Shown here piece by piece: positions 1 through 56,746 of a DNA stretch of 56,746 bases. Both the position numbers and the translations under genes were made by a program. The stretch's first letter is position 1. Every line of letters begins with the position of its first letter. This DNA comes from Bacillota bacterium (GTDB lineage Bacteria; Bacillota; UBA4882; UBA8346), in assembly GCA_012728785.1 (NCBI GenBank), contig JAAYEK010000174.1, forward strand, positions 1 to 56,746. Reading direction: 5' to 3'. Below the pieces are notes generated by a model. The model had not been told where the DNA came from. It made no database searches and saw only the letters and a list, made by a program, of their open reading frames with translations.

Positions 1-477
1 CGGGCTCGAAATACCGACATTGCTAATCTTGACATTCACGATCGGGTGAATTTTGCAGCGGTTCATTCTTTTCTTAATGTTGATTCGAAAAAGAAAAATA
101 TCACTTTGGAACTGAAGATCGACACCGCTATATGTCAGGTGATGGAGTACTTTGAAACCTTCTTGGCCAGAATGATGATGTGTCGTCGTGCCGCTACCTT
201 TCTTGATTGTAATTTTAAGATTGAAATTAATGGTAATATAATATTGTGATTCCTGGATATATTCCCAATTTGTCTAGAAAATTGTTTTTTAACTTCTTAT
301 TAATCTAAAAGGAGTTTAAATGTAACTATCATTTGTTATGATGAACGTGACGGTAGCAATGCTGGTGGAAACACTGAACCGAAAGTCCCCTGAAGTCAAA
401 GGGATTGCTTTTATCAAGCTAGGTTTATCAAAGTAATGATCTAATTTTGTTTTTAATTAAAAGACAGTTCAGATATA

Positions 478-516
478 AAAACCGGGATAGTATCGACTAA
501 TCCCGGTTTTGCTTTT
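478..516. terminator. Bidirectional intrinsic terminator downstream of DUF896 gene
   Basis: AAAACCGGGATAGT...ACTAATCCCGGTTTT perfect-arm hairpin with flanking T/A tracts. Confidence 0.85.
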
Positions 517-543
517 ATTCCTTAAGTAACTAAAAAAACATCG

Positions 544-759
544 TCAATGTTTACAACCTTTTTTATGGGGTTCAACTACATTTCCGGCCTCATCTACAAT
601 CTCGATCCGGTCCAAATTCATTTTGAACTGTTCCTTAATCGAGTTTAGATAAATCCGGCGCAAACTGTCCCGTTCAGCCAATTCTTCCGGAGACAACGGT
701 TCCTTTTGGGATTTATGATATAGTTCATTGAGGCGATCAATTACTTTTATTTTCGGCAA
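544..759 (-). CDS. DUF896 (YnzC-like) small protein
   Basis: 71 aa, IDRLNELYHKSQKEPLSPEELAERDSLRRIYL family pattern. Confidence 0.85.
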   Translation of the reverse strand: MPKIKVIDRLNELYHKSQKEPLSPEELAERDSLRRIYLNSIKEQFKMNLDRIEIVDEAGNVVEPHKKGCKH

Positions 760-760
760 T

Positions 761-1894
761 TTAAGCCCCTTTCCGGTAGACTTGTTTCAAATACGCGATG
801 ATTTCTCGGGCTGCATTGGGTTTGGCAAGTTTACCAATATTGTCACGTAAAACCGATAACCTTTCCGGTTCTGCCAGCAATCCCTCCAAAGCGCCCCGTG
901 CCTGTTTAGCGCTTTTCACCCGTAAACCGGCGCCGTGTTTAACTAGAAATTCACTATTACTAAATTCCTGTCCGGGTATGGGATATAGAATGATTAAGGG
1001 CAGATCCTTAGCCATCGCTTCGGTTGAAGTCAACCCGCCCGACTTGGAGATCAAAATGTCACTGGCTTCCATTAATTCATCCATATTATTGACAAACCCA
1101 AAAATCTGGATGGTATGGCGGTATTTTTCGGTATAAGCAGTCAATTCGTCATACAGTCCCGAATTATTACCGCAAACCACTAATACTTGCAAAGGATGAT
1201 CGATTTTTTCGATCTCCGCCACCAATTCCTTAATAGGCCCTACTCCAAAACCACCACTGGTAATCAAGAGTGAAAAAAGTCCGGTATCCATCCCCAACTT
1301 CTTTCGAATCTCTTTTTTATCCTGTCTGCAAGTGAACTCGGGACTAATCGGCAAACCGATAGTATGGGCCTTTTCCCGCGCAACTCCTAATTTAACCAAA
1401 CGTGGAATTAAATCTTCATTAGGAGCTATATAAAGATCTACCCCACTGTTCCTCCAAAAAGCATGGGGGTAATAATCTGTAATACAAGTCGCCAAAAATG
1501 ATTTGAATTTCCCTCGTTTTTTTAAGGATGTTATTATTTCATTGGCCAACCAATGGGTAGTGATGATCAAGTCGGGTTTCTCGGTTAGGATATATTTCTC
1601 AAACTCTTTACAATGAATCGAATTGGTGATTCTTCTAAAACATCTGACAATCCGGTCAACTATTCGGATATCGGTTAAATAGTATCCTAACCCGAACAGC
1701 CACGGGCACCGGTTAATCAAAAACAAATAAACCGCCGGATATGACTTTTTAAAAACCGGTCTTGTATAATCTAATACATTGAATAGACTGATCTCCGCCT
1801 CGGAAAAAACTTCTTCCGCCGCCTTATAGAGGGCTTCCGCCGCTCTCCGATGGCCTGAGCCCGCGTCGGTGTAAATAATATTGATTTTTATCAG
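761..1894 (-). CDS. GT28/MGDG-synthase-like diacylglycerol glycosyltransferase (UgtP-like)
   Basis: ORF extends in frame upstream of the listed ATG (1726) to include IKINIIYTDAGSGHRRAAEALYKAAEEVF; C-terminal SKSGGLTSTEAMAKDLPLIILYPIPGQE is the family UDP-sugar site; CTG start proposed at 1894. Confidence 0.8.
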   Translation of the reverse strand: MIKINIIYTDAGSGHRRAAEALYKAAEEVFSEAEISLFNVLDYTRPVFKKSYPAVYLFLINRCPWLFGLGYYLTDIRIVDRIVRCFRRITNSIHCKEFEKYILTEKPDLIITTHWLANEIITSLKKRGKFKSFLATCITDYYPHAFWRNSGVDLYIAPNEDLIPRLVKLGVAREKAHTIGLPISPEFTCRQDKKEIRKKLGMDTGLFSLLITSGGFGVGPIKELVAEIEKIDHPLQVLVVCGNNSGLYDELTAYTEKYRHTIQIFGFVNNMDELMEASDILISKSGGLTSTEAMAKDLPLIILYPIPGQEFSNSEFLVKHGAGLRVKSAKQARGALEGLLAEPERLSVLRDNIGKLAKPNAAREIIAYLKQVYRKGA

Positions 1895-1988
1895 AAAAAT
1901 CAGTCCTCTCTTCTTATTTACCTTTAAATACCGATTCCTTCTCCATTAATTATAATTTTTTTTGAGTAGTTCGTCAATTTTACTTTGA

Positions 1989-2486
1989 TTAGGTGTTTTT
2001 TCCAAAATTAATATCTTTAATTAGTCTTCTTTCAATACTTAAATTGTTCTTTTCCATAACTAAAACTAAATAACCGGCTTCCTTTGTAAAATAATTGCAG
2101 ACCGAACCCGGATTAAGCAATCGGACCCCTTTCAGAATACTATCATGAAACCGGTGAGTGTGTCCGAAAAAAACCAAGGCCGCTTTTTCAATACGGGCCT
2201 GCCCTACCAATATGGACAAATCGTGACCTACATCAAATAAATGTCCATGTGTGAATAAACAACGTCGCTTACCAATTTTTAACACTAATGAAGTCGGAAA
2301 TTGCCCTTTGAGATCATTGTTACCTTCCACCCCATCCACATTGAAGCCAACTAGCCTTCGAAGCCTTAATGAGTCCTCAATTCCGTCCCCCAAATGAAAT
2401 AATAAGTCAAATGGCTCCTCCTGCTTCACAATTCGCTTCAATACTCCTATATTTCCATGGCTGTCACTAACGATTACTACTTTCAT
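1989..2486 (-). CDS. YfcE/MJ0936-family metallophosphoesterase
   Basis: MKVVIVSDSHGN...HLGDG...GNND...THGH...GHTH motifs. Confidence 0.9.
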   Translation of the reverse strand: MKVVIVSDSHGNIGVLKRIVKQEEPFDLLFHLGDGIEDSLRLRRLVGFNVDGVEGNNDLKGQFPTSLVLKIGKRRCLFTHGHLFDVGHDLSILVGQARIEKAALVFFGHTHRFHDSILKGVRLLNPGSVCNYFTKEAGYLVLVMEKNNLSIERRLIKDINFGKNT

Positions 2487-2633
2487 TTGTAACAAACCCC
2501 TGTGATTTGTTCTACGTTAATTTAGGATAGGTTTATTCCCTTATTAAAAGTTAGTCTTTTTCCTGGGTTTTACTAATAATTTTCTAAAGGTGAAACCTCT
2601 TCCAGCAGCGAAAACATCCCCCATCGAAGCGAG

Positions 2634-3809
2634 GTGGAGCAGATGAAACTTAGAAAATGGATCCTTTTTCAATTATCCCTATTTTTACTTAGCGTCATTA
2701 TTCCTTTCCCCCAATTTTCCACAGAGGCAGTAATTAGTTCCCAAACTGTTTTTAGTCCTAATGAATTAATCATCCTTCCCAAGCCTAATCCTCCGGCTAA
2801 TCAATCCAGTTTTGGCAAAGTGGTTAAACTGGATTGGCCAAAACCTGAAGAAATTAAAGGAATCTATGCCACCGGTTGGATGGCCGGCTCTGCCAAATGG
2901 TTTCCCCGAATGGTCCAGTTCATCAATGAAACCGAATTTAACGCAATCGTAATTGATGTTAAGGATGATTGTGGGACCCTTAGTTATCATTCTCAGGTTG
3001 GTTTAGTCAACGAAATTGGGGCCGTAGAGAATAAAATAAATGACCCAAAAGCCATGATTGAAACTTTACGGGAGAACCAGATCTTTCCCATCGCTCGAAT
3101 TGTAGTATTCAAAGATCCTTTCCTGGCCAAGAAAAAAACCGAGTGGGCCGTTAAAGATATTAATGGGGGCCCATGGAAAGACCGCAAAGGTTTATATTGG
3201 GTTGACCCTTATAACCAAGAGCTTTGGGACTATATCGTCAACATCGCCGAAGAAGCGATTGCGATCGGTTTTCAAGAGATCCAGTTCGATTATGTCCGTT
3301 TCACCAGCGACGGTGATGTCAAACGGTGTGTCTACCCCTTCAATAACGGAGAATCCCGAGAAGATACTATTCAAAATTTCTTGAGATATGCCCGTACGAA
3401 ACTTCAAGCTTATCAAATACCTATTTCCGCCGATATATTTGGACTAACCACCAGCGTCCCCGATGATCAAGGAATCGGACAACAATTTGAAAAAATTATC
3501 AGTAACGTTGATATAGTCTGCCCGATGGTATACCCTTCTCATTACGCCAGTGGTACTTATGGTCTTAAAAACCCAAACCGGCAACCCTATGAAACTGTAC
3601 TTAAAGGTGTCACCGACGCTAAAAAAAGGATGGACAAAGCAGGTAATACTTCGACAACCCTTCGGCCTTGGCTTCAGGACTTCAACCTCGGTCATAATTA
3701 CGGCCGCAATGAAATCCAAGCTCAAATCAGAGCCGTTCAAGACTCCGGTGTTAAAGAATGGATCTTTTGGAATCCAAGCTGCCGTTATGACAAAGAAAAG
3801 TATAATTAA
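2634..3809 (+). CDS. Secreted DUF4015 putative glycoside hydrolase (paralogue 1)
   Basis: GIYATGWMAGSAKWFPRMVQFINETEFNAIVIDVKDDCGTLSY...QFDYVRF; paralogue of 25441-26757. Confidence 0.85.
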   Translation: MEQMKLRKWILFQLSLFLLSVIIPFPQFSTEAVISSQTVFSPNELIILPKPNPPANQSSFGKVVKLDWPKPEEIKGIYATGWMAGSAKWFPRMVQFINETEFNAIVIDVKDDCGTLSYHSQVGLVNEIGAVENKINDPKAMIETLRENQIFPIARIVVFKDPFLAKKKTEWAVKDINGGPWKDRKGLYWVDPYNQELWDYIVNIAEEAIAIGFQEIQFDYVRFTSDGDVKRCVYPFNNGESREDTIQNFLRYARTKLQAYQIPISADIFGLTTSVPDDQGIGQQFEKIISNVDIVCPMVYPSHYASGTYGLKNPNRQPYETVLKGVTDAKKRMDKAGNTSTTLRPWLQDFNLGHNYGRNEIQAQIRAVQDSGVKEWIFWNPSCRYDKEKYN

Positions 3810-3878
3810 TCATTAATTCTACTGCTAGAAATTATTTCAGCAATGGGCTTTAATTAGAATCATAACTAAACTTATTAA

Positions 3879-3912
3879 AAAGGGACCGGATAAAACCTGT
3901 CCCTTTTATTTA
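3879..3912. terminator. Intrinsic terminator between convergent genes
   Basis: AAAAGGGACcggataaaacctGTCCCTTTTATTT. Confidence 0.8.
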
Positions 3913-4590
3913 CAAAAACTGCCTCGAGCTTTCGAAAGACCGGACTACATGTTCCTTGGCCCGTAATAAATCACGATCTACTAAGGCTTCATATAAAGCG
4001 CGATGGTTTTCTAAAACTTGCTCGGGACCGATCTTTTTCAAGGTCTTTTCAATGGGATATGCATACAACTGCATAATTAACCGGCTAATCCTGATAAAAG
4101 AAGAATTATTTGAAATTTGTAATAATTTAAGATGAAACCGCAAATCCAAGTCAGCCAATAACTCTAGGTTGCCACCGGGAATACTTTTTTCAAATTCTTC
4201 CAATTCGGCGGCAAGCAGTTTAAAATCATCAGCGGTCGCCTTTTTAATCACCAACTCAATCGCGTCAACCTCCAATAATACTCTGAGCTCAAATAAATCG
4301 TCTTTTGAGCCTTTCTCGATGATCAGATTAAAGACCAACGGGTTTAACATCAATTGTGAACCTTCGGTGGCTATAAAAGTACCCCCTCGTTTTCTGGCAT
4401 TTAAAACGCCGAGACCGCTAAGGGTCTTTAATGCTTCTCGAAGGGATGTCCGACTAACTCCAAGCTGTAAGGCCAATTCCGGTTCAGGGGGCAAGCGATC
4501 ACCCGGTTTTAGGTCACCTTTAATTAACGACTGGGTAATCTTCTCAATAATTTGCTGCACTACTGTGGTAGCTTGTATCGGCTGAAACAA
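3910..4590 (-). CDS. FadR-subfamily GntR transcriptional regulator
   Basis: Winged-helix GDRLPPEPELALQLGVSRTSLREALKTLSGLGVL plus FCD-like C-terminus. Confidence 0.9.
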   Translation of the reverse strand: MFQPIQATTVVQQIIEKITQSLIKGDLKPGDRLPPEPELALQLGVSRTSLREALKTLSGLGVLNARKRGGTFIATEGSQLMLNPLVFNLIIEKGSKDDLFELRVLLEVDAIELVIKKATADDFKLLAAELEEFEKSIPGGNLELLADLDLRFHLKLLQISNNSSFIRISRLIMQLYAYPIEKTLKKIGPEQVLENHRALYEALVDRDLLRAKEHVVRSFESSRQFL

Positions 4591-4605
4591 AATATCACCT
4601 CAAAT

Positions 4606-5169
4606 TTATCTCCATGGAAAATTAAACCAACGAATATCAAATTCGATTCTTACGGTATACAGCCCAGCGGGCAAGCTTTGGCCGGGTTCGGAATAAAGAC
4701 GGTAAGTTATGGTCTCTTTATTTTGATTCTTATAATAATCAAAATAGGAATTGACCTTTACCCATTGTTGGGAAAACTGCTGAAAATTCCGACCATCTTT
4801 TGACCAATGCAATTGAGAAATGGGTATTTGATTTTCGGAACTCATGGAATCTTTTAAATAAGCGTCTGTCGCTCTAATCCCCAAATGCCAGGGCAACTTC
4901 AATCTGATAAAATCCTCTAAACCGAGTAAATGTTGGGAAACAACCGTTACTTCTTGATTTGCGGAATAATATTCTTCCGGTTCCTCCGCGTCCACTACAG
5001 TAAAAGAAATATTGGAGGGAGTCACATTGATCCTTAAAAAGGGACCTAATGCATAGACAGGCGTATCAGAAACCGCTCCCCAACCGATGGTTAACATTCC
5101 GATAATCAATAAAGGAATCCTAAGATTCTTAAAAAAAGTTCTTTTTTTCATTTTTACTTCCTTTAACAA
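4606..5169 (-). CDS. Secreted small beta-rich protein; candidate fibre subunit C of chaperone/usher-like cluster
   Basis: Signal peptide, about 187 aa, C-terminal strand LPAGLYTVRIEFDIRWF; divergent from usher-like gene. Confidence 0.55.
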   Translation of the reverse strand: MLKEVKMKKRTFFKNLRIPLLIIGMLTIGWGAVSDTPVYALGPFLRINVTPSNISFTVVDAEEPEEYYSANQEVTVVSQHLLGLEDFIRLKLPWHLGIRATDAYLKDSMSSENQIPISQLHWSKDGRNFQQFSQQWVKVNSYFDYYKNQNKETITYRLYSEPGQSLPAGLYTVRIEFDIRWFNFPWR

Positions 5170-5177
5170 AAAGGATT

Positions 5178-8132
5178 TTGATAGTTCTGCTAGAATTAAT
5201 TAGGGTTATGAAGTACTATTTTAAATGCTTTCCTTCTATTATTTCGCTAATATTTATCATTTTCCTCCTTTTGTCAAACAGTTACTCGGTATTAGCCGGT
5301 GAAACTGTCTTGAATACTGCTCTCTCTGTAACTGTGCCGGAAGAACAATCTGGAAATCCAGGCGATTTTTTAACTTATGTCTTGTCTTTTGAAAACCGGT
5401 CCAATTCTCCCATAGACTTACAAATCGAATACTTGACCGAACCGGAATGGAATATCATCGGGGATAGTATGGTTACTGTTCCAGCCAATACTAAAAACTA
5501 TTTTTTCCCCCTTACAATAATGATCCCTCAAAATGCGCCGGCAGATTTTAAAAAAGCAATTGGGGTCAGATTTAAAATCTACGGCGAAGCTTTTACCTTA
5601 CCCATAGTTAATATTCCCATTTTTGTTAATCCGGTATCCACCATTAATATTACTACTCCTGCCTCTCAAAACGGACTTAACGGTTCCACCGTCGAATATC
5701 GCATTGTCGTTACCAACTCCGGTAATACTACAGAACGCCTCGCCATCAAGAGCTCATCAGAAAATGAATGGCTTTTGGAAGTTGAACCTGCTGCCTTTGA
5801 GATTAATCCCAATGAATCTAGGCAAATCTTGGTGAAGCACCAAATACCGGGTTACTCGGAAACGGATTACGATCAGATTAAACTTATATTCTCCTGGGGT
5901 AACCAGCAAAAGGTGGTTCTGCTTACAACCGGTGTAGTTGATCAATATGATAAAATGGCCGACCGTTATTATGTTTGGCAAGGACAGGCATCCTTATCCC
6001 ACCCTAACATTTTGGAACCGGATCTAACCGATCCTAACCTCTCCTTCTCCTTAAGTGGAGATTGGAAGTCGGGCAGTGATTATCAATTTTATTTTTCCGA
6101 TCTGCTTAACGATCTTAACCGGCGTTATTTTTCCCATATTAAAACCGATCACTGGGATGTTAAGGCCGGAGATTTTTCTCTTCCCTGGCAAGGGTTGATC
6201 ACTCCCAAAAACTCTCTTGGCAATTTAAGAGTTGCTCATACTGATGGCGACCGCTCTTATGGTGTCTATACCTGGGAACCGTTGGAAAAAGACGGTGAAC
6301 GGACCTTTGGTTTAGAAGCCTTCTTTAATGAAAATTCCCGGCTTAGTCTCCTCAATGAAACAACCGGGCGATTCGACCAAAATGTTTTAGAATGGGACTA
6401 CCGATCAGACTTAACGTCTGGACTAAGATGGTCCAACTCCCTCGCCTATAATATCGCGGATTCCCACAGCTATGCTTATGGTTTCGGGATTGATCGTTTC
6501 AAAGGAAACTGGTATTTTACCTCCAATTTTGAGGCTTTAAATGAAATTAGCGACTATCTTGACAAAAAAAGATTGCAACTAACTATATATCAGCCTTTTT
6601 CCAATGATTCCATGACCATTTACAATCACTTTATTTATGAAAGCAGAACTCTTGCAGAACTTAATCCCGATCATTCAACGAATATCAAAGATTACGATGA
6701 TTACAGTCTGGAAACCCTTTTTTACTGGCCTTTCGGATTAAACCTTCGTTTTTCATTTCAATACCAATTAGCCGATGGCTCCTTTTCTAAAAATAACGCT
6801 TCACTCTTTATCGAAGATGCCTTTGAAATTGATCGTTTTCGTCATGAGTGGTGGTTAAGCCATTCCATGGATCATTCCGCTGATGACGTGGACTCGGATT
6901 ATTCCAAATTGAACTGGGAAACCGAATATGCCTTAAATAAAAATCAAGATTTAATCATCAACCCTCAACTCATTTCGAACTCAGCCTCGTCTGAAAACGA
7001 GTCGAAACTGGGATTTGGTTATCAACAACGGTTATTCCATAATAGCCTTGAATGGAAGTCTTTATTGTTTCATCATTTCTCTTCTGAAACCGAATACAGC
7101 CTTAAATGTTCCCTTGATTGGCGTATCTATCAATATCTTCTTTCATTGGAGTATATCGGAATTCAAGACAATTCCGACTATCATACCGATACTTTCAGTC
7201 TCGCAATTCGCAAAAAATTTTCGATTCCAATACCGAAACCTTTGGGGACGGTTGAAGGAATCGCTTTCCTCGACCGAAACCAAAACGGTGTTTTGGATGA
7301 TGACGAGCATCCGCTTCGCAGGGCGATCATGATTCTGGATGGTTCCACGACTTTTGAAACGGATGAAAACGGTTATTATGCTCTTCATGGGCTAACCCCA
7401 GGCGAACACCAAATCTCTCTTAATTCATTATACGAAGTGATTTATCTACCTCATACTCCGGTTACATTAGTGACTGTGAAACAATACCAAACTGTTAGAT
7501 TGGACCTGCCTTTTATTCGCTCCCAAAACATTACCGGTATTCTATATTTTGATCAAAACAAAAATGGAACTAAGGAACCGGACGAACCTAACTTAGCAGG
7601 TATTCCTATCAATTTAACCAATTCCGAAACCGGCGAGACCTTCCAAACCTATTCCAATTATGACGGGCAGTTTATCTTTTATCAACTTGCACCTGGTTCT
7701 TATGAATTTAGCTTTGACGATAACTTACTTCCCGATAACCTGCAAGGACCGTTGAAAACTGATTCCCTAGTCATTGATGCTAAAAATCAGGAGGACATAG
7801 CACTGCTAAACTTTGGTTTGCTGCCTTTTGAAAGACCTATTGAAATTGTTAAAGAAGAGGCTCAACTATTACTAATCTTGGAAAAAGAATTAATTAAAGC
7901 CGGTGAATCATTATTGATCACCATTGAATCCGGAGTCACTTTGAAAAGTTTGGAACTTCAATTGCCAACCGGCCAAAATGTTTTATTCGAAACCAAGAAC
8001 CAAAAGACCTGGAACTATCGGTGGCAAACACCAGTTAATATAAGAGCAGGTCAAGTCAAAATCAAATGTAGTGGTATAGACCTGGAAGGCACTGTCCATC
8101 AAGAAGAGCTCTTACTGGTAATAATAAAATAA
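5178..8132 (+). CDS. Usher-like secreted protein: N-terminal Ig/NPCBM-like domains, predicted outer-membrane beta-barrel-like region, two SdrD-B-like repeats, C-terminal Ig-like domain
   Basis: 984 aa, signal peptide (MKYYFKCF.. start about 5208); long alternating aromatic strand pattern aa ~250-690; GTVEGIAFLDRNQNGVLDDDEHPL and ITGILYFDQNKNGTKEPDEPNL repeats; no LPXTG or C-terminal TM. Confidence 0.6.
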   Translation: MIVLLELIRVMKYYFKCFPSIISLIFIIFLLLSNSYSVLAGETVLNTALSVTVPEEQSGNPGDFLTYVLSFENRSNSPIDLQIEYLTEPEWNIIGDSMVTVPANTKNYFFPLTIMIPQNAPADFKKAIGVRFKIYGEAFTLPIVNIPIFVNPVSTINITTPASQNGLNGSTVEYRIVVTNSGNTTERLAIKSSSENEWLLEVEPAAFEINPNESRQILVKHQIPGYSETDYDQIKLIFSWGNQQKVVLLTTGVVDQYDKMADRYYVWQGQASLSHPNILEPDLTDPNLSFSLSGDWKSGSDYQFYFSDLLNDLNRRYFSHIKTDHWDVKAGDFSLPWQGLITPKNSLGNLRVAHTDGDRSYGVYTWEPLEKDGERTFGLEAFFNENSRLSLLNETTGRFDQNVLEWDYRSDLTSGLRWSNSLAYNIADSHSYAYGFGIDRFKGNWYFTSNFEALNEISDYLDKKRLQLTIYQPFSNDSMTIYNHFIYESRTLAELNPDHSTNIKDYDDYSLETLFYWPFGLNLRFSFQYQLADGSFSKNNASLFIEDAFEIDRFRHEWWLSHSMDHSADDVDSDYSKLNWETEYALNKNQDLIINPQLISNSASSENESKLGFGYQQRLFHNSLEWKSLLFHHFSSETEYSLKCSLDWRIYQYLLSLEYIGIQDNSDYHTDTFSLAIRKKFSIPIPKPLGTVEGIAFLDRNQNGVLDDDEHPLRRAIMILDGSTTFETDENGYYALHGLTPGEHQISLNSLYEVIYLPHTPVTLVTVKQYQTVRLDLPFIRSQNITGILYFDQNKNGTKEPDEPNLAGIPINLTNSETGETFQTYSNYDGQFIFYQLAPGSYEFSFDDNLLPDNLQGPLKTDSLVIDAKNQEDIALLNFGLLPFERPIEIVKEEAQLLLILEKELIKAGESLLITIESGVTLKSLELQLPTGQNVLFETKNQKTWNYRWQTPVNIRAGQVKIKCSGIDLEGTVHQEELLLVIIK

Positions 8133-8153
8133 AAAACCCTCCACAAAAGAGAG
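8129..8153 (-). terminator. Intrinsic terminator for subunit B gene
   Basis: Minus strand GCCCTCTCTTTTGTGGAGGGTTTTTTATT. Confidence 0.75.
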
Positions 8154-8187
8154 GGCATCCAAAGAGGAAGTTTAGGTTCATTATGTT

Positions 8188-8607
8188 TTATTCACTAAAT
8201 AACAACTGATATCCGAGGTTAACCGATCCTTCGGAAACTCCCCTTACTTTAATATAAAAACGATAATTGCGCCAATCCGACTTGGCTCCGGTTATCATGG
8301 TTTCTCCCATTTGCGATCCAAAACCATGCCAAGCCCGGTTATCAATAGACCATTCCAGCTCTGGGTTGTTACTATAAGGAATCGCTACAAATCTCCATTT
8401 TCGACTGGAATTACTAAAAATCGTAACATCAACTATTTGAATCAGATCGGAACCGTTTCTTAGAGTAGACTGATTTTCTAGGTGATACCTACCGATTTCG
8501 GCTACCCGAATCGTTACGTCATTAGAGGTTCTCCCCCAAACAACCGTATTGAAGCCTAGGATTAAAATTAAAACTAATGCCCACCAAATTATCCTTTTAG
8601 ATAACAT
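8188..8607 (-). CDS. Secreted small beta-rich protein; candidate fibre subunit B, riboswitch-controlled
   Basis: MLSKRIIWWALVLILILGF signal peptide, SD AAAGGTG upstream of ATG 8607; longer ORF to 8676 runs into the riboswitch aptamer and is rejected. Confidence 0.65.
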   Translation of the reverse strand: MLSKRIIWWALVLILILGFNTVVWGRTSNDVTIRVAEIGRYHLENQSTLRNGSDLIQIVDVTIFSNSSRKWRFVAIPYSNNPELEWSIDNRAWHGFGSQMGETMITGAKSDWRNYRFYIKVRGVSEGSVNLGYQLLFSE

Positions 8608-8659
8608 AGCCCTCACACCTTTACGTAGGGGGCTACCAAAAATAAAACAACCCATTTTC

Positions 8660-8736
8660 GGAAGCCCGGCCATCATTGCTTTCGCTTTAGATCCGTGACT
8701 TTGCGTCTCCGGTTTTCACCGGATTTGCCTTTGTCG
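8660..8736 (-). promoter_or_regulatory. Cyclic-di-GMP-I (GEMM) riboswitch aptamer
   Basis: Minus strand CAAAGGCAAATCCGGTGAAAACCGGAGACGCAAAGTCACGGATCTAAAGCGAAAGCAATGATGGCCGGGCTTCCG: GGCAAA, GAAA tetraloop stem, GACGCAAAG, CACGG, ATGATGGCCGGG as in GEMM-I consensus. Confidence 0.95.
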
Positions 8737-8761
8737 AATTAAGTTGTGATTGTTCAATATT

Positions 8762-8790
8762 ATTATAACATTATGTTAAAATTTTGACAA
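8762..8790 (-). promoter_or_regulatory. SigA promoter driving riboswitch and subunit B
   Basis: TTGTCA-17 bp-TATAAT immediately downstream of chaperone stop. Confidence 0.85.
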
Positions 8791-8797
8791 CAATTAA

Positions 8798-9598
8798 TTA
8801 CGGTTTTATTTCCAAAGTAGTTTGAACGGCCTTTAAATTACGTTCGCCAAAGTCGGCTACGGCCAAACCAATATAAAACCCTGGTTTTAGATTGATGGTA
8901 TGGTCGACTAAGTCAAACTCGCGGGTGTAATCCGGCAAAATATATCCTTCCCGGAATGGAACCACCCCGACGGACTTACCCTGTTCGTCTTTGAGCTCCA
9001 ACTTACCTTTAAAGCGCAACATAGAACTACCACTATTTTTTATTCTTAAAGCAGCCTCAACCCGATTACTTTCTTGATCCCAATCTAGTTTTAACCTTTC
9101 AATCTTACCTACTCCGGTAGGAGAACCATTAATATCAATTCTAATAATATAAACCACCCTACCGGCCATCATTACTTGGACTTGGCCTGGATCGCCGCCT
9201 GGAACGGGATTAGTCTCAGCCATCAAAGCCGCCCAATAACTGCCTGATACATTTTTAGGCGTCTTGATGGTATATTCAATCTTTTGACCCCGTTTTGGCG
9301 GAAGGTTAAAGTTCTTTGGATAAAAAGAAATCCATGGGGAAGCTGACCGCTTAATGGTCCCCATGGGAAGAAACTGATAATTGCCTGAAGTAGATAACGA
9401 CCAATCCATTGGATACACTTTGACCTGGATCGATTCCTTTTCGGAACCAAAAAGATAAAACTCACCTTGATATTGGTCACCGGGATTTATTTTTAAATTT
9501 ACATCGGGAGGACTAATCCCAAGGTCTAAGGCAAAAGCCGGTGTTATAAAAATTATGAAAAGAATTAATATACTGTAAACCCGGAATAATTTGGCCAC
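8798..9598 (-). CDS. PapD-like periplasmic chaperone candidate
   Basis: Signal peptide; ASPWISFYPKNFNLPPKRGQKIEYTIKTPKNVSGSYWAALMAETNP resembles N-terminal domain of fimbrial chaperones; second beta domain; no TM anchor. Confidence 0.6.
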   Translation of the reverse strand: MAKLFRVYSILILFIIFITPAFALDLGISPPDVNLKINPGDQYQGEFYLFGSEKESIQVKVYPMDWSLSTSGNYQFLPMGTIKRSASPWISFYPKNFNLPPKRGQKIEYTIKTPKNVSGSYWAALMAETNPVPGGDPGQVQVMMAGRVVYIIRIDINGSPTGVGKIERLKLDWDQESNRVEAALRIKNSGSSMLRFKGKLELKDEQGKSVGVVPFREGYILPDYTREFDLVDHTINLKPGFYIGLAVADFGERNLKAVQTTLEIKP

Positions 9599-9618
9599 CG
9601 TATTTATTTGTCCTTTTC

Positions 9619-10098
9619 TTAAGAATTTACAACCGCTGTATAAGTAATTGTCGTATTATATGTACCGGCATCTTCGGTTTCCGGTAATTCTTCCAATTTG
9701 AACAATACTGGGTAGTTTCCCTTAGGTTTACTAGAAAACTCAAATAGTTCAACCGGAGTAGTAGCTAAAGATTGATAGGTCGCTCCGTCCGTATCCACCT
9801 TAGCTTTGAGTCTGCTCACCGGAAAAGTGGCTGAAAAATCATTGGCAGCTGAAGCATATACTTTACAACCATCACTTTTGTTTGTCTTAACGGAGATTCG
9901 AACCGTACTATTCAAATCTTTATTAGCATAACCGTCAACAAAATCATTGTCGTAAATTGTAACTGAAGCCGAACCGGTTACTGAAACCCGAGCAAAAGAA
10001 TTAATCGTAACCGTAACGATATGAGAGTTCGCCGCCAGTCCAAGGCTGCTAATGCCGAGAATTAAAACTAAAGCCATCACCCAAATTACTTTTTTCAT
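9619..10098 (-). CDS. Secreted pilin-like subunit A
   Basis: Signal peptide, HIVTVTINSFARVSVTG N-terminal strand, C-terminal DAGTYNTTITYTAVVNS strand typical of beta-sandwich fibre subunits. Confidence 0.6.
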   Translation of the reverse strand: MKKVIWVMALVLILGISSLGLAANSHIVTVTINSFARVSVTGSASVTIYDNDFVDGYANKDLNSTVRISVKTNKSDGCKVYASAANDFSATFPVSRLKAKVDTDGATYQSLATTPVELFEFSSKPKGNYPVLFKLEELPETEDAGTYNTTITYTAVVNS

Positions 10099-10129
10099 AA
10101 ATATAAACCTCCTTAAGGTCTTCCAATTT

Positions 10130-10165
10130 AAAAAAATAAAACCGACGCAATGTAAACGCCGGTTT
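10130..10165 (-). terminator. Leader terminator/attenuator upstream of subunit A
   Basis: Minus strand AAACCGGCGtttacattgCGTCGGTTTTATTTTTTT located between promoter and SD of subunit A. Confidence 0.8.
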
Positions 10166-10195
10166 CACTACTAACTCCATTAGGTTCAAGTGACC
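10161..10195 (-). promoter_or_regulatory. Candidate anti-terminator hairpin in subunit A leader
   Basis: Minus strand GGTCACTtgaacCTAAtggagTTAGtAGTGAAACC; its 3' arm shares AAACC with the terminator 5' arm. Confidence 0.5.
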
Positions 10196-10243
10196 AAATA
10201 CAAACCCAACTTCATGGTTTCAATATTCACTTTTACTAGTTAT

Positions 10244-10272
10244 ATTTTAATGTAAATATCAATAATTGTCAA
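10244..10272 (-). promoter_or_regulatory. SigA promoter for subunit A leader
   Basis: TTGACA-17 bp-TAAAAT. Confidence 0.8.
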
Positions 10273-10370
10273 GTGGATGATATATTACTGATGTTATTAT
10301 GATATTTTTAATATAAACTTCAAAAAACCCATTATTGCCAATAAAATTACTGTTTCGCTATCCGAATCTT

Positions 10371-11390
10371 TTACATGTTTATCGTCCAAACCGCCGGCCT
10401 AATACTGCGAAATGTAAAGAATGCAATTTTCTTCCCATCCGGGCTCCAACTTAAAGAGCCTCCCACCAAACCTACTTTATTCGTAACAAACAATATCTCC
10501 CCGGAAACTAAATTCTTAATATATAAACTACCTCTGTCATACCTTCCGTTCCCTTCTTTGACAGGAATTCGATTGGATATGAAAGCCAGCTTCTTACCGT
10601 CCGGAGAAAGGGCCGGTGAACGATTGTCATACTCATCTACAATTACCGGTTCGTTAATGTTGGTCAATGGGTTATAAGACCAGATTCCTCCTTTCCCAAA
10701 ATCCATTACTTGGTAAGTTTGATCTGAAACCGTAATACTCTTTAGACCGGGGCAAAGTTTGGTATAGTAGATCTTTCCATCTTTACCCCACCAGGGTCCA
10801 TAAATTAATTCTCCGGCTTCTCCCGCAACAACCCTTGTTTTACCATCCTCATAGTTAACCGTAAGCAGTTGAGAGTGATAAGGACCTTGCCCCCGGCTAA
10901 AAGCCAATTGAGTTCCGTCCGGCGACCAAAATGAGTCCCGATCTTCCGGTCCTTGAGTCAGTTGCCGGCCTGCCCCTCCAGAGATTTCTTTCACCCAGAT
11001 CGTCGAATTGGTGGAGTTTAACTTACCGAAATTACGTCTGGTAATGGCAATTTTAGTCCCATCCGGTGACCAGCGTGGCGAATAATCCATTAATTCTTCG
11101 GTACCGGTTAATTGAATCGGTTTCTCCTCCGGCGCCAAGTTCCACAACCAAATCTTCATTTGAGTCGCGTCTTTGCCTTGCTGTTTACCGGCAAAGGCTA
11201 AAGACTTACCATCAGGGGCCCAATCACCGGCCCAAACATCGTAGGTATCAGGTAATAGCCTGGTCTCGGTACCCACCAAGTTTGGAGCATAAGCGGGAAC
11301 AAAGAATATCGTCCCCGGTCCTTCGGCGAGGATTAATTCCGGGATAATTCCGATTAAAATCAAAAGGTAAATGATGACTGATTTTTTCAT
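10371..11390 (-). CDS. Secreted TolB-like (WD40-like/PD40) beta-propeller protein
   Basis: Signal peptide and repeated WSPDGTKIAI / WSPDGTQLAF / LSPDGKKLAF / WSPDGKKIAFF motifs. Confidence 0.85.
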   Translation of the reverse strand: MKKSVIIYLLILIGIIPELILAEGPGTIFFVPAYAPNLVGTETRLLPDTYDVWAGDWAPDGKSLAFAGKQQGKDATQMKIWLWNLAPEEKPIQLTGTEELMDYSPRWSPDGTKIAITRRNFGKLNSTNSTIWVKEISGGAGRQLTQGPEDRDSFWSPDGTQLAFSRGQGPYHSQLLTVNYEDGKTRVVAGEAGELIYGPWWGKDGKIYYTKLCPGLKSITVSDQTYQVMDFGKGGIWSYNPLTNINEPVIVDEYDNRSPALSPDGKKLAFISNRIPVKEGNGRYDRGSLYIKNLVSGEILFVTNKVGLVGGSLSWSPDGKKIAFFTFRSIRPAVWTINM

Positions 11391-11469
11391 TATATCCCAA
11401 CCCTTTTGTCCTTCATTTCGACTTTATGCAGGTATCTCCTTGTTAAATTTAACTGTTAATACCTGGAAA

Positions 11470-12378
11470 TTACTCTTCGCCTACGACTCTGATTTCAGGC
11501 ACCAAATCCACCCCGTTCTTTGCTTTGATTACTTTCTGAATATGGGTGATTAAAGATAAGACATCTCGGGCAGTAGCACCACCGCTATTAACGATAAACC
11601 CAGCGTGTTTTAGCGAAACCTGTGCTCCCCCAATTTTAAATCCCTTTAACCCAGCTGCTTCAATTAATGGCCCCACATAGTATCCTTCGGGACGGCGAAA
11701 TACGCTACCGGCGCTAGGCGCCTCTAAGGGTTGCTTGCTCTGACGCAGGCAGGTCAATTCATTAACTTTAGAACTGGTAAGTTCCACCGGTGCTTGTTCT
11801 AAAGTAAATTCTACCCTTGTGATAACCAAGTCGGTTTCCTGCTGAAAACGGCTGAAGCGATAACCGAATTTCAAATCCTTTTTATCAAACCAACATACTC
11901 CCCGCTTCCCTTGAACAGCTTGGACTCTACCGACTACATTCGCTATTTCTCCATTATAAGCACCTGCATTCATGTAAACGCCTCCGCCTACGGTCCCTGG
12001 AATACCACAGGCAAATTCCAGCCCTGATAGGCCTTGTTCAGCCGCTTCTTTTGCTAGCTTAGATAATGATACTGCGGTTCCGGCGCTGATTAGGTTCGCT
12101 TTCATCTCCCAACGTTCAAATTCTCCAGCCAATTTAATGCCTATCCCTCTAATTCCTCCATCCCGGACCAACAAATTTGAACCGGAACCAATAATTAGCC
12201 GTGGCAGGTTATTATCAAGACAAAATATTAGGATTCGTTCCAATTCCTCAGTGTTGTTAGGTTCTACCAAAAGATCAATCGGGCCTCCGATTTTAAATGT
12301 TGTCAAATCAGCCATGGGTTTTTTAAAGCTTAATTTAAGGCCCGTCAGTTCTCTCTGGGCTTTTTCTTGCCAATTCAT
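11470..12378 (-). CDS. murB: UDP-N-acetylenolpyruvoylglucosamine reductase
   Basis: TFKIGGPIDLLVEP, GSGSNLLVRDGGIRG, GIPGTVGGGVYMNAGAYNGE, GSVFRRPEGYYVGPLIEAAGLKG. Confidence 0.97.
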   Translation of the reverse strand: MNWQEKAQRELTGLKLSFKKPMADLTTFKIGGPIDLLVEPNNTEELERILIFCLDNNLPRLIIGSGSNLLVRDGGIRGIGIKLAGEFERWEMKANLISAGTAVSLSKLAKEAAEQGLSGLEFACGIPGTVGGGVYMNAGAYNGEIANVVGRVQAVQGKRGVCWFDKKDLKFGYRFSRFQQETDLVITRVEFTLEQAPVELTSSKVNELTCLRQSKQPLEAPSAGSVFRRPEGYYVGPLIEAAGLKGFKIGGAQVSLKHAGFIVNSGGATARDVLSLITHIQKVIKAKNGVDLVPEIRVVGEE

Positions 12379-12585
12379 CGATCAGCCTCCATTTATGCCT
12401 CATCCATTTATTATATCTTGGTCGTTATAAAACATTCGAATATAACTCCCTTTTGAGGGTAATCTAAATTTAGTCCATCTATGTCATCCAATTAAGTTTT
12501 AAAGGGATGGTTTGATTAGGGTATCTATTCCTTAATCTAATATTTATCTCGGCAAGATCAAGTTTAAAATTTATAAAAAAAAGGT

Positions 12586-13614
12586 ATGTCCATGAAAGTA
12601 TTTCAGCCGAAACGAGTCTTTTTTGAAGAAGACGCTCTTAATTATCAATTAGGGCAGTCAATTTACAATCAAATGATTGAAGCTAAAATCCCAATTAAAA
12701 TCATTGGTTCTCATAACCGGGTTACCGGAATTCCAGGCACTACCCCTCAACAAAGTTACCTTGAGGGCAAGAGAACTTTAGTGGTCGGAATCAAAAAGGA
12801 TTTGTCGCTTGATACCTGCAAACCTTCAGCCGACTTCGAGTTTTCCATGGGAACCAGCTGTCCTGGTGGTTGCCAATATTGTTATCTCCAAACTCATTTA
12901 GGACGAAAACCTTATGTCCGTGTCTATGTTAACCTTGAAGATATATTTAATCAAATTAAAGAAATTACGGCTAAAAATCATCCTCGAATTACTACTTTTG
13001 AAGCCGCAAGTACTTCGGATCCATTGGCAGTCGAACATATCACCGGTTCATTAAGTAAAGCCATTGAGTTTTTTGGAAAAATGGAACACGCCCGATTAAG
13101 GGTGGTCACTAAATTCGCTTCTATTGATCCCCTTTTAAAATTAGCCCATAACAATCATACCAAATTTAGATTTAGTTTAAATACCAAGCCCGTAATCCAA
13201 AAATTCGAGCCTAATACCGCTGTTTTAGCGGAAAGAATCAGCGCTGCCAAAAAAATAACCCAAGCAGGCTACCCCCTTGGATTTATTGTCGAGCCACTTT
13301 TCGTATACCAAAACTATGAAAAGGATTATTGCGAATTGTTTAAAGAATTATCCAAAGCTTTTGATCCTCCTCCTCAAGAGCTAAGCTTTGAATTAATAAC
13401 TCATCGTTTTACTAAAAGCGCCAAAAAAATCATCTTAGAGCGGTTCCCTGATACCAAACTTGATTTGGAAGAAACCTCCCGCCGAAAAAAATTCGGCAAG
13501 TATGGACTAGTTAAATATTTATATCCCGACGATCAATACCAAAAATTGAAACAGACCATATTAAAACTATTGGGACGCTTCTTCCCCTCGTCCCAGATTG
13601 AATATTTCACCTGA
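12586..13614 (+). CDS. splB: Spore photoproduct lyase
   Basis: SMGTSCPGGCQYCYLQTHLGRKPYVRVYVN radical-SAM SPL motif; full-length family match. Confidence 0.95.
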   Translation: MSMKVFQPKRVFFEEDALNYQLGQSIYNQMIEAKIPIKIIGSHNRVTGIPGTTPQQSYLEGKRTLVVGIKKDLSLDTCKPSADFEFSMGTSCPGGCQYCYLQTHLGRKPYVRVYVNLEDIFNQIKEITAKNHPRITTFEAASTSDPLAVEHITGSLSKAIEFFGKMEHARLRVVTKFASIDPLLKLAHNNHTKFRFSLNTKPVIQKFEPNTAVLAERISAAKKITQAGYPLGFIVEPLFVYQNYEKDYCELFKELSKAFDPPPQELSFELITHRFTKSAKKIILERFPDTKLDLEETSRRKKFGKYGLVKYLYPDDQYQKLKQTILKLLGRFFPSSQIEYFT

Positions 13615-13628
13615 CATTTGTAAATAGG

Positions 13629-13663
13629 CAAAAAAATACCCGTCATCTCGTATGACGGGTAGA
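13629..13663 (-). terminator. Intrinsic terminator of veg
   Basis: TACCCGTCATacgagATGACGGGTATTTTTTT. Confidence 0.85.
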
Positions 13664-13665
13664 AT

Positions 13666-13950
13666 TTAGCCGGCGGCTATACCGTCCGACAATCCGATTC
13701 TGTTATTCCCAGCTGTAAGTTCTACCGCTTGGGTTAGTAGATCCGCATAACTATAGGAAATTCTTCTTTCCACTTGTCTTTCAGTAAAACATACTACAAA
13801 TACTTTAGGGTAAGTCTGTTCCAGGATGCCTTCTACTTCAAAAATTCTTTTCCTTCCACGGTTGGCCTTTATTCGAATCGGTTTTCCAACAAATTCATCT
13901 AAATCTTCGCGAATCCTGTCTAAAATCCCAACCTCTTCCACTGGCTTCAC
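13666..13950 (-). CDS. veg: Veg family protein
   Basis: LDEFVGKPIRIKANRGRKRIFEVEGILEQTYPKVFVV. Confidence 0.93.
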   Translation of the reverse strand: MKPVEEVGILDRIREDLDEFVGKPIRIKANRGRKRIFEVEGILEQTYPKVFVVCFTERQVERRISYSYADLLTQAVELTAGNNRIGLSDGIAAG

Positions 13951-13973
13951 CTTCCTTTAGCAATTACCAATAA

Positions 13974-14038
13974 AGTATATCACGCTTGTCTATCATTGTC
14001 AAGCTAAATATTATAACTGTAACAATTCCTTTTGTCAA
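13974..14038 (-). promoter_or_regulatory. Tandem overlapping SigA promoters of veg
   Basis: TTGACA-17-TATAAT (14033-14038/14010-14015) and TTGACA-17-TATACT (13997-14002/13974-13979). Confidence 0.85.
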
Positions 14039-14093
14039 TGTTTTTTTTAAAAAAAATAAACGAATTTTTCATTGAATAGCATTGTTCTAATGA

Positions 14094-14564
14094 TCATTTT
14101 GTGTATTTATCAGCGACTTTAGAGGCGCCATAAGAGTCCGGTTTTATTCGAGCGTCAAAACCGCTACCGGTAACCATCCCTACCACTTCTTTGATAATAT
14201 CTTTAGTTTTACCTTGTTCACCCACATCCAGATGGATCTCAATGTTTAAATCGGATAAACCTTCCGAAGTAAATTTATCAGCGAGTTTGGCGGCTATATT
14301 CAAACTCTTGGAAGTTTCGAAAAAAATACGTTGTCTTAGTCCAAATCTGGTATGCTCTCGTTCTTTGTAGTAATAAAAACGGCCTCCTTTGCCCTCGCGT
14401 AAAATGATGATCGCCGTCACAAAGCAAATATCCTCACGGAGCTGGGAATCAGTTCCTACGATCAATTTGTAGTTGGACTTTACATCAGTGTTAATATATC
14501 CTAAAATGTCGTAAAATACTTGGTCAAAATCAAGTTTTCCTTTTGTCGGGCTGATAAATACCAT
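14094..14564 (-). CDS. YkuK-family (DUF458) RNase H-like protein
   Basis: IVGTDSQLREDICFVTAIIILREGKGGRFYYYKEREHTRFGLRQRIFFET. Confidence 0.85.
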   Translation of the reverse strand: MVFISPTKGKLDFDQVFYDILGYINTDVKSNYKLIVGTDSQLREDICFVTAIIILREGKGGRFYYYKEREHTRFGLRQRIFFETSKSLNIAAKLADKFTSEGLSDLNIEIHLDVGEQGKTKDIIKEVVGMVTGSGFDARIKPDSYGASKVADKYTK

Positions 14565-14567
14565 TTT

Positions 14568-15428
14568 TTATACCTCAGGAACCAACCCTTCAGTCAAACT
14601 AATAAATTCAGCTACTGATAAGGTTTCTCCACGGCGTTGCGGATCAATCCCATGTTCTTTCAAAAGAACTTCCCCTTCTTCTTTGGATTGAAAGTAGCCG
14701 TTAGAGCTTAAAGCATTTAATATAGTTTTTCGGCGTTGTTGAAATGCCGCTTGAACTATCCTCGATAACCGGGGATATAACAATTGTGTTTCCAAAGTCC
14801 GATAAGGAGTTATTCTGACAATTGATGAGTCAACATCCGGTTCCGGATAAAATACTTTTCTGGAGACGTTCCCGATCTTCTCAACCTTTCCATAAAAATT
14901 TAACATTACAGTTAATGAACCATATTCTTTACTCCCTGGCTTGGCGCAGAGCCGCTCAGCAACTTCTTTTTGGACCAAAAAAACCATTAACTCCCAGTTA
15001 ATCCCCGCTTCCACTAGTTTAAAAATGATAGGGGTTGTTATATAATAAGGCAGATTAGCGATTACTTTTAGGCCTGATTCTTGATCTTTAACCAATTGGG
15101 AGAGATCAGTCTCCATAATGTCTTGGTTGAATAGTCTTAGCTTCTCTGAACTTGCAAAATGTTCTTTTAAAATAGAAAACAAGCCGCGATCATATTCTAT
15201 TGCCATTACCATTTCGGCTTGTTCCAATAAAACCTCGGTTAACGCCCCTAATCCCGGCCCGATTTCTAAAACTAAGTCTCCAGGCTTGATAATACCCGCT
15301 TCAGTAATTTTCGCAAGTATATTATTATCGGTTAAAAAGTTTTGCCCCAGACTTTTTCGTGGGGCCAGCTTTCTTTGGCTGAGAATTTCCCGGATTGTTT
15401 TCGGTGAGAGAACTTTGCCAGACGGCAT
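14568..15428 (-). CDS. rsmA: 16S rRNA (A1518/A1519) dimethyltransferase
   Basis: KSLGQNFLTDNNIL, VLEIGPGLGALT, NLPYYITTPIIFKL. Confidence 0.97.
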   Translation of the reverse strand: MPSGKVLSPKTIREILSQRKLAPRKSLGQNFLTDNNILAKITEAGIIKPGDLVLEIGPGLGALTEVLLEQAEMVMAIEYDRGLFSILKEHFASSEKLRLFNQDIMETDLSQLVKDQESGLKVIANLPYYITTPIIFKLVEAGINWELMVFLVQKEVAERLCAKPGSKEYGSLTVMLNFYGKVEKIGNVSRKVFYPEPDVDSSIVRITPYRTLETQLLYPRLSRIVQAAFQQRRKTILNALSSNGYFQSKEEGEVLLKEHGIDPQRRGETLSVAEFISLTEGLVPEV

Positions 15429-15468
15429 TTTAACACTTCCAAGTTTATTATTCCCAAATAATTTTCAC

Positions 15469-16401
15469 TTATGAGCGGCGACGATCCCTAAAAAATTGAC
15501 TTCCAGGCATCGATTGAGCGTATTTTAATACTTCAAAACCGATAACCTCTGCCTCAAGCCAGTCCTTGATTGTTCGTTCTTCATTGCTGACAATTCCGAT
15601 GGCTAGAGTCATCACCGGCCACTGTTCCAAGATTCCTCTCCGGTTAGAGATAGCCATCCCTCCCCGATTACGGTCTTCCTCATTATAGAAATTGATAATT
15701 CCTTCATCAAAACGATTGATAATATTTCGGCCCATCTCCTCGGCAGGTCCTGGTTCCATCAGAACCGCAAAATCGTCCCCACCCAAGTGATAAGATCCAC
15801 TGTTTAAAGCACCCACTTTGTCGACTTCTTCTTGAATAATATTTGACAAAAATTTGATGACTTGATTGCCTTGTTCAAACCCATATGCTCTATTATACTT
15901 AGCAAATCCTTTAATATCGAAAAAAAGCAGATTGAATAATTTTTCGCCACTTAGACGGGCGGAAATCTCCTCTTGAAGCTGAGTATGTCCAGGTAGTTCT
16001 GTCAATGGATTTATCACTTTAAATACCTTGGTCTTAATTATCTGAGAATTTACCCTACTCAGTAACGTTTTAGGAGTGAAGGGTTTTACCAATATATCGC
16101 TGACCTTAAGCTTGTAGTTGTTGAATTCATCCTCATTAAATTGGGAGTCAATCATCAGGATAATCGGAATGTGGTTTAACCCAAGACGATTCTTCATCTC
16201 GGAACAAACCTGATATCCGTTTATCTTTGGTAGGTTGTAGTTTATCACCAGCAAATCAGGAGGATTAGCGGCGATCTTGTCTAACGCCTCTTCTCCATCA
16301 TAAGCGCTAACTACCCAATAACCGGCATTGGAAAGTTTAATTACCGCCAATTCGACAATCCTAGTCTCGGAATCGACAATTAGGATGCGTTCTCCTTCCA
16401 C
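15469..16401 (-). CDS. Response regulator with GGDEF diguanylate-cyclase-like domain
   Basis: REC domain ERILIVDSETRIVELAVIKLSNAGYWVVSAYDGEEAL; YHLGGDDFAVLM signature. Confidence 0.85.
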   Translation of the reverse strand: MEGERILIVDSETRIVELAVIKLSNAGYWVVSAYDGEEALDKIAANPPDLLVINYNLPKINGYQVCSEMKNRLGLNHIPIILMIDSQFNEDEFNNYKLKVSDILVKPFTPKTLLSRVNSQIIKTKVFKVINPLTELPGHTQLQEEISARLSGEKLFNLLFFDIKGFAKYNRAYGFEQGNQVIKFLSNIIQEEVDKVGALNSGSYHLGGDDFAVLMEPGPAEEMGRNIINRFDEGIINFYNEEDRNRGGMAISNRRGILEQWPVMTLAIGIVSNEERTIKDWLEAEVIGFEVLKYAQSMPGSQFFRDRRRS

Positions 16402-16416
16402 AATAACCCCTCCGCC

Positions 16417-16451
16417 TATCTCTACTTCGTCGAAGTATCTCTATGTAGAGA
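16417..16451. repeat. Adjacent perfect palindromes plus direct repeat upstream of GGDEF gene
   Basis: TACTTCG-T-CGAAGTA (16423-16437), TCTCTA-TG-TAGAGA (16438-16451), direct TATCTCTA at 16417 and 16436. Confidence 0.7.
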
Positions 16452-16522
16452 AAACTTATTCAATTTATTTATTCGACAAGGCTCTTTTCTTTTCCTCTAA
16501 AGTGGAAACTTAATCTTTGTTT

Positions 16523-17068
16523 TTAGCTTTGTTCTCCTTTATCAAGCACACTTCGTACTTTTTTCAACCATTCCAATTCGGACTGAAAAAAACCAATCCG
16601 GTGTTGAATGATTAACATCGCCAAGATCTCATCTTCGGTTAACTTTTCATTGTCTGGATTGTCAATGTTGAATTGTTCCAACTCTTCCTCGACCGCAGCT
16701 ATCTGATTTTCAATCAAAGCTCTTAAATTAAAACTTTTATCAGTGATGGTATATACAGCCAAAGCAACATCAACATTAAAATAGATCTTATCGATTTTAA
16801 ACCGGCCTTTAGTTAACTCCTCTTCAAGGGCTTTCTTACCGATTTTAGTAATTTGAAAGACCTTTTTATTAGGCCGGTTATCTGATTTCACCATTTGCGC
16901 TTTAACCCAGCCTCTGTCTTCAAAGTTTTTAAGCAAACGGTATACATATGTCATACTCAGATTAATCCAAAGATTGGCATTGGTCTCTTCTAAAAACTGC
17001 GCAATCTCATACCCATAACGTGGACTTTGACTAATCATGCTTAATAAAAAAACCTCGGTAGTATTCAT
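16523..17068 (-). CDS. PadR-family transcriptional regulator
   Basis: LLSMISQSPRYGYEIAQFLEETNANLWINLSMTYVYRLLKNFEDRGWV. Confidence 0.9.
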   Translation of the reverse strand: MNTTEVFLLSMISQSPRYGYEIAQFLEETNANLWINLSMTYVYRLLKNFEDRGWVKAQMVKSDNRPNKKVFQITKIGKKALEEELTKGRFKIDKIYFNVDVALAVYTITDKSFNLRALIENQIAAVEEELEQFNIDNPDNEKLTEDEILAMLIIQHRIGFFQSELEWLKKVRSVLDKGEQS

Positions 17069-17129
17069 ATCTATATACCTCTTATAATATTTTATTTGTA
17101 AATTATTATATAATTATAATATAACACTT

Positions 17130-17158
17130 GTATAATATTTGTCAACAAAATATTGTAC
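17130..17158. promoter_or_regulatory. Inverted repeat overlapping padR -35; candidate PadR operator
   Basis: Minus strand GTACAATATTTTGTTGACAAATATTATAC dyad containing TTGACA. Confidence 0.5.
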
Positions 17159-17163
17159 TATTA

Positions 17164-17192
17164 AAGGCCCGGCTTTTCGCCGGGCCTTTATA
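17164..17192 (-). terminator. Intrinsic terminator
   Basis: AAAGGCCCGGCgaaaaGCCGGGCCTTT. Confidence 0.9.
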
Positions 17193-17214
17193 TCTAACCA
17201 CCTTATAAATAAAC

Positions 17215-18507
17215 TTATTTTCTACCAAAGTAATTTTGGACAATAATCTTTTCCAACTCATCCCGGCTGACTCTTCCCATTAAGTAGTTTTTTAGCCCTG
17301 GATATACTTTCCCTTGATAATCCGGAGAACGCCTTAAAGAATACACATCCGCCTCAGCCAGCCAATCAACTAACAATCTGTTGCCATCATTGGGTTCAAG
17401 GTTTTGGGCCCATTGCTTAGCAGTAGTTGGTGTTGCCGGGACTACTTTTAACCTTTGCCAAGGATGGGTTTGCCGATTAACGCTTAAAAAAAAGGCCAAT
17501 CGCGCCGCAGCCGCTAATTGATCATCACCTCCGGATTTATGATGCCGGTAAATACCGATAACTCCATTTTCCACTGGTAAAATAATCCGGCGGGACTGTT
17601 CCGAGGGGGGTGGTAATAAGACCGGTTCCCAGCCTAAATGGGAAGCAGCTGCTTTTTGTCTTAAAAAATCGTAGACTGTCGGCCTAACTCCCGCTATTAA
17701 AGGCAACTTTCCAGATAAAAATAAATGGATCATATTGGCTTCCAAATCTGATTTCCATGGTAAAGGTCCATTGAAAATGTCGAGAGTCTTTAATATTAAG
17801 CTAGGACTGAGACTTGGCTTTTGAGAGACAATTTGAGTCAATAATCCATTGGCGCTAAGATTACCGATACAACTATACTCAGCTCTTTCTTTAATTTTTG
17901 TATAATCTCCCCAAACCCAGCCCTGTTTTTGAATTCCTTCCACTGAAAGCCCAGCCTTTTCCAATAAAGTCCGGTTCCCAACCCAAATTAACGGGACCGA
18001 CCAGCGGGGTAGTGTTAATAAATAGTTTTCAGAGGTCAAACGTTTTCTTAAACTTGGATAGTATTCATTTAACTCTTCTGGTTTTAGAAAAATTCCAGCC
18101 GGAATCTGCCAACGGTAATTAAACTCCGGAATGTCATAGGCTGAACAATAGACATCAGGCACGGAGCCAGATGCTAAAGCCTTGGAAAATTCTAGCGGAC
18201 CATCGTAAAAATCTAATAAACTTAGTTCTACTCGTATGTTTGGGTTTGCTTTTTCAAACTCTTTGACCAACTCAGTGATGAACGGCTCATACCATTGATC
18301 ACCATCTACTCCAGGCCATCTATAGTCCCATAATTGTAAATGATAATTTTTTTTGGGATTAACCTTGGCCCGGTAATTAACAAATAGATAATGTTCGCCT
18401 AGGCGGATACGGGGTCGGTGAAAATAACGGACACTAAAAAAGCCGCTTACAAAAAAGAGAACCACTATCAATACTCTAAGCGTCCTTCTACGATTTAACT
18501 TCATCAT
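17215..18507 (-). CDS. Extracellular solute-binding protein, family 1 (sugar ABC)
   Basis: FITELVKEFEKANPNIRVELSLLDF; signal/TM N-terminus. Confidence 0.75.
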   Translation of the reverse strand: MMKLNRRRTLRVLIVVLFFVSGFFSVRYFHRPRIRLGEHYLFVNYRAKVNPKKNYHLQLWDYRWPGVDGDQWYEPFITELVKEFEKANPNIRVELSLLDFYDGPLEFSKALASGSVPDVYCSAYDIPEFNYRWQIPAGIFLKPEELNEYYPSLRKRLTSENYLLTLPRWSVPLIWVGNRTLLEKAGLSVEGIQKQGWVWGDYTKIKERAEYSCIGNLSANGLLTQIVSQKPSLSPSLILKTLDIFNGPLPWKSDLEANMIHLFLSGKLPLIAGVRPTVYDFLRQKAAASHLGWEPVLLPPPSEQSRRIILPVENGVIGIYRHHKSGGDDQLAAAARLAFFLSVNRQTHPWQRLKVVPATPTTAKQWAQNLEPNDGNRLLVDWLAEADVYSLRRSPDYQGKVYPGLKNYLMGRVSRDELEKIIVQNYFGRK

Positions 18508-18521
18508 CAGTCACCTCGATC

Positions 18522-19265
18522 CTAACGCAATCCTAATAAATATTGCTCGTTAAGGGTTGTTTTACCGGTTACCGCCAAACCATAAAAAGCTTGAACCCGA
18601 CTGACCGCTAATTCTGTTCCCGACCCATATCGGGCATCAGCCATCCCCGGGTCAAATCCGGCTTTTCTTAAAGCAAATTGGAGAAGGAGTACGTCTTTCC
18701 CGGTAGCTTTTATTTGAAATTCTTTTCTTAAAGATACACGGGGCGGGTTTCCTCGAATAAATACCGGGGTACCGACTTTAACCATTTTATAGAGTTCAGT
18801 CACATGTTGATTATACATTCTAATACAACCATGACTTGAACGAGACCCGATTGAACCGGGTTTATTAGTCCCATGTATCCCGTAAATTCCCCAAGGTACA
18901 TTAATCCCCAACCAGCGGGCGCCAAAGCCCCCGCCCCAACTTCCACCTTTATGAATAACCTTCCACTCTCCAATCGGAGAGGGGGTTTTGGGAGTTCCAA
19001 TAGCTACCGGATATGACTTTACCAATTGATCATCGCGATAATACAATAGGCGAAAACTATTCGAATCAACGATAATCTTTTCATTTTCGACTAAAGGTAT
19101 TACCGATTCAACAACTATATTACCATCCACGATAAATTCTTCCCCATCTTCACAGTTAATTCTTTCAGCTAATAGGGATTGATCCCAGCTATTGATAGGA
19201 CCAATTCCTATTAGTAGTAAATAAACGGCCGTTGATAACAGTCCTAAAAACCGTCTTAAATTCAC
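18522..19265 (-). CDS. L,D-transpeptidase (YkuD) with peptidoglycan-binding domain
   Basis: GIHGTNKPGSIGSRSSHGCIRMYNQHV catalytic motif. Confidence 0.93.
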   Translation of the reverse strand: MNLRRFLGLLSTAVYLLLIGIGPINSWDQSLLAERINCEDGEEFIVDGNIVVESVIPLVENEKIIVDSNSFRLLYYRDDQLVKSYPVAIGTPKTPSPIGEWKVIHKGGSWGGGFGARWLGINVPWGIYGIHGTNKPGSIGSRSSHGCIRMYNQHVTELYKMVKVGTPVFIRGNPPRVSLRKEFQIKATGKDVLLLQFALRKAGFDPGMADARYGSGTELAVSRVQAFYGLAVTGKTTLNEQYLLGLR

Positions 19266-19372
19266 TTGACTTCCTCCTGTGAAGAACCTAATTCCTTAAT
19301 TTCTATGTTAGTGGGATCGGATTTATGTTTCGGATCATGATTTTGGGGAATTGCGAGTATTTATGGAAGAAA

Positions 19373-19397
19373 AAAAGACGCTTTCGCGTCTCGTCTT
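19373..19397 (-). terminator. Intrinsic terminator downstream of phoU
   Basis: Minus strand AGACGCGAAAGCGTCTTTTTTT. Confidence 0.85.
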
Positions 19398-19512
19398 ATT
19401 ATAATCGACTTCACTTTTCGGTACTTAAAATAAGTATTTTTGCTCAGTGAGAATAACACTTTTAACCTCAACCCAGCAAGATCGAAGGAGAATGTTTAAT
19501 CATCCTTAATGC

Positions 19513-19547
19513 ATAATACTGACTACTGACTCTGTCTTCTGATAACT
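19513..19547. repeat. Degenerate heptamer array
   Basis: ATAATAC TGACTAC TGACTCT GTCTTCT GATAACT in 7-bp phase. Confidence 0.55.
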
Positions 19548-19549
19548 AT

Positions 19550-20236
19550 TTAATACTTTACTCTTTTTCCGGTGGTAATATAGATAGTTTCCTCACCAAT
19601 ATTAGTGGTATGGTCTGCGGTCCGTTCCAACCATTCGGCAATCATTAAAAAACGTGAGGCTTGATATGCTTTACCGGTATCTGTTTCTTTACTGATAACC
19701 TTGATCAGCTCCTCACAAATCTTCCCATGAAGATTATCGGCTTCTTCATCTTTGCGGCAGACCGCTTCCGCCAAATCCGTATTCTTATCAATGAAAGCCT
19801 TTAATACCGTGGCTGTCATATTCATCGCCAAACTGGCCAGCTGTGGAATATGCACCAACGGCATGATATATTGCTCATTTTTTAACTCTAAAACTACCTC
19901 AGCGATGTTAGTGGCATAATCGCCAATTCGTTCAAGGTCTCTAGCGATTTTAACTGTTGCCAATTCTCGCCGAATATCGAATTTAACCCTGGATTCTGAT
20001 GAAGCCATTCTTTCGATTTTTTCTTGAATTACAATTTCCAGATTGTCAATCTCGTCGTCTTTTTGAATGACAACCCTTGCCAAATCGGTGTTTTGGTCGC
20101 GTAAAGCTTCAATGGCCATCTTCATAATTTCTTGAGCCAACGCACCCATTTTTTCCAGGTCACGTTCGACTTTTTCCATGATATTCGAGTCGGTTGTAGT
20201 CATTACGTCACTCCTTTGAACTTTTATACCAACCAA
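19550..20236 (-). CDS. phoU: Phosphate signalling protein PhoU
   Basis: Tandem PhoU repeats; DEIDNLE...RDLERIGDYATNIAE...EWLERTADHTTNIGEE. Confidence 0.95.
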   Translation of the reverse strand: MVGIKVQRSDVMTTTDSNIMEKVERDLEKMGALAQEIMKMAIEALRDQNTDLARVVIQKDDEIDNLEIVIQEKIERMASSESRVKFDIRRELATVKIARDLERIGDYATNIAEVVLELKNEQYIMPLVHIPQLASLAMNMTATVLKAFIDKNTDLAEAVCRKDEEADNLHGKICEELIKVISKETDTGKAYQASRFLMIAEWLERTADHTTNIGEETIYITTGKRVKY

Positions 20237-20417
20237 ATATATAAGCGAGTTTCACCTGTTAAACATTAGATTCACATCTAATAGTATCCGTTTGAGTTCG
20301 GACTATCAATCTCTAAATAGAATAAAGTAGAATATGTGAATCCACAACAAAAATTATGAAATCGCCTAGTATAATTAATTGCACATGCTTGGCATAAATT
20401 CCTACTTGATATTTAAA

Positions 20418-20449
20418 AAAGTTTTTAGTCGAATACTAAAAACTTTAAA
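20418..20449. terminator. Intrinsic terminator
   Basis: AAGTTTTTAGTcgaatACTAAAAACTTT. Confidence 0.7.
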
Positions 20450-20459
20450 AACTAGCTAA

Positions 20460-20909
20460 CTATATTGGTCCCTTCCACATTATCAAGGCATCCTCATTGT
20501 TGTCTAGATAATACTTACGCCTAACTCCCATATGGACAAAACCCATTTTCTGATAAAGATCCTGAGCGGAATTGTTGGTGCGTCTAACTTCAAGGGTCAA
20601 GTAGTGGACTCCCATTTCCTTGGAAACCCGGACCAATTCATTCATTAATTTATTGGCAATGCCTAGTCGCCGGAAATTAGGGTGAGTTGCCAGGTTAGTG
20701 ATATGGCCTTCATCAAAAACTATCCACATCCCCACATAGCCCAAGACCCGATTAGATTCATTTTTGGCAACCAAATATAAGGCCCGTTCATTTTCGAGTA
20801 ATTCATATAGGAATGAACTACGTGACCAGGGAGTGGCAAAGGCTAAAACCTCGATCTCCAATACATCACTTAGGTCTTCCAGTTTCATCGGGGTTATTTC
20901 CATCCGCAT
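20460..20909 (-). CDS. rimI: Ribosomal protein S18-alanine N-acetyltransferase
   Basis: GNAT fold, NLATHPNFRRLGIANKLMNEL, LEVRRTNNSAQDLYQKMGF. Confidence 0.92.
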   Translation of the reverse strand: MRMEITPMKLEDLSDVLEIEVLAFATPWSRSSFLYELLENERALYLVAKNESNRVLGYVGMWIVFDEGHITNLATHPNFRRLGIANKLMNELVRVSKEMGVHYLTLEVRRTNNSAQDLYQKMGFVHMGVRRKYYLDNNEDALIMWKGPI

Positions 20910-21594
20910 TTGTACGTTCCTCCAAACGAACCTCAGCCTCAACTTTTCTGAGGTAACTCGGGCTTAAATCCAATAAGTCGCTCATACCAGGGCGCCATTG
21001 ATTATTAGCAATCCAAACCAAATTTGAGGCTGCGGGGCGGTCCCACTGGTTAGGGCCTACTTTAACCCCGGGTATTTTTGCTAAAGTCTCCTGGTAAATC
21101 TTACTGCCATCCCCACAAACCATAACCTCCGGCAATTCGGCCAACCTTTCCGAAAACCCGGCTATATCCGAATAAGATGGCTTCCAGTATTCGGTAAATC
21201 CTTGAGGGCCATTTTGATATAAGGCGGCATAAACCGAACCGCGCCGGGCGTCAAGCACAACCGCCACCCATTCTGCTGCCTGGATACAGTTTTCGGCAAT
21301 AATCCGTAAAGTGCTGATACCAACCGCCGGTATTTTTAACCCTTCAGCCAAACCACGGACTGCAGCTAAGCCTACCCTAATCCCTGTGTATGAACCGGGA
21401 CCGGTCCCAACAGCGATTAGATCTACCTCACTTAAATCTTTCCCGGATTTGGCAAAAAAATGTTCCAATAGGGAGAGTAGATATTCTCCTCCGCCTTTAC
21501 CACTTTTCAAAGTAATTTCAAAAAAAGTCTCTTCCGAATCTCCTAAAGCAATAGTACCCCAGGGAGTGGCAGTATCAAGACCAAGTATCAGCAT
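20866..21594 (-). CDS. tsaB: t6A biosynthesis protein TsaB
   Basis: MLILGLDTATPWGTIAL, GTGPGSYTGIRVGLAAVRGLA. Confidence 0.95.
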   Translation of the reverse strand: MLILGLDTATPWGTIALGDSEETFFEITLKSGKGGGEYLLSLLEHFFAKSGKDLSEVDLIAVGTGPGSYTGIRVGLAAVRGLAEGLKIPAVGISTLRIIAENCIQAAEWVAVVLDARRGSVYAALYQNGPQGFTEYWKPSYSDIAGFSERLAELPEVMVCGDGSKIYQETLAKIPGVKVGPNQWDRPAASNLVWIANNQWRPGMSDLLDLSPSYLRKVEAEVRLEERTNADGNNPDETGRPK

Positions 21595-22045
21595 TAGCTA
21601 ACTCCTTTACCATTTGTTGATACCTTAAACCCTCAGGTCGTAAGGTCATTTTCCGGGTATCCATGTCTTCATCATACTCAATCCCAATCTCTAAATACTC
21701 ATCAAAAAAACGGCCTTTCAAAAATTCTCCCCATTCAATAACCGTAATTCCTTCAGCGACAAGTTCATCTAGTTCCAGTATTTCCGTTTCCGTCGTATCG
21801 GTCAAACGGTATAGATCTAAATGATTTAATCGGTATTTACCGTAATATGTTTTGATCAACTGAAAGGTAGGGCTAGTGATAGTAGCGCCGATCCCCATTC
21901 CTTTAGCAATACCTTTAACCAATGTAGTTTTCCCGGTGCCCAGATCGCCCGATAAAAAAAGGAGATCTCCGGGCATGATCTTTTCTCCTAAAAGTTCTCC
22001 CAGTTCGATCATGGCTTGTTCCGATCGGATCCTTAATTGCTTCAT
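21575..22045 (-). CDS. tsaE: t6A biosynthesis ATPase TsaE
   Basis: FLSGDLGTGKTTLVKGIAKGMGI, ITSPTFQLIKTY. Confidence 0.95.
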   Translation of the reverse strand: MKQLRIRSEQAMIELGELLGEKIMPGDLLFLSGDLGTGKTTLVKGIAKGMGIGATITSPTFQLIKTYYGKYRLNHLDLYRLTDTTETEILELDELVAEGITVIEWGEFLKGRFFDEYLEIGIEYDEDMDTRKMTLRPEGLRYQQMVKELANADTWS

Positions 22046-22107
22046 AACACTCCCATGTGTTTAGATATTTTGACGATTCTAAGATTATCATAATCCGGTC
22101 TTTCTAG

Positions 22108-22866
22108 TCAACATCCCACCACTAAATTATTTAGCCCGGTTTTAACTTTATTACGGCACGCTTCAATAAAGCTAACATAAAGTTGATTCATGGGCGGGAT
22201 ATGTAACAACCGTTCCGGATGCCATTGGACCCCGATTATGAATCCTTCTTCTCCTTCAACCGCCTCAATTAGCCCGTCAGCACTAACTGCTCCAATGATT
22301 AATCCTTTTCCTAAATCTTTTATTCCTTGGTGATGGGCGCTGTTGACAAATGCCTCCTCTCCAAAAATATTAAATAACCTGGTGTTTTCTTTGAAGTAAA
22401 CTACATGGGACGCCTCATATCCAATCGAATCCCGTTGGTGTGCCCCGGAATTAAGAAGTTCGGTGTTGATATCCCGATACAAAGTACCATGAAGGGCCAT
22501 ATTTAAAACTTGAAGACCACGGCAAACCGCTAAAACCGGTTTACCCGTCTTTAAAGCCACTTTTATCAATCCGAATTCGAACCAATCTCGTTCTTTATCC
22601 ACATTTTCCAAGAACAAGGGGAGCCTGTTTTGATGAAAATCCGGGCCTAAATCACCACCACCAGTTAACAATAAGCCTTCGCAACGTTCTAAGCTGTCCA
22701 TTAAAACTTTTGAATCTTGGTTAATCGGTATTAACAAAGGAGCGCCTTCGTTCTCAACAATAGCCCGCACGTAATCGGTACGCAAATAATATTCTCCAGC
22801 CCACTTCCTTTGATTACAACTGATTCCGATTATCGGTTTCATAAAGCCTTCCCTCCGATCAAGCAC
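22108..22866 (-). CDS. Class I glutamine amidotransferase, gamma-glutamyl-GABA hydrolase family
   Basis: GLLLTGGGDLGP, PVLAVCRGLQVLN, GVQWHPER. Confidence 0.9.
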   Translation of the reverse strand: MLDRREGFMKPIIGISCNQRKWAGEYYLRTDYVRAIVENEGAPLLIPINQDSKVLMDSLERCEGLLLTGGGDLGPDFHQNRLPLFLENVDKERDWFEFGLIKVALKTGKPVLAVCRGLQVLNMALHGTLYRDINTELLNSGAHQRDSIGYEASHVVYFKENTRLFNIFGEEAFVNSAHHQGIKDLGKGLIIGAVSADGLIEAVEGEEGFIIGVQWHPERLLHIPPMNQLYVSFIEACRNKVKTGLNNLVVGC

Positions 22867-22871
22867 TAAAT

Positions 22872-22905
22872 AAAAACAAGCCAGTCTTTTGACCGGCCTG
22901 TCTTT
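22872..22905 (-). terminator. Intrinsic terminator of toxin gene
   Basis: Minus strand GGCCGGTCAAAAGACTGGCTTGTTTTT. Confidence 0.7.
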
Positions 22906-23254
22906 AACTAAATTCCTGTAAACTTAAGCTAATTTCCAAAGCAGTGTTAACTTTGACCATTATCTCATCATTGAGATGGCAAATGTGTTCCTTTAATCTC
23001 TGTTTGTCGATTGTCCGCAATTGCTCCAAAAGGATCACCGAATCTTTTTCCAGTTGATCTCGGCTGGACTTTAATTCTATGTGAGTGGGTAATTTGGCGC
23101 GTTTAATCCTAGATGTGATGGCTGCAACTATTGTGGTTGGACTATAAGTGTTCCCGATATCATTCTGGAGAATCAACACCGGTCTAAGACCGCCTTGTTC
23201 TGAGCCGATTACCGGGTTCAAATTGGCATAATAAATATCTCCCCGACGAATCAT
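22904..23254 (-). CDS. Type II toxin EndoA/MazF endoribonuclease
   Basis: [47 protein letters not shown]. Confidence 0.95.
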
Positions 23255-23261
23255 TTACACC

Positions 23262-23537
23262 CTATTCCCTTTTCTCAAGGTAGTTTTCATAACTATCCAA
23301 GTCTCGAGAATACTCTTCTAGTCCGTCTTCGGCCAGATTCCGGTTGATTGCCGCCATTTCTTGGTAACCGGTCCGACACATTTCCAATTTTTCAAGCCGG
23401 TATCGCTCCTTTATTAAGAGGAGCATTGCTTCCCGAACAAAAGCGCTGCGGTTTCCCTTTTCCCGACGTACGATTCCGTCCACCTCTTGGAGGAGGTTAT
23501 CGGGCAAACTGACCATAATCCGTTTGGCCTGCGCCAA
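23262..23537 (-). CDS. Ribbon-helix-helix antitoxin (EndoAI-like)
   Basis: KRIMVSLPDNLLQEVDGIVRREKGNRSAFVREAM; adjacent to EndoA. Confidence 0.9.
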   Translation of the reverse strand: MAQAKRIMVSLPDNLLQEVDGIVRREKGNRSAFVREAMLLLIKERYRLEKLEMCRTGYQEMAAINRNLAEDGLEEYSRDLDSYENYLEKRE

Positions 23538-23613
23538 TCATTCCACCTCCAAAAACTTTTACGCTCTTATATATTATATACACTTTCAATAAAATCAGTC
23601 AAATGGGATTAGT

Positions 23614-24282
23614 TTATTTTTGAGAACTTAATTGATTGGTCCCCTTTTCTGATAACGAGATCACTAATAAGATCCCTTCTGTTAGAGAAACCGCAGCAAC
23701 ATCTTGAACAAATTCATTATGAATACCCCGAGTTCGGTGAAAATATAAATCAGCGCCGATCAACGGATATTTAAGACCAGTAGTGGTCACGCCCTCAACC
23801 TTAAGAGTTAAAGGTATTAAGGAAACACCCAGCCCCGGTTGGCCCTGAAGTTCAATCCGAGAACCGGTAAGCGTGACCTCTTGCCATAGGTCAACTAGAT
23901 AGGCGACTACTCCTTTTTGGTAGGCCTTTAACAAGAGTCCAACATTCCCCAAGGTGTGATCGAGTCGACCGCCTGTTCCACCTAAAATTCTGATCTCCGA
24001 GGCCCCCCGGTCCAGTGCTAGATCTACCGCCAATTCCATATCAGTCTCATCTTTAGCGGTTGGGTAAGTAAACAACTCTATTTTAGCTTTACTCATCTTT
24101 TGAACCAAGTCAGACGCTAAAGAATCAAAATCTCCAACTAATATCTGGGGAAAATATCCCTGATCAAGTAGACTTTTTGCTCCGGAATCGGCCGCGATCA
24201 CCAAGTCCGGTTTATTGGTCAGCTCGCGGCTTAACTGATCCTTATCCAGAGCTCCCCCACCAACAATTAAGACCCACCCCAT
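23614..24282 (-). CDS. Thiamine pyrophosphokinase
   Basis: AADSGAKSLLDQGYFPQILVGDFDSL, AKDETDMELAVDLALDRGASEIRILGGTGGRLDHTLGN. Confidence 0.93.
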   Translation of the reverse strand: MGWVLIVGGGALDKDQLSRELTNKPDLVIAADSGAKSLLDQGYFPQILVGDFDSLASDLVQKMSKAKIELFTYPTAKDETDMELAVDLALDRGASEIRILGGTGGRLDHTLGNVGLLLKAYQKGVVAYLVDLWQEVTLTGSRIELQGQPGLGVSLIPLTLKVEGVTTTGLKYPLIGADLYFHRTRGIHNEFVQDVAAVSLTEGILLVISLSEKGTNQLSSQK

Positions 24283-24346
24283 CGATTCGCCTCCCTATGA
24301 AAACACGAATGCTTCTGACCATGCTGAGAACTATTTACCTGTTAGT

Positions 24347-24374
24347 AAAAAAACACGGCTATTAGCCGTGTTTT
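24347..24374 (-). terminator. Intrinsic terminator of rplM-rpsI
   Basis: AAAACACGGCtaataGCCGTGTTTTTTT on minus strand. Confidence 0.85.
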
Positions 24375-24381
24375 TGAATAA

Positions 24382-24792
24382 TTAACGTTTTGAGAATTGT
24401 GGCGCTTTCCGGGCTTTTTTCAAACCGTACTTGCGGCGTTCTTTCATGCGTGGATCACGAGTCAAAAATCCGGCTTTTTTCAGCGGAGATCTGAAATCAT
24501 CCTCCACCTTTAACAATGCTCTGGCGATTCCATGTCTTACCGCTCCGGCTTGACCGCTCTTTCCTCCACCATGGACATCGACCAATACATCGTATTTGCT
24601 ATCGGTGCTGGTAACCACTAAGGGTTGTTTAACGGTGAGTTCCAAAATTTTACGTCCAAAATAATCCAATACCGGTTTACCATTAACTATAACATTACCT
24701 TGACCGGCTACTAGTCTAACTTTGGCGACCGAGCATTTTCTGCGGCCCGTCCCGTAATATATGGATTTGGTGCTTTTTTTAGCGCGTGCCAT
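24382..24792 (-). CDS. rpsI: 30S ribosomal protein S9
   Basis: [17 protein letters not shown]...[17 protein letters not shown]. Confidence 0.98.
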
Positions 24793-24812
24793 TATATTAT
24801 TCCTCCCCCTTC

Positions 24813-25247
24813 TTAGGCCTCAAACTCGAGCTTTTCCGGTAATTGAGCCGCGTGTGGATGCTCATTACCACGATAAACTCGTAATTTTTTAATCATTTTA
24901 CGGCCTAATCGATTATGGGGAAGCATTCCCCAAATTGTTTTGGTTAGGGCGTATTCCGGTTTAGTCTTTAATAATTGGCCGTATCGGGTCTCTTTTAAAC
25001 CACCGGGATACATCGAGTGAGTGTAGTGGATCTTGTCATGGGCTTTGTTGCCGGTCAATACTACTTTTTCGGCATTGATGATGATTACATGATCACCACA
25101 ATCTAAATTCGGAGTAAAAATGGGTTTGTGTTTACCCCGTAAAATGGTTGCCACTTTGGTAGCCAAACGGCCGAGAGTTTTGCCTTCGGCATCAATTAGG
25201 AACCACTTGCGCTGAACCTCTTCCGGTTTAGCTTGATATGTTTTCAT
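24813..25247 (-). CDS. rplM: 50S ribosomal protein L13
   Basis: [32 protein letters not shown]; start set at MKTYQAK after GGGGGAGG SD. Confidence 0.97.
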
Positions 25248-25440
25248 TGTTTCCTCCCCCTGCATGGATGCTGTAAATCTCCCGATCAACCCTAATCCGA
25301 TTTCAACTAATTCTGTTCATAGTTTACTGAAGGATTGTTGTTCGAGAAAAAAGGGCCGTAAAATTTACGACTTTACAATTATACCAAAAAGAATTCGTAA
25401 AAGCAATCAATATTTAGTTAACCTTGTTTTGTTTCTTGTT

Positions 25441-26757
25441 TTACCTTACTAAGCTTGGTGTTTTTTTATTCTGAGCCGGTAAGATTTTATCCAACGCCGG
25501 ATCCAACAAGTCGGGAGGAAGATCAAGTTTCTTTTGGATCTCTTGTTTCAAACGATACTTGCGAATATCATAGCGATTACCCGGATTCCAAAAAATCCAC
25601 TCTTGGAGTCCGACATCCTGAACCGCCTTGATTTGAGCAATTAACTGTTCCCGACCGTAATGATTACGTAATGAAAAGTCCTGAAGCCAGGGGCGGATGA
25701 TTACCGGCTTTTTTAGGGTAGCCGCTTTCCGTTTGGCATCCATCATACTACGGTAAACAGTTTGATAAGGATTTCGGTCCGGGTCCGGAATATTAAAATC
25801 GCCCCGGGCATAGTGGGAAGGATAAACCATTGGGCAGATAATATCAACATTTTCGGCAATTTTTTCAAATACCTGGCCGATACCGATATCCCCCGATGCT
25901 GTGCAGGTTGCTCCGAAAACATCGGCCGATACTTTCACTCCCAATGGCTTTAGTTCTTGATAAGCATATTTTAAAAAGTCAGCAATCGTGTCCGACTTTG
26001 ACCTAACGCCTGCCGATAAATAACGGCAATTCTTAATTATTCCATCACTTGTAAAACGGACATAATCAAACTGGATTTCTAAAAAACCATGACGGGCGGC
26101 TTCTTTGGCTATCGCTACATTATACTCCCATACATTTTTATTATAGGGATCTACCCAGGCTTGACCATTAAAATCCTTCCAAATACCACCCTGAACGTTT
26201 TTCACAGCCAAATCCGGCCTTTTTTGCGCCAGATAAGGATCTTGGAAAGTAACGATTCTGGCTATAGGGTAAATATTGTTTTGACGCAACAGTTTGGTTG
26301 TCTTTTCCGGATCAAACTTAGGAAAGCTGGCACCGAGCATCTGGGCCAAAGGAACTTTACTTATATAGCTGATCCGGCCGGAATCATCCTTGATATCAAT
26401 AACCATGCTATTAACCTCGGTTTTTTCAGTAAAGCTCAACATGGTTTCGATATACTTTGACTTACCTGCCATCCAGCTGGTAGTATAAACCCCTTTAACG
26501 ATTGGGGTTTCTTTTTCCAACAAACTATGAAACGGATTGACATGTTTCAAAAGATTGGTTTCTTTTTTCGGATTGCCAATTTTAACTGGGGCTATTTGAT
26601 TTTGGTTATCATTTTTTTCCAAAAAACCGTCTTTTTCGACTGTCATATCGCCCATTAACGGCTGTTCGCTTTTTACCGGCCTCATTCCCAAGTTGATCAC
26701 TAAAAATAAGATGGTGCTAATTACTAAAACATTAACCTTGGCTGCTTTAAACAACAC
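25441..26757 (-). CDS. DUF4015 putative glycoside hydrolase (paralogue 2)
   Basis: GVYTTSWMAGKSKYIETMLSFTEKTEVNSMVIDIKDDSGRISY; paralogue of 2634-3809. Confidence 0.85.
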   Translation of the reverse strand: MLFKAAKVNVLVISTILFLVINLGMRPVKSEQPLMGDMTVEKDGFLEKNDNQNQIAPVKIGNPKKETNLLKHVNPFHSLLEKETPIVKGVYTTSWMAGKSKYIETMLSFTEKTEVNSMVIDIKDDSGRISYISKVPLAQMLGASFPKFDPEKTTKLLRQNNIYPIARIVTFQDPYLAQKRPDLAVKNVQGGIWKDFNGQAWVDPYNKNVWEYNVAIAKEAARHGFLEIQFDYVRFTSDGIIKNCRYLSAGVRSKSDTIADFLKYAYQELKPLGVKVSADVFGATCTASGDIGIGQVFEKIAENVDIICPMVYPSHYARGDFNIPDPDRNPYQTVYRSMMDAKRKAATLKKPVIIRPWLQDFSLRNHYGREQLIAQIKAVQDVGLQEWIFWNPGNRYDIRKYRLKQEIQKKLDLPPDLLDPALDKILPAQNKKTPSLVR

Positions 26758-26875
26758 CCTAATTTACCTCCCTGTATATGCGGCATTATGTAATTTGTAA
26801 ACTCAATAATATAGTAAATACGTTATTCCTTTGTAAAAACCTGCATTATGAGAAAAATTTTTTCAAATTCATCCA

Positions 26876-26906
26876 AAAAGCCGGCGTGGATCACGCCGGC
26901 TTTTTA
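26876..26906 (-). terminator. Intrinsic terminator
   Basis: AAAGCCGGCGTGatccaCGCCGGCTTTTT. Confidence 0.9.
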
Positions 26907-26929
26907 ATATAAAAGCTGATGGATGTAGG

Positions 26930-27577
26930 TTAGGACCAATTAGCGATATGGACCACTTTGAAGCCTTGGGAACGGATCTCTTTAATTACCTGGTCCGACT
27001 GGTTGCTCTCCAAACGCAAAACCAACTTTCCTTGGTTATCGAGGCTATGGAAGAGAGCCATGGAGATAATATTAATACCTTGTTTTTTGATGATCTCGGT
27101 AAGATCGGCGATGGCTCCGATCCGATCTTCCACATCAATAGTCAAACGGGTTCCGGTCTTTTTTAAGCCCATCAACTCCAAGAAAGCATCAAAAATATCG
27201 GACTCGGTAATGATCCCGATTAATTTTTCGTCTTCAACAACAGGCAAGGCGCCCACTTTTTTGTCCCGCATAATCACGGCTGCTTCTTCCAAAGTGGCAT
27301 CAGGGGATATGGCGATCGGATTTTTCGTCATTCCATCCTTAACTTGAAGTTTCGATAAGACATAATTCAGTTCCCAAACACTTAAAGTTGTAGCCTGAGA
27401 AGGACTTACTTTTAAAAGGTCTTCTTGGGTGATAATCCCAATGAGCTTTCCATCCTTGACCACCGGAAGTCTGGCGATATTGTTTTTTCGCAAAAGCTCG
27501 TCGGCCTCAAAAACAGGGGTAGTTTCAGCAACCGTTAATGGATTGACCGTCATGCGCTCCCTTACAAACATAACCAA
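26930..27577 (-). CDS. AcuB-like CBS-pair/ACT protein
   Basis: Two CBS repeats (RMTVNPLTVAETTPVFEA, GMTKNPIAISPDATLEEAA) and ACT-like C-terminus. Confidence 0.85.
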   Translation of the reverse strand: MVMFVRERMTVNPLTVAETTPVFEADELLRKNNIARLPVVKDGKLIGIITQEDLLKVSPSQATTLSVWELNYVLSKLQVKDGMTKNPIAISPDATLEEAAVIMRDKKVGALPVVEDEKLIGIITESDIFDAFLELMGLKKTGTRLTIDVEDRIGAIADLTEIIKKQGINIISMALFHSLDNQGKLVLRLESNQSDQVIKEIRSQGFKVVHIANWS

Positions 27578-27642
27578 GCCTCCTTCTACATGATTCTTTA
27601 TTAATGACCATCACATGCTCAACACTTAACCCATCAAGAACT

Positions 27643-28347
27643 TTACCCTCCCAAATACGCCTTGCGAACTCCCTCGCTAGCTACCAATTCTCCGGCGCTG
27701 CCCTGGAGGGCGATTTTACCGGTCTCCAGCACATAGCCGCGGTTAGCAATAGACAAAGCCATGTGGGCATTTTGTTCAACCAATAAAATGGTGGTTCCAG
27801 CCAGATTGATGTCTTTAATAATCGAAAAAATCTCTTTGACTAACAATGGGGCCAGCCCCATAGAGGGTTCATCCATTAGCATCAACTTAGGTCTGGACAT
27901 CAAAGTGCGTCCAATGGCTAGCATTTGCTGTTCGCCGCCGCTTAAAGTCCCGGCTATCTGGGACAATCGCTCTTTGATACGGGGAAAATGGCGGAAGATC
28001 ATTTCCAGATCTTTATTAATCCCTGCTTTGTCTTTTCGGGTATAAGCACCCAGCTCCAAGTTTTCTTTCACGGTCATGTCGGCAAAGATTCTTCTGCCTT
28101 CCGGGGCTTGAGCCATACCCATTTCTACGATGTGATCCGGGGATACTCCCCGTAAAGATTTTCCCATCAGTTCAATTTCTCCCGAACGATAGGGGATCAA
28201 GCCGGAAAGACTATGGAGCGTAGTAGTTTTACCGGCCCCATTAGCCCCGATCAAAGAGACGATTTCCCCTTCGTTCACTTCAAAACTGCAATCATGTAAC
28301 GCATGAATGTTATCATAAAATACATTCAAACCTCTGACTTTAAGCAC
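27643..28347 (-). CDS. livF: Branched-chain amino acid ABC transporter ATPase LivF
   Basis: GANGAGKTTTLHSL, LSGGEQQMLAIGRTLM; GTG start at 28347 preceded by AAGGAGG, not the listed 28452 start. Confidence 0.93.
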   Translation of the reverse strand: MLKVRGLNVFYDNIHALHDCSFEVNEGEIVSLIGANGAGKTTTLHSLSGLIPYRSGEIELMGKSLRGVSPDHIVEMGMAQAPEGRRIFADMTVKENLELGAYTRKDKAGINKDLEMIFRHFPRIKERLSQIAGTLSGGEQQMLAIGRTLMSRPKLMLMDEPSMGLAPLLVKEIFSIIKDINLAGTTILLVEQNAHMALSIANRGYVLETGKIALQGSAGELVASEGVRKAYLGG

Positions 28348-29128
28348 CGGTTTCAACCTCCTTACCGAGGTAGGCTTTGATAACCCTTGGATTATTTTTA
28401 ATCGATTCCGGATTCCCCACAGCGATGATTTGACCGTAATCAAGAACGACAATTCGTTCGCAAATCCCCATTACCAGATTCATATCGTGTTCAATTAAGA
28501 GGATCGTCAAATCAAATTTCTCTCTGATAAATTGGATTAGTTTCATTAAATCTTGAGTTTCCTGGGGATTCATTCCCGCAGCCGGCTCATCGAGGAGTAA
28601 AATTCGAGGGTTGGTCGCCAAAGCCCTGGTGATTTCCAGTTTGCGTTGTTCGCCATAAGGAAGGTTCTTAGCCAATTCAGCGCTCTTATCGTCAATATTA
28701 AAGAGTTTTAAGAGCTCCAAGGATTTTTTGCTTACTTCCTCCTCTTCCCAAAAAAAACGGTGGGTTCTGCAAATAGCCTCTAAGACATTGTATTTAACGT
28801 TAAAATGATAAGCAATTTTGACATTATCCAGGACCGACAGTTCCTTAAAAAGTCTGATGTTCTGAAAAGTTCTTGCCATTCCCAGCCTAGTTATTTGATA
28901 AGGTTTAAGACCGATGAGGTTTTGATAATTATTATTCACATTTAACTGAATCTTTCCCTCATTTGGGGTATATACACCGGTGAGCATATTAAAGATGGTG
29001 GTTTTACCAGCTCCGTTAGGACCGATTAATCCTACCAGTTCCCCCTCTTCCAATTGCAGATTAAAACCGGAGACCGCTTTCAAGCCGCCGAAACAAATGG
29101 AGACGTTCTCGGTATTTAACACGCTCAT
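28340..29128 (-). CDS. livG: Branched-chain amino acid ABC transporter ATPase LivG
   Basis: GPNGAGKTTIFNMLTG, YGEQRKLEITRALA. Confidence 0.95.
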   Translation of the reverse strand: MSVLNTENVSICFGGLKAVSGFNLQLEEGELVGLIGPNGAGKTTIFNMLTGVYTPNEGKIQLNVNNNYQNLIGLKPYQITRLGMARTFQNIRLFKELSVLDNVKIAYHFNVKYNVLEAICRTHRFFWEEEEVSKKSLELLKLFNIDDKSAELAKNLPYGEQRKLEITRALATNPRILLLDEPAAGMNPQETQDLMKLIQFIREKFDLTILLIEHDMNLVMGICERIVVLDYGQIIAVGNPESIKNNPRVIKAYLGKEVETGA

Positions 29129-30129
29129 CGCTGTTCACCCGCCTTTAATACTCTTTTTTGATGGGGAAATCTTTTACGACGCCATTTTTGAAAATCCTCA
29201 ATTAAGCCGATGAGTCCGTTTGGTTTATACAACATAATAATAATTAAGAACAAAGGATAAATAACTAGCCGATAATCTTGGAAAAACCTCAGGAACTCTT
29301 GAAGATAAGTCAAGATAAAACCGGTGAGTACCGTACCTGTAATACTTCCCATGCCCCCTAAAACCACAATCACCAAAAAATCGCAGGATTTGATAAAATT
29401 AAACATCGTTGGATTTAGATACCCGAAAAACAAAGCGTAAAGCCCGCCGCCAATTCCGGCAATAAAAGCCGAAAGGGTGAAGGAAAACATCTTTACGTAA
29501 AAGACATTGATCCCCATAGTATTAGCGGCGATTTCATCTTCACGGATGGAGATAATCCCGCGGCCATGAGATGATTTGATCAAGTTATTGACCATAATGA
29601 TTGTTCCAATTAAAAAAAGAAAGACCCAGATAAAGGATAACGTCGGATTTAAGGCATAGTTCTTAGTAAACGAAGGGATCCCTTTCAATCCGGCCGCCCC
29701 GCCGGTGATCTTGTCGGCGTTAATCATCAGAACTCTGATGATCTCGCCGAAGCCTAAGGTAACGATGGCCAGATAGTCACCTTTCAGCCTCAGGGTTGGA
29801 AAGCCGATTATAAAGCCAAAGATAGCGGTGATAATCCCTCCGACTAATATCGCTACGATGATTGGTACCTGTAATTGCATGACCAGCACTGCGGTGGAAT
29901 AAGCGCCGATGGCCATAAATCCGGCATGGCCCAAGGCTAATTGTCCGGTAAAACCGGAGATTAAATTCAAACTCAATGCGATAATCACATTAATGGCTGC
30001 GGAAGTTAGGATCTGAGCAGTATATTCATCAATGATTCCCAAGTAGATCAGGAACGCTATTATTATGAAGCCCAATATTGCCAAGACTGCTTGTAGAAAA
30101 AATTTTTCGTTGTCTGTCATACTTATCAC
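29125..30129 (-). CDS. livM: Branched-chain amino acid ABC permease LivM
   Basis: ALSLNLISGFTGQLALGHAGFMAIGAYSTA, REDEIAANTMGINV. Confidence 0.95.
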   Translation of the reverse strand: MISMTDNEKFFLQAVLAILGFIIIAFLIYLGIIDEYTAQILTSAAINVIIALSLNLISGFTGQLALGHAGFMAIGAYSTAVLVMQLQVPIIVAILVGGIITAIFGFIIGFPTLRLKGDYLAIVTLGFGEIIRVLMINADKITGGAAGLKGIPSFTKNYALNPTLSFIWVFLFLIGTIIMVNNLIKSSHGRGIISIREDEIAANTMGINVFYVKMFSFTLSAFIAGIGGGLYALFFGYLNPTMFNFIKSCDFLVIVVLGGMGSITGTVLTGFILTYLQEFLRFFQDYRLVIYPLFLIIIMLYKPNGLIGLIEDFQKWRRKRFPHQKRVLKAGEQR

Positions 30130-30135
30130 CCCGCT

Positions 30136-31092
30136 TTATACCTTCTCACTAACATTGCGGCCCATGATTCCGGAGGGTTTAACTACTAAAATAATGATTA
30201 GAATGCCAAAGGCGATGGCATCCGCCAGTTGCGACGAGATAAAGCCTTTGGTGAGAGTTTCGGCGATGCCCATGATAAATCCACCAATCATCGCCCCAGG
30301 GATGCTGCCAATACCTCCCAAAACCGCAGCGACAAATGCTTTTAAGCCAGGCATAATCCCCATATACGGTTCAACCTGAGGGTAAGCGCTGGCAAAAAGG
30401 ATTCCAGCGGCCGCCGCTAGAGCCGAACCGATCGCAAAGGTAAAAGAAATAATCTTATTGACATTGATGCCCATTAATAAAGCGGCGCCGCGATCATAGG
30501 AGACCGCCCGCATCGCTTTTCCGATTTTTGTGTAATTGACAGTAATATTTAAGACAATCATTAAAGCAATAGATACGAGGAATACAATGGCTTGGATCCG
30601 GCTGATTCCCACTCCGGCAAAGTCGTAGTTTACATTAAGAAAAGTAGGGAACTGTCTAGGGTTAGGCCCGATTTGAGGAATCACCCGGGCCCCATTTTCC
30701 AAAAACATGGAAACACCGATGGCCGTAATCAAGGCGTTAATCCGCGGGGCGTTTCGCAACGGTTTGTAACAAGTCCGTTCAATAATTATACCGATTAGCG
30801 CGCATATTAACATCGCTACTAAAAAAGAAGCTATAAAAGTAAGCGGCGTAACCGTAGCCGCTACTAATACGAAAAAACCGGCGAAAGCGCCTAACATTAA
30901 AATATCGCCGTGGGCAAAATTAATCAATTTAATGATACCATAGATCATGGTATAGCCTAAAGCGATCAATGCGTAAATACTTCCCAAGGCCACGCCGTTA
31001 ACCATTTGTTGTAGGAATTCTTGTAAAGCGCCCATGGTTTCACCTCTTTGCATTGCACTGAATGAATAATGGGAGAACCTCAATTCCCCCAT
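30136..31092 (-). CDS. livH: Branched-chain amino acid ABC permease LivH
   Basis: NGVALGSIYALIALGYTMIYGIIKLINFAHGDILMLGAF. Confidence 0.95.
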   Translation of the reverse strand: MGELRFSHYSFSAMQRGETMGALQEFLQQMVNGVALGSIYALIALGYTMIYGIIKLINFAHGDILMLGAFAGFFVLVAATVTPLTFIASFLVAMLICALIGIIIERTCYKPLRNAPRINALITAIGVSMFLENGARVIPQIGPNPRQFPTFLNVNYDFAGVGISRIQAIVFLVSIALMIVLNITVNYTKIGKAMRAVSYDRGAALLMGINVNKIISFTFAIGSALAAAAGILFASAYPQVEPYMGIMPGLKAFVAAVLGGIGSIPGAMIGGFIMGIAETLTKGFISSQLADAIAFGILIIILVVKPSGIMGRNVSEKV

Positions 31093-31166
31093 TATTCAAA
31101 TTCATATTTAATTATACCTTAATTATTTATTATTTTGAAGAAAAAATACAAATATCCATGAGTTTC

Positions 31167-32330
31167 TTAAGGATTAACCGTTCCTGCATAAACCGTATCC
31201 AAATTACCATCGGCGCCTTTAACGATTTTTAACATGACAGCGGATTTAATCGGGCGACGTTGTTCGTTAAATCGGATATTTCCAGTGACAAACTTGTCAT
31301 CGGTCTCCATCAACGCTGCTTTGATCATTTCCGGATCAGTTGAACCCGCCCTTTCAATGGCCTTCAACAAAATATAAGTGGAGTCATAACCAAGAGCTGC
31401 CAAAGCGTTAGGAGTCATATTGTATTTTTGGGTGTATTTTTGAACGAAAGTCTGGACATCCTGGTCATCGGAAAAGGGTGAATAATGGTTACAATAGAAG
31501 GAACCTAAAACCTCGTCACCGGCGTTGTTGGTAATCTCATCCCAACCATCCGCGCCCAACATGGTAATGTTGATCCCTTGATTCCTAACTTGTTTCGCAA
31601 TCAAGGAAACGGTATTGTAATAATCGGGAATGAACAGAATATCCGGTCTAGTAGCTTTAATCTTGGTAAGCTGCGCGTTAAAGTCTTTTTCTCCGGCGCT
31701 ATATGATTCAGCGGCTACCACGGTACCGCCTAAAGCCTCAAATTTAGCTTTGAAGTTTTCGGTTAAACCCTTGGAATAATCATTGGTAATGTCGTAAAGA
31801 ATCGCCGCATTTTTAGCCTTCATGGTTTCCCAGGCAAACTTGGCGCCGACCTGGCCTTGAAAGGAATCATTGTAACAGCTCATAAAGATGTAATCTCCAG
31901 CATCGGTGACCGTATCATTAGTGGAAGTCGGTGTGATCAAGACCACTTTTTTGGCTTGGGCTTCCTGAGTGATGGCCAAGGTACATTTGCTGATTAAGGC
32001 GCCGATGACTGCGACCACTTTATCCTTGGCAACCAGCTTTTTAAAAGCGTTGGTTGTTTTGTCCGGGCTGGCCTCGTCATCTTCGACAATTAACTCGATT
32101 TGTTTTCCAAGAACTCCACCTTGGGCGTTGATCTCTTCAACCGCCATTTTAATGGCATCCCTAGTTTGAATTCCATAGGTGGATACCGATCCGCTGATCG
32201 ATTGAATAGTGCCGATCTTAATAGTATTGCTTTCGCCACAACCGACTACTAAGGAACCAATCAATACTAATGCTAATAATAGAGAAAAACCTCTGTTTTT
32301 CATGATAACCCCCCTTTTTTTACCCATCAT
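31167..32330 (-). CDS. livK: Branched-chain amino acid ABC substrate-binding lipoprotein
   Basis: LIGSLVVGCGES lipobox, IKIGTIQSISGSVSTYGIQTRDAIKMAVEEIN. Confidence 0.93.
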   Translation of the reverse strand: MMGKKRGVIMKNRGFSLLLALVLIGSLVVGCGESNTIKIGTIQSISGSVSTYGIQTRDAIKMAVEEINAQGGVLGKQIELIVEDDEASPDKTTNAFKKLVAKDKVVAVIGALISKCTLAITQEAQAKKVVLITPTSTNDTVTDAGDYIFMSCYNDSFQGQVGAKFAWETMKAKNAAILYDITNDYSKGLTENFKAKFEALGGTVVAAESYSAGEKDFNAQLTKIKATRPDILFIPDYYNTVSLIAKQVRNQGINITMLGADGWDEITNNAGDEVLGSFYCNHYSPFSDDQDVQTFVQKYTQKYNMTPNALAALGYDSTYILLKAIERAGSTDPEMIKAALMETDDKFVTGNIRFNEQRRPIKSAVMLKIVKGADGNLDTVYAGTVNP

Positions 32331-32414
32331 ATTTTAAAATATATCATTTGAACCATATGATGTCAATTAAAAGCCATCCCTGAAAGAGTTTCCAGGGGTG
32401 AATCTCTTAAAACC

Positions 32415-33728
32415 TCATAAGCAATTTTTGGCTTTTATCTCCAGGTACTTATTGATTAAAGGTCCGGTCAACTCATGAGGCAATAGATCTAAGATATTAA
32501 AGTTATAACGCCTTAATTTCAAAATAGCTTTATTCCTATTTAATAACATTTCACGCCCTGCGGTTTTAAGATAGATATTATCAAAGCTTGAATCTGCTTC
32601 AGCATGCTTTGACAACAAATTGTCCCGGAGTAAAATAAGTAGGACGAAATGTTTCCGCGATAACCAATTAATTCTTTTTTTAAATAGTTCATAATTGATA
32701 TCATCCAGCATATCGGTTAATAATATGATCAGCGCCCTCTTTTTCTGAGTTTGACCTAAATAATCAAAGAGTAACGTATAATTGGACTCTACAAACTCCG
32801 GCCTTAACTTGGAGAGGAACGGGGTGACTTTTTTAAGGCTATCCCTTCCTTTTAACTGGGATATTTCACCGATGATCCGATCCGCAAAAGCGACTATGCT
32901 AACGGAATCACCCGCATTAAATGCTATATGAGATAATATTAACAAAGAATTGACCGCATGATCCAAAGTATTCAACCCCTGTTGTTCAGCGGTCATTAGG
33001 CGCCCGCAATCTATAGCGATGGTGATCTGATTATTGGTCTCCATTTGAAAAACTTTCGAGATCGGTCGATTTAACCTAGCGCTTGCTTTCCAGTCGATCA
33101 ACTTAGAATCATCATCTTTTTGATACTCTCTTAACGATTCCAACTCTAAGCCGCTGCCCATCCAGGGGGTTTTATTGATGCCCATCTTGTAGTCCCGGTT
33201 ATTTTTAGTAAGCTTTAAATAATGATTCAATAATTTAATATCCGGATAAACTTCAATGGCCGTATTGATATTATGTTTTTTGATAATATGGAAGAAATTA
33301 TGCTTCGAAGCAATTCTGAGATATAAGGTTTCCACTACGAAGCTGCCCCTGCGTGTTGGCCGAAGCGAAAAGACAATTGGTTCTTCCGTCAAACCTTCGA
33401 TTGTTACCGCTTTGTTTTCCGTTTGTTCTTCGATCCAAGGGGGAAGTCCCAGCTTAAAATGGACCTTTTGGCTCAAATGCGATAAGTTAGCCACCCTTAG
33501 CTCCAATTTATTAGTCCTGCCGATTGAATATGGTCTAATTTGAGCCACAGTGATCTTATATTTAAAATTAGGCAAAGTAAATAGCAGATCCCCTACGGCA
33601 ACTAGCAAAATTAGGGCATTGCACCAAAAGGCGGGATAATATAGCCCGATATTAACATAGCCCGCCAAATATAGAAACAGCGGTATGGTGAAAAAGATGA
33701 TTAACCGCCCTTTCGGAACGATCATCAT
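32415..33728 (-). CDS. DUF58 domain protein
   Basis: GMGSGLELESLREYQKDDDSKLIDWKASARLNRPISKVFQMETN-type motif. Confidence 0.92.
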   Translation of the reverse strand: MMIVPKGRLIIFFTIPLFLYLAGYVNIGLYYPAFWCNALILLVAVGDLLFTLPNFKYKITVAQIRPYSIGRTNKLELRVANLSHLSQKVHFKLGLPPWIEEQTENKAVTIEGLTEEPIVFSLRPTRRGSFVVETLYLRIASKHNFFHIIKKHNINTAIEVYPDIKLLNHYLKLTKNNRDYKMGINKTPWMGSGLELESLREYQKDDDSKLIDWKASARLNRPISKVFQMETNNQITIAIDCGRLMTAEQQGLNTLDHAVNSLLILSHIAFNAGDSVSIVAFADRIIGEISQLKGRDSLKKVTPFLSKLRPEFVESNYTLLFDYLGQTQKKRALIILLTDMLDDINYELFKKRINWLSRKHFVLLILLRDNLLSKHAEADSSFDNIYLKTAGREMLLNRNKAILKLRRYNFNILDLLPHELTGPLINKYLEIKAKNCL

Positions 33729-34690
33729 CGGGGCACCTCGATCTGTTCCACAATCTGAATTAAGTAGTCATCAGCTTTTTCGCCTTCGATCTCTACTTCC
33801 GGCTCAAGGATGATCCGGTGACGCAACACCGGCAAAACCAAATCCTTAACATCATCCGGCGTTACAAAATCCCTCCCATTGAATAAAGCCCGAATACGGG
33901 CGGCTAGAAACAGGGCAATACTTCCCCGTGGTGAGGCCCCCGTTTCAATTCCATTATACCCCCTTGTTGCCGCAACAATTCTAGTAATATAATCGATTAT
34001 TTGATCATCAACGGTGATCCTTTTTAAATATTCTTTAATTGCCAGGATATCCTCGAGGCCGATAATCTGCCTTAAATTGGCGGTTTGGATCCGATCTGCC
34101 GTGAACCCTCCGCGGTAAGCTTTAATAATCTCCTGTTCTTCCTCTAAAGTAGGATAATCGATGAATAATTTCATTAAAAACCGATCCGTTTGGGCTTCCG
34201 GAAGGGGATAGGTCCCTTCCATTTCAATGGGGTTTTGAGTGGCGAAACAGATGAAAAAATCGCCTAAGGAATAATCAACCCCGTCAATATTCACCTTTCG
34301 TTCCTGCATGGCTTGGAGAAGGGCGCTTTGTGTTTTAGCGGGGGCCCGGTTTATTTCGTCGGCTAAAAGCAGATTGGTAAAGACCGGCCCTTTTTTAACC
34401 TGAAATTGGGAGGTCGCGCCGTCAAAAATAGTGGTCCCAATAATATCGGAGGGCATTAAATCCGGAGTAAATTGAATCCGCTTATAATTGACTCCCATAA
34501 TATTCGCCAAAGCGTTTACCAGTAATGTTTTCCCCAACCCTGGAATGCCCTCAATCAAAACATGGCCTTCACTAAAGATGGCAATAATCAAATGGTCGAT
34601 CAGCTCATTCTGTCCCTTAACGGCTTTGTCCAATTCTTGATGAATGTCTTGAAAAACACGGGCTATTTCAGTAAGATTATAGTTATTCAA
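33725..34690 (-). CDS. MoxR-family AAA+ ATPase
   Basis: GHVLIEGIPGLGKTLLVNALA, RIQFTPDLMPSDIIGT, ATQNPIEMEGTYPLPEAQTDRF. Confidence 0.95.
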   Translation of the reverse strand: MNNYNLTEIARVFQDIHQELDKAVKGQNELIDHLIIAIFSEGHVLIEGIPGLGKTLLVNALANIMGVNYKRIQFTPDLMPSDIIGTTIFDGATSQFQVKKGPVFTNLLLADEINRAPAKTQSALLQAMQERKVNIDGVDYSLGDFFICFATQNPIEMEGTYPLPEAQTDRFLMKLFIDYPTLEEEQEIIKAYRGGFTADRIQTANLRQIIGLEDILAIKEYLKRITVDDQIIDYITRIVAATRGYNGIETGASPRGSIALFLAARIRALFNGRDFVTPDDVKDLVLPVLRHRIILEPEVEIEGEKADDYLIQIVEQIEVPR

Positions 34691-34731
34691 AAACTCACCC
34701 CTTCAAATAATGATGGTTCTTACCTTAAACA

Positions 34732-35895
34732 TCAACGCTTGGCAAAAGAATGGGTCCGCTCTTTTTTTATAGACTTAAGAATTATATCCCGCAGCTCTTC
34801 TTTAGATTGGAGCTGGCTGAGTGTTTGGTTTTCCGCTTTTGAAAAACACAGCCGGATCTTGCTTGGGCCCAAATCAGGAACCACCGTTCCAAGATATTTG
34901 ACGATGTTATTAAGTTCTTCGGGGCGATTGGAAGACTTAAACCGCCAACCTGTAATCTTGTTTAATTTGAAGATAAAGTATTCTAAATTGATCTGATCCA
35001 GTACCTTCAAAGAATTGGTTTTTTGATAAAAATTAGCGACTGCTTTCAGGTGTTCGCTTAAAGTCCTTTTACGATATGGGTCCAATAATTGCGGTTCACC
35101 AAATCTGGTCCCCTGCCAAAGGATGAATAATAATAAAATCCAAATCAGTTGCAATGAGATGAAGCCCATTTTATCCTTGAAAAAAAGAGTTAAGAACGGC
35201 ATTGTTTGGCTTGGTGAAGAACGGCCGGTATCCCCCCAAATAATATAAATCCGTTTCTTAAAATAGGGCTTGATTAATTCATTAATAAAAATCGCTGTTG
35301 TTTCTTCCTTAAGGTAGTCGTATTTTAATAAATCACTGTCCGTAAGCATCAAAACCGAACCGGCCCCTTTAGTCATTTGGTATAATAACGGTCCTTGTTC
35401 CGAATCAAGGATCACTTTTTGTCCAACTAAGTCGCTCCTATTTGCTATATGTTTGATCAACTCACCCTTAAAATTGATGATCCTTCGTAGAAGACCCGTT
35501 TGGTTTTGTTCATAAACCGAGTAAATCCGACTGGCATCCAACTTAGCCAGAGTCAAAGGATCACGAAGGCCGGTTATTCCGGCGACAAAGAGCGAACCGC
35601 CAGGTTTTACCCATTCCTCAATCACCTTGTCCAGTTCCTCTTTTTCCAGGTCCCGATCGAAATAAATCAATAAATCCCCTTGCTGTTTCGGTAATATCGG
35701 GGTATGGAGCTCGTTGAGACGATAGCCCAAATTTTTATATAACCGATAAAACAGCGAATAATCCCCTCTTTGCCCATTGTCACCAAGGGGTTCCCCACCC
35801 AGATTGACAAATAGAAAATAAAGGAGAACGATGAGTAACCCGGTTACCCCCAACACCGGAACTATATCAATTTTTATTCCTTTAATTGGTTTCAT
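34732..35895 (-). CDS. DUF4350-type membrane protein
   Basis: GDYSLFYRLYKNLGYRLNELHTPI; position in DUF58/MoxR operon. Confidence 0.75.
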   Translation of the reverse strand: MKPIKGIKIDIVPVLGVTGLLIVLLYFLFVNLGGEPLGDNGQRGDYSLFYRLYKNLGYRLNELHTPILPKQQGDLLIYFDRDLEKEELDKVIEEWVKPGGSLFVAGITGLRDPLTLAKLDASRIYSVYEQNQTGLLRRIINFKGELIKHIANRSDLVGQKVILDSEQGPLLYQMTKGAGSVLMLTDSDLLKYDYLKEETTAIFINELIKPYFKKRIYIIWGDTGRSSPSQTMPFLTLFFKDKMGFISLQLIWILLLFILWQGTRFGEPQLLDPYRKRTLSEHLKAVANFYQKTNSLKVLDQINLEYFIFKLNKITGWRFKSSNRPEELNNIVKYLGTVVPDLGPSKIRLCFSKAENQTLSQLQSKEELRDIILKSIKKERTHSFAKR

Positions 35896-35985
35896 CTTAG
35901 CCCTCTACCTGAAACTACTTAAAAACATTGCCACCACAAAGACGTGGGGACAAGTTGAAACTGTCGGTCGAAAAGCGACCTTGCT

Positions 35986-36579
35986 TTATAAAAAATGAGT
36001 TTTAAAAGCATCCAAAGCTTTATCAAATTCCCATTGGCTTAATGTTATGTTGCTAAAACCGGCAATTTCAGCATACCGAGCGATTAAAATGAAGGGGTGG
36101 TATAAGTCTGACTCCGGTTTGAGTTTTCTTTTAAAGTCATTGTTGGAGTATTTTTTACCGGCTGATGAGGTGATTACTTTGGTGGTAATATATTCAACCG
36201 TTGCTTTATGGAGCAAGATTATAGCCTGGCCGAATTCGCCGGTCCCAGCTTGGTCCAAAGCCAGATTGAAAAGTTTTGTAATATTACATGAAGCGAGAGC
36301 CGAAGACTTCAACGCCGCTTTTGAGTAATGATCGGACCGGCTGGATTCATAACGAAGATAAGGAGCAAGCCTTTTAAAAAGTAAATAGACCCCGAGAAGT
36401 AAAGCGATAATCATGATAATCAGCACCGGGTCACGAGTCAATGCCAAAAATGATTCAAAATCAAAATTCAGCCATTCCGGGGGTTCAAATGGTTTATCGC
36501 CAAGAATTTTATGAAGTTCCCCTGCAACCTCCTGGCCCGATGGGGCACGGCTCCGAAAAAGATTGTCAAGACCAAACAA
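35986..36579 (-). CDS. DUF4129-like membrane protein
   Basis: Single TM, alpha-rich C-terminal domain, operon position. Confidence 0.65.
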   Translation of the reverse strand: MFGLDNLFRSRAPSGQEVAGELHKILGDKPFEPPEWLNFDFESFLALTRDPVLIIMIIALLLGVYLLFKRLAPYLRYESSRSDHYSKAALKSSALASCNITKLFNLALDQAGTGEFGQAIILLHKATVEYITTKVITSSAGKKYSNNDFKRKLKPESDLYHPFILIARYAEIAGFSNITLSQWEFDKALDAFKTHFL

Positions 36580-36605
36580 TAACGGGACCCTCCAAAGACC
36601 ATAGT

Positions 36606-37619
36606 TTAATAAAAACGGTCATCGCCATACCTCTTAGTTGTATTTTTGGCATAGACTAACGGCCAAACGAAGAAATAGCCAATGATCAATAAAACCGACA
36701 AAATCGCCGCACCCGCCTTGTACCGGTAAGGAATCAAGCTCGGAGAGATCAGGCCTTCAATCATGGCAGCCATAAAGATTAAAATACCGGCTGCAGCTAC
36801 CAAGGTAAATATATTTCTTCTTTGAAACCCCAGCCATTCTCGGCGATAATAACGGGTCGCCTTAATGATCGAAAACCCCAAAGCCAATCCGGCAGCCCCG
36901 GCCAAGATCAGTCCGGTCAATTCCGCCACTGAATGGCCGGTGACAAAATGGATGAAATTTTTACCGTAACCCAGAGCGAAGATATAACCGGTAATCGCTC
37001 CCAGGACAATCCCGTTGTAGATCAGAATATAAATCGTTCCAACGCCCAATAGTATCCCCAGGGCAAAACTGGCGAAAGCGATGGAGATGTTATTTTGAAT
37101 ATAGAAGGAGACCATGAAATTTTTTGCGGAAAGGGCCCTTTGTTCATCAATTGCTGCGCGATATGATTCTTCCATTTGACTCAAAGTAGCCTGGGGAACA
37201 ATCAGCCCTGCCACTGTTGGATTCTTACTAACAATCACATAAGTGGTTCCATAACTCCCGAAAAAAAGAAACGCCGCCAGAAGGAGGAAGATCCAGTTTT
37301 TAAGCATTATCTCAGGAAGCTGTTCCAGAAAAAAATCTTTCAGTTCCTTTTTTTTCAAAGGTGGGAAACTGTAAAGACACTTGTGGGCCTGGCCGACCAG
37401 TTGATTAAGATAATCCAAGACATCGGGCGAAAGCCGCAAGGTTCTGGCTTCAGCCAGATCGGCGCATGTTAAACGATAGAGCCGGGGGAAAATTGAAATC
37501 TCTTCCGGCGCTAAGGAATTGAACCCTTTATTGTTAAGGGTTAGTAGAATCTGATGTAGTTTTTCCCATTGGCCTTTTTTTGATTGCACAAATTTTTCAC
37601 TTTTAGTGATCGGTCCCAT
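36606..37619 (-). CDS. SpoIIM-family (DUF95) membrane protein
   Basis: NNISIAFASFALGILLGVGTIYILIYNGIVLGAITGYIF...HSVAELTGLILAGAAGLALG. Confidence 0.9.
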   Translation of the reverse strand: MGPITKSEKFVQSKKGQWEKLHQILLTLNNKGFNSLAPEEISIFPRLYRLTCADLAEARTLRLSPDVLDYLNQLVGQAHKCLYSFPPLKKKELKDFFLEQLPEIMLKNWIFLLLAAFLFFGSYGTTYVIVSKNPTVAGLIVPQATLSQMEESYRAAIDEQRALSAKNFMVSFYIQNNISIAFASFALGILLGVGTIYILIYNGIVLGAITGYIFALGYGKNFIHFVTGHSVAELTGLILAGAAGLALGFSIIKATRYYRREWLGFQRRNIFTLVAAAGILIFMAAMIEGLISPSLIPYRYKAGAAILSVLLIIGYFFVWPLVYAKNTTKRYGDDRFY

Positions 37620-38370
37620 GTTGCTGATAGATCCTTTCTAAAAACAAAAAAACGTCGTTAATCTCCGTTTCGGTCCCTATCTTCTCTTGTACTTGGCGCG
37701 CTAGATCCCAAGCAAGCTCATCTCCTCTTGTAACAGGCAGTTTATGATAGTCGTTTAAAAAACGCCGGATTATATATAATTCATTCTCATTTAGCTTGCG
37801 TTTGATGGGAACCAATTCTTGATTCGGATCGATTCTATTTAAGTTGACATGAAAATCGGGCAGGAACAAGCGATAGTGAATCTCTTTAACAACAATCGTA
37901 TTAGCTACTAAGTCTCCCAATCTACGGCCCCGGGGATCAATTAAAGAGATAAACCCACCCAGTAATGGAATCATTGGGAAATCGTCGACGATCCGCAGGA
38001 AATTGCGAAAGATGATGGTCTCAAAATCCAGTGAATCTCCATTGTCCCGAATAACTCTGATCCGCATTAGTTTTTTCCCGGGAGACTGTCCTTCCATTAT
38101 CAATTCAAACAAAACATAATAGAACCAACGCATTAAAAAAGTGATGATCATTAAAAAAGCAGCAGTTATAAAAGTCATATCCCTTAAGGAAGTAATAGCG
38201 AAACCAACCAGCAGCCAAAGGATTGTCAAAGTGACGATTACTTGAATTAACTGATCGATCATATAAGCGGCTATTCTGGAGCCAATCTCCGCAATCCGGT
38301 ATGAAAACCGGATCTTCTCCGGTGTTTCAATGATAATTTCTTTTTCTTTTTTGATTTGGAATTTACTCAA
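37603..38370 (-). CDS. RDD-family membrane protein
   Basis: RIAAYMIDQLIQVIV...GQSPGKKLMRIRVI...RRLGDLVANTIVV. Confidence 0.92.
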   Translation of the reverse strand: MSKFQIKKEKEIIIETPEKIRFSYRIAEIGSRIAAYMIDQLIQVIVTLTILWLLVGFAITSLRDMTFITAAFLMIITFLMRWFYYVLFELIMEGQSPGKKLMRIRVIRDNGDSLDFETIIFRNFLRIVDDFPMIPLLGGFISLIDPRGRRLGDLVANTIVVKEIHYRLFLPDFHVNLNRIDPNQELVPIKRKLNENELYIIRRFLNDYHKLPVTRGDELAWDLARQVQEKIGTETEINDVFLFLERIYQQHGTDH

Positions 38371-38376
38371 AACACT

Positions 38377-39153
38377 TTAACCTTCCATAGTGGGACCAGC
38401 TTCCTTCGCCAGAGAAAATTGTCCGGTCAAATGCTCGATATTAAACCCTTCTTTTTTGATCCGCATGTTAAAATAAATCACCACTGTTAGGCAAGAATTG
38501 ATTGGCTCAATCAATGCGGAAAGCATCATGTTTAGATAGCCCATCCACTGAATGTCCTTCACTAAATATAGGACCAGCATTTTAAGGACGAATCCGAAAA
38601 CACCAACAATGATCCCGACAACAAATAACAACCCGAAGATTTGGCCCCGGTCCCCTCTGGTCAAAATCCAACTGCGTTTCATAGATTGCCAAATGGACTT
38701 TCTTTCCACTACCAAAATATTGATGGCGATACTATAACCTATTGCAATAATTATACCGGGGATAATTAGGGCAACAACGCCTAATAACGTCAAAAAAGCA
38801 ACGATGATCGAAATGATAATTGACTTGATCAATAAAAGTATCAAACCGCCCGATCTAGGATTTGGGACAATTGAAGAATCTTCGAGGAATTTTTGGGAGA
38901 CAAAGTAGGTGATCCAAGCAGATAAAACTAACTTGGTGATAATATTGGCAAAATACACCGTTAAATATCGGGCCGTATCAAAAGTGAATGATATTTCTTC
39001 CAGGTCAAAGATACCGAAATAGTTCATTAATAAGAATAACGGTATTTGGCATAAGAGTGAAATAACGAATATTTGAATAAAATTATTAAAGTAAAGACTA
39101 AACCCCTTACCGATAGTTTCCCCGAATGAATATTCCCTAAGTTCATAAATCAT
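38377..39153 (-). CDS. Multi-TM membrane protein of RDD/SpoIIM operon
   Basis: Several predicted TM helices, contiguous with RDD gene. Confidence 0.6.
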   Translation of the reverse strand: MIYELREYSFGETIGKGFSLYFNNFIQIFVISLLCQIPLFLLMNYFGIFDLEEISFTFDTARYLTVYFANIITKLVLSAWITYFVSQKFLEDSSIVPNPRSGGLILLLIKSIIISIIVAFLTLLGVVALIIPGIIIAIGYSIAINILVVERKSIWQSMKRSWILTRGDRGQIFGLLFVVGIIVGVFGFVLKMLVLYLVKDIQWMGYLNMMLSALIEPINSCLTVVIYFNMRIKKEGFNIEHLTGQFSLAKEAGPTMEG

Positions 39154-39279
39154 TATTTTATCCCTCTTTTCCCTGGAATCATCGTAAATTGATTAATATC
39201 GATCTAACACCTTGGTTATATTTCTTTATAAATAAAGTTTTTCCCTTCTTTTTCACTTTTCTTTTGCCGTTTTGCTTTA

Positions 39280-39648
39280 TTAATCGAGAATCAGCCACTC
39301 TTTAGCTTGGTCTTCCGTGTCGAAAGGTTGAATTGTTCCATCTCTACCCGCTAAGGTCTTTAAAGTAGTTTTTCTCATCCCCTTAGCGCCCAAAATGGCG
39401 ATTTTCTTATTGTAAAGGCCCACTTTTTGAATTAAATTATTAATAGCTTTGAAGGTATCCCAATGAAAAAAAGCACAGCTAATATCAATAATAGCCAATA
39501 CTGATTTTAAAGGATTTTTGATAAACTCTTCTCTTACAGTTGTAATCAACCTTATTGTATCTTCTTTTGTTTTACCATGCGCGGCGAAGTCAATCGCATA
39601 AATCTTCTTTCCTTGATGATTAACAATAGAAATCCCTTCCATTAACAA
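39280..39648 (-). CDS. STAS/SpoIIAA-like small protein
   Basis: 122 aa alpha/beta pattern, SVLAIIDISCAFFHWDTFKAINNLIQKVGLYNKKIAILGAKGMRK. Confidence 0.45.
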   Translation of the reverse strand: MLMEGISIVNHQGKKIYAIDFAAHGKTKEDTIRLITTVREEFIKNPLKSVLAIIDISCAFFHWDTFKAINNLIQKVGLYNKKIAILGAKGMRKTTLKTLAGRDGTIQPFDTEDQAKEWLILD

Positions 39649-39715
39649 ACCCTCCTGTTAAATTTATCAATAATTTGACAACTATTTATAAATATCGGCA
39701 TTAATGGGTTTTTCA

Positions 39716-39843
39716 TGATGGGTAATTGATAATATATGGAAGACTATTATTACTTATCAGTGCCTTTCCGGACTTGGTCTTTATGGGCTTTAGCCGCTAA
39801 CGCCAAAGCCTGATCCAATAAAAATCTTTTCCCACTTTCCCAT
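39716..39843 (-). pseudogene. Decayed N-terminus of a RelA/SpoT/MESH1-type HD-domain hydrolase
   Basis: MGKWEKIFI / (+1) LDQALALAAKAHKDQVRKGTDK* / (shift) PYIINYPS on minus strand, matching LAAKAHxGQVRKGTDxPYIxHP of the family across frameshifts and stops. Confidence 0.65.
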
Positions 39844-39940
39844 ACCTTTCTTTCTCACTTAACTTATATTAATTTAGTAGTTTTTAATTGAAATGGAAAT
39901 TAAGATATGTTATATTATATGTATCCTAATTTTCTAAAAG

Positions 39941-39988
39941 TTAGATATTCAGGTGGGCTAAGGGGCAGATCCATTTTTGAGCAGTCAT
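39941..39988 (-). CDS. 15-residue micro-ORF MTAQKWICPLAHLNI (possible gene remnant)
   Basis: ATG preceded by AAAGGAGGTAAACAAT strong SD. Confidence 0.35.
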   Translation of the reverse strand: MTAQKWICPLAHLNI

Positions 39989-40012
39989 ATTGTTTACCTC
40001 CTTTATTTTTTC

Positions 40013-40046
40013 TTCACCGGAATGGCGATCCGGTGAAGGATTTTTT
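40013..40046 (+). terminator. Hairpin with T tract (plus-strand orientation)
   Basis: TTCACCGGaatggcgatCCGGTGAAggaTTTTTTT. Confidence 0.6.
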
Positions 40047-40054
40047 TATTTTAA

Positions 40055-40084
40055 AAAACCGCCCTCAAAAGAGCGGTTTTTTAT
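40055..40084. terminator. Intrinsic terminator of thrS
   Basis: AAAAAACCGCtCttttgAGaGCGGTTTTTT type hairpin. Confidence 0.85.
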
Positions 40085-40092
40085 TCTGTTTC

Positions 40093-42018
40093 TTACTTTC
40101 TCTCCTTAACCTCACTTAAAATCCGGCCTGCAATCTCCCCAACCTTCTGCGCTCCTAGGTCTCCTTCTTTCCGCGCCCGGACCGCCACCGTTCCATCGGC
40201 GGTCTCTCGCTCGCCAACTACCAGCATGTATGGAACCTTCTGCATCTGAGCCTCGCGGATCCTGTAACCGATCTTCTCATTCCTGGAGTCAATCTCAACC
40301 CTAACCCCCTGCTTCCGCAAGTCCTCCATCACCGTTCGGGCATACTCATGGTTCTCCGGCATAACCGGCAACACCACCGCTTGGACCGGCGCCAGCCAAA
40401 GGGGTAGCGCTCCTTCATAATGCTCCAGAAGAATTCCGAAGAACCTCTCAATCGAACCCAACAACGCCCGGTGAATCATATAAGGCCTGTGATCTGCGCT
40501 ATCGCTTCCCTTATAAGCCAGATCAAACCGTTCCGGTTCGTTAAAATCAAACTGAATCGTGGAACATTGCCATTCTCGGCCCAAGGCATCCTTAATCTTA
40601 AGGTCGATCTTCGGGCCGTAGAAAGCGCCGCCCCCTTCATCCACTTCACTAGGAAGACCGGTCTTGGCAATCGCCTGTCGCAAGGCTTCCGTAGCAGCAT
40701 CCCAACGGTCTTGTTCCCCGACAGAACCCTCAGGGCGGGTCGCCAGATAAAGCTTGAAATTCTCAAATCCGAAGGAGCGAATCATATCCAAACAAAAATT
40801 CAAAGTCCGGTCAATCTCTTCCGGCATTTGGTCCGGGCGGCAGAAAATATGGGCGTCATCCTGGGTAAACCCGCGTACCCGAAGTAAACCGTGTAAAACG
40901 CCACTCTTCTCATACCGATAAACCGTGCCCAACTCCGCCCACCGAAAAGGTAGTTCCCGGTAAGACCGGCCCCGATTCTTATAGATGGCAATATGGAAAG
41001 GACAGTTCATTGGTTTGGCGTAAAAAGGCTGTCCATCAATGTCCATCGGCGCATACATATTCTCCTGATAAAAGCCTAAATGACCACTGGTCTCCCAAAG
41101 ATTGGCCTTACCAATATGGGGGGTATATACCAGCTCATAACCATTTTTATAATGTTCTTCTTTCCAAAAATTCTCAATCTCGTTTCGGATCCTAGCGCCT
41201 TTCGGATGCCAAAGCACCAGGCCTCCGCCGATCTGGTCATCAATGGAGAAAAGATCCAAATCCTTCCCTAGCTTTCTATGGTCCCGCTTGGCCGCTTCCT
41301 CCAAGAACTTCAAGTAATTATCCAACTGTGACTTGGAATCAAAGGCCGTTCCATAGATCCGTTGCAGCATCTCTCGGGAGGAGTCGCCCCGCCAGTAAGC
41401 CCCGGCCACGGACATCAATTTAAAAGCTTTGATCTTATTGGTACTTGGCAGATGTGGACCGCGGCAAAGATCGTTAAAATCGCCTTGTTTGTAAAAGGAG
41501 ATAGTTCCGTCCTCCAGGTTTTCAACTAACTCTTGCTTATACTTCTCACCCTTGCCTTGAAAATACTGCAAAGCTTCCGCTTTACTCATCTCATACCTTT
41601 CAAAAGGTAAATCCGCAGCAATAATCTTAGCCATCTCCGCTTCAATCTTAGCCAAATCATCTACGGTAAGCGGTTGCGGTAGATCAAAGTCATAGTAAAA
41701 CCCGTTCTCAATCGCCGGTCCAATGGCCAACTTGGCGCCAGGGTAAAGGTTGCATACCGCTTGGGCCATGACATGGGACGCGGAATGGCGTAAAATTTTA
41801 ATTCCTTCCGGATCCCCTGGTTTGATTAGCCGTAATTCGACATCGCCTTTAAGAGGCTGATCTACATCAATTAACTGGCCGTTAGCCGAAGCGGCGATTA
41901 CTTCTTTGGCCAAACGTGGGCCGATTGACTCCGCTACTTGCAAGGGAGTGGTTCCATCCGTAAACTCCCTGACGCTTTGATCGGGAAAAATCACTTTCAT
42001 TTCTGTTGCTCCTTCCAT
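40093..42018 (-). CDS. thrS: Threonyl-tRNA synthetase
   Basis: Full-length ThrRS: TGS, HSASHVMAQAV, GPHLPSTNKI, MNCPFHIAIYKN, LPLWLAPVQ. Confidence 0.98.
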   Translation of the reverse strand: MEGATEMKVIFPDQSVREFTDGTTPLQVAESIGPRLAKEVIAASANGQLIDVDQPLKGDVELRLIKPGDPEGIKILRHSASHVMAQAVCNLYPGAKLAIGPAIENGFYYDFDLPQPLTVDDLAKIEAEMAKIIAADLPFERYEMSKAEALQYFQGKGEKYKQELVENLEDGTISFYKQGDFNDLCRGPHLPSTNKIKAFKLMSVAGAYWRGDSSREMLQRIYGTAFDSKSQLDNYLKFLEEAAKRDHRKLGKDLDLFSIDDQIGGGLVLWHPKGARIRNEIENFWKEEHYKNGYELVYTPHIGKANLWETSGHLGFYQENMYAPMDIDGQPFYAKPMNCPFHIAIYKNRGRSYRELPFRWAELGTVYRYEKSGVLHGLLRVRGFTQDDAHIFCRPDQMPEEIDRTLNFCLDMIRSFGFENFKLYLATRPEGSVGEQDRWDAATEALRQAIAKTGLPSEVDEGGGAFYGPKIDLKIKDALGREWQCSTIQFDFNEPERFDLAYKGSDSADHRPYMIHRALLGSIERFFGILLEHYEGALPLWLAPVQAVVLPVMPENHEYARTVMEDLRKQGVRVEIDSRNEKIGYRIREAQMQKVPYMLVVGERETADGTVAVRARKEGDLGAQKVGEIAGRILSEVKERK

Positions 42019-42410
42019 TTTTGATACATGGCAAACGCTCTTTCAGCCATTTCCCGGTCCGGCCCAAAAGTCAACCGGTCCAGTTCCGTCTTAGAGAGCA
42101 GCTGATAGTCAATGAAAAAATCTTTTTCCGGGACTATCGTTCCCGGCTCAGCTTCCATCAAAAACCATTCCACAGTTTTAAAATGCTCCTCCCCGGACTC
42201 AAAAAAGCCATATGAGGTGGTCCCCAGTTTCTCTATAATCCGGGCCGTAAGACCAGATTCTTCTTTTACTTCTCGCACCGCCGCCTCAGCAGCTGTTTCA
42301 CCTGGGTCGATATGGCCTTTGGGAAAAAGCCAAACATTATTATGGCGTTTCAAAGCCACCAATTTCCCGTCGCTAAAGACCAACCCACCCGCAGAATATT
42401 CTTTAATCAT
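41997..42410 (-). CDS. NUDIX hydrolase (Ap4A hydrolase-like)
   Basis: GHIDPGETAAEAAVREVKEESGL Nudix box. Confidence 0.93.
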   Translation of the reverse strand: MIKEYSAGGLVFSDGKLVALKRHNNVWLFPKGHIDPGETAAEAAVREVKEESGLTARIIEKLGTTSYGFFESGEEHFKTVEWFLMEAEPGTIVPEKDFFIDYQLLSKTELDRLTFGPDREMAERAFAMYQKWKEQQK

Positions 42411-42428
42411 GGCGCTCCTTTATAAAGA

Positions 42429-42463
42429 TAAAAGTTAAAAGTCAAATGTCGAAAGTCGAAAGT
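42429..42463. repeat. Degenerate heptamer array, left arm
   Basis: TAAAAGT TAAAAGT CAAATGT CGAAAGT CGAAAGT. Confidence 0.75.
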
Positions 42464-42518
42464 TCTTCCGGATTTACGATGAACCAGAAGTTAAAAACCT
42501 TGGCGCCCTCCCCGTTAT

Positions 42519-42560
42519 CTTCGACTTAACTTTGGACCTTAGACTTTAGACTCGAGACCT
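42519..42560. repeat. Degenerate heptamer array, right (inverted) arm
   Basis: CTTCGAC TTAACTT TGGACCT TAGACTT TAGACTC GAGACCT. Confidence 0.7.
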
Positions 42561-42570
42561 TGTAAAAATA

Positions 42571-42815
42571 AAAAACCCCACTCCCTAAAAAAGGGACGGG
42601 GTTAACCGCGGTTCCACCCTTGTTGGCTAAAAATAGCCCACTTGATCCGGCCATAACGGAGCCTCCCGCCAGCTTGCGCTAAAAAGCTTTTTCACCGGAG
42701 CATCCAAGGCGGTTTTGACTGTCCGTACTGGAAAGATTCCAGCACCCTTTCCTCTCTTTAAGCCGTCAACAGCCTGCTTCCTCTTCATCTGCCACAATAT
42801 ATAAAATAAGTATAA
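42571..42815 (-). promoter_or_regulatory. T-box leader (NUDIX-thrS operon)
   Basis: Minus strand AGAGAGG...GGGTGCTGG (stem I), AAGGGTGGAACCGCGG T-box sequence, terminator AACCCCGTCCCttttttAGGGAGTGGGGTTTTTT. Confidence 0.93.
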
Positions 42816-42858
42816 CCTTCCGGATCAACTAAGTCAATAATCTCTTTAGTAAATTCAA

Positions 42859-44466
42859 TCACCCCGCTAGAACCGTACCAAATTTTCTGTTAAACTTCAG
42901 GTTCTCACCATATTCGGTGTTTAGAACCGCCCGAAAGCATTCCCACTCCTCACTCCGACAATTATTAAGGCACGTTTTTTTGTAAAAAACCAATAAGCCT
43001 AAGGCCGTTTCCCAATCGCCACGTCCTCCGGCAAGTAACCGGCTGATCACAACCTGAAAAATCTCTTTTGGAATCACTTGATTCGTAGTCATAACCAGCT
43101 TGGCCAATTCTTTTAGAAAAGAAAGTTCCGGCTGGATTTTTGCTAGTTTCTCCTCCAGCTTTATCCAGTCTCCCCGATCAAAAGCAATCTCTAACGCCAA
43201 CTCTCCCAAACCATTATCTTCAATGACTTGGTCCATTTTTTTAAGATAAGTATGAAATTCCTTTCGATTGTCGGTGAGAATCTCCTTTAACCTCAGATAC
43301 TCCTCAAGGTTCGGCTTTTCTTGGAATTGGATGAAACTTAACGACGCCGCCTGTTTTCTCTCTCCACGCTGCCGATGGACCTCAATTAGTCGTTCCCGGA
43401 ATGACTGCTTGTCTTCTTTGTTACTGGTGCGCAACCCTTCTTTGGCCATTAGATAAGCCTGATCCGCATCCTCTTCCAGCGCCCGGTCGAGCAACCATAA
43501 TCGGCCTTCCGAAGATTCGCCCAAGATTTCGACTACCTTCTCAAAGTATTCCGCCATAACCGGATCTTTCTTGGCCGTTAAAGCTAAAAACTCATAGAGC
43601 AACATTATCTTTGGCCGCTCTAGGTTCCACCAATCATCAGTCCTTAGTTTGCCAAGGAACCATTTCGGGTTTATCTCATAAAAATCCACTAATACTGGAC
43701 GAATCAACTCTGCCAGCTCCCAAAGGCAATCAAAATAGTTCTCCCATAAGGCTTCCATTGAGATAGCGGCCTCTTCATCAGTCCATTCTTGGGGCAGATC
43801 TTTCAAAAGCTGTAGCTGATCCAAAAAAACCTTTTTAAGCGGTGTGGCCGGATAAGCCCGGTAAGAATCGGATATTCCTTTCAAAAGTGCTCCCCATAAT
43901 CGCAGAGCTCCCTTTTCCCCCTTGACTACAGCCTTACTAACCATTTCCCCGACTCGTTCAATTCTATCCCATTGGCTTTCAATTTGTGAGGTAGTCAATA
44001 ATGGCCCTTGAAAAGTATTCCGGATTAAGTTCAATATCCCCCGAGAATTAAGGAACTCTTCTTTGGGAATAGCAGCATTGTTTAGCTCAAGAAAATTGAG
44101 AGGGTCCTTACGGATCAACCGAATCATTAAATCTTTTAATTGTTCCGGATTATCCGCCACTTCATGAAAGATCGATTCTAGGTTGAAAAACTCAACGCTT
44201 TTTTCAATCCATGCCAAACCCAAGGCCACCATATGTTTGCAAAAGCCCGGATAAGGACAGGAACAGGAACCGTCGATCTTATGATCCTCCAAAATCAATT
44301 GAGTCCGGTAATTTCCGCCGGTTCCAGCTACTTCACCGGCGATTAGTGAGTCAAACCGGCAAGCCCGCAGCACATGTCCGTTTTGATGGTATTCAAGCCC
44401 TCTTAACATAATTTCCGGACTCCGACCGGCTTCTAGATCAGTTATGGTAACTTTTTTCCATCCCAT
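42859..44466 (-). CDS. SWIM zinc-finger protein
   Basis: CSCPYPGFCKHMVALGLAW (CxCxnCxH). Confidence 0.85.
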   Translation of the reverse strand: MGWKKVTITDLEAGRSPEIMLRGLEYHQNGHVLRACRFDSLIAGEVAGTGGNYRTQLILEDHKIDGSCSCPYPGFCKHMVALGLAWIEKSVEFFNLESIFHEVADNPEQLKDLMIRLIRKDPLNFLELNNAAIPKEEFLNSRGILNLIRNTFQGPLLTTSQIESQWDRIERVGEMVSKAVVKGEKGALRLWGALLKGISDSYRAYPATPLKKVFLDQLQLLKDLPQEWTDEEAAISMEALWENYFDCLWELAELIRPVLVDFYEINPKWFLGKLRTDDWWNLERPKIMLLYEFLALTAKKDPVMAEYFEKVVEILGESSEGRLWLLDRALEEDADQAYLMAKEGLRTSNKEDKQSFRERLIEVHRQRGERKQAASLSFIQFQEKPNLEEYLRLKEILTDNRKEFHTYLKKMDQVIEDNGLGELALEIAFDRGDWIKLEEKLAKIQPELSFLKELAKLVMTTNQVIPKEIFQVVISRLLAGGRGDWETALGLLVFYKKTCLNNCRSEEWECFRAVLNTEYGENLKFNRKFGTVLAG

Positions 44467-44537
44467 TCCAAGACCCCTCTACCTGCGTAAATCTTCTCAA
44501 GTACAATAATGTCAAGTTCTCCACAATATCAACAGGT

Positions 44538-44671
44538 TATCAACAAATATAAGGGTGTTTTAAATATGTTTTCAAGAGTTTTGCACACAATTAACAATTT
44601 ATCCACAGGAAAGTCTGTCGAAAACCGACCTTTTTATTAAGAAGTTTTACCCAATTGGCTAGTTATCCACA
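44538..44671. other. Cluster of DnaA-box-like 9-mers
   Basis: TTATCAACA 44538-44546, TTATCCACA 44599-44607, TTATCCACA 44663-44671, all same strand. Confidence 0.5.
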
Positions 44672-45681
44672 GAGGGCAGTTCCAAACCAGGTTGGGCTGT
44701 GGTTTCAAGGTCTCCTGGTCCATTAGTCTTGTATACATAATATCCAGCCGCCCCAATCATCGCCGCATTATCCGTACATAAAATCAGCGGCGGATAATAT
44801 AAATCCAAACCCATCCGATCCGCTTCTTCCCGGCATCGTTTCCGTAGATATGAATTGGCCGAAACTCCGCCGGATAAAAGGACCGCCTTTACCTGATAAT
44901 CGACAGCCGCCCGAAACAGCTTTTCCACCATTTGTTCAACAGCAACCCTTTGAAAACTAGCGGCCACCAATTGGAGATCAATCGGTTCTTCCTTTTGTTT
45001 CAATCGGTTTAGGTAATTGATGACCGCTGTCTTTAATCCACTGAAAGAAAAGTCATAAGATCCGGCCATCCCTTTGGTCTGCATGAATTCCAAATTATTT
45101 TCAGCCCCAGTGGCGATCCGGTCAATAGCCGGTCCCCCAGGATAACCCAATCCCAGCACTCTGGCGATCTTGTCAAAAGCCTCTCCAGCAGCGTCATCTC
45201 TGGTACGACCTAATACGTGATACCGTCCCCAGTCCTCCAAATAAACCAAATCCGTATGGCCCCCAGATACGGTAAGGCAAAGTAGGGGTGGCTCTAATTC
45301 CGGCCGTTCCAAAATATTAGCGTAAATATGGCCTTCAATATGATTAACCCCTACCAAATGTTTTTTCCCGGCTAGAGCTAATCCCTTGGCAAAGGAGAGC
45401 CCTACCAACAAACTACCGATTAGTCCCGGCCCATAAGTTACAGCAATCAAGTCGATCTCTTCCAAACTGACTCCAGCTTCTCGTAGGGCTTCCCGGTAAA
45501 CCGGAAGCATCGTTTCTAAATGGCAACGGGCCGCCAACTCCGGAACAACTCCTCCAAATTTGGTGTGAAGATCCAGCTGCGAGGAGATTACGTTGCTTTT
45601 TATTTTACGCCCATCGGCGATCACTGCTACCGATGTTTCATCGCAAGATGTTTCAATCCCTAAAGTTAAAAATTCAGCCAT
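44659..45681 (-). CDS. tsaD: t6A synthase subunit TsaD
   Basis: LGIETSCDETSVAV, GVNHIEGHIYAN, LTVSGGHTDLVYL. Confidence 0.97.
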   Translation of the reverse strand: MAEFLTLGIETSCDETSVAVIADGRKIKSNVISSQLDLHTKFGGVVPELAARCHLETMLPVYREALREAGVSLEEIDLIAVTYGPGLIGSLLVGLSFAKGLALAGKKHLVGVNHIEGHIYANILERPELEPPLLCLTVSGGHTDLVYLEDWGRYHVLGRTRDDAAGEAFDKIARVLGLGYPGGPAIDRIATGAENNLEFMQTKGMAGSYDFSFSGLKTAVINYLNRLKQKEEPIDLQLVAASFQRVAVEQMVEKLFRAAVDYQVKAVLLSGGVSANSYLRKRCREEADRMGLDLYYPPLILCTDNAAMIGAAGYYVYKTNGPGDLETTAQPGLELPSVDN

Positions 45682-45701
45682 TTTGCTTCTCGTTTAGATT
45701 A

Positions 45702-45962
45702 TTAATCATCAATCTTCTCCTCATATGCTTGTTTAATACCCTCTTCCGTAAGAAGGTGCAACATTTCACCAACATATTGAATTAATTTACCATCTTCAAC
45801 AAAGAAGGGAATAGTGTCAATCCCAAGTTTTTTAGCTATTCTTTTCCCTTCAAGGGAGTCGTAATCAATGTATTCAATCAAGTCCCATAGGCCGCGTTCC
45901 TGAAGCAGCTTCTTAGCTTGACGGCATTTATCGCACCATTCGGCGCCGATCATTTGAAACAT
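45702..45962 (-). CDS. Glutaredoxin/thioredoxin-like protein
   Basis: MFQMIGAEWCDKCRQAKKLLQERG...GIDTIPFFVEDGKLI. Confidence 0.75.
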   Translation of the reverse strand: MFQMIGAEWCDKCRQAKKLLQERGLWDLIEYIDYDSLEGKRIAKKLGIDTIPFFVEDGKLIQYVGEMLHLLTEEGIKQAYEEKIDD

Positions 45963-46177
45963 TTTTAATCCTCCCTTGCTCAGCTATGAATCGGTTGTCT
46001 ATACCGATAGGTCGTTGAAATTTCTACTCCCTAAAAATGTATTATACCACATTATTTCAATGTGTTCTCCCTTCTCCTGCTGCATTCTATGATTTAACTG
46101 TTATAAGGGATAAAAATATAATTAAGCAAAGGATTCTCCTAACCAATTTTGAATTTATGCTCTTTAGTCAACCAATT

Positions 46178-46199
46178 AAAAAAGGCCTTCCGGCCTAAT
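46178..46199 (-). terminator. Intrinsic terminator of uvrA
   Basis: Minus strand TTAGGCCggaaGGCCTTTTTTAA. Confidence 0.75.
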
Positions 46200-46200
46200 T

Positions 46201-49044
46201 TTACCCTACAGAAACCTTCTCTTTCAATACCAGTGGTTTGAGAAACTTCCCCGTATAAGAGTTCGGGTTTTGGGCAACCTCTTCCGGTGTCCCGGTAGCT
46301 ATGACTTGTCCACCCCTTTCCCCTCCCTCGGGACCCAGATCGATCAGATAATCGGCGCTTTTAATCACATCCAAATTGTGTTCAATCACTAACACAGTAT
46401 CTCCGGCCTCCACCAATCTTTGTAACATTTCCAACAACTTATGGGTATCGGCGAAATGTAATCCGGTAGTTGGTTCGTCTAAGATATACAAGGTTTTTCC
46501 ATTGGAACGCCGTGACAGTTCGGTGGCTAATTTTACCCGTTGGGCTTCTCCGCCGGAAAGGGTGGTGGCCGATTGTCCAAGCTTAATATAATCCAGTCCG
46601 ACATCATGCAAAGTTTGCAGTTTGCGCCGGATTTTCGGAAAATTATAAAAGAACTCCAGCGCTTCTTCGACTGTCATATCTAATATCTCAGAGATGTCTT
46701 TCCCTTTATATTTGATCTCCAAAGTCTCTCGGTTATAACGTTTTCCCTTACAAACCTCGCAGGGAACATAGACATCCGGTAAAAAATGCATCTCGATCTT
46801 GATTATCCCGTCCCCGGAACAGGCTTCGCAACGTCCGCCTTTAACATTAAAAGAAAATCGTCCCATTTGATAACCCCGCAGCTTCGCTTCGGGAGTTTGG
46901 GCAAACAATTCCCGGATCGTATCGAAAACCCCGGTATAAGTCGCCGGGTTTGACCTGGGAGTTCGGCCAATCGGGGATTGATCAATGTCCACCACCTTAT
47001 CTAAATACTCAAAGCCTACAATCTTCTGATGCGCCCCTGCCTGTAAGGTAGAGGCCCTATTAAGCTTAGTGGCGGCTACCGGATACAAAATATCATTGAC
47101 CAAAGTGCTTTTGCCGGAACCGGAGACTCCGGTCACGCAAACGAATAAGCCCAACGGAATCTTTACATCGATCCGCTTCAGATTATGCTCGGCAGCGCCT
47201 TTGATCTCCAAAGACTTACCATTGGGCTTCCGCCTTTTTTGGGGTACTTTAATCTGCTTCTGCCCTGATAAATACTGACCGGTTACTGAATCCGGCTGGT
47301 TAAGAACATCGTCTAAAGTACCGGTGGCGACGACTTCTCCCCCATGAACCCCAGCACCCGGGCCGATGTCCAATATAAAATCGGCTTCCCGAATCATATC
47401 TTCGTCATGCTCAACTACAATCACTGTATTTCCCAAGTCTCTTAAACCTTTCAAAGCCTCAATCAAACGGTGGTTGTCACGCTGATGCAATCCGATACTG
47501 GGTTCGTCCAAAATATAAAGCACTCCCACTAAAAAGGAGCCAATCTGCGTTGCCAATCTAATCCGTTGGGCCTCACCCCCGGAAAGGCTCCCGGCGGTCC
47601 GATCCAAAGTTAGATAGTCCAGCCCCACATCAATCAAAAATCCCAGTCGGTCATTGATTTCTTTCATGATAATTTTGGCTACCGTTTCTTCCCGTTCGGT
47701 CAATTTCATACTATTTAAAGACTCTTTAAGATCTATAACCGACAGTGAAGTCGCCTGACTTATATTTTTACCATCAATTAAAACCGAGAGGCTCTCTTTT
47801 TTTAAACGCAATCCCTGACAGGTAGCGCAGGGCTTATTAGACATATAACGTTCAATCTCCCGGCGCATATATTCGGAGTTGGTATCCCGATATCGCCGTT
47901 CCAAGTTATGGGCCACTCCCTCAAAAGCGGCCGCATGCCTAAATTCCCGGTTTTTGCTTTGATAATGAATATCAATCTTTTCTCCCTTGGTTCCATATAA
48001 TAAAACATCCAATTGCTTGGCAGTAGCTTCCTTTAAAGGTTGGTCCGGATCCAGCTTATATTTTTTGGCTACCGAACGAAGATATTGCAGGGACCAGGAA
48101 TCTTCATCGGAGCTCCATCCTTTTATTCCACCTTGATTAAGAGAAAGTTCCTTATCAATCAGTAACTCCGGATCAATCTCCATCTTAAATCCTAATCCGG
48201 CGCAATCGGGACAAGCCCCGTAGGGGCTGTTAAACGAGAACATACGCGGTGTCAATTCTTCAAAACTAAAACCACAGTCCGGGCAGGCAAATTTCTCGCT
48301 AAAAATAAAATCCTCCCCGTTAATTACGCTAATGGTAACTAAGCCCTTAGCCATCTTCAGAGCTAATTCCACTGAATCCGCCAAACGCTGCCTAATATCG
48401 GGTTTATTAACCAAACGGTCGATAACAGCCTCGATGGTATGCTGCTTGTATTTCTCCAATTTAATAGGTTCGGGTTCGCCAAGATCATAAATCTCTCCGT
48501 CAACCCGGGCCCGGACATAGCCATCCCGCTTTAAGTCCTCGAAGAGCTTCTCATACTCCCCTTTTCTACGCCTAACTATCGGGGCGAGCACCATAAATTT
48601 AGCCCCTTCCGCCATTGACAACACCTGATCAACAATTTGCTCCACAGTCTGTTGCTTAATCGGTTGATGGCATTCCGGACAATAGGGCCGACCAATTCTG
48701 GCGAACATTAGACGTAAATAATCGTAGATTTCCGTTACAGTCCCCACCGTAGACCGGGGATTATTATTGGTAGTTTTCTGATCAATGGAAATCGCTGGAG
48801 ATAGGCCTTCGATATAATCCAAATCCGGCTTGTCCATCTGGCCTAAAAACTGCCGCGCATAAGCGGACAAAGATTCAACATAACGCCGCTGCCCTTCGGC
48901 ATAGATCGTGTCAAAAGCCAAAGACGATTTCCCCGAACCGGATAGTCCGGTAAAGACCACCAACCGGTCCCGGGGAATCTCGACATTGATATCTTTCAGG
49001 TTATGCTGACGCGCCCCTTTAATCTTAATAAAACCGCTTGACAT
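46201..49044 (-). CDS. uvrA: Excinuclease ABC subunit A
   Basis: [35 protein letters not shown] and full-length match. Confidence 0.98.
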
Positions 49045-49074
49045 TGATAAACCTCCGTAAATATCTTAAGATAA

Positions 49075-49183
49075 GTTCCGGGTTTCGAGAAAAACCACCA
49101 AAGACCAGACGGTAAAATTTTCTTGGAACCACAGCCCGAAACGGGGAACAGTAAACCTGAAACCCGGAACTCGAAACGACACC
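49075..49183. repeat. Inverted heptamer repeat element between uvrA and uvrB
   Basis: GTTCCGGGTTTC ... CCCGAAA CGGGGAA CAGTAAA CCTGAAA CCCGGAA CTCGAAA; arms are mutual reverse complements. Confidence 0.75.
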
Positions 49184-49195
49184 CCCACAGCAGAT

Positions 49196-51172
49196 CTATA
49201 CAAGGACTTTTTCCCAATTACGTATCTCGTCCCTTATCTCAGCTGCTTTCTCAAATTCCAACTCCGAAGCAGCCTTTAACATCTCGGTTTCCAATAATTT
49301 TATTCTTTCCTTAATTTCAGCCACTGTTAACTTGGGATTTCTTCCTACTTCATATTCAACTTTCTCCTCCGCCGCTTGTTCCACTTGAATCAGATCCCGG
49401 ACAGCCTTCTTAACCGACTCGGGGGTAATCCCATGTTCCTCATTATATTGGAGCTGCTTCCGGCGGCGCCGGTTAGTCTCGTCAATCGCCCGCTTCATTG
49501 AATCCGTAATCCGGTCGGCATACATGACTACTCGTCCTTCCACATTTCGGGCAGCCCGGCCAATTGTCTGAATCAATGAAGTTTCCGATCTTAAAAAGCC
49601 TTCTTTATCCGCGTCTAAAATTGCCACTAGTGAAACCTCGGGTAGATCCAATCCCTCCCGAAGTAAGTTAATCCCAACCAACACGTCGAATTTTCCCATT
49701 CGTAAATCTCTCAGGATTACAACTCGTTGAAGAGTTTCAATCTCCGAGTGCAAGTACCTGACCTTAATCCCAACCCCTTCCAAATATTCGGTCAAGTCCT
49801 CCGCCATCTTCTTAGTCAAAGTAGTGACTAGAACTCGTTCTTGACGTTCAACCCTGACCCTGATCTCCTCCATCAAGTCGTCAATCTGCCCTTTAATCGG
49901 GCGGATAATAATCTCCGGATCAACCAACCCGGTAGGTCGGATGATCTGTTCGACCACTTTTCCGGACCTTTTAAGTTCATAAGCCGCCGGGGTCGCCGAA
50001 ACATAAACTACTTGATTGATCCTTTCTTCAAACTCACCAAACCGCAACGGCCGGTTATCCAAGGCCGACGGCAATCTAAACCCGTATTTAACTAATGTCT
50101 CCTTACGGGATCGGTCTCCGGCGTACATCCCGCCTACCTGGGGAATACTGACATGAGATTCATCGATGAACAACAGAAAATCCTTGGGGAAATAATCGAA
50201 AAGAGTTGCCGGAGGTTCTCCTGGTCCTCTTCCGGTCAAATAGCGCGAATAATTCTCAATTCCCTGGCAATATCCTACTTCCCCCATCATCTCCAGATCA
50301 AAACGGGTACGTTCTTCCAAACGCTGGGCTTCTAAAAGAAGACCTCCTTCCCTCAGCTCCTTTAATCTCTCTTCCAACTCAGCTTCAATTGAAACCACTG
50401 CCAGTTTCATCTTCTCGGCGGAGGTAATATAATGGGTTGCCGGATAAATAGAAAGCTCTTCTAAACTTTTAATAACCTCGCCGGTCATCGGATCGATTTC
50501 AATTATTTTATCAATTTCATCGCCAAAAAGCTCGATCCTAATAATACTCTCTCCATAAACCGGAATAATCTCAATTACATCACCCCGGACCCGAAAGGTA
50601 CCCCGGGTAAAACCGATATCGTTCCGGCTGTATTGGATTCCTACCAAGCGTCTAAGAATCTGGTCCCGTTCCCGAAACTCTCCCGATTTTAATGAAAGGG
50701 TTAATGCTTCATAGTCTTCGGGAGATCCGAGTCCATAGATACAGGAGACGCTAGCCACAATTATAACATCCTTCCGGGATAGCAGCGCCGAAGTGGCTGC
50801 ATGCCTTAGCCGGTCGATTTCATCATTAATGCTGGAATCTTTTTCAATATATAAATCGGATTGAGGGACATAAGCTTCCGGTTGATAGTAATCATAGTAA
50901 CTGACAAAATATTCAACTGCGTTTTCCGGAAAAAACTCCTTAAACTCGCTATATAATTGTGCTGCTAAGGTTTTATTATGAGCTAGGATCAAAGTGGGTT
51001 TTTGAATAGCCTCAATCACCTTGGCCATTGTGAAAGTTTTTCCGGAACCGGTCACCCCTAATAGCACTTGGTCCCTTAAACCGGCCTTTATTCCTGCCGT
51101 TATTTGAGCAATCGCCTCCGGCTGGTCTCCGGCCGGTTGATATTCGGATTGCAGTCTAAAAATTTTATTCAA
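49196..51172 (-). CDS. uvrB: Excinuclease ABC subunit B
   Basis: [15 protein letters not shown], full-length UvrB including C-terminal UVR motif. Confidence 0.98.
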
Positions 51173-51421
51173 AAATGACCTCCCTTAAAAAGTTACATCA
51201 TCTATTGTAACGAATTTTTTCGCTAAATCAATCGAACAAGTATTCGATAATACTCCTAAATTTCCTGCTTCCCTTTTTTCTTTTTGCTATTAATTCGAAA
51301 ATAGGTCTAAATCCCCAGAAAGAACCGGGTTAAGAATGTCGAAAAATAATTAAATACCTTTTATTATCCCATTATCCTAAATGATTATTATCAAAACTTT
51401 TACGTTGAAATTTTAACCCGG

Positions 51422-52006
51422 ATGAGCAATAATATAGTAATCCGATCACGAATCTTAAATCAGCTATTTATGGAAATAGAACAATTATTTAAAGAGGTTG
51501 CGTATCTCATGGATATCCTGAACAATTTTAATGCTTTGTTACAAAAAGCAGAACCAAATCTAAAGACGGGCATTGAACATATCCGTTATGACTTAGCCCG
51601 AAAAAGTTTGACCAAAAGCCCCTCCGGAACGGATATTTTCCTTGATGAAAGCGTTGATTTGTTATCTAATGAAATATATAGTGCCTTGAATGAAATTAAA
51701 GGTGATATTTATAAACCCAAAGAATGGGAACCAATTCGGCATGCAGTTAAACAATTCATCGAAACTCACTTCCAATTACTTTTCAATTTTTTGACCGTTA
51801 ATTGGGAGAAACCCGCCTCTCAAATTAACACCCAAATCAAACTACTCCAGTCATCAGTTCTTAGAGAAACCTACGCCTACATCGATTATCAAAAATTTAA
51901 GCTCTCCAAAGGAGAGCATCTATTCAAAGATCTTCTTAAACTATTCTTCTATGGCCTAGCTGCCGGTCTAGTCGGCTTTTTGTTGAGATTATTCCTTTCG
52001 CGATGA
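51422..52006 (+). CDS. Hypothetical protein, alpha-helical with C-terminal TM
   Basis: 194 aa ORF, C-terminal LFFYGLAAGLVGFLLRLFLS; no recognised family. Confidence 0.6.
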   Translation: MSNNIVIRSRILNQLFMEIEQLFKEVAYLMDILNNFNALLQKAEPNLKTGIEHIRYDLARKSLTKSPSGTDIFLDESVDLLSNEIYSALNEIKGDIYKPKEWEPIRHAVKQFIETHFQLLFNFLTVNWEKPASQINTQIKLLQSSVLRETYAYIDYQKFKLSKGEHLFKDLLKLFFYGLAAGLVGFLLRLFLSR

Positions 52007-52130
52007 CTCCTGCTGAGAAACACGAAAACTCGAATCAATCATCCTTCCCCTCTCCCAACCCACAGAAAAGCCGATGTTATGAGAGAGAGGGGGTAAGGGG
52101 TGAGGCGAATCAACCGCTTTGTTATCATCC

Positions 52131-53471
52131 CTATCTAACCAACTCCGAAACCGGGACAATCTCAATACCCGCTTTGTCAAACTCCGGAAGCATCTCAACG
52201 ATCGCTTCCGCTGTTCCATCCCGCACATGCCCAATACCGATTGCTGCCCCTTTTTTTAAAGTAACTTTTATTAATTGCCGCAAAGCGCTCTTTTTGGAAT
52301 CAATATCTGCCAAATTATCGATAAAAATATCCCGTTTATTGAATTTAAGCTGATGACGACGGGCCACTGTTTCACCAAAAGAACGTTCTGTCGTCATGCT
52401 ATCAATAAAGTACAGATTTTTATTTTTAACGTATTCAAAAACTACATCCATCAAGCGCTCATCGGCAGTCCCGGCTGAGCCCATATGATTATTGAGCCCC
52501 GCCGCTCCCGGAACTTGGTCCAAATTGACCTCTAATTGCGCGATAATTTTCTCCTCATTCCATTCCCCTTTAATCAATCCCGGGCCCGGATTGTTGCTCC
52601 GGTCCAGTGGTTCCATGGGTAGATGCAACATCACTTCAAATCCCCGTTCCTTGGCTGCCTGAATATATTCTTGCGCATAGGGAGTAAAGGGTAAAACCGA
52701 CCATGTTAAACGGGCCGGAACATTTAGCATCGCATCCGCCGCTTTCCGGACCGAACCAACATCATCAATGATCAAGGCAACCCTCGGCTTTGACGCCGGA
52801 ACCACTTTCGGAATCTCCACTTTACCTGGAGGCCTAATCTCCGGAGGTAACCGGGGAATAACTCCCGGCCACTTATGGTTAAGGGCCGCGCCGGAATTGA
52901 TTATCAAGGTTATTTCATGAATGGGAATTGTCTTGGCGCCTCCCGGCGCTTTTAACGTTAACCCATTAGCTAATTTTACCCACAGTTGCTTTTTTTGATA
53001 GCCCCATTGAATTTTCGCCGAGTCTAGTTCCAAAGAACGGTTAATATCTTCCCATTCGTTAATCAATTCAATCAAATCTTTTTCGGTCATATTATTTGGC
53101 AATGATATATTACTACTGGCGCTAATCCATTTTACTACGCCCTTGCCGAGCATACATTCTTCGAGTTTCGACTCGGAGCTTAAAAGATAGTGTTCCCCAT
53201 CCCAACCTTGCCGGTTTAACGCTTCCTTCCATAAAAGTTCAAAAGAATGTTCTAAATTGGATAAATCCTTAAAGTCCTTTTTCAACTCAATTTGATTCGG
53301 GTTAAACCTCCCGGAAACCACCTGCTTAACCGGAGACCAAAGGGAAATGAAACACAATAAACCGGCATAAGCCAGGTAAAAAATTAAGGCCGTTTTTTGA
53401 TTGTTTAATAACGGCCGCACATAAACCACATCCTCTCGATATCGCAAAAATCGTTGCCCATAAAAACTCAA
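52131..53471 (-). CDS. Divergent polysaccharide deacetylase family protein
   Basis: PRVALIIDDVG...EVMLHLPMEP...GLNNHMGSAGT. Confidence 0.9.
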   Translation of the reverse strand: MSFYGQRFLRYREDVVYVRPLLNNQKTALIFYLAYAGLLCFISLWSPVKQVVSGRFNPNQIELKKDFKDLSNLEHSFELLWKEALNRQGWDGEHYLLSSESKLEECMLGKGVVKWISASSNISLPNNMTEKDLIELINEWEDINRSLELDSAKIQWGYQKKQLWVKLANGLTLKAPGGAKTIPIHEITLIINSGAALNHKWPGVIPRLPPEIRPPGKVEIPKVVPASKPRVALIIDDVGSVRKAADAMLNVPARLTWSVLPFTPYAQEYIQAAKERGFEVMLHLPMEPLDRSNNPGPGLIKGEWNEEKIIAQLEVNLDQVPGAAGLNNHMGSAGTADERLMDVVFEYVKNKNLYFIDSMTTERSFGETVARRHQLKFNKRDIFIDNLADIDSKKSALRQLIKVTLKKGAAIGIGHVRDGTAEAIVEMLPEFDKAGIEIVPVSELVR

Positions 53472-53487
53472 GGCTAAACCTTAATAG

Positions 53488-54744
53488 TTATCCTGCCTTC
53501 TTTAATTTCGACCCAATGACCAAATTACGTAAAACCCTAACAGCTTCTTCTTCCTGAAGTTTTTGCATTTTTAAGAACGACTCCGGTTTTCCTTCCTTTA
53601 ATAACAAATCCATGGCGCCCGGAATTTCAACTACATAGTCAGGTTGAACACCCCGTTTATGAATATTCACCTTACCCGATGTTAAATAGCTGGCAATGGT
53701 AATAGTAGCTCCTGTTCCACCAGGCAATTTTTTTACCTCTTGAATCAAATCCTTACCGAAAGTATGGTTTCCGATTAACTGGGCCCGTTTTTGATCCTTC
53801 AAAGCTCCGGCAAGAATCTCCGAAGCACTTGCGCTCCAATTGTCGACCAAAACCACCATTGGTAGTTGTTTGTGTTGATTTCCATATGAAAAGATACTCT
53901 TGACCGGATATCCACGGCGTTTGATGTGCAAAACCGGGGTCTCCTTAGGAATGAACTGGCTGGCCAGTCTAATAGCGGCATCAAGCGAGCCTCCCGGATT
54001 TGCTCTCAAATCGAGCATTGTCCCTTTAATTTGGTTCGAGTTGTCGATCTGTTTCAAATTCTTATCTAAGTCATCGGCAGTAGTCTCGGCAAATTGAGAA
54101 ACCCGAATATAAGCGTATTCCCCAATGGTCGGATCCTTTTTAACCGTCATTTCGACGGTGGGAATAAAAACATTAGCGCGGGTGACTTGAAAATCAATTT
54201 CCCGGCGTTTTGCCCCTTCGCCCCGAACCACTCGTAATGAAACTTTTGTTCCAGCAGCGCCACGAATCCGGGCGACCGCAACCTCCGGGCTAAAATCCTT
54301 CACCGAAATCGCGTCAACTTTAACGATGCGGTCCCCTTGTTGCAACCCTACCTGTTCTCCAGGGGAATTTTTAACTACTGAAGAGATTAATAATTCCTCT
54401 TCTTTAGGGATCAGGTAGACTCCAATGCCTCCGAAACTACCCTGTGTTTCCTTGGTCAACTCCCCATACTCATTTTTATTAAGAAACCGGGTATAAGGAT
54501 CATTAAGACTTTTCATCATTCCCGCAATGTTTCCGGTTCGCCAATATTCCCTCATTAACTTCGTCAAGTCCACCGGCTGATAAAAGTTAAGCTTTAAAAC
54601 ACCCATCAAATAAAATGCCGGCGCTAGATCACGGTATTTCCCCTTACGGGCAAAATCCTGCCACCACCAGCCCAAAACACCGGCCAGAATAAAACAAATA
54701 ACAAGCGCCAATTGATATTTTTGGGGCTTTTTTTTAAAATACAA
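53488..54744 (-). CDS. S41-family C-terminal processing peptidase
   Basis: PDZ GIGVYLIPKEEELLISSVVKNSPGEQVGLQQGDRIVKVD; DNWSASASEILAGALKDQKRAQLIG. Confidence 0.95.
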   Translation of the reverse strand: MYFKKKPQKYQLALVICFILAGVLGWWWQDFARKGKYRDLAPAFYLMGVLKLNFYQPVDLTKLMREYWRTGNIAGMMKSLNDPYTRFLNKNEYGELTKETQGSFGGIGVYLIPKEEELLISSVVKNSPGEQVGLQQGDRIVKVDAISVKDFSPEVAVARIRGAAGTKVSLRVVRGEGAKRREIDFQVTRANVFIPTVEMTVKKDPTIGEYAYIRVSQFAETTADDLDKNLKQIDNSNQIKGTMLDLRANPGGSLDAAIRLASQFIPKETPVLHIKRRGYPVKSIFSYGNQHKQLPMVVLVDNWSASASEILAGALKDQKRAQLIGNHTFGKDLIQEVKKLPGGTGATITIASYLTSGKVNIHKRGVQPDYVVEIPGAMDLLLKEGKPESFLKMQKLQEEEAVRVLRNLVIGSKLKKAG

Positions 54745-54757
54745 TAAAACCGCTCCT

Positions 54758-55936
54758 TTAAATATAATTCAATGGATTAACCGGTACGCCGTCCTTCCGG
54801 ACTTCAAAATGCAAATGTGGCCCAGTACTTAAACCGGTACTGCCAACTTTGGCTATAGTTTGGCCTTTAGATACCGTTTCACCCTTTTTAGCCAGTAGTT
54901 GACTACAATGAGCGTATATCGTTGAAATTCCAGCTCCATGATCGAGAGTGATCATTAGACCATACCCGCCGTTACGGCCGGAAAAAATAACCACCCCATA
55001 GTCGGATGCGGCTATCGACGTACCTGAACCGGCTGCGATATCAATTCCGGAATGAAATTTTCGTTTCTTTAAGACCGGATGCATTCGGTTACCGAAATAT
55101 GAGGTGATGTCTCCCGAAACAGGCCAGACATACTTTCCGGAACCTAGAGCGGTTTTGCTTTTATTCTGAAGATCTCGGATTTGAGACTCCATCGATTTTG
55201 AAAGGGATTCTAGTTCATCAAGGGCTTTTTCCAAAAGTTGCCGGTCTTTTTGAATTTTAGACAACTCAGCTTGGCTATTTTGGATTGTAGATATGTATCT
55301 GGTTTGTTCATATTTGTTTTGATTATGCAGTCTAGCATAAAGACGTTTTTGCTTTTCCAAGTCCTCCTGCTGTTTGGAGATCTCCTCTTTTTTTTGGGTT
55401 ATTAGATTCTGTTGTTCCCGAAGGGTATTAATACAATGTACGTCTGTCATCACAAAGCGTTTAACCATGTCAAACCTGGTTATGAACTCTCCGAAATCCT
55501 CCGCTTCGAATAACACCTCTAAATAACTTTGATATCCATATTTATATATAGCTAAAATTCGTTCGCTCAGAACTGTTTGTTGTTTGGTAATTTCCGATTC
55601 TAATCTTTTAAGTTCTCCCTCAGTATTATTAATCTTATATTTAATAAATTCAATATTTTTTTCGGTATTGCCGATTCTGGAATTCAACCGCTGCAAGTTG
55701 CTGCTGATTTTATCCAATTCCTTCTGGCTTCGGTTTAATCTCCCCAAAACCGAATGTTCTTTAATTTTTGTTTGAGTTAATTGTTTCTTAGTTTGATCAA
55801 TTTTGTCCTCGATCTCTTCTTCGGTTATACCCCATCCGATAGAATTCACTGTAAAACAAGAAATTAACAGCAGCATAATCCCCAACTTGACTCGTGCCAT
55901 CTCAAACCTCCATGTGCAACTATCTTTTTTAATCAA
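54758..55936 (-). CDS. Coiled-coil murein hydrolase activator / M23 peptidase (EnvC-like)
   Basis: Coiled coil then MHPVLKKRKFHSGIDIAAGSGTSIAA...GPHLHFEVRKDG. Confidence 0.93.
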   Translation of the reverse strand: MIKKDSCTWRFEMARVKLGIMLLLISCFTVNSIGWGITEEEIEDKIDQTKKQLTQTKIKEHSVLGRLNRSQKELDKISSNLQRLNSRIGNTEKNIEFIKYKINNTEGELKRLESEITKQQTVLSERILAIYKYGYQSYLEVLFEAEDFGEFITRFDMVKRFVMTDVHCINTLREQQNLITQKKEEISKQQEDLEKQKRLYARLHNQNKYEQTRYISTIQNSQAELSKIQKDRQLLEKALDELESLSKSMESQIRDLQNKSKTALGSGKYVWPVSGDITSYFGNRMHPVLKKRKFHSGIDIAAGSGTSIAASDYGVVIFSGRNGGYGLMITLDHGAGISTIYAHCSQLLAKKGETVSKGQTIAKVGSTGLSTGPHLHFEVRKDGVPVNPLNYI

Positions 55937-56746
55937 ACTTTTAAGAATTTCTTTAACGACATCATACTTCCAATTATTCCGAAGAAAAACCCTAAACTGC
56001 CCACTAACACAAAAAGCTGTCGGTTAATAAGCTGTTCCGTCATTAAAGGTATGAACGGCGCCAACTGTTTTATGTACTGGATCAATAGACTATATCCTTT
56101 TGAAAGGACTAACAAGGAAATAGTCGCCCCGATTAATCCTAGGATAATCCCTTCAATCACAAATGGCCAGCGGATAAACCAATCAGTTGCGCCTACTAAT
56201 TTCATAATTTCAATTTCCTTACGTCTAGCAAAAACGGTAATCCTGATGGTATTAATAATAATATATAACACTACCACGCCGATAATTATTACCAAAGTCA
56301 TTCCCAAAACCCAAATAATTTGAATGATTATTAACATAGCTTCTACAAAAGTTTCTCCATATTCGACCTCGGCCACTCCGTCGAGGAGCCCCACTTTTTG
56401 GGCTAATGTTTTGACCTTAGCGTCATCCCGAAGCCTAATACTGATCATATTCGGTAACGGATTTTCGGTTGTTATAAACAAATCATTGACCTTTAAATTT
56501 TTTTCCAGCCATTTGGCCCCTTCTTCTTTGGGAATATATTTGATATCTTTGACCCCTTGGTATTCAATGATCTTCGATTGTAAAACATAAGGGTCCGCGT
56601 CTTCTTTTAAGTAGACCCGTAGTTCCAGAACACCCTTAGCCATATCCATTAAATAATTACTGTTGGCGATGACAATATAAAAACTACCTAATACAATTAA
56701 GGATAGAGTAATGGTTAAAACTGTCGCTATAGTCATCAAGCCGTTA
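55933..56746 (-). CDS. ftsX: Cell division protein FtsX (N-terminus beyond window edge)
   Basis: NGLMTIATVLTITLSLIVLG...ELRVYLKEDAD...EIEIMKLVGATDWFIRWPF; open frame runs to the window end. Confidence 0.93.
   Translation of the reverse strand, partial: NGLMTIATVLTITLSLIVLGSFYIVIANSNYLMDMAKGVLELRVYLKEDADPYVLQSKIIEYQGVKDIKYIPKEEGAKWLEKNLKVNDLFITTENPLPNMISIRLRDDAKVKTLAQKVGLLDGVAEVEYGETFVEAMLIIIQIIWVLGMTLVIIIGVVVLYIIINTIRITVFARRKEIEIMKLVGATDWFIRWPFVIEGIILGLIGATISLLVLSKGYSLLIQYIKQLAPFIPLMTEQLINRQLFVLVGSLGFFFGIIGSMMSLKKFLKV

Follow-up and report, generated by a model that had tools for sequence, protein, structure and literature searches.

A cluster of five secreted-protein genes in the genome of an uncultured member of the Bacillota probably encodes a chaperone-usher-like system for fibre assembly in a diderm host, switched on by c-di-GMP; we put the probability of this reading at roughly 0.68. 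The cluster lies at positions 4606-10272 of the window, the 56,746-nucleotide stretch of DNA analyzed here. The gene at 5178-8132 is on the plus strand and the other four are on the minus strand. The features of the cluster are as follows.

4606-5169, minus strand: third subunit candidate, 181 aa from the ATG at 5151; orthologs in alignment A5; divergent from the usher-like gene
5178-8132, plus strand: usher-like protein, 984 aa, with SdrD_B domains; neighbour of chaperone genes; C-terminal domains similar to those of sister ushers
8136-8156, minus strand: terminator-like hairpin between convergent genes
8188-8607, minus strand: second subunit candidate, 139 aa from the ATG at 8607; orthologs in alignments A4 and A11
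8656-8738, minus strand: c-di-GMP-I aptamer, GGC variant (Rfam RF03167, 67.6 bits, gathering cut-off 59)
8762-8790, minus strand: sigma-70-like promoter TTGTCA-17-TATAAT, with TG before the second hexamer, preceding the c-di-GMP-I riboswitch (consensus scan, 11/12)
8798-9598, minus strand: two-Ig-domain periplasmic chaperone-like protein, 266 aa (AlphaFold2, Foldseek, hhalign)
9619-10098, minus strand: first subunit candidate, 159 aa, with a signal-peptide-like N terminus; orthologs in L014, L015, and L016; wider family A10
10135-10169, minus strand: intrinsic terminator, a hairpin with a T tract, with its 5' arm (AACCGGC) overlapping the aptamer's 3' strand
10149-10231, minus strand: c-di-GMP-II riboswitch aptamer (Rfam RF01786, 65.8 bits, gathering cut-off 53.5)
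10244-10272, minus strand: sigma-70-like promoter TTGACA-17-TAAAAT, preceding the c-di-GMP-II riboswitch (consensus scan, 11/12 matches)

The gene cluster and its host

All five open reading frames, which the initial annotation had described as neighbouring secreted-protein genes, are real and lie at the coordinates listed; likely better starts are the ATG at 5208 for the 984-aa protein and the ATG at 5151 (minus strand) for the gene at 4606-5169. The order and orientation of the five genes are kept in locus L014, from the same genus, and in L015 and L016, from two other genera of the same family, so that the arrangement is shared by three genera including that of the window. Because both order and orientation recur in these loci, the five genes are not chance neighbours, and a chance grouping was ruled out by this conserved synteny. 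More widely, the usher-like gene stands beside the chaperone gene at 40 of the 44 evaluable loci of the chaperone family, in many families. The proposed co-occurrence of the five genes is thus conserved, and a conserved cluster of chaperone, usher-like protein, and subunits with c-di-GMP riboswitches in Bacillota is supported. Two other identities were rejected: type IV pilus and secretin systems form separate loci (L119; L017-L021), and a spore-coat-U-type system was discarded, the small proteins having no Pfam match.

The genome of the host itself carries LpxC (E 1.3e-86) and Omp85 (E 2.7e-41). Because of these genes, the bacterium should be a diderm with an outer membrane, in agreement with the diderm host suggested at the outset. 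Limnochordia have been described as a diderm class (PMC11456536). In addition, the host genome contains 17 GGDEF matches.

The chaperone-like, usher-like, and small secreted proteins

AlphaFold2 models the 266-aa protein as two beta-sandwich domains of Ig type (pLDDT 73), and Foldseek assigns this model a chaperone-type fold, which bears out the earlier description of a two-domain beta protein. The first Foldseek match is WxLIP (3.0e-11), followed by matches that include CsuC (2.0e-8), CfaA, CupB2, YadV, FimC, Caf1M, and PapD. The best profile match is likewise EfmWxLIP1 (E 2e-9, full length), and the closest solved relative of the protein is WxLIP, a cell-wall protein, rather than PapD. In hhalign, the profile of the wider chaperone family reaches 94%, over 207 columns, with nine chaperones of E. 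coli K-12 and 93% with EcpB, against less than 1% for negative controls; the 94% depends on the wider family and not on the window-type subset, which alone gives a weak 22%. The PapD-like N-terminal sequence first reported is therefore visible at the level of profile and fold, but not to Pfam, which finds no PapD or PapD_N match in the 266-aa protein.

The proline described as invariant throughout the chaperone superfamily (PMC4654587), Pro60 in EcpB, is present in 12 of 13 window-type and in all 10 sister-type chaperones. Arg89, the residue of strand F in domain 1 that binds the subunit carboxylate in EcpB and CsuC, is absent: its column is occupied by S, A, or T in the window type and mostly by G or T in the sister type. 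No C-terminal transmembrane helix is found in the model or the sequence of the 266-aa protein, which ends LKAVQTTLEIKP.

These sister-type chaperones come from subunit-chaperone-usher operons, one in the host genome (L013) and the others at L076, L078, L080-L085, L087, and L089, and they are homologous to the window type (hhalign 99.9%). The ushers of these operons align co-linearly with E. coli ushers in local mode (95.8% over 329 columns) and reach at most 0.3% with five other OMPs; by these profile comparisons, they are homologous to the E. coli ushers. A global alignment of the same two sets gave 99% over 789 columns and was set aside in favour of the local result because global mode failed on single sequences. 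One sister usher also matches Pfam Usher (PF00577), weakly and below the cut-off.

Ushers are outer-membrane proteins with a 24-stranded barrel and a plug domain (Pfam PF00577). The 984-aa protein has N-terminal Ig-like domains (aa 49-254), which are followed by a beta-rich, barrel-like region (aa 254-690), a pair of SdrD_B/transthyretin-like domains (aa 690-850), and a C-terminal Ig-like domain (aa 895-984). It has no match to PF00577, and beyond SdrD_B-type and generic Ig-like domains neither Pfam nor NCBIfam gives it a name; the other four proteins of the cluster had no match in either collection. The SdrD-B-like repeats that had been noted are recovered by Pfam as two SdrD_B domains (SdrD_B/CarboxypepD_reg, about aa 690-850, E 1.3e-15), that is, two transthyretin-like beta-sandwich domains behind the barrel-like region. 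The C-terminal domains of the window type align with those of the sister ushers (hhalign 99.8% over 209 columns), and a pooled usher-like profile aligns with residues 701-841 of FimD (89.9%). Among the parts of the 984-aa protein, only these C-terminal domains link it, as far as profiles detect, to the sister ushers: a profile of the barrel segment gave nothing above noise when compared with the ushers of the sister operons, those of E. coli, or five control OMPs, and nothing in a PDB search.

For aa 254-690, a putative outer-membrane barrel, 26 amphipathic peaks were counted (14.7 +/- 3.0 in shuffled sequences), which is consistent with about 24 strands, although the count is unspecific and cannot separate a barrel from beta-sandwiches because Ig domains score high too. 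AlphaFold2 predictions from three sequences reached a pLDDT of 47 overall and about 24 in this region. The barrel-like region of the initial annotation accordingly keeps its strand periodicity, but not a proof of a barrel or any similarity to usher barrels.

The three small proteins are paralogs and, judged by their profiles, form one superfamily: the second subunit candidate aligns with the family of the first at hhalign 99% over about 147 columns, and the third at 96.9%. Their N-terminal residues alternate (HxVTVTI). None of the three has a Pfam match of any kind, the WxL domain included, and a PDB search with their profiles returned no relative of known structure.

Two c-di-GMP riboswitches and the proposed mechanism

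c-di-GMP is a 'settle down' signal of bacteria. Both leaders in the cluster carry an aptamer for it, and the two best promoter-like matches of the region (both 11/12) sit just upstream of these aptamers, with the proviso that they come from a consensus scan alone, whose score is by itself no evidence of function. The GEMM-I riboswitch recognized earlier is c-di-GMP-I-GGC, and the supposed attenuator-like leader, which does contain a terminator hairpin, is in fact a second riboswitch, of class c-di-GMP-II, fused to that terminator. The c-di-GMP-II riboswitch is kept at 18 of the 19 orthologous chaperone loci of the class, and the overlap of terminator and aptamer is repeated at 17 of 18 loci; at two loci CCGGC/GCCGG is altered to CCGAC/GUCGG. 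Because the terminator overlaps the aptamer, the c-di-GMP-II riboswitch is predicted to be an ON switch. Elsewhere in the host genome, a riboswitch of the same class lies ahead of a type IV pilus operon (L119).

A c-di-GMP-I class aptamer precedes the second subunit gene also in L014-L016, L053-L055, and L057-L062. In folding calculations, locking the aptamer lowered the accessibility of the Shine-Dalgarno sequence at 10 of 11 loci, suggesting that this riboswitch may act as an OFF switch, perhaps at translation; the sign is tentative because the differences are mostly modest, and almost nil in the window. For the cluster as a whole, ligand binding and the sign of the switch are predictions from sequence.

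The system could work as follows. The small beta-sandwich subunits (9619-10098, 8188-8607, and 4606-5151) would reach the periplasm via Sec, where the 266-aa two-Ig protein would keep hold of them by contributing a beta strand of its own (donor-strand complementation). The 984-aa protein would be an outer-membrane beta-barrel, followed by its two transthyretin-like domains, and would act as the assembly and translocation pore through which the subunits are threaded to form a fibre on the surface. At high c-di-GMP, the c-di-GMP-II aptamer would be stabilized and the overlapping terminator blocked, so that the subunit-chaperone operon is transcribed, while the second subunit gene would be tuned separately by its c-di-GMP-I aptamer, in a direction that is uncertain.

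Relation to known systems and alternative explanations

Like the archaic and alternative chaperone-usher systems Csu, ECP, and CFA/I, the cluster belongs to a diderm host and encodes a two-Ig chaperone of CsuC/EcpB/CfaA-like fold with the superfamily proline. As in those systems, the gene next to that of the chaperone encodes a large usher-like protein that carries two transthyretin-like domains towards its C terminus, and there are several beta subunits, which are small and paralogous. The cluster differs from them in its chaperone, which lacks the Arg89 signature and is nearest to WxLIP, and in its 984-aa protein, whose barrel-like region is dissimilar to ushers, whose N-terminal end has Ig domains where an usher has its N-domain, and whose C-terminal domains are of SdrD_B type. 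The two riboswitches are a further difference, as is the placing of the usher-like gene, which converges on one subunit gene and diverges from a second. The chaperone-usher-type reading of the initial annotation is supported for the cluster, the riboswitches, the diderm host, and the chaperone fold; the 984-aa protein is a putative usher.

WxLIP proteins (DUF916-DUF3324) of Lactobacillales and Bacillales have the same two-Ig architecture, and AlphaFold2 models of WxLIP with WxL show a strand completing the sandwich of the partner (PMC10599100). Their clusters also group small and large beta proteins; in contrast, the present cluster has a diderm host, an usher-like partner gene, no C-terminal transmembrane helix, and no WxL domain that Pfam detects. 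An unlikely alternative is that the cluster is a diderm relative of these WxL clusters. The 266-aa protein would then be a scaffold similar to WxLIP that keeps the small beta proteins at the cell wall, and the 984-aa protein a large surface adhesin, with neither pore nor fibre. EfmWxLIP1 being the best match of the 266-aa protein by both profile and fold would agree with this, as would the make-up of WxL clusters, where WxLIP occurs together with a small and a large, adhesive WxL protein (PMC10599100). SdrD_B domains are typical of adhesins, and with the barrel unproven the 984-aa protein could be an adhesin of Ig domains, beta-rich stalk, and SdrD_B repeats. However, the 266-aa protein lacks the transmembrane helix that WxLIP has, the small proteins have no WxL domain that Pfam detects, the host genome holds LPS outer-membrane genes, and the sister loci pair homologous chaperones with ushers homologous to those of E. 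coli.

Even less probable is chaperone-assisted export across the outer membrane with the 984-aa protein as a pore of non-usher ancestry, its barrel replaced and plug lost, that kept C-terminal domains of usher type. Similarity to the sister ushers is indeed confined to these domains, the barrel and N-terminal parts having none detectable. The barrel-like region, with its roughly 26 amphipathic strands, spans about 435 aa, compared with about 595 aa for that of the sister ushers, a length at which a plug domain could be absent; yet a true usher barrel under fast sequence drift would look identical. We also consider, as a speculative reading that is more doubtful than likely, that the chaperone is a missing link between diderm chaperone-usher systems and the WxLIP of monoderms. 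WxL clusters would then be the remnant of an ancestral chaperone-usher-like system after loss of the outer membrane and the usher, with the chaperone anchored in the membrane and still holding its subunit by strand donation, and the usher barrel of the window type would have been replaced or drastically changed.

In Clostridioides difficile, class I c-di-GMP riboswitches are OFF and class II ON switches (PMC11477304). There, as here, both classes serve surface structures in one genome, and an operon for type IV pili has a class II switch in front of it (here L119 and L120); by contrast, the present cluster unites both classes before two neighbouring transcripts, an arrangement kept in 10 loci. 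The chaperone-usher pathway has been described as Gram-negative (PMC9452303), and none of the papers covered by our literature search reported a system of this kind from Bacillota. If the preferred chaperone-usher-like reading is true, strand-donating fibre assembly occurs in diderm Bacillota, and the fibre is switched directly by RNA sensors, two unrelated riboswitch classes standing before neighbouring transcripts of one surface machine. The relation to the WxL system, which belongs to monoderm Firmicutes, was unexpected; if true, it would tie the cluster to surface proteins of WxL type in enterococci, listeria, and lactobacilli, and would bear on how the surface of Firmicutes changed upon loss of the outer membrane.

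The gene cluster and its distribution

The best-supported reading of the cluster at 4606-10272, with a probability of about two in three, is that it encodes a chaperone-usher-like system, whose product would be a surface fibre. The analysis establishes the conserved cluster, the fold of the 266-aa protein, the sister ushers, the riboswitches, and the diderm genes; a barrel, strand donation, a fibre, and the sign of riboswitch control are predictions. The window corresponds to contig C164 of a 3.70-Mb genome (99.4% complete), and the cluster comprises five genes and two riboswitches, both found with Rfam above the curated score.

Features of the cluster
10149-10231, c-di-GMP-II riboswitch, before the first gene (159 aa)
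9619-10098, minus strand, secreted protein of 159 aa (candidate subunit 1)
8798-9598, minus strand, secreted protein of 266 aa (chaperone-like)
8656-8738, c-di-GMP-I-GGC riboswitch, before the third gene (139 aa)
8188-8607, minus strand, secreted protein of 139 aa (candidate subunit 2)
5178-8132, plus strand, 984-aa protein (usher-like)
4606-5151, minus strand, 181-aa protein, divergent from the 984-aa gene (candidate subunit 3)

Each riboswitch has, directly upstream, one of the region's two best promoter-like matches. This layout suggests a first transcript made of promoter, c-di-GMP-II switch, subunit, and chaperone, and a second made of promoter, c-di-GMP-I switch, second subunit, and terminator, toward which the usher-like gene runs.

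The order and orientation of the five genes are the same in L014, a locus of the same genus, and in L015 and L016, from two other genera of the same family. Across these loci, the 984-aa protein shares 37-62% identity and the 266-aa protein 50-72%, and the same GntR gene adjoins the cluster in two of them. Close relatives include the 'Bacillota bacterium' MAGs JAAYHS010000089.1 and JARKQY010000023.1. More broadly, in a sample of 398 genomes from the phylum the profile of the 266-aa protein matched in 66, and a wider chaperone profile matched in all of the high-quality genomes of the class (22/22). A large usher-like gene adjoins the two-domain chaperone gene in 40 of 44 evaluable fetched loci (three contigs ending too early were excluded); as loci were picked via chaperone matches, this count represents co-occurrence given a chaperone and not an unbiased survey.

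Directly upstream of the cluster lies a gene for a secreted PD40/TolB-like propeller (10371-11390), whose position is conserved in L015 and L111. Elsewhere in the window, the genes at 2634-3809 and 25441-26757 resemble each other: the first has a domain of the putative glycosyl hydrolase family DUF4015, and the second is alike by reading. A T-box leader (42589-42797, minus strand) precedes a NUDIX-like gene and, beyond it, a threonyl-tRNA-synthetase-like gene (40093-42018); both genes were named by reading.

Chaperone-like protein, usher-like protein, and candidate subunits

In the AlphaFold2 model of the 266-aa protein (three sequences, pLDDT 73), a signal helix at the N terminus precedes two beta-sandwich domains, and there is no C-terminal helix. 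In Foldseek searches against the PDB, the top match was Enterococcus WxLIP (3.0e-11), followed by CsuC, CfaA, CupB2, YadV, FimC, Caf1M, EcpB, and PapD (2e-8 to 1e-6); TM-scores were 0.4-0.5 because the model places the two domains poorly relative to each other. In sequence-profile searches, too, WxLIP was matched along its entire length (1.7e-9), and a weak match to EcpB was obtained (0.022). In profile-profile comparisons, the two-domain chaperones taken together matched nine E. coli K-12 chaperones at 94% over 207 columns and EcpB at 93%, with unrelated control proteins below 1%. The window-type subset alone reached 22%, and the link to E. coli chaperones thus leans on the wider family, in which window-type chaperones are homologous to those of sister operons (99.9%, 243 columns). 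Among the features described in PMC4654587, the proline invariant in the chaperone superfamily is retained, and the arginine typical of archaic and alternative chaperones is not.

In the 984-aa protein, Ig-like domains at the N terminus are followed by a beta-rich region (aa 254-690), then by a pair of SdrD_B/CarboxypepD_reg domains and, at the C terminus, another Ig-like domain. It has no Pfam usher match, its middle part gave no usable AlphaFold2 model, and its tie to ushers is indirect, through sister subunit-chaperone-usher operons, one of which is in the window's own genome (L013, on G000:C4). The C-terminal domains of sister ushers are shared by the window type (99.8%, 209 columns). Against E. 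coli ushers, the sister ushers give a co-linear alignment (95.8%, 329 columns; 90.8% for HtrE alone), compared with at most 0.3% for LptD, FhuA, FepA, BamA, and BtuB. One sister usher matches Pfam Usher weakly (E 1.6e-4, and 0.0016 in a second search). A further group, the type C loci, aligns with the window-type usher-like protein across 787 columns. Barrel segments of the window and sister types show no detectable similarity, so the window-type pore may have diverged past recognition, or a replacement may have occurred. Strand peaks in aa 254-690 number 26, versus 14.7 +/- 3.0 in shuffled sequences, a periodicity that fits a putative barrel with about 24 strands without being specific for it.

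With hhalign, the families of the three small proteins match one another at 96-99%, which places them in one superfamily, with a common core, (I)P(V/I)SxLxW..DG..(Y/F)..L, and a C-terminal AGxY strand in two of the three. Some loci (L054, L055, L058-L062) carry additional copies. No recognisably related solved structure was found, so donor-strand complementation is inferred.

A third architecture was observed in the same family and phylum (L017-L021, from genomes G008, G009, G004, and G002; L070; L093-L095). There, a tandem chaperone-like protein of 510-600 aa adjoins a secretin (PF00263; Pfam-typed only in L020), together with pilin-like secreted proteins and an N0/STN protein whose C terminus is beta-rich. 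The pairing is thus of chaperone and secretin, in place of an usher.

Riboswitches and plausible c-di-GMP signaling

Both riboswitch classes are present in ten loci of two families, class II preceding the subunit-chaperone operon and class I the second subunit. The class II switch stands at 18 of 19 orthologous chaperone genes of the class (G003 being the exception), and this cluster accounts for 18 of the 25 c-di-GMP-II matches detected across 29 genomes. Others lie upstream of type IV pilus operons (L119, in the window's own genome, and L120), of an operon of exopolysaccharide type (L122), and of other genes. The pilus operons, both of the window's genus (L119, G000:C255 at about 23.76 kb; L120, G002:C54), carry genes named by reading as pilB/pilT/pilC-like, pilin, and prepilin peptidase. 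At L118 (G007:C245:2019-2446), the gene of a small secreted protein follows an array of three tandem c-di-GMP-II riboswitches, contained in about 430 bases.

The class II aptamer is fused to a hairpin at 10169-10135, the best terminator-like match of the region. The 5' arm of this hairpin consists of AACCGGC from the aptamer itself plus the P1 3' strand in 17 of 18 loci, and a matched change, CCGAC/GUCGG, occurs in the overlap at two loci. Ligand binding should block termination, and the class II element is thus predicted to be an ON switch; class II switches of C. difficile are mostly transcriptional ON switches (PMC11477304). For class I, the aptamer 3' end can pair with a segment otherwise covering the ribosome site, suggesting an OFF switch, with modest folding evidence. 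At L053 (5553-6242), the second-subunit ORF apparently begins within the c-di-GMP-I aptamer (ATGATGGCCGGG), so that the start codon may be hidden in the aptamer itself.

Signaling by c-di-GMP is plausible in this host, given the 17 GGDEF matches in its genome. About 5 kb from the cluster (15469-16401), a gene encodes a response regulator whose GGDEF-like domain is degenerate (GGDDF).

Host envelope and similarity to WxLIP

LpxC and Omp85 were found in the host genome, which should accordingly specify an LPS outer membrane. The most surprising result is the similarity of the 266-aa protein to WxLIP, a two-Ig-domain surface protein of WxL clusters in monoderm Firmicutes. A strand of WxLIP has been predicted to complete the sandwich of WxL (PMC10599100), in a text that nowhere mentions chaperones or ushers. 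It is possible that WxLIP and the 266-aa protein have a common origin.
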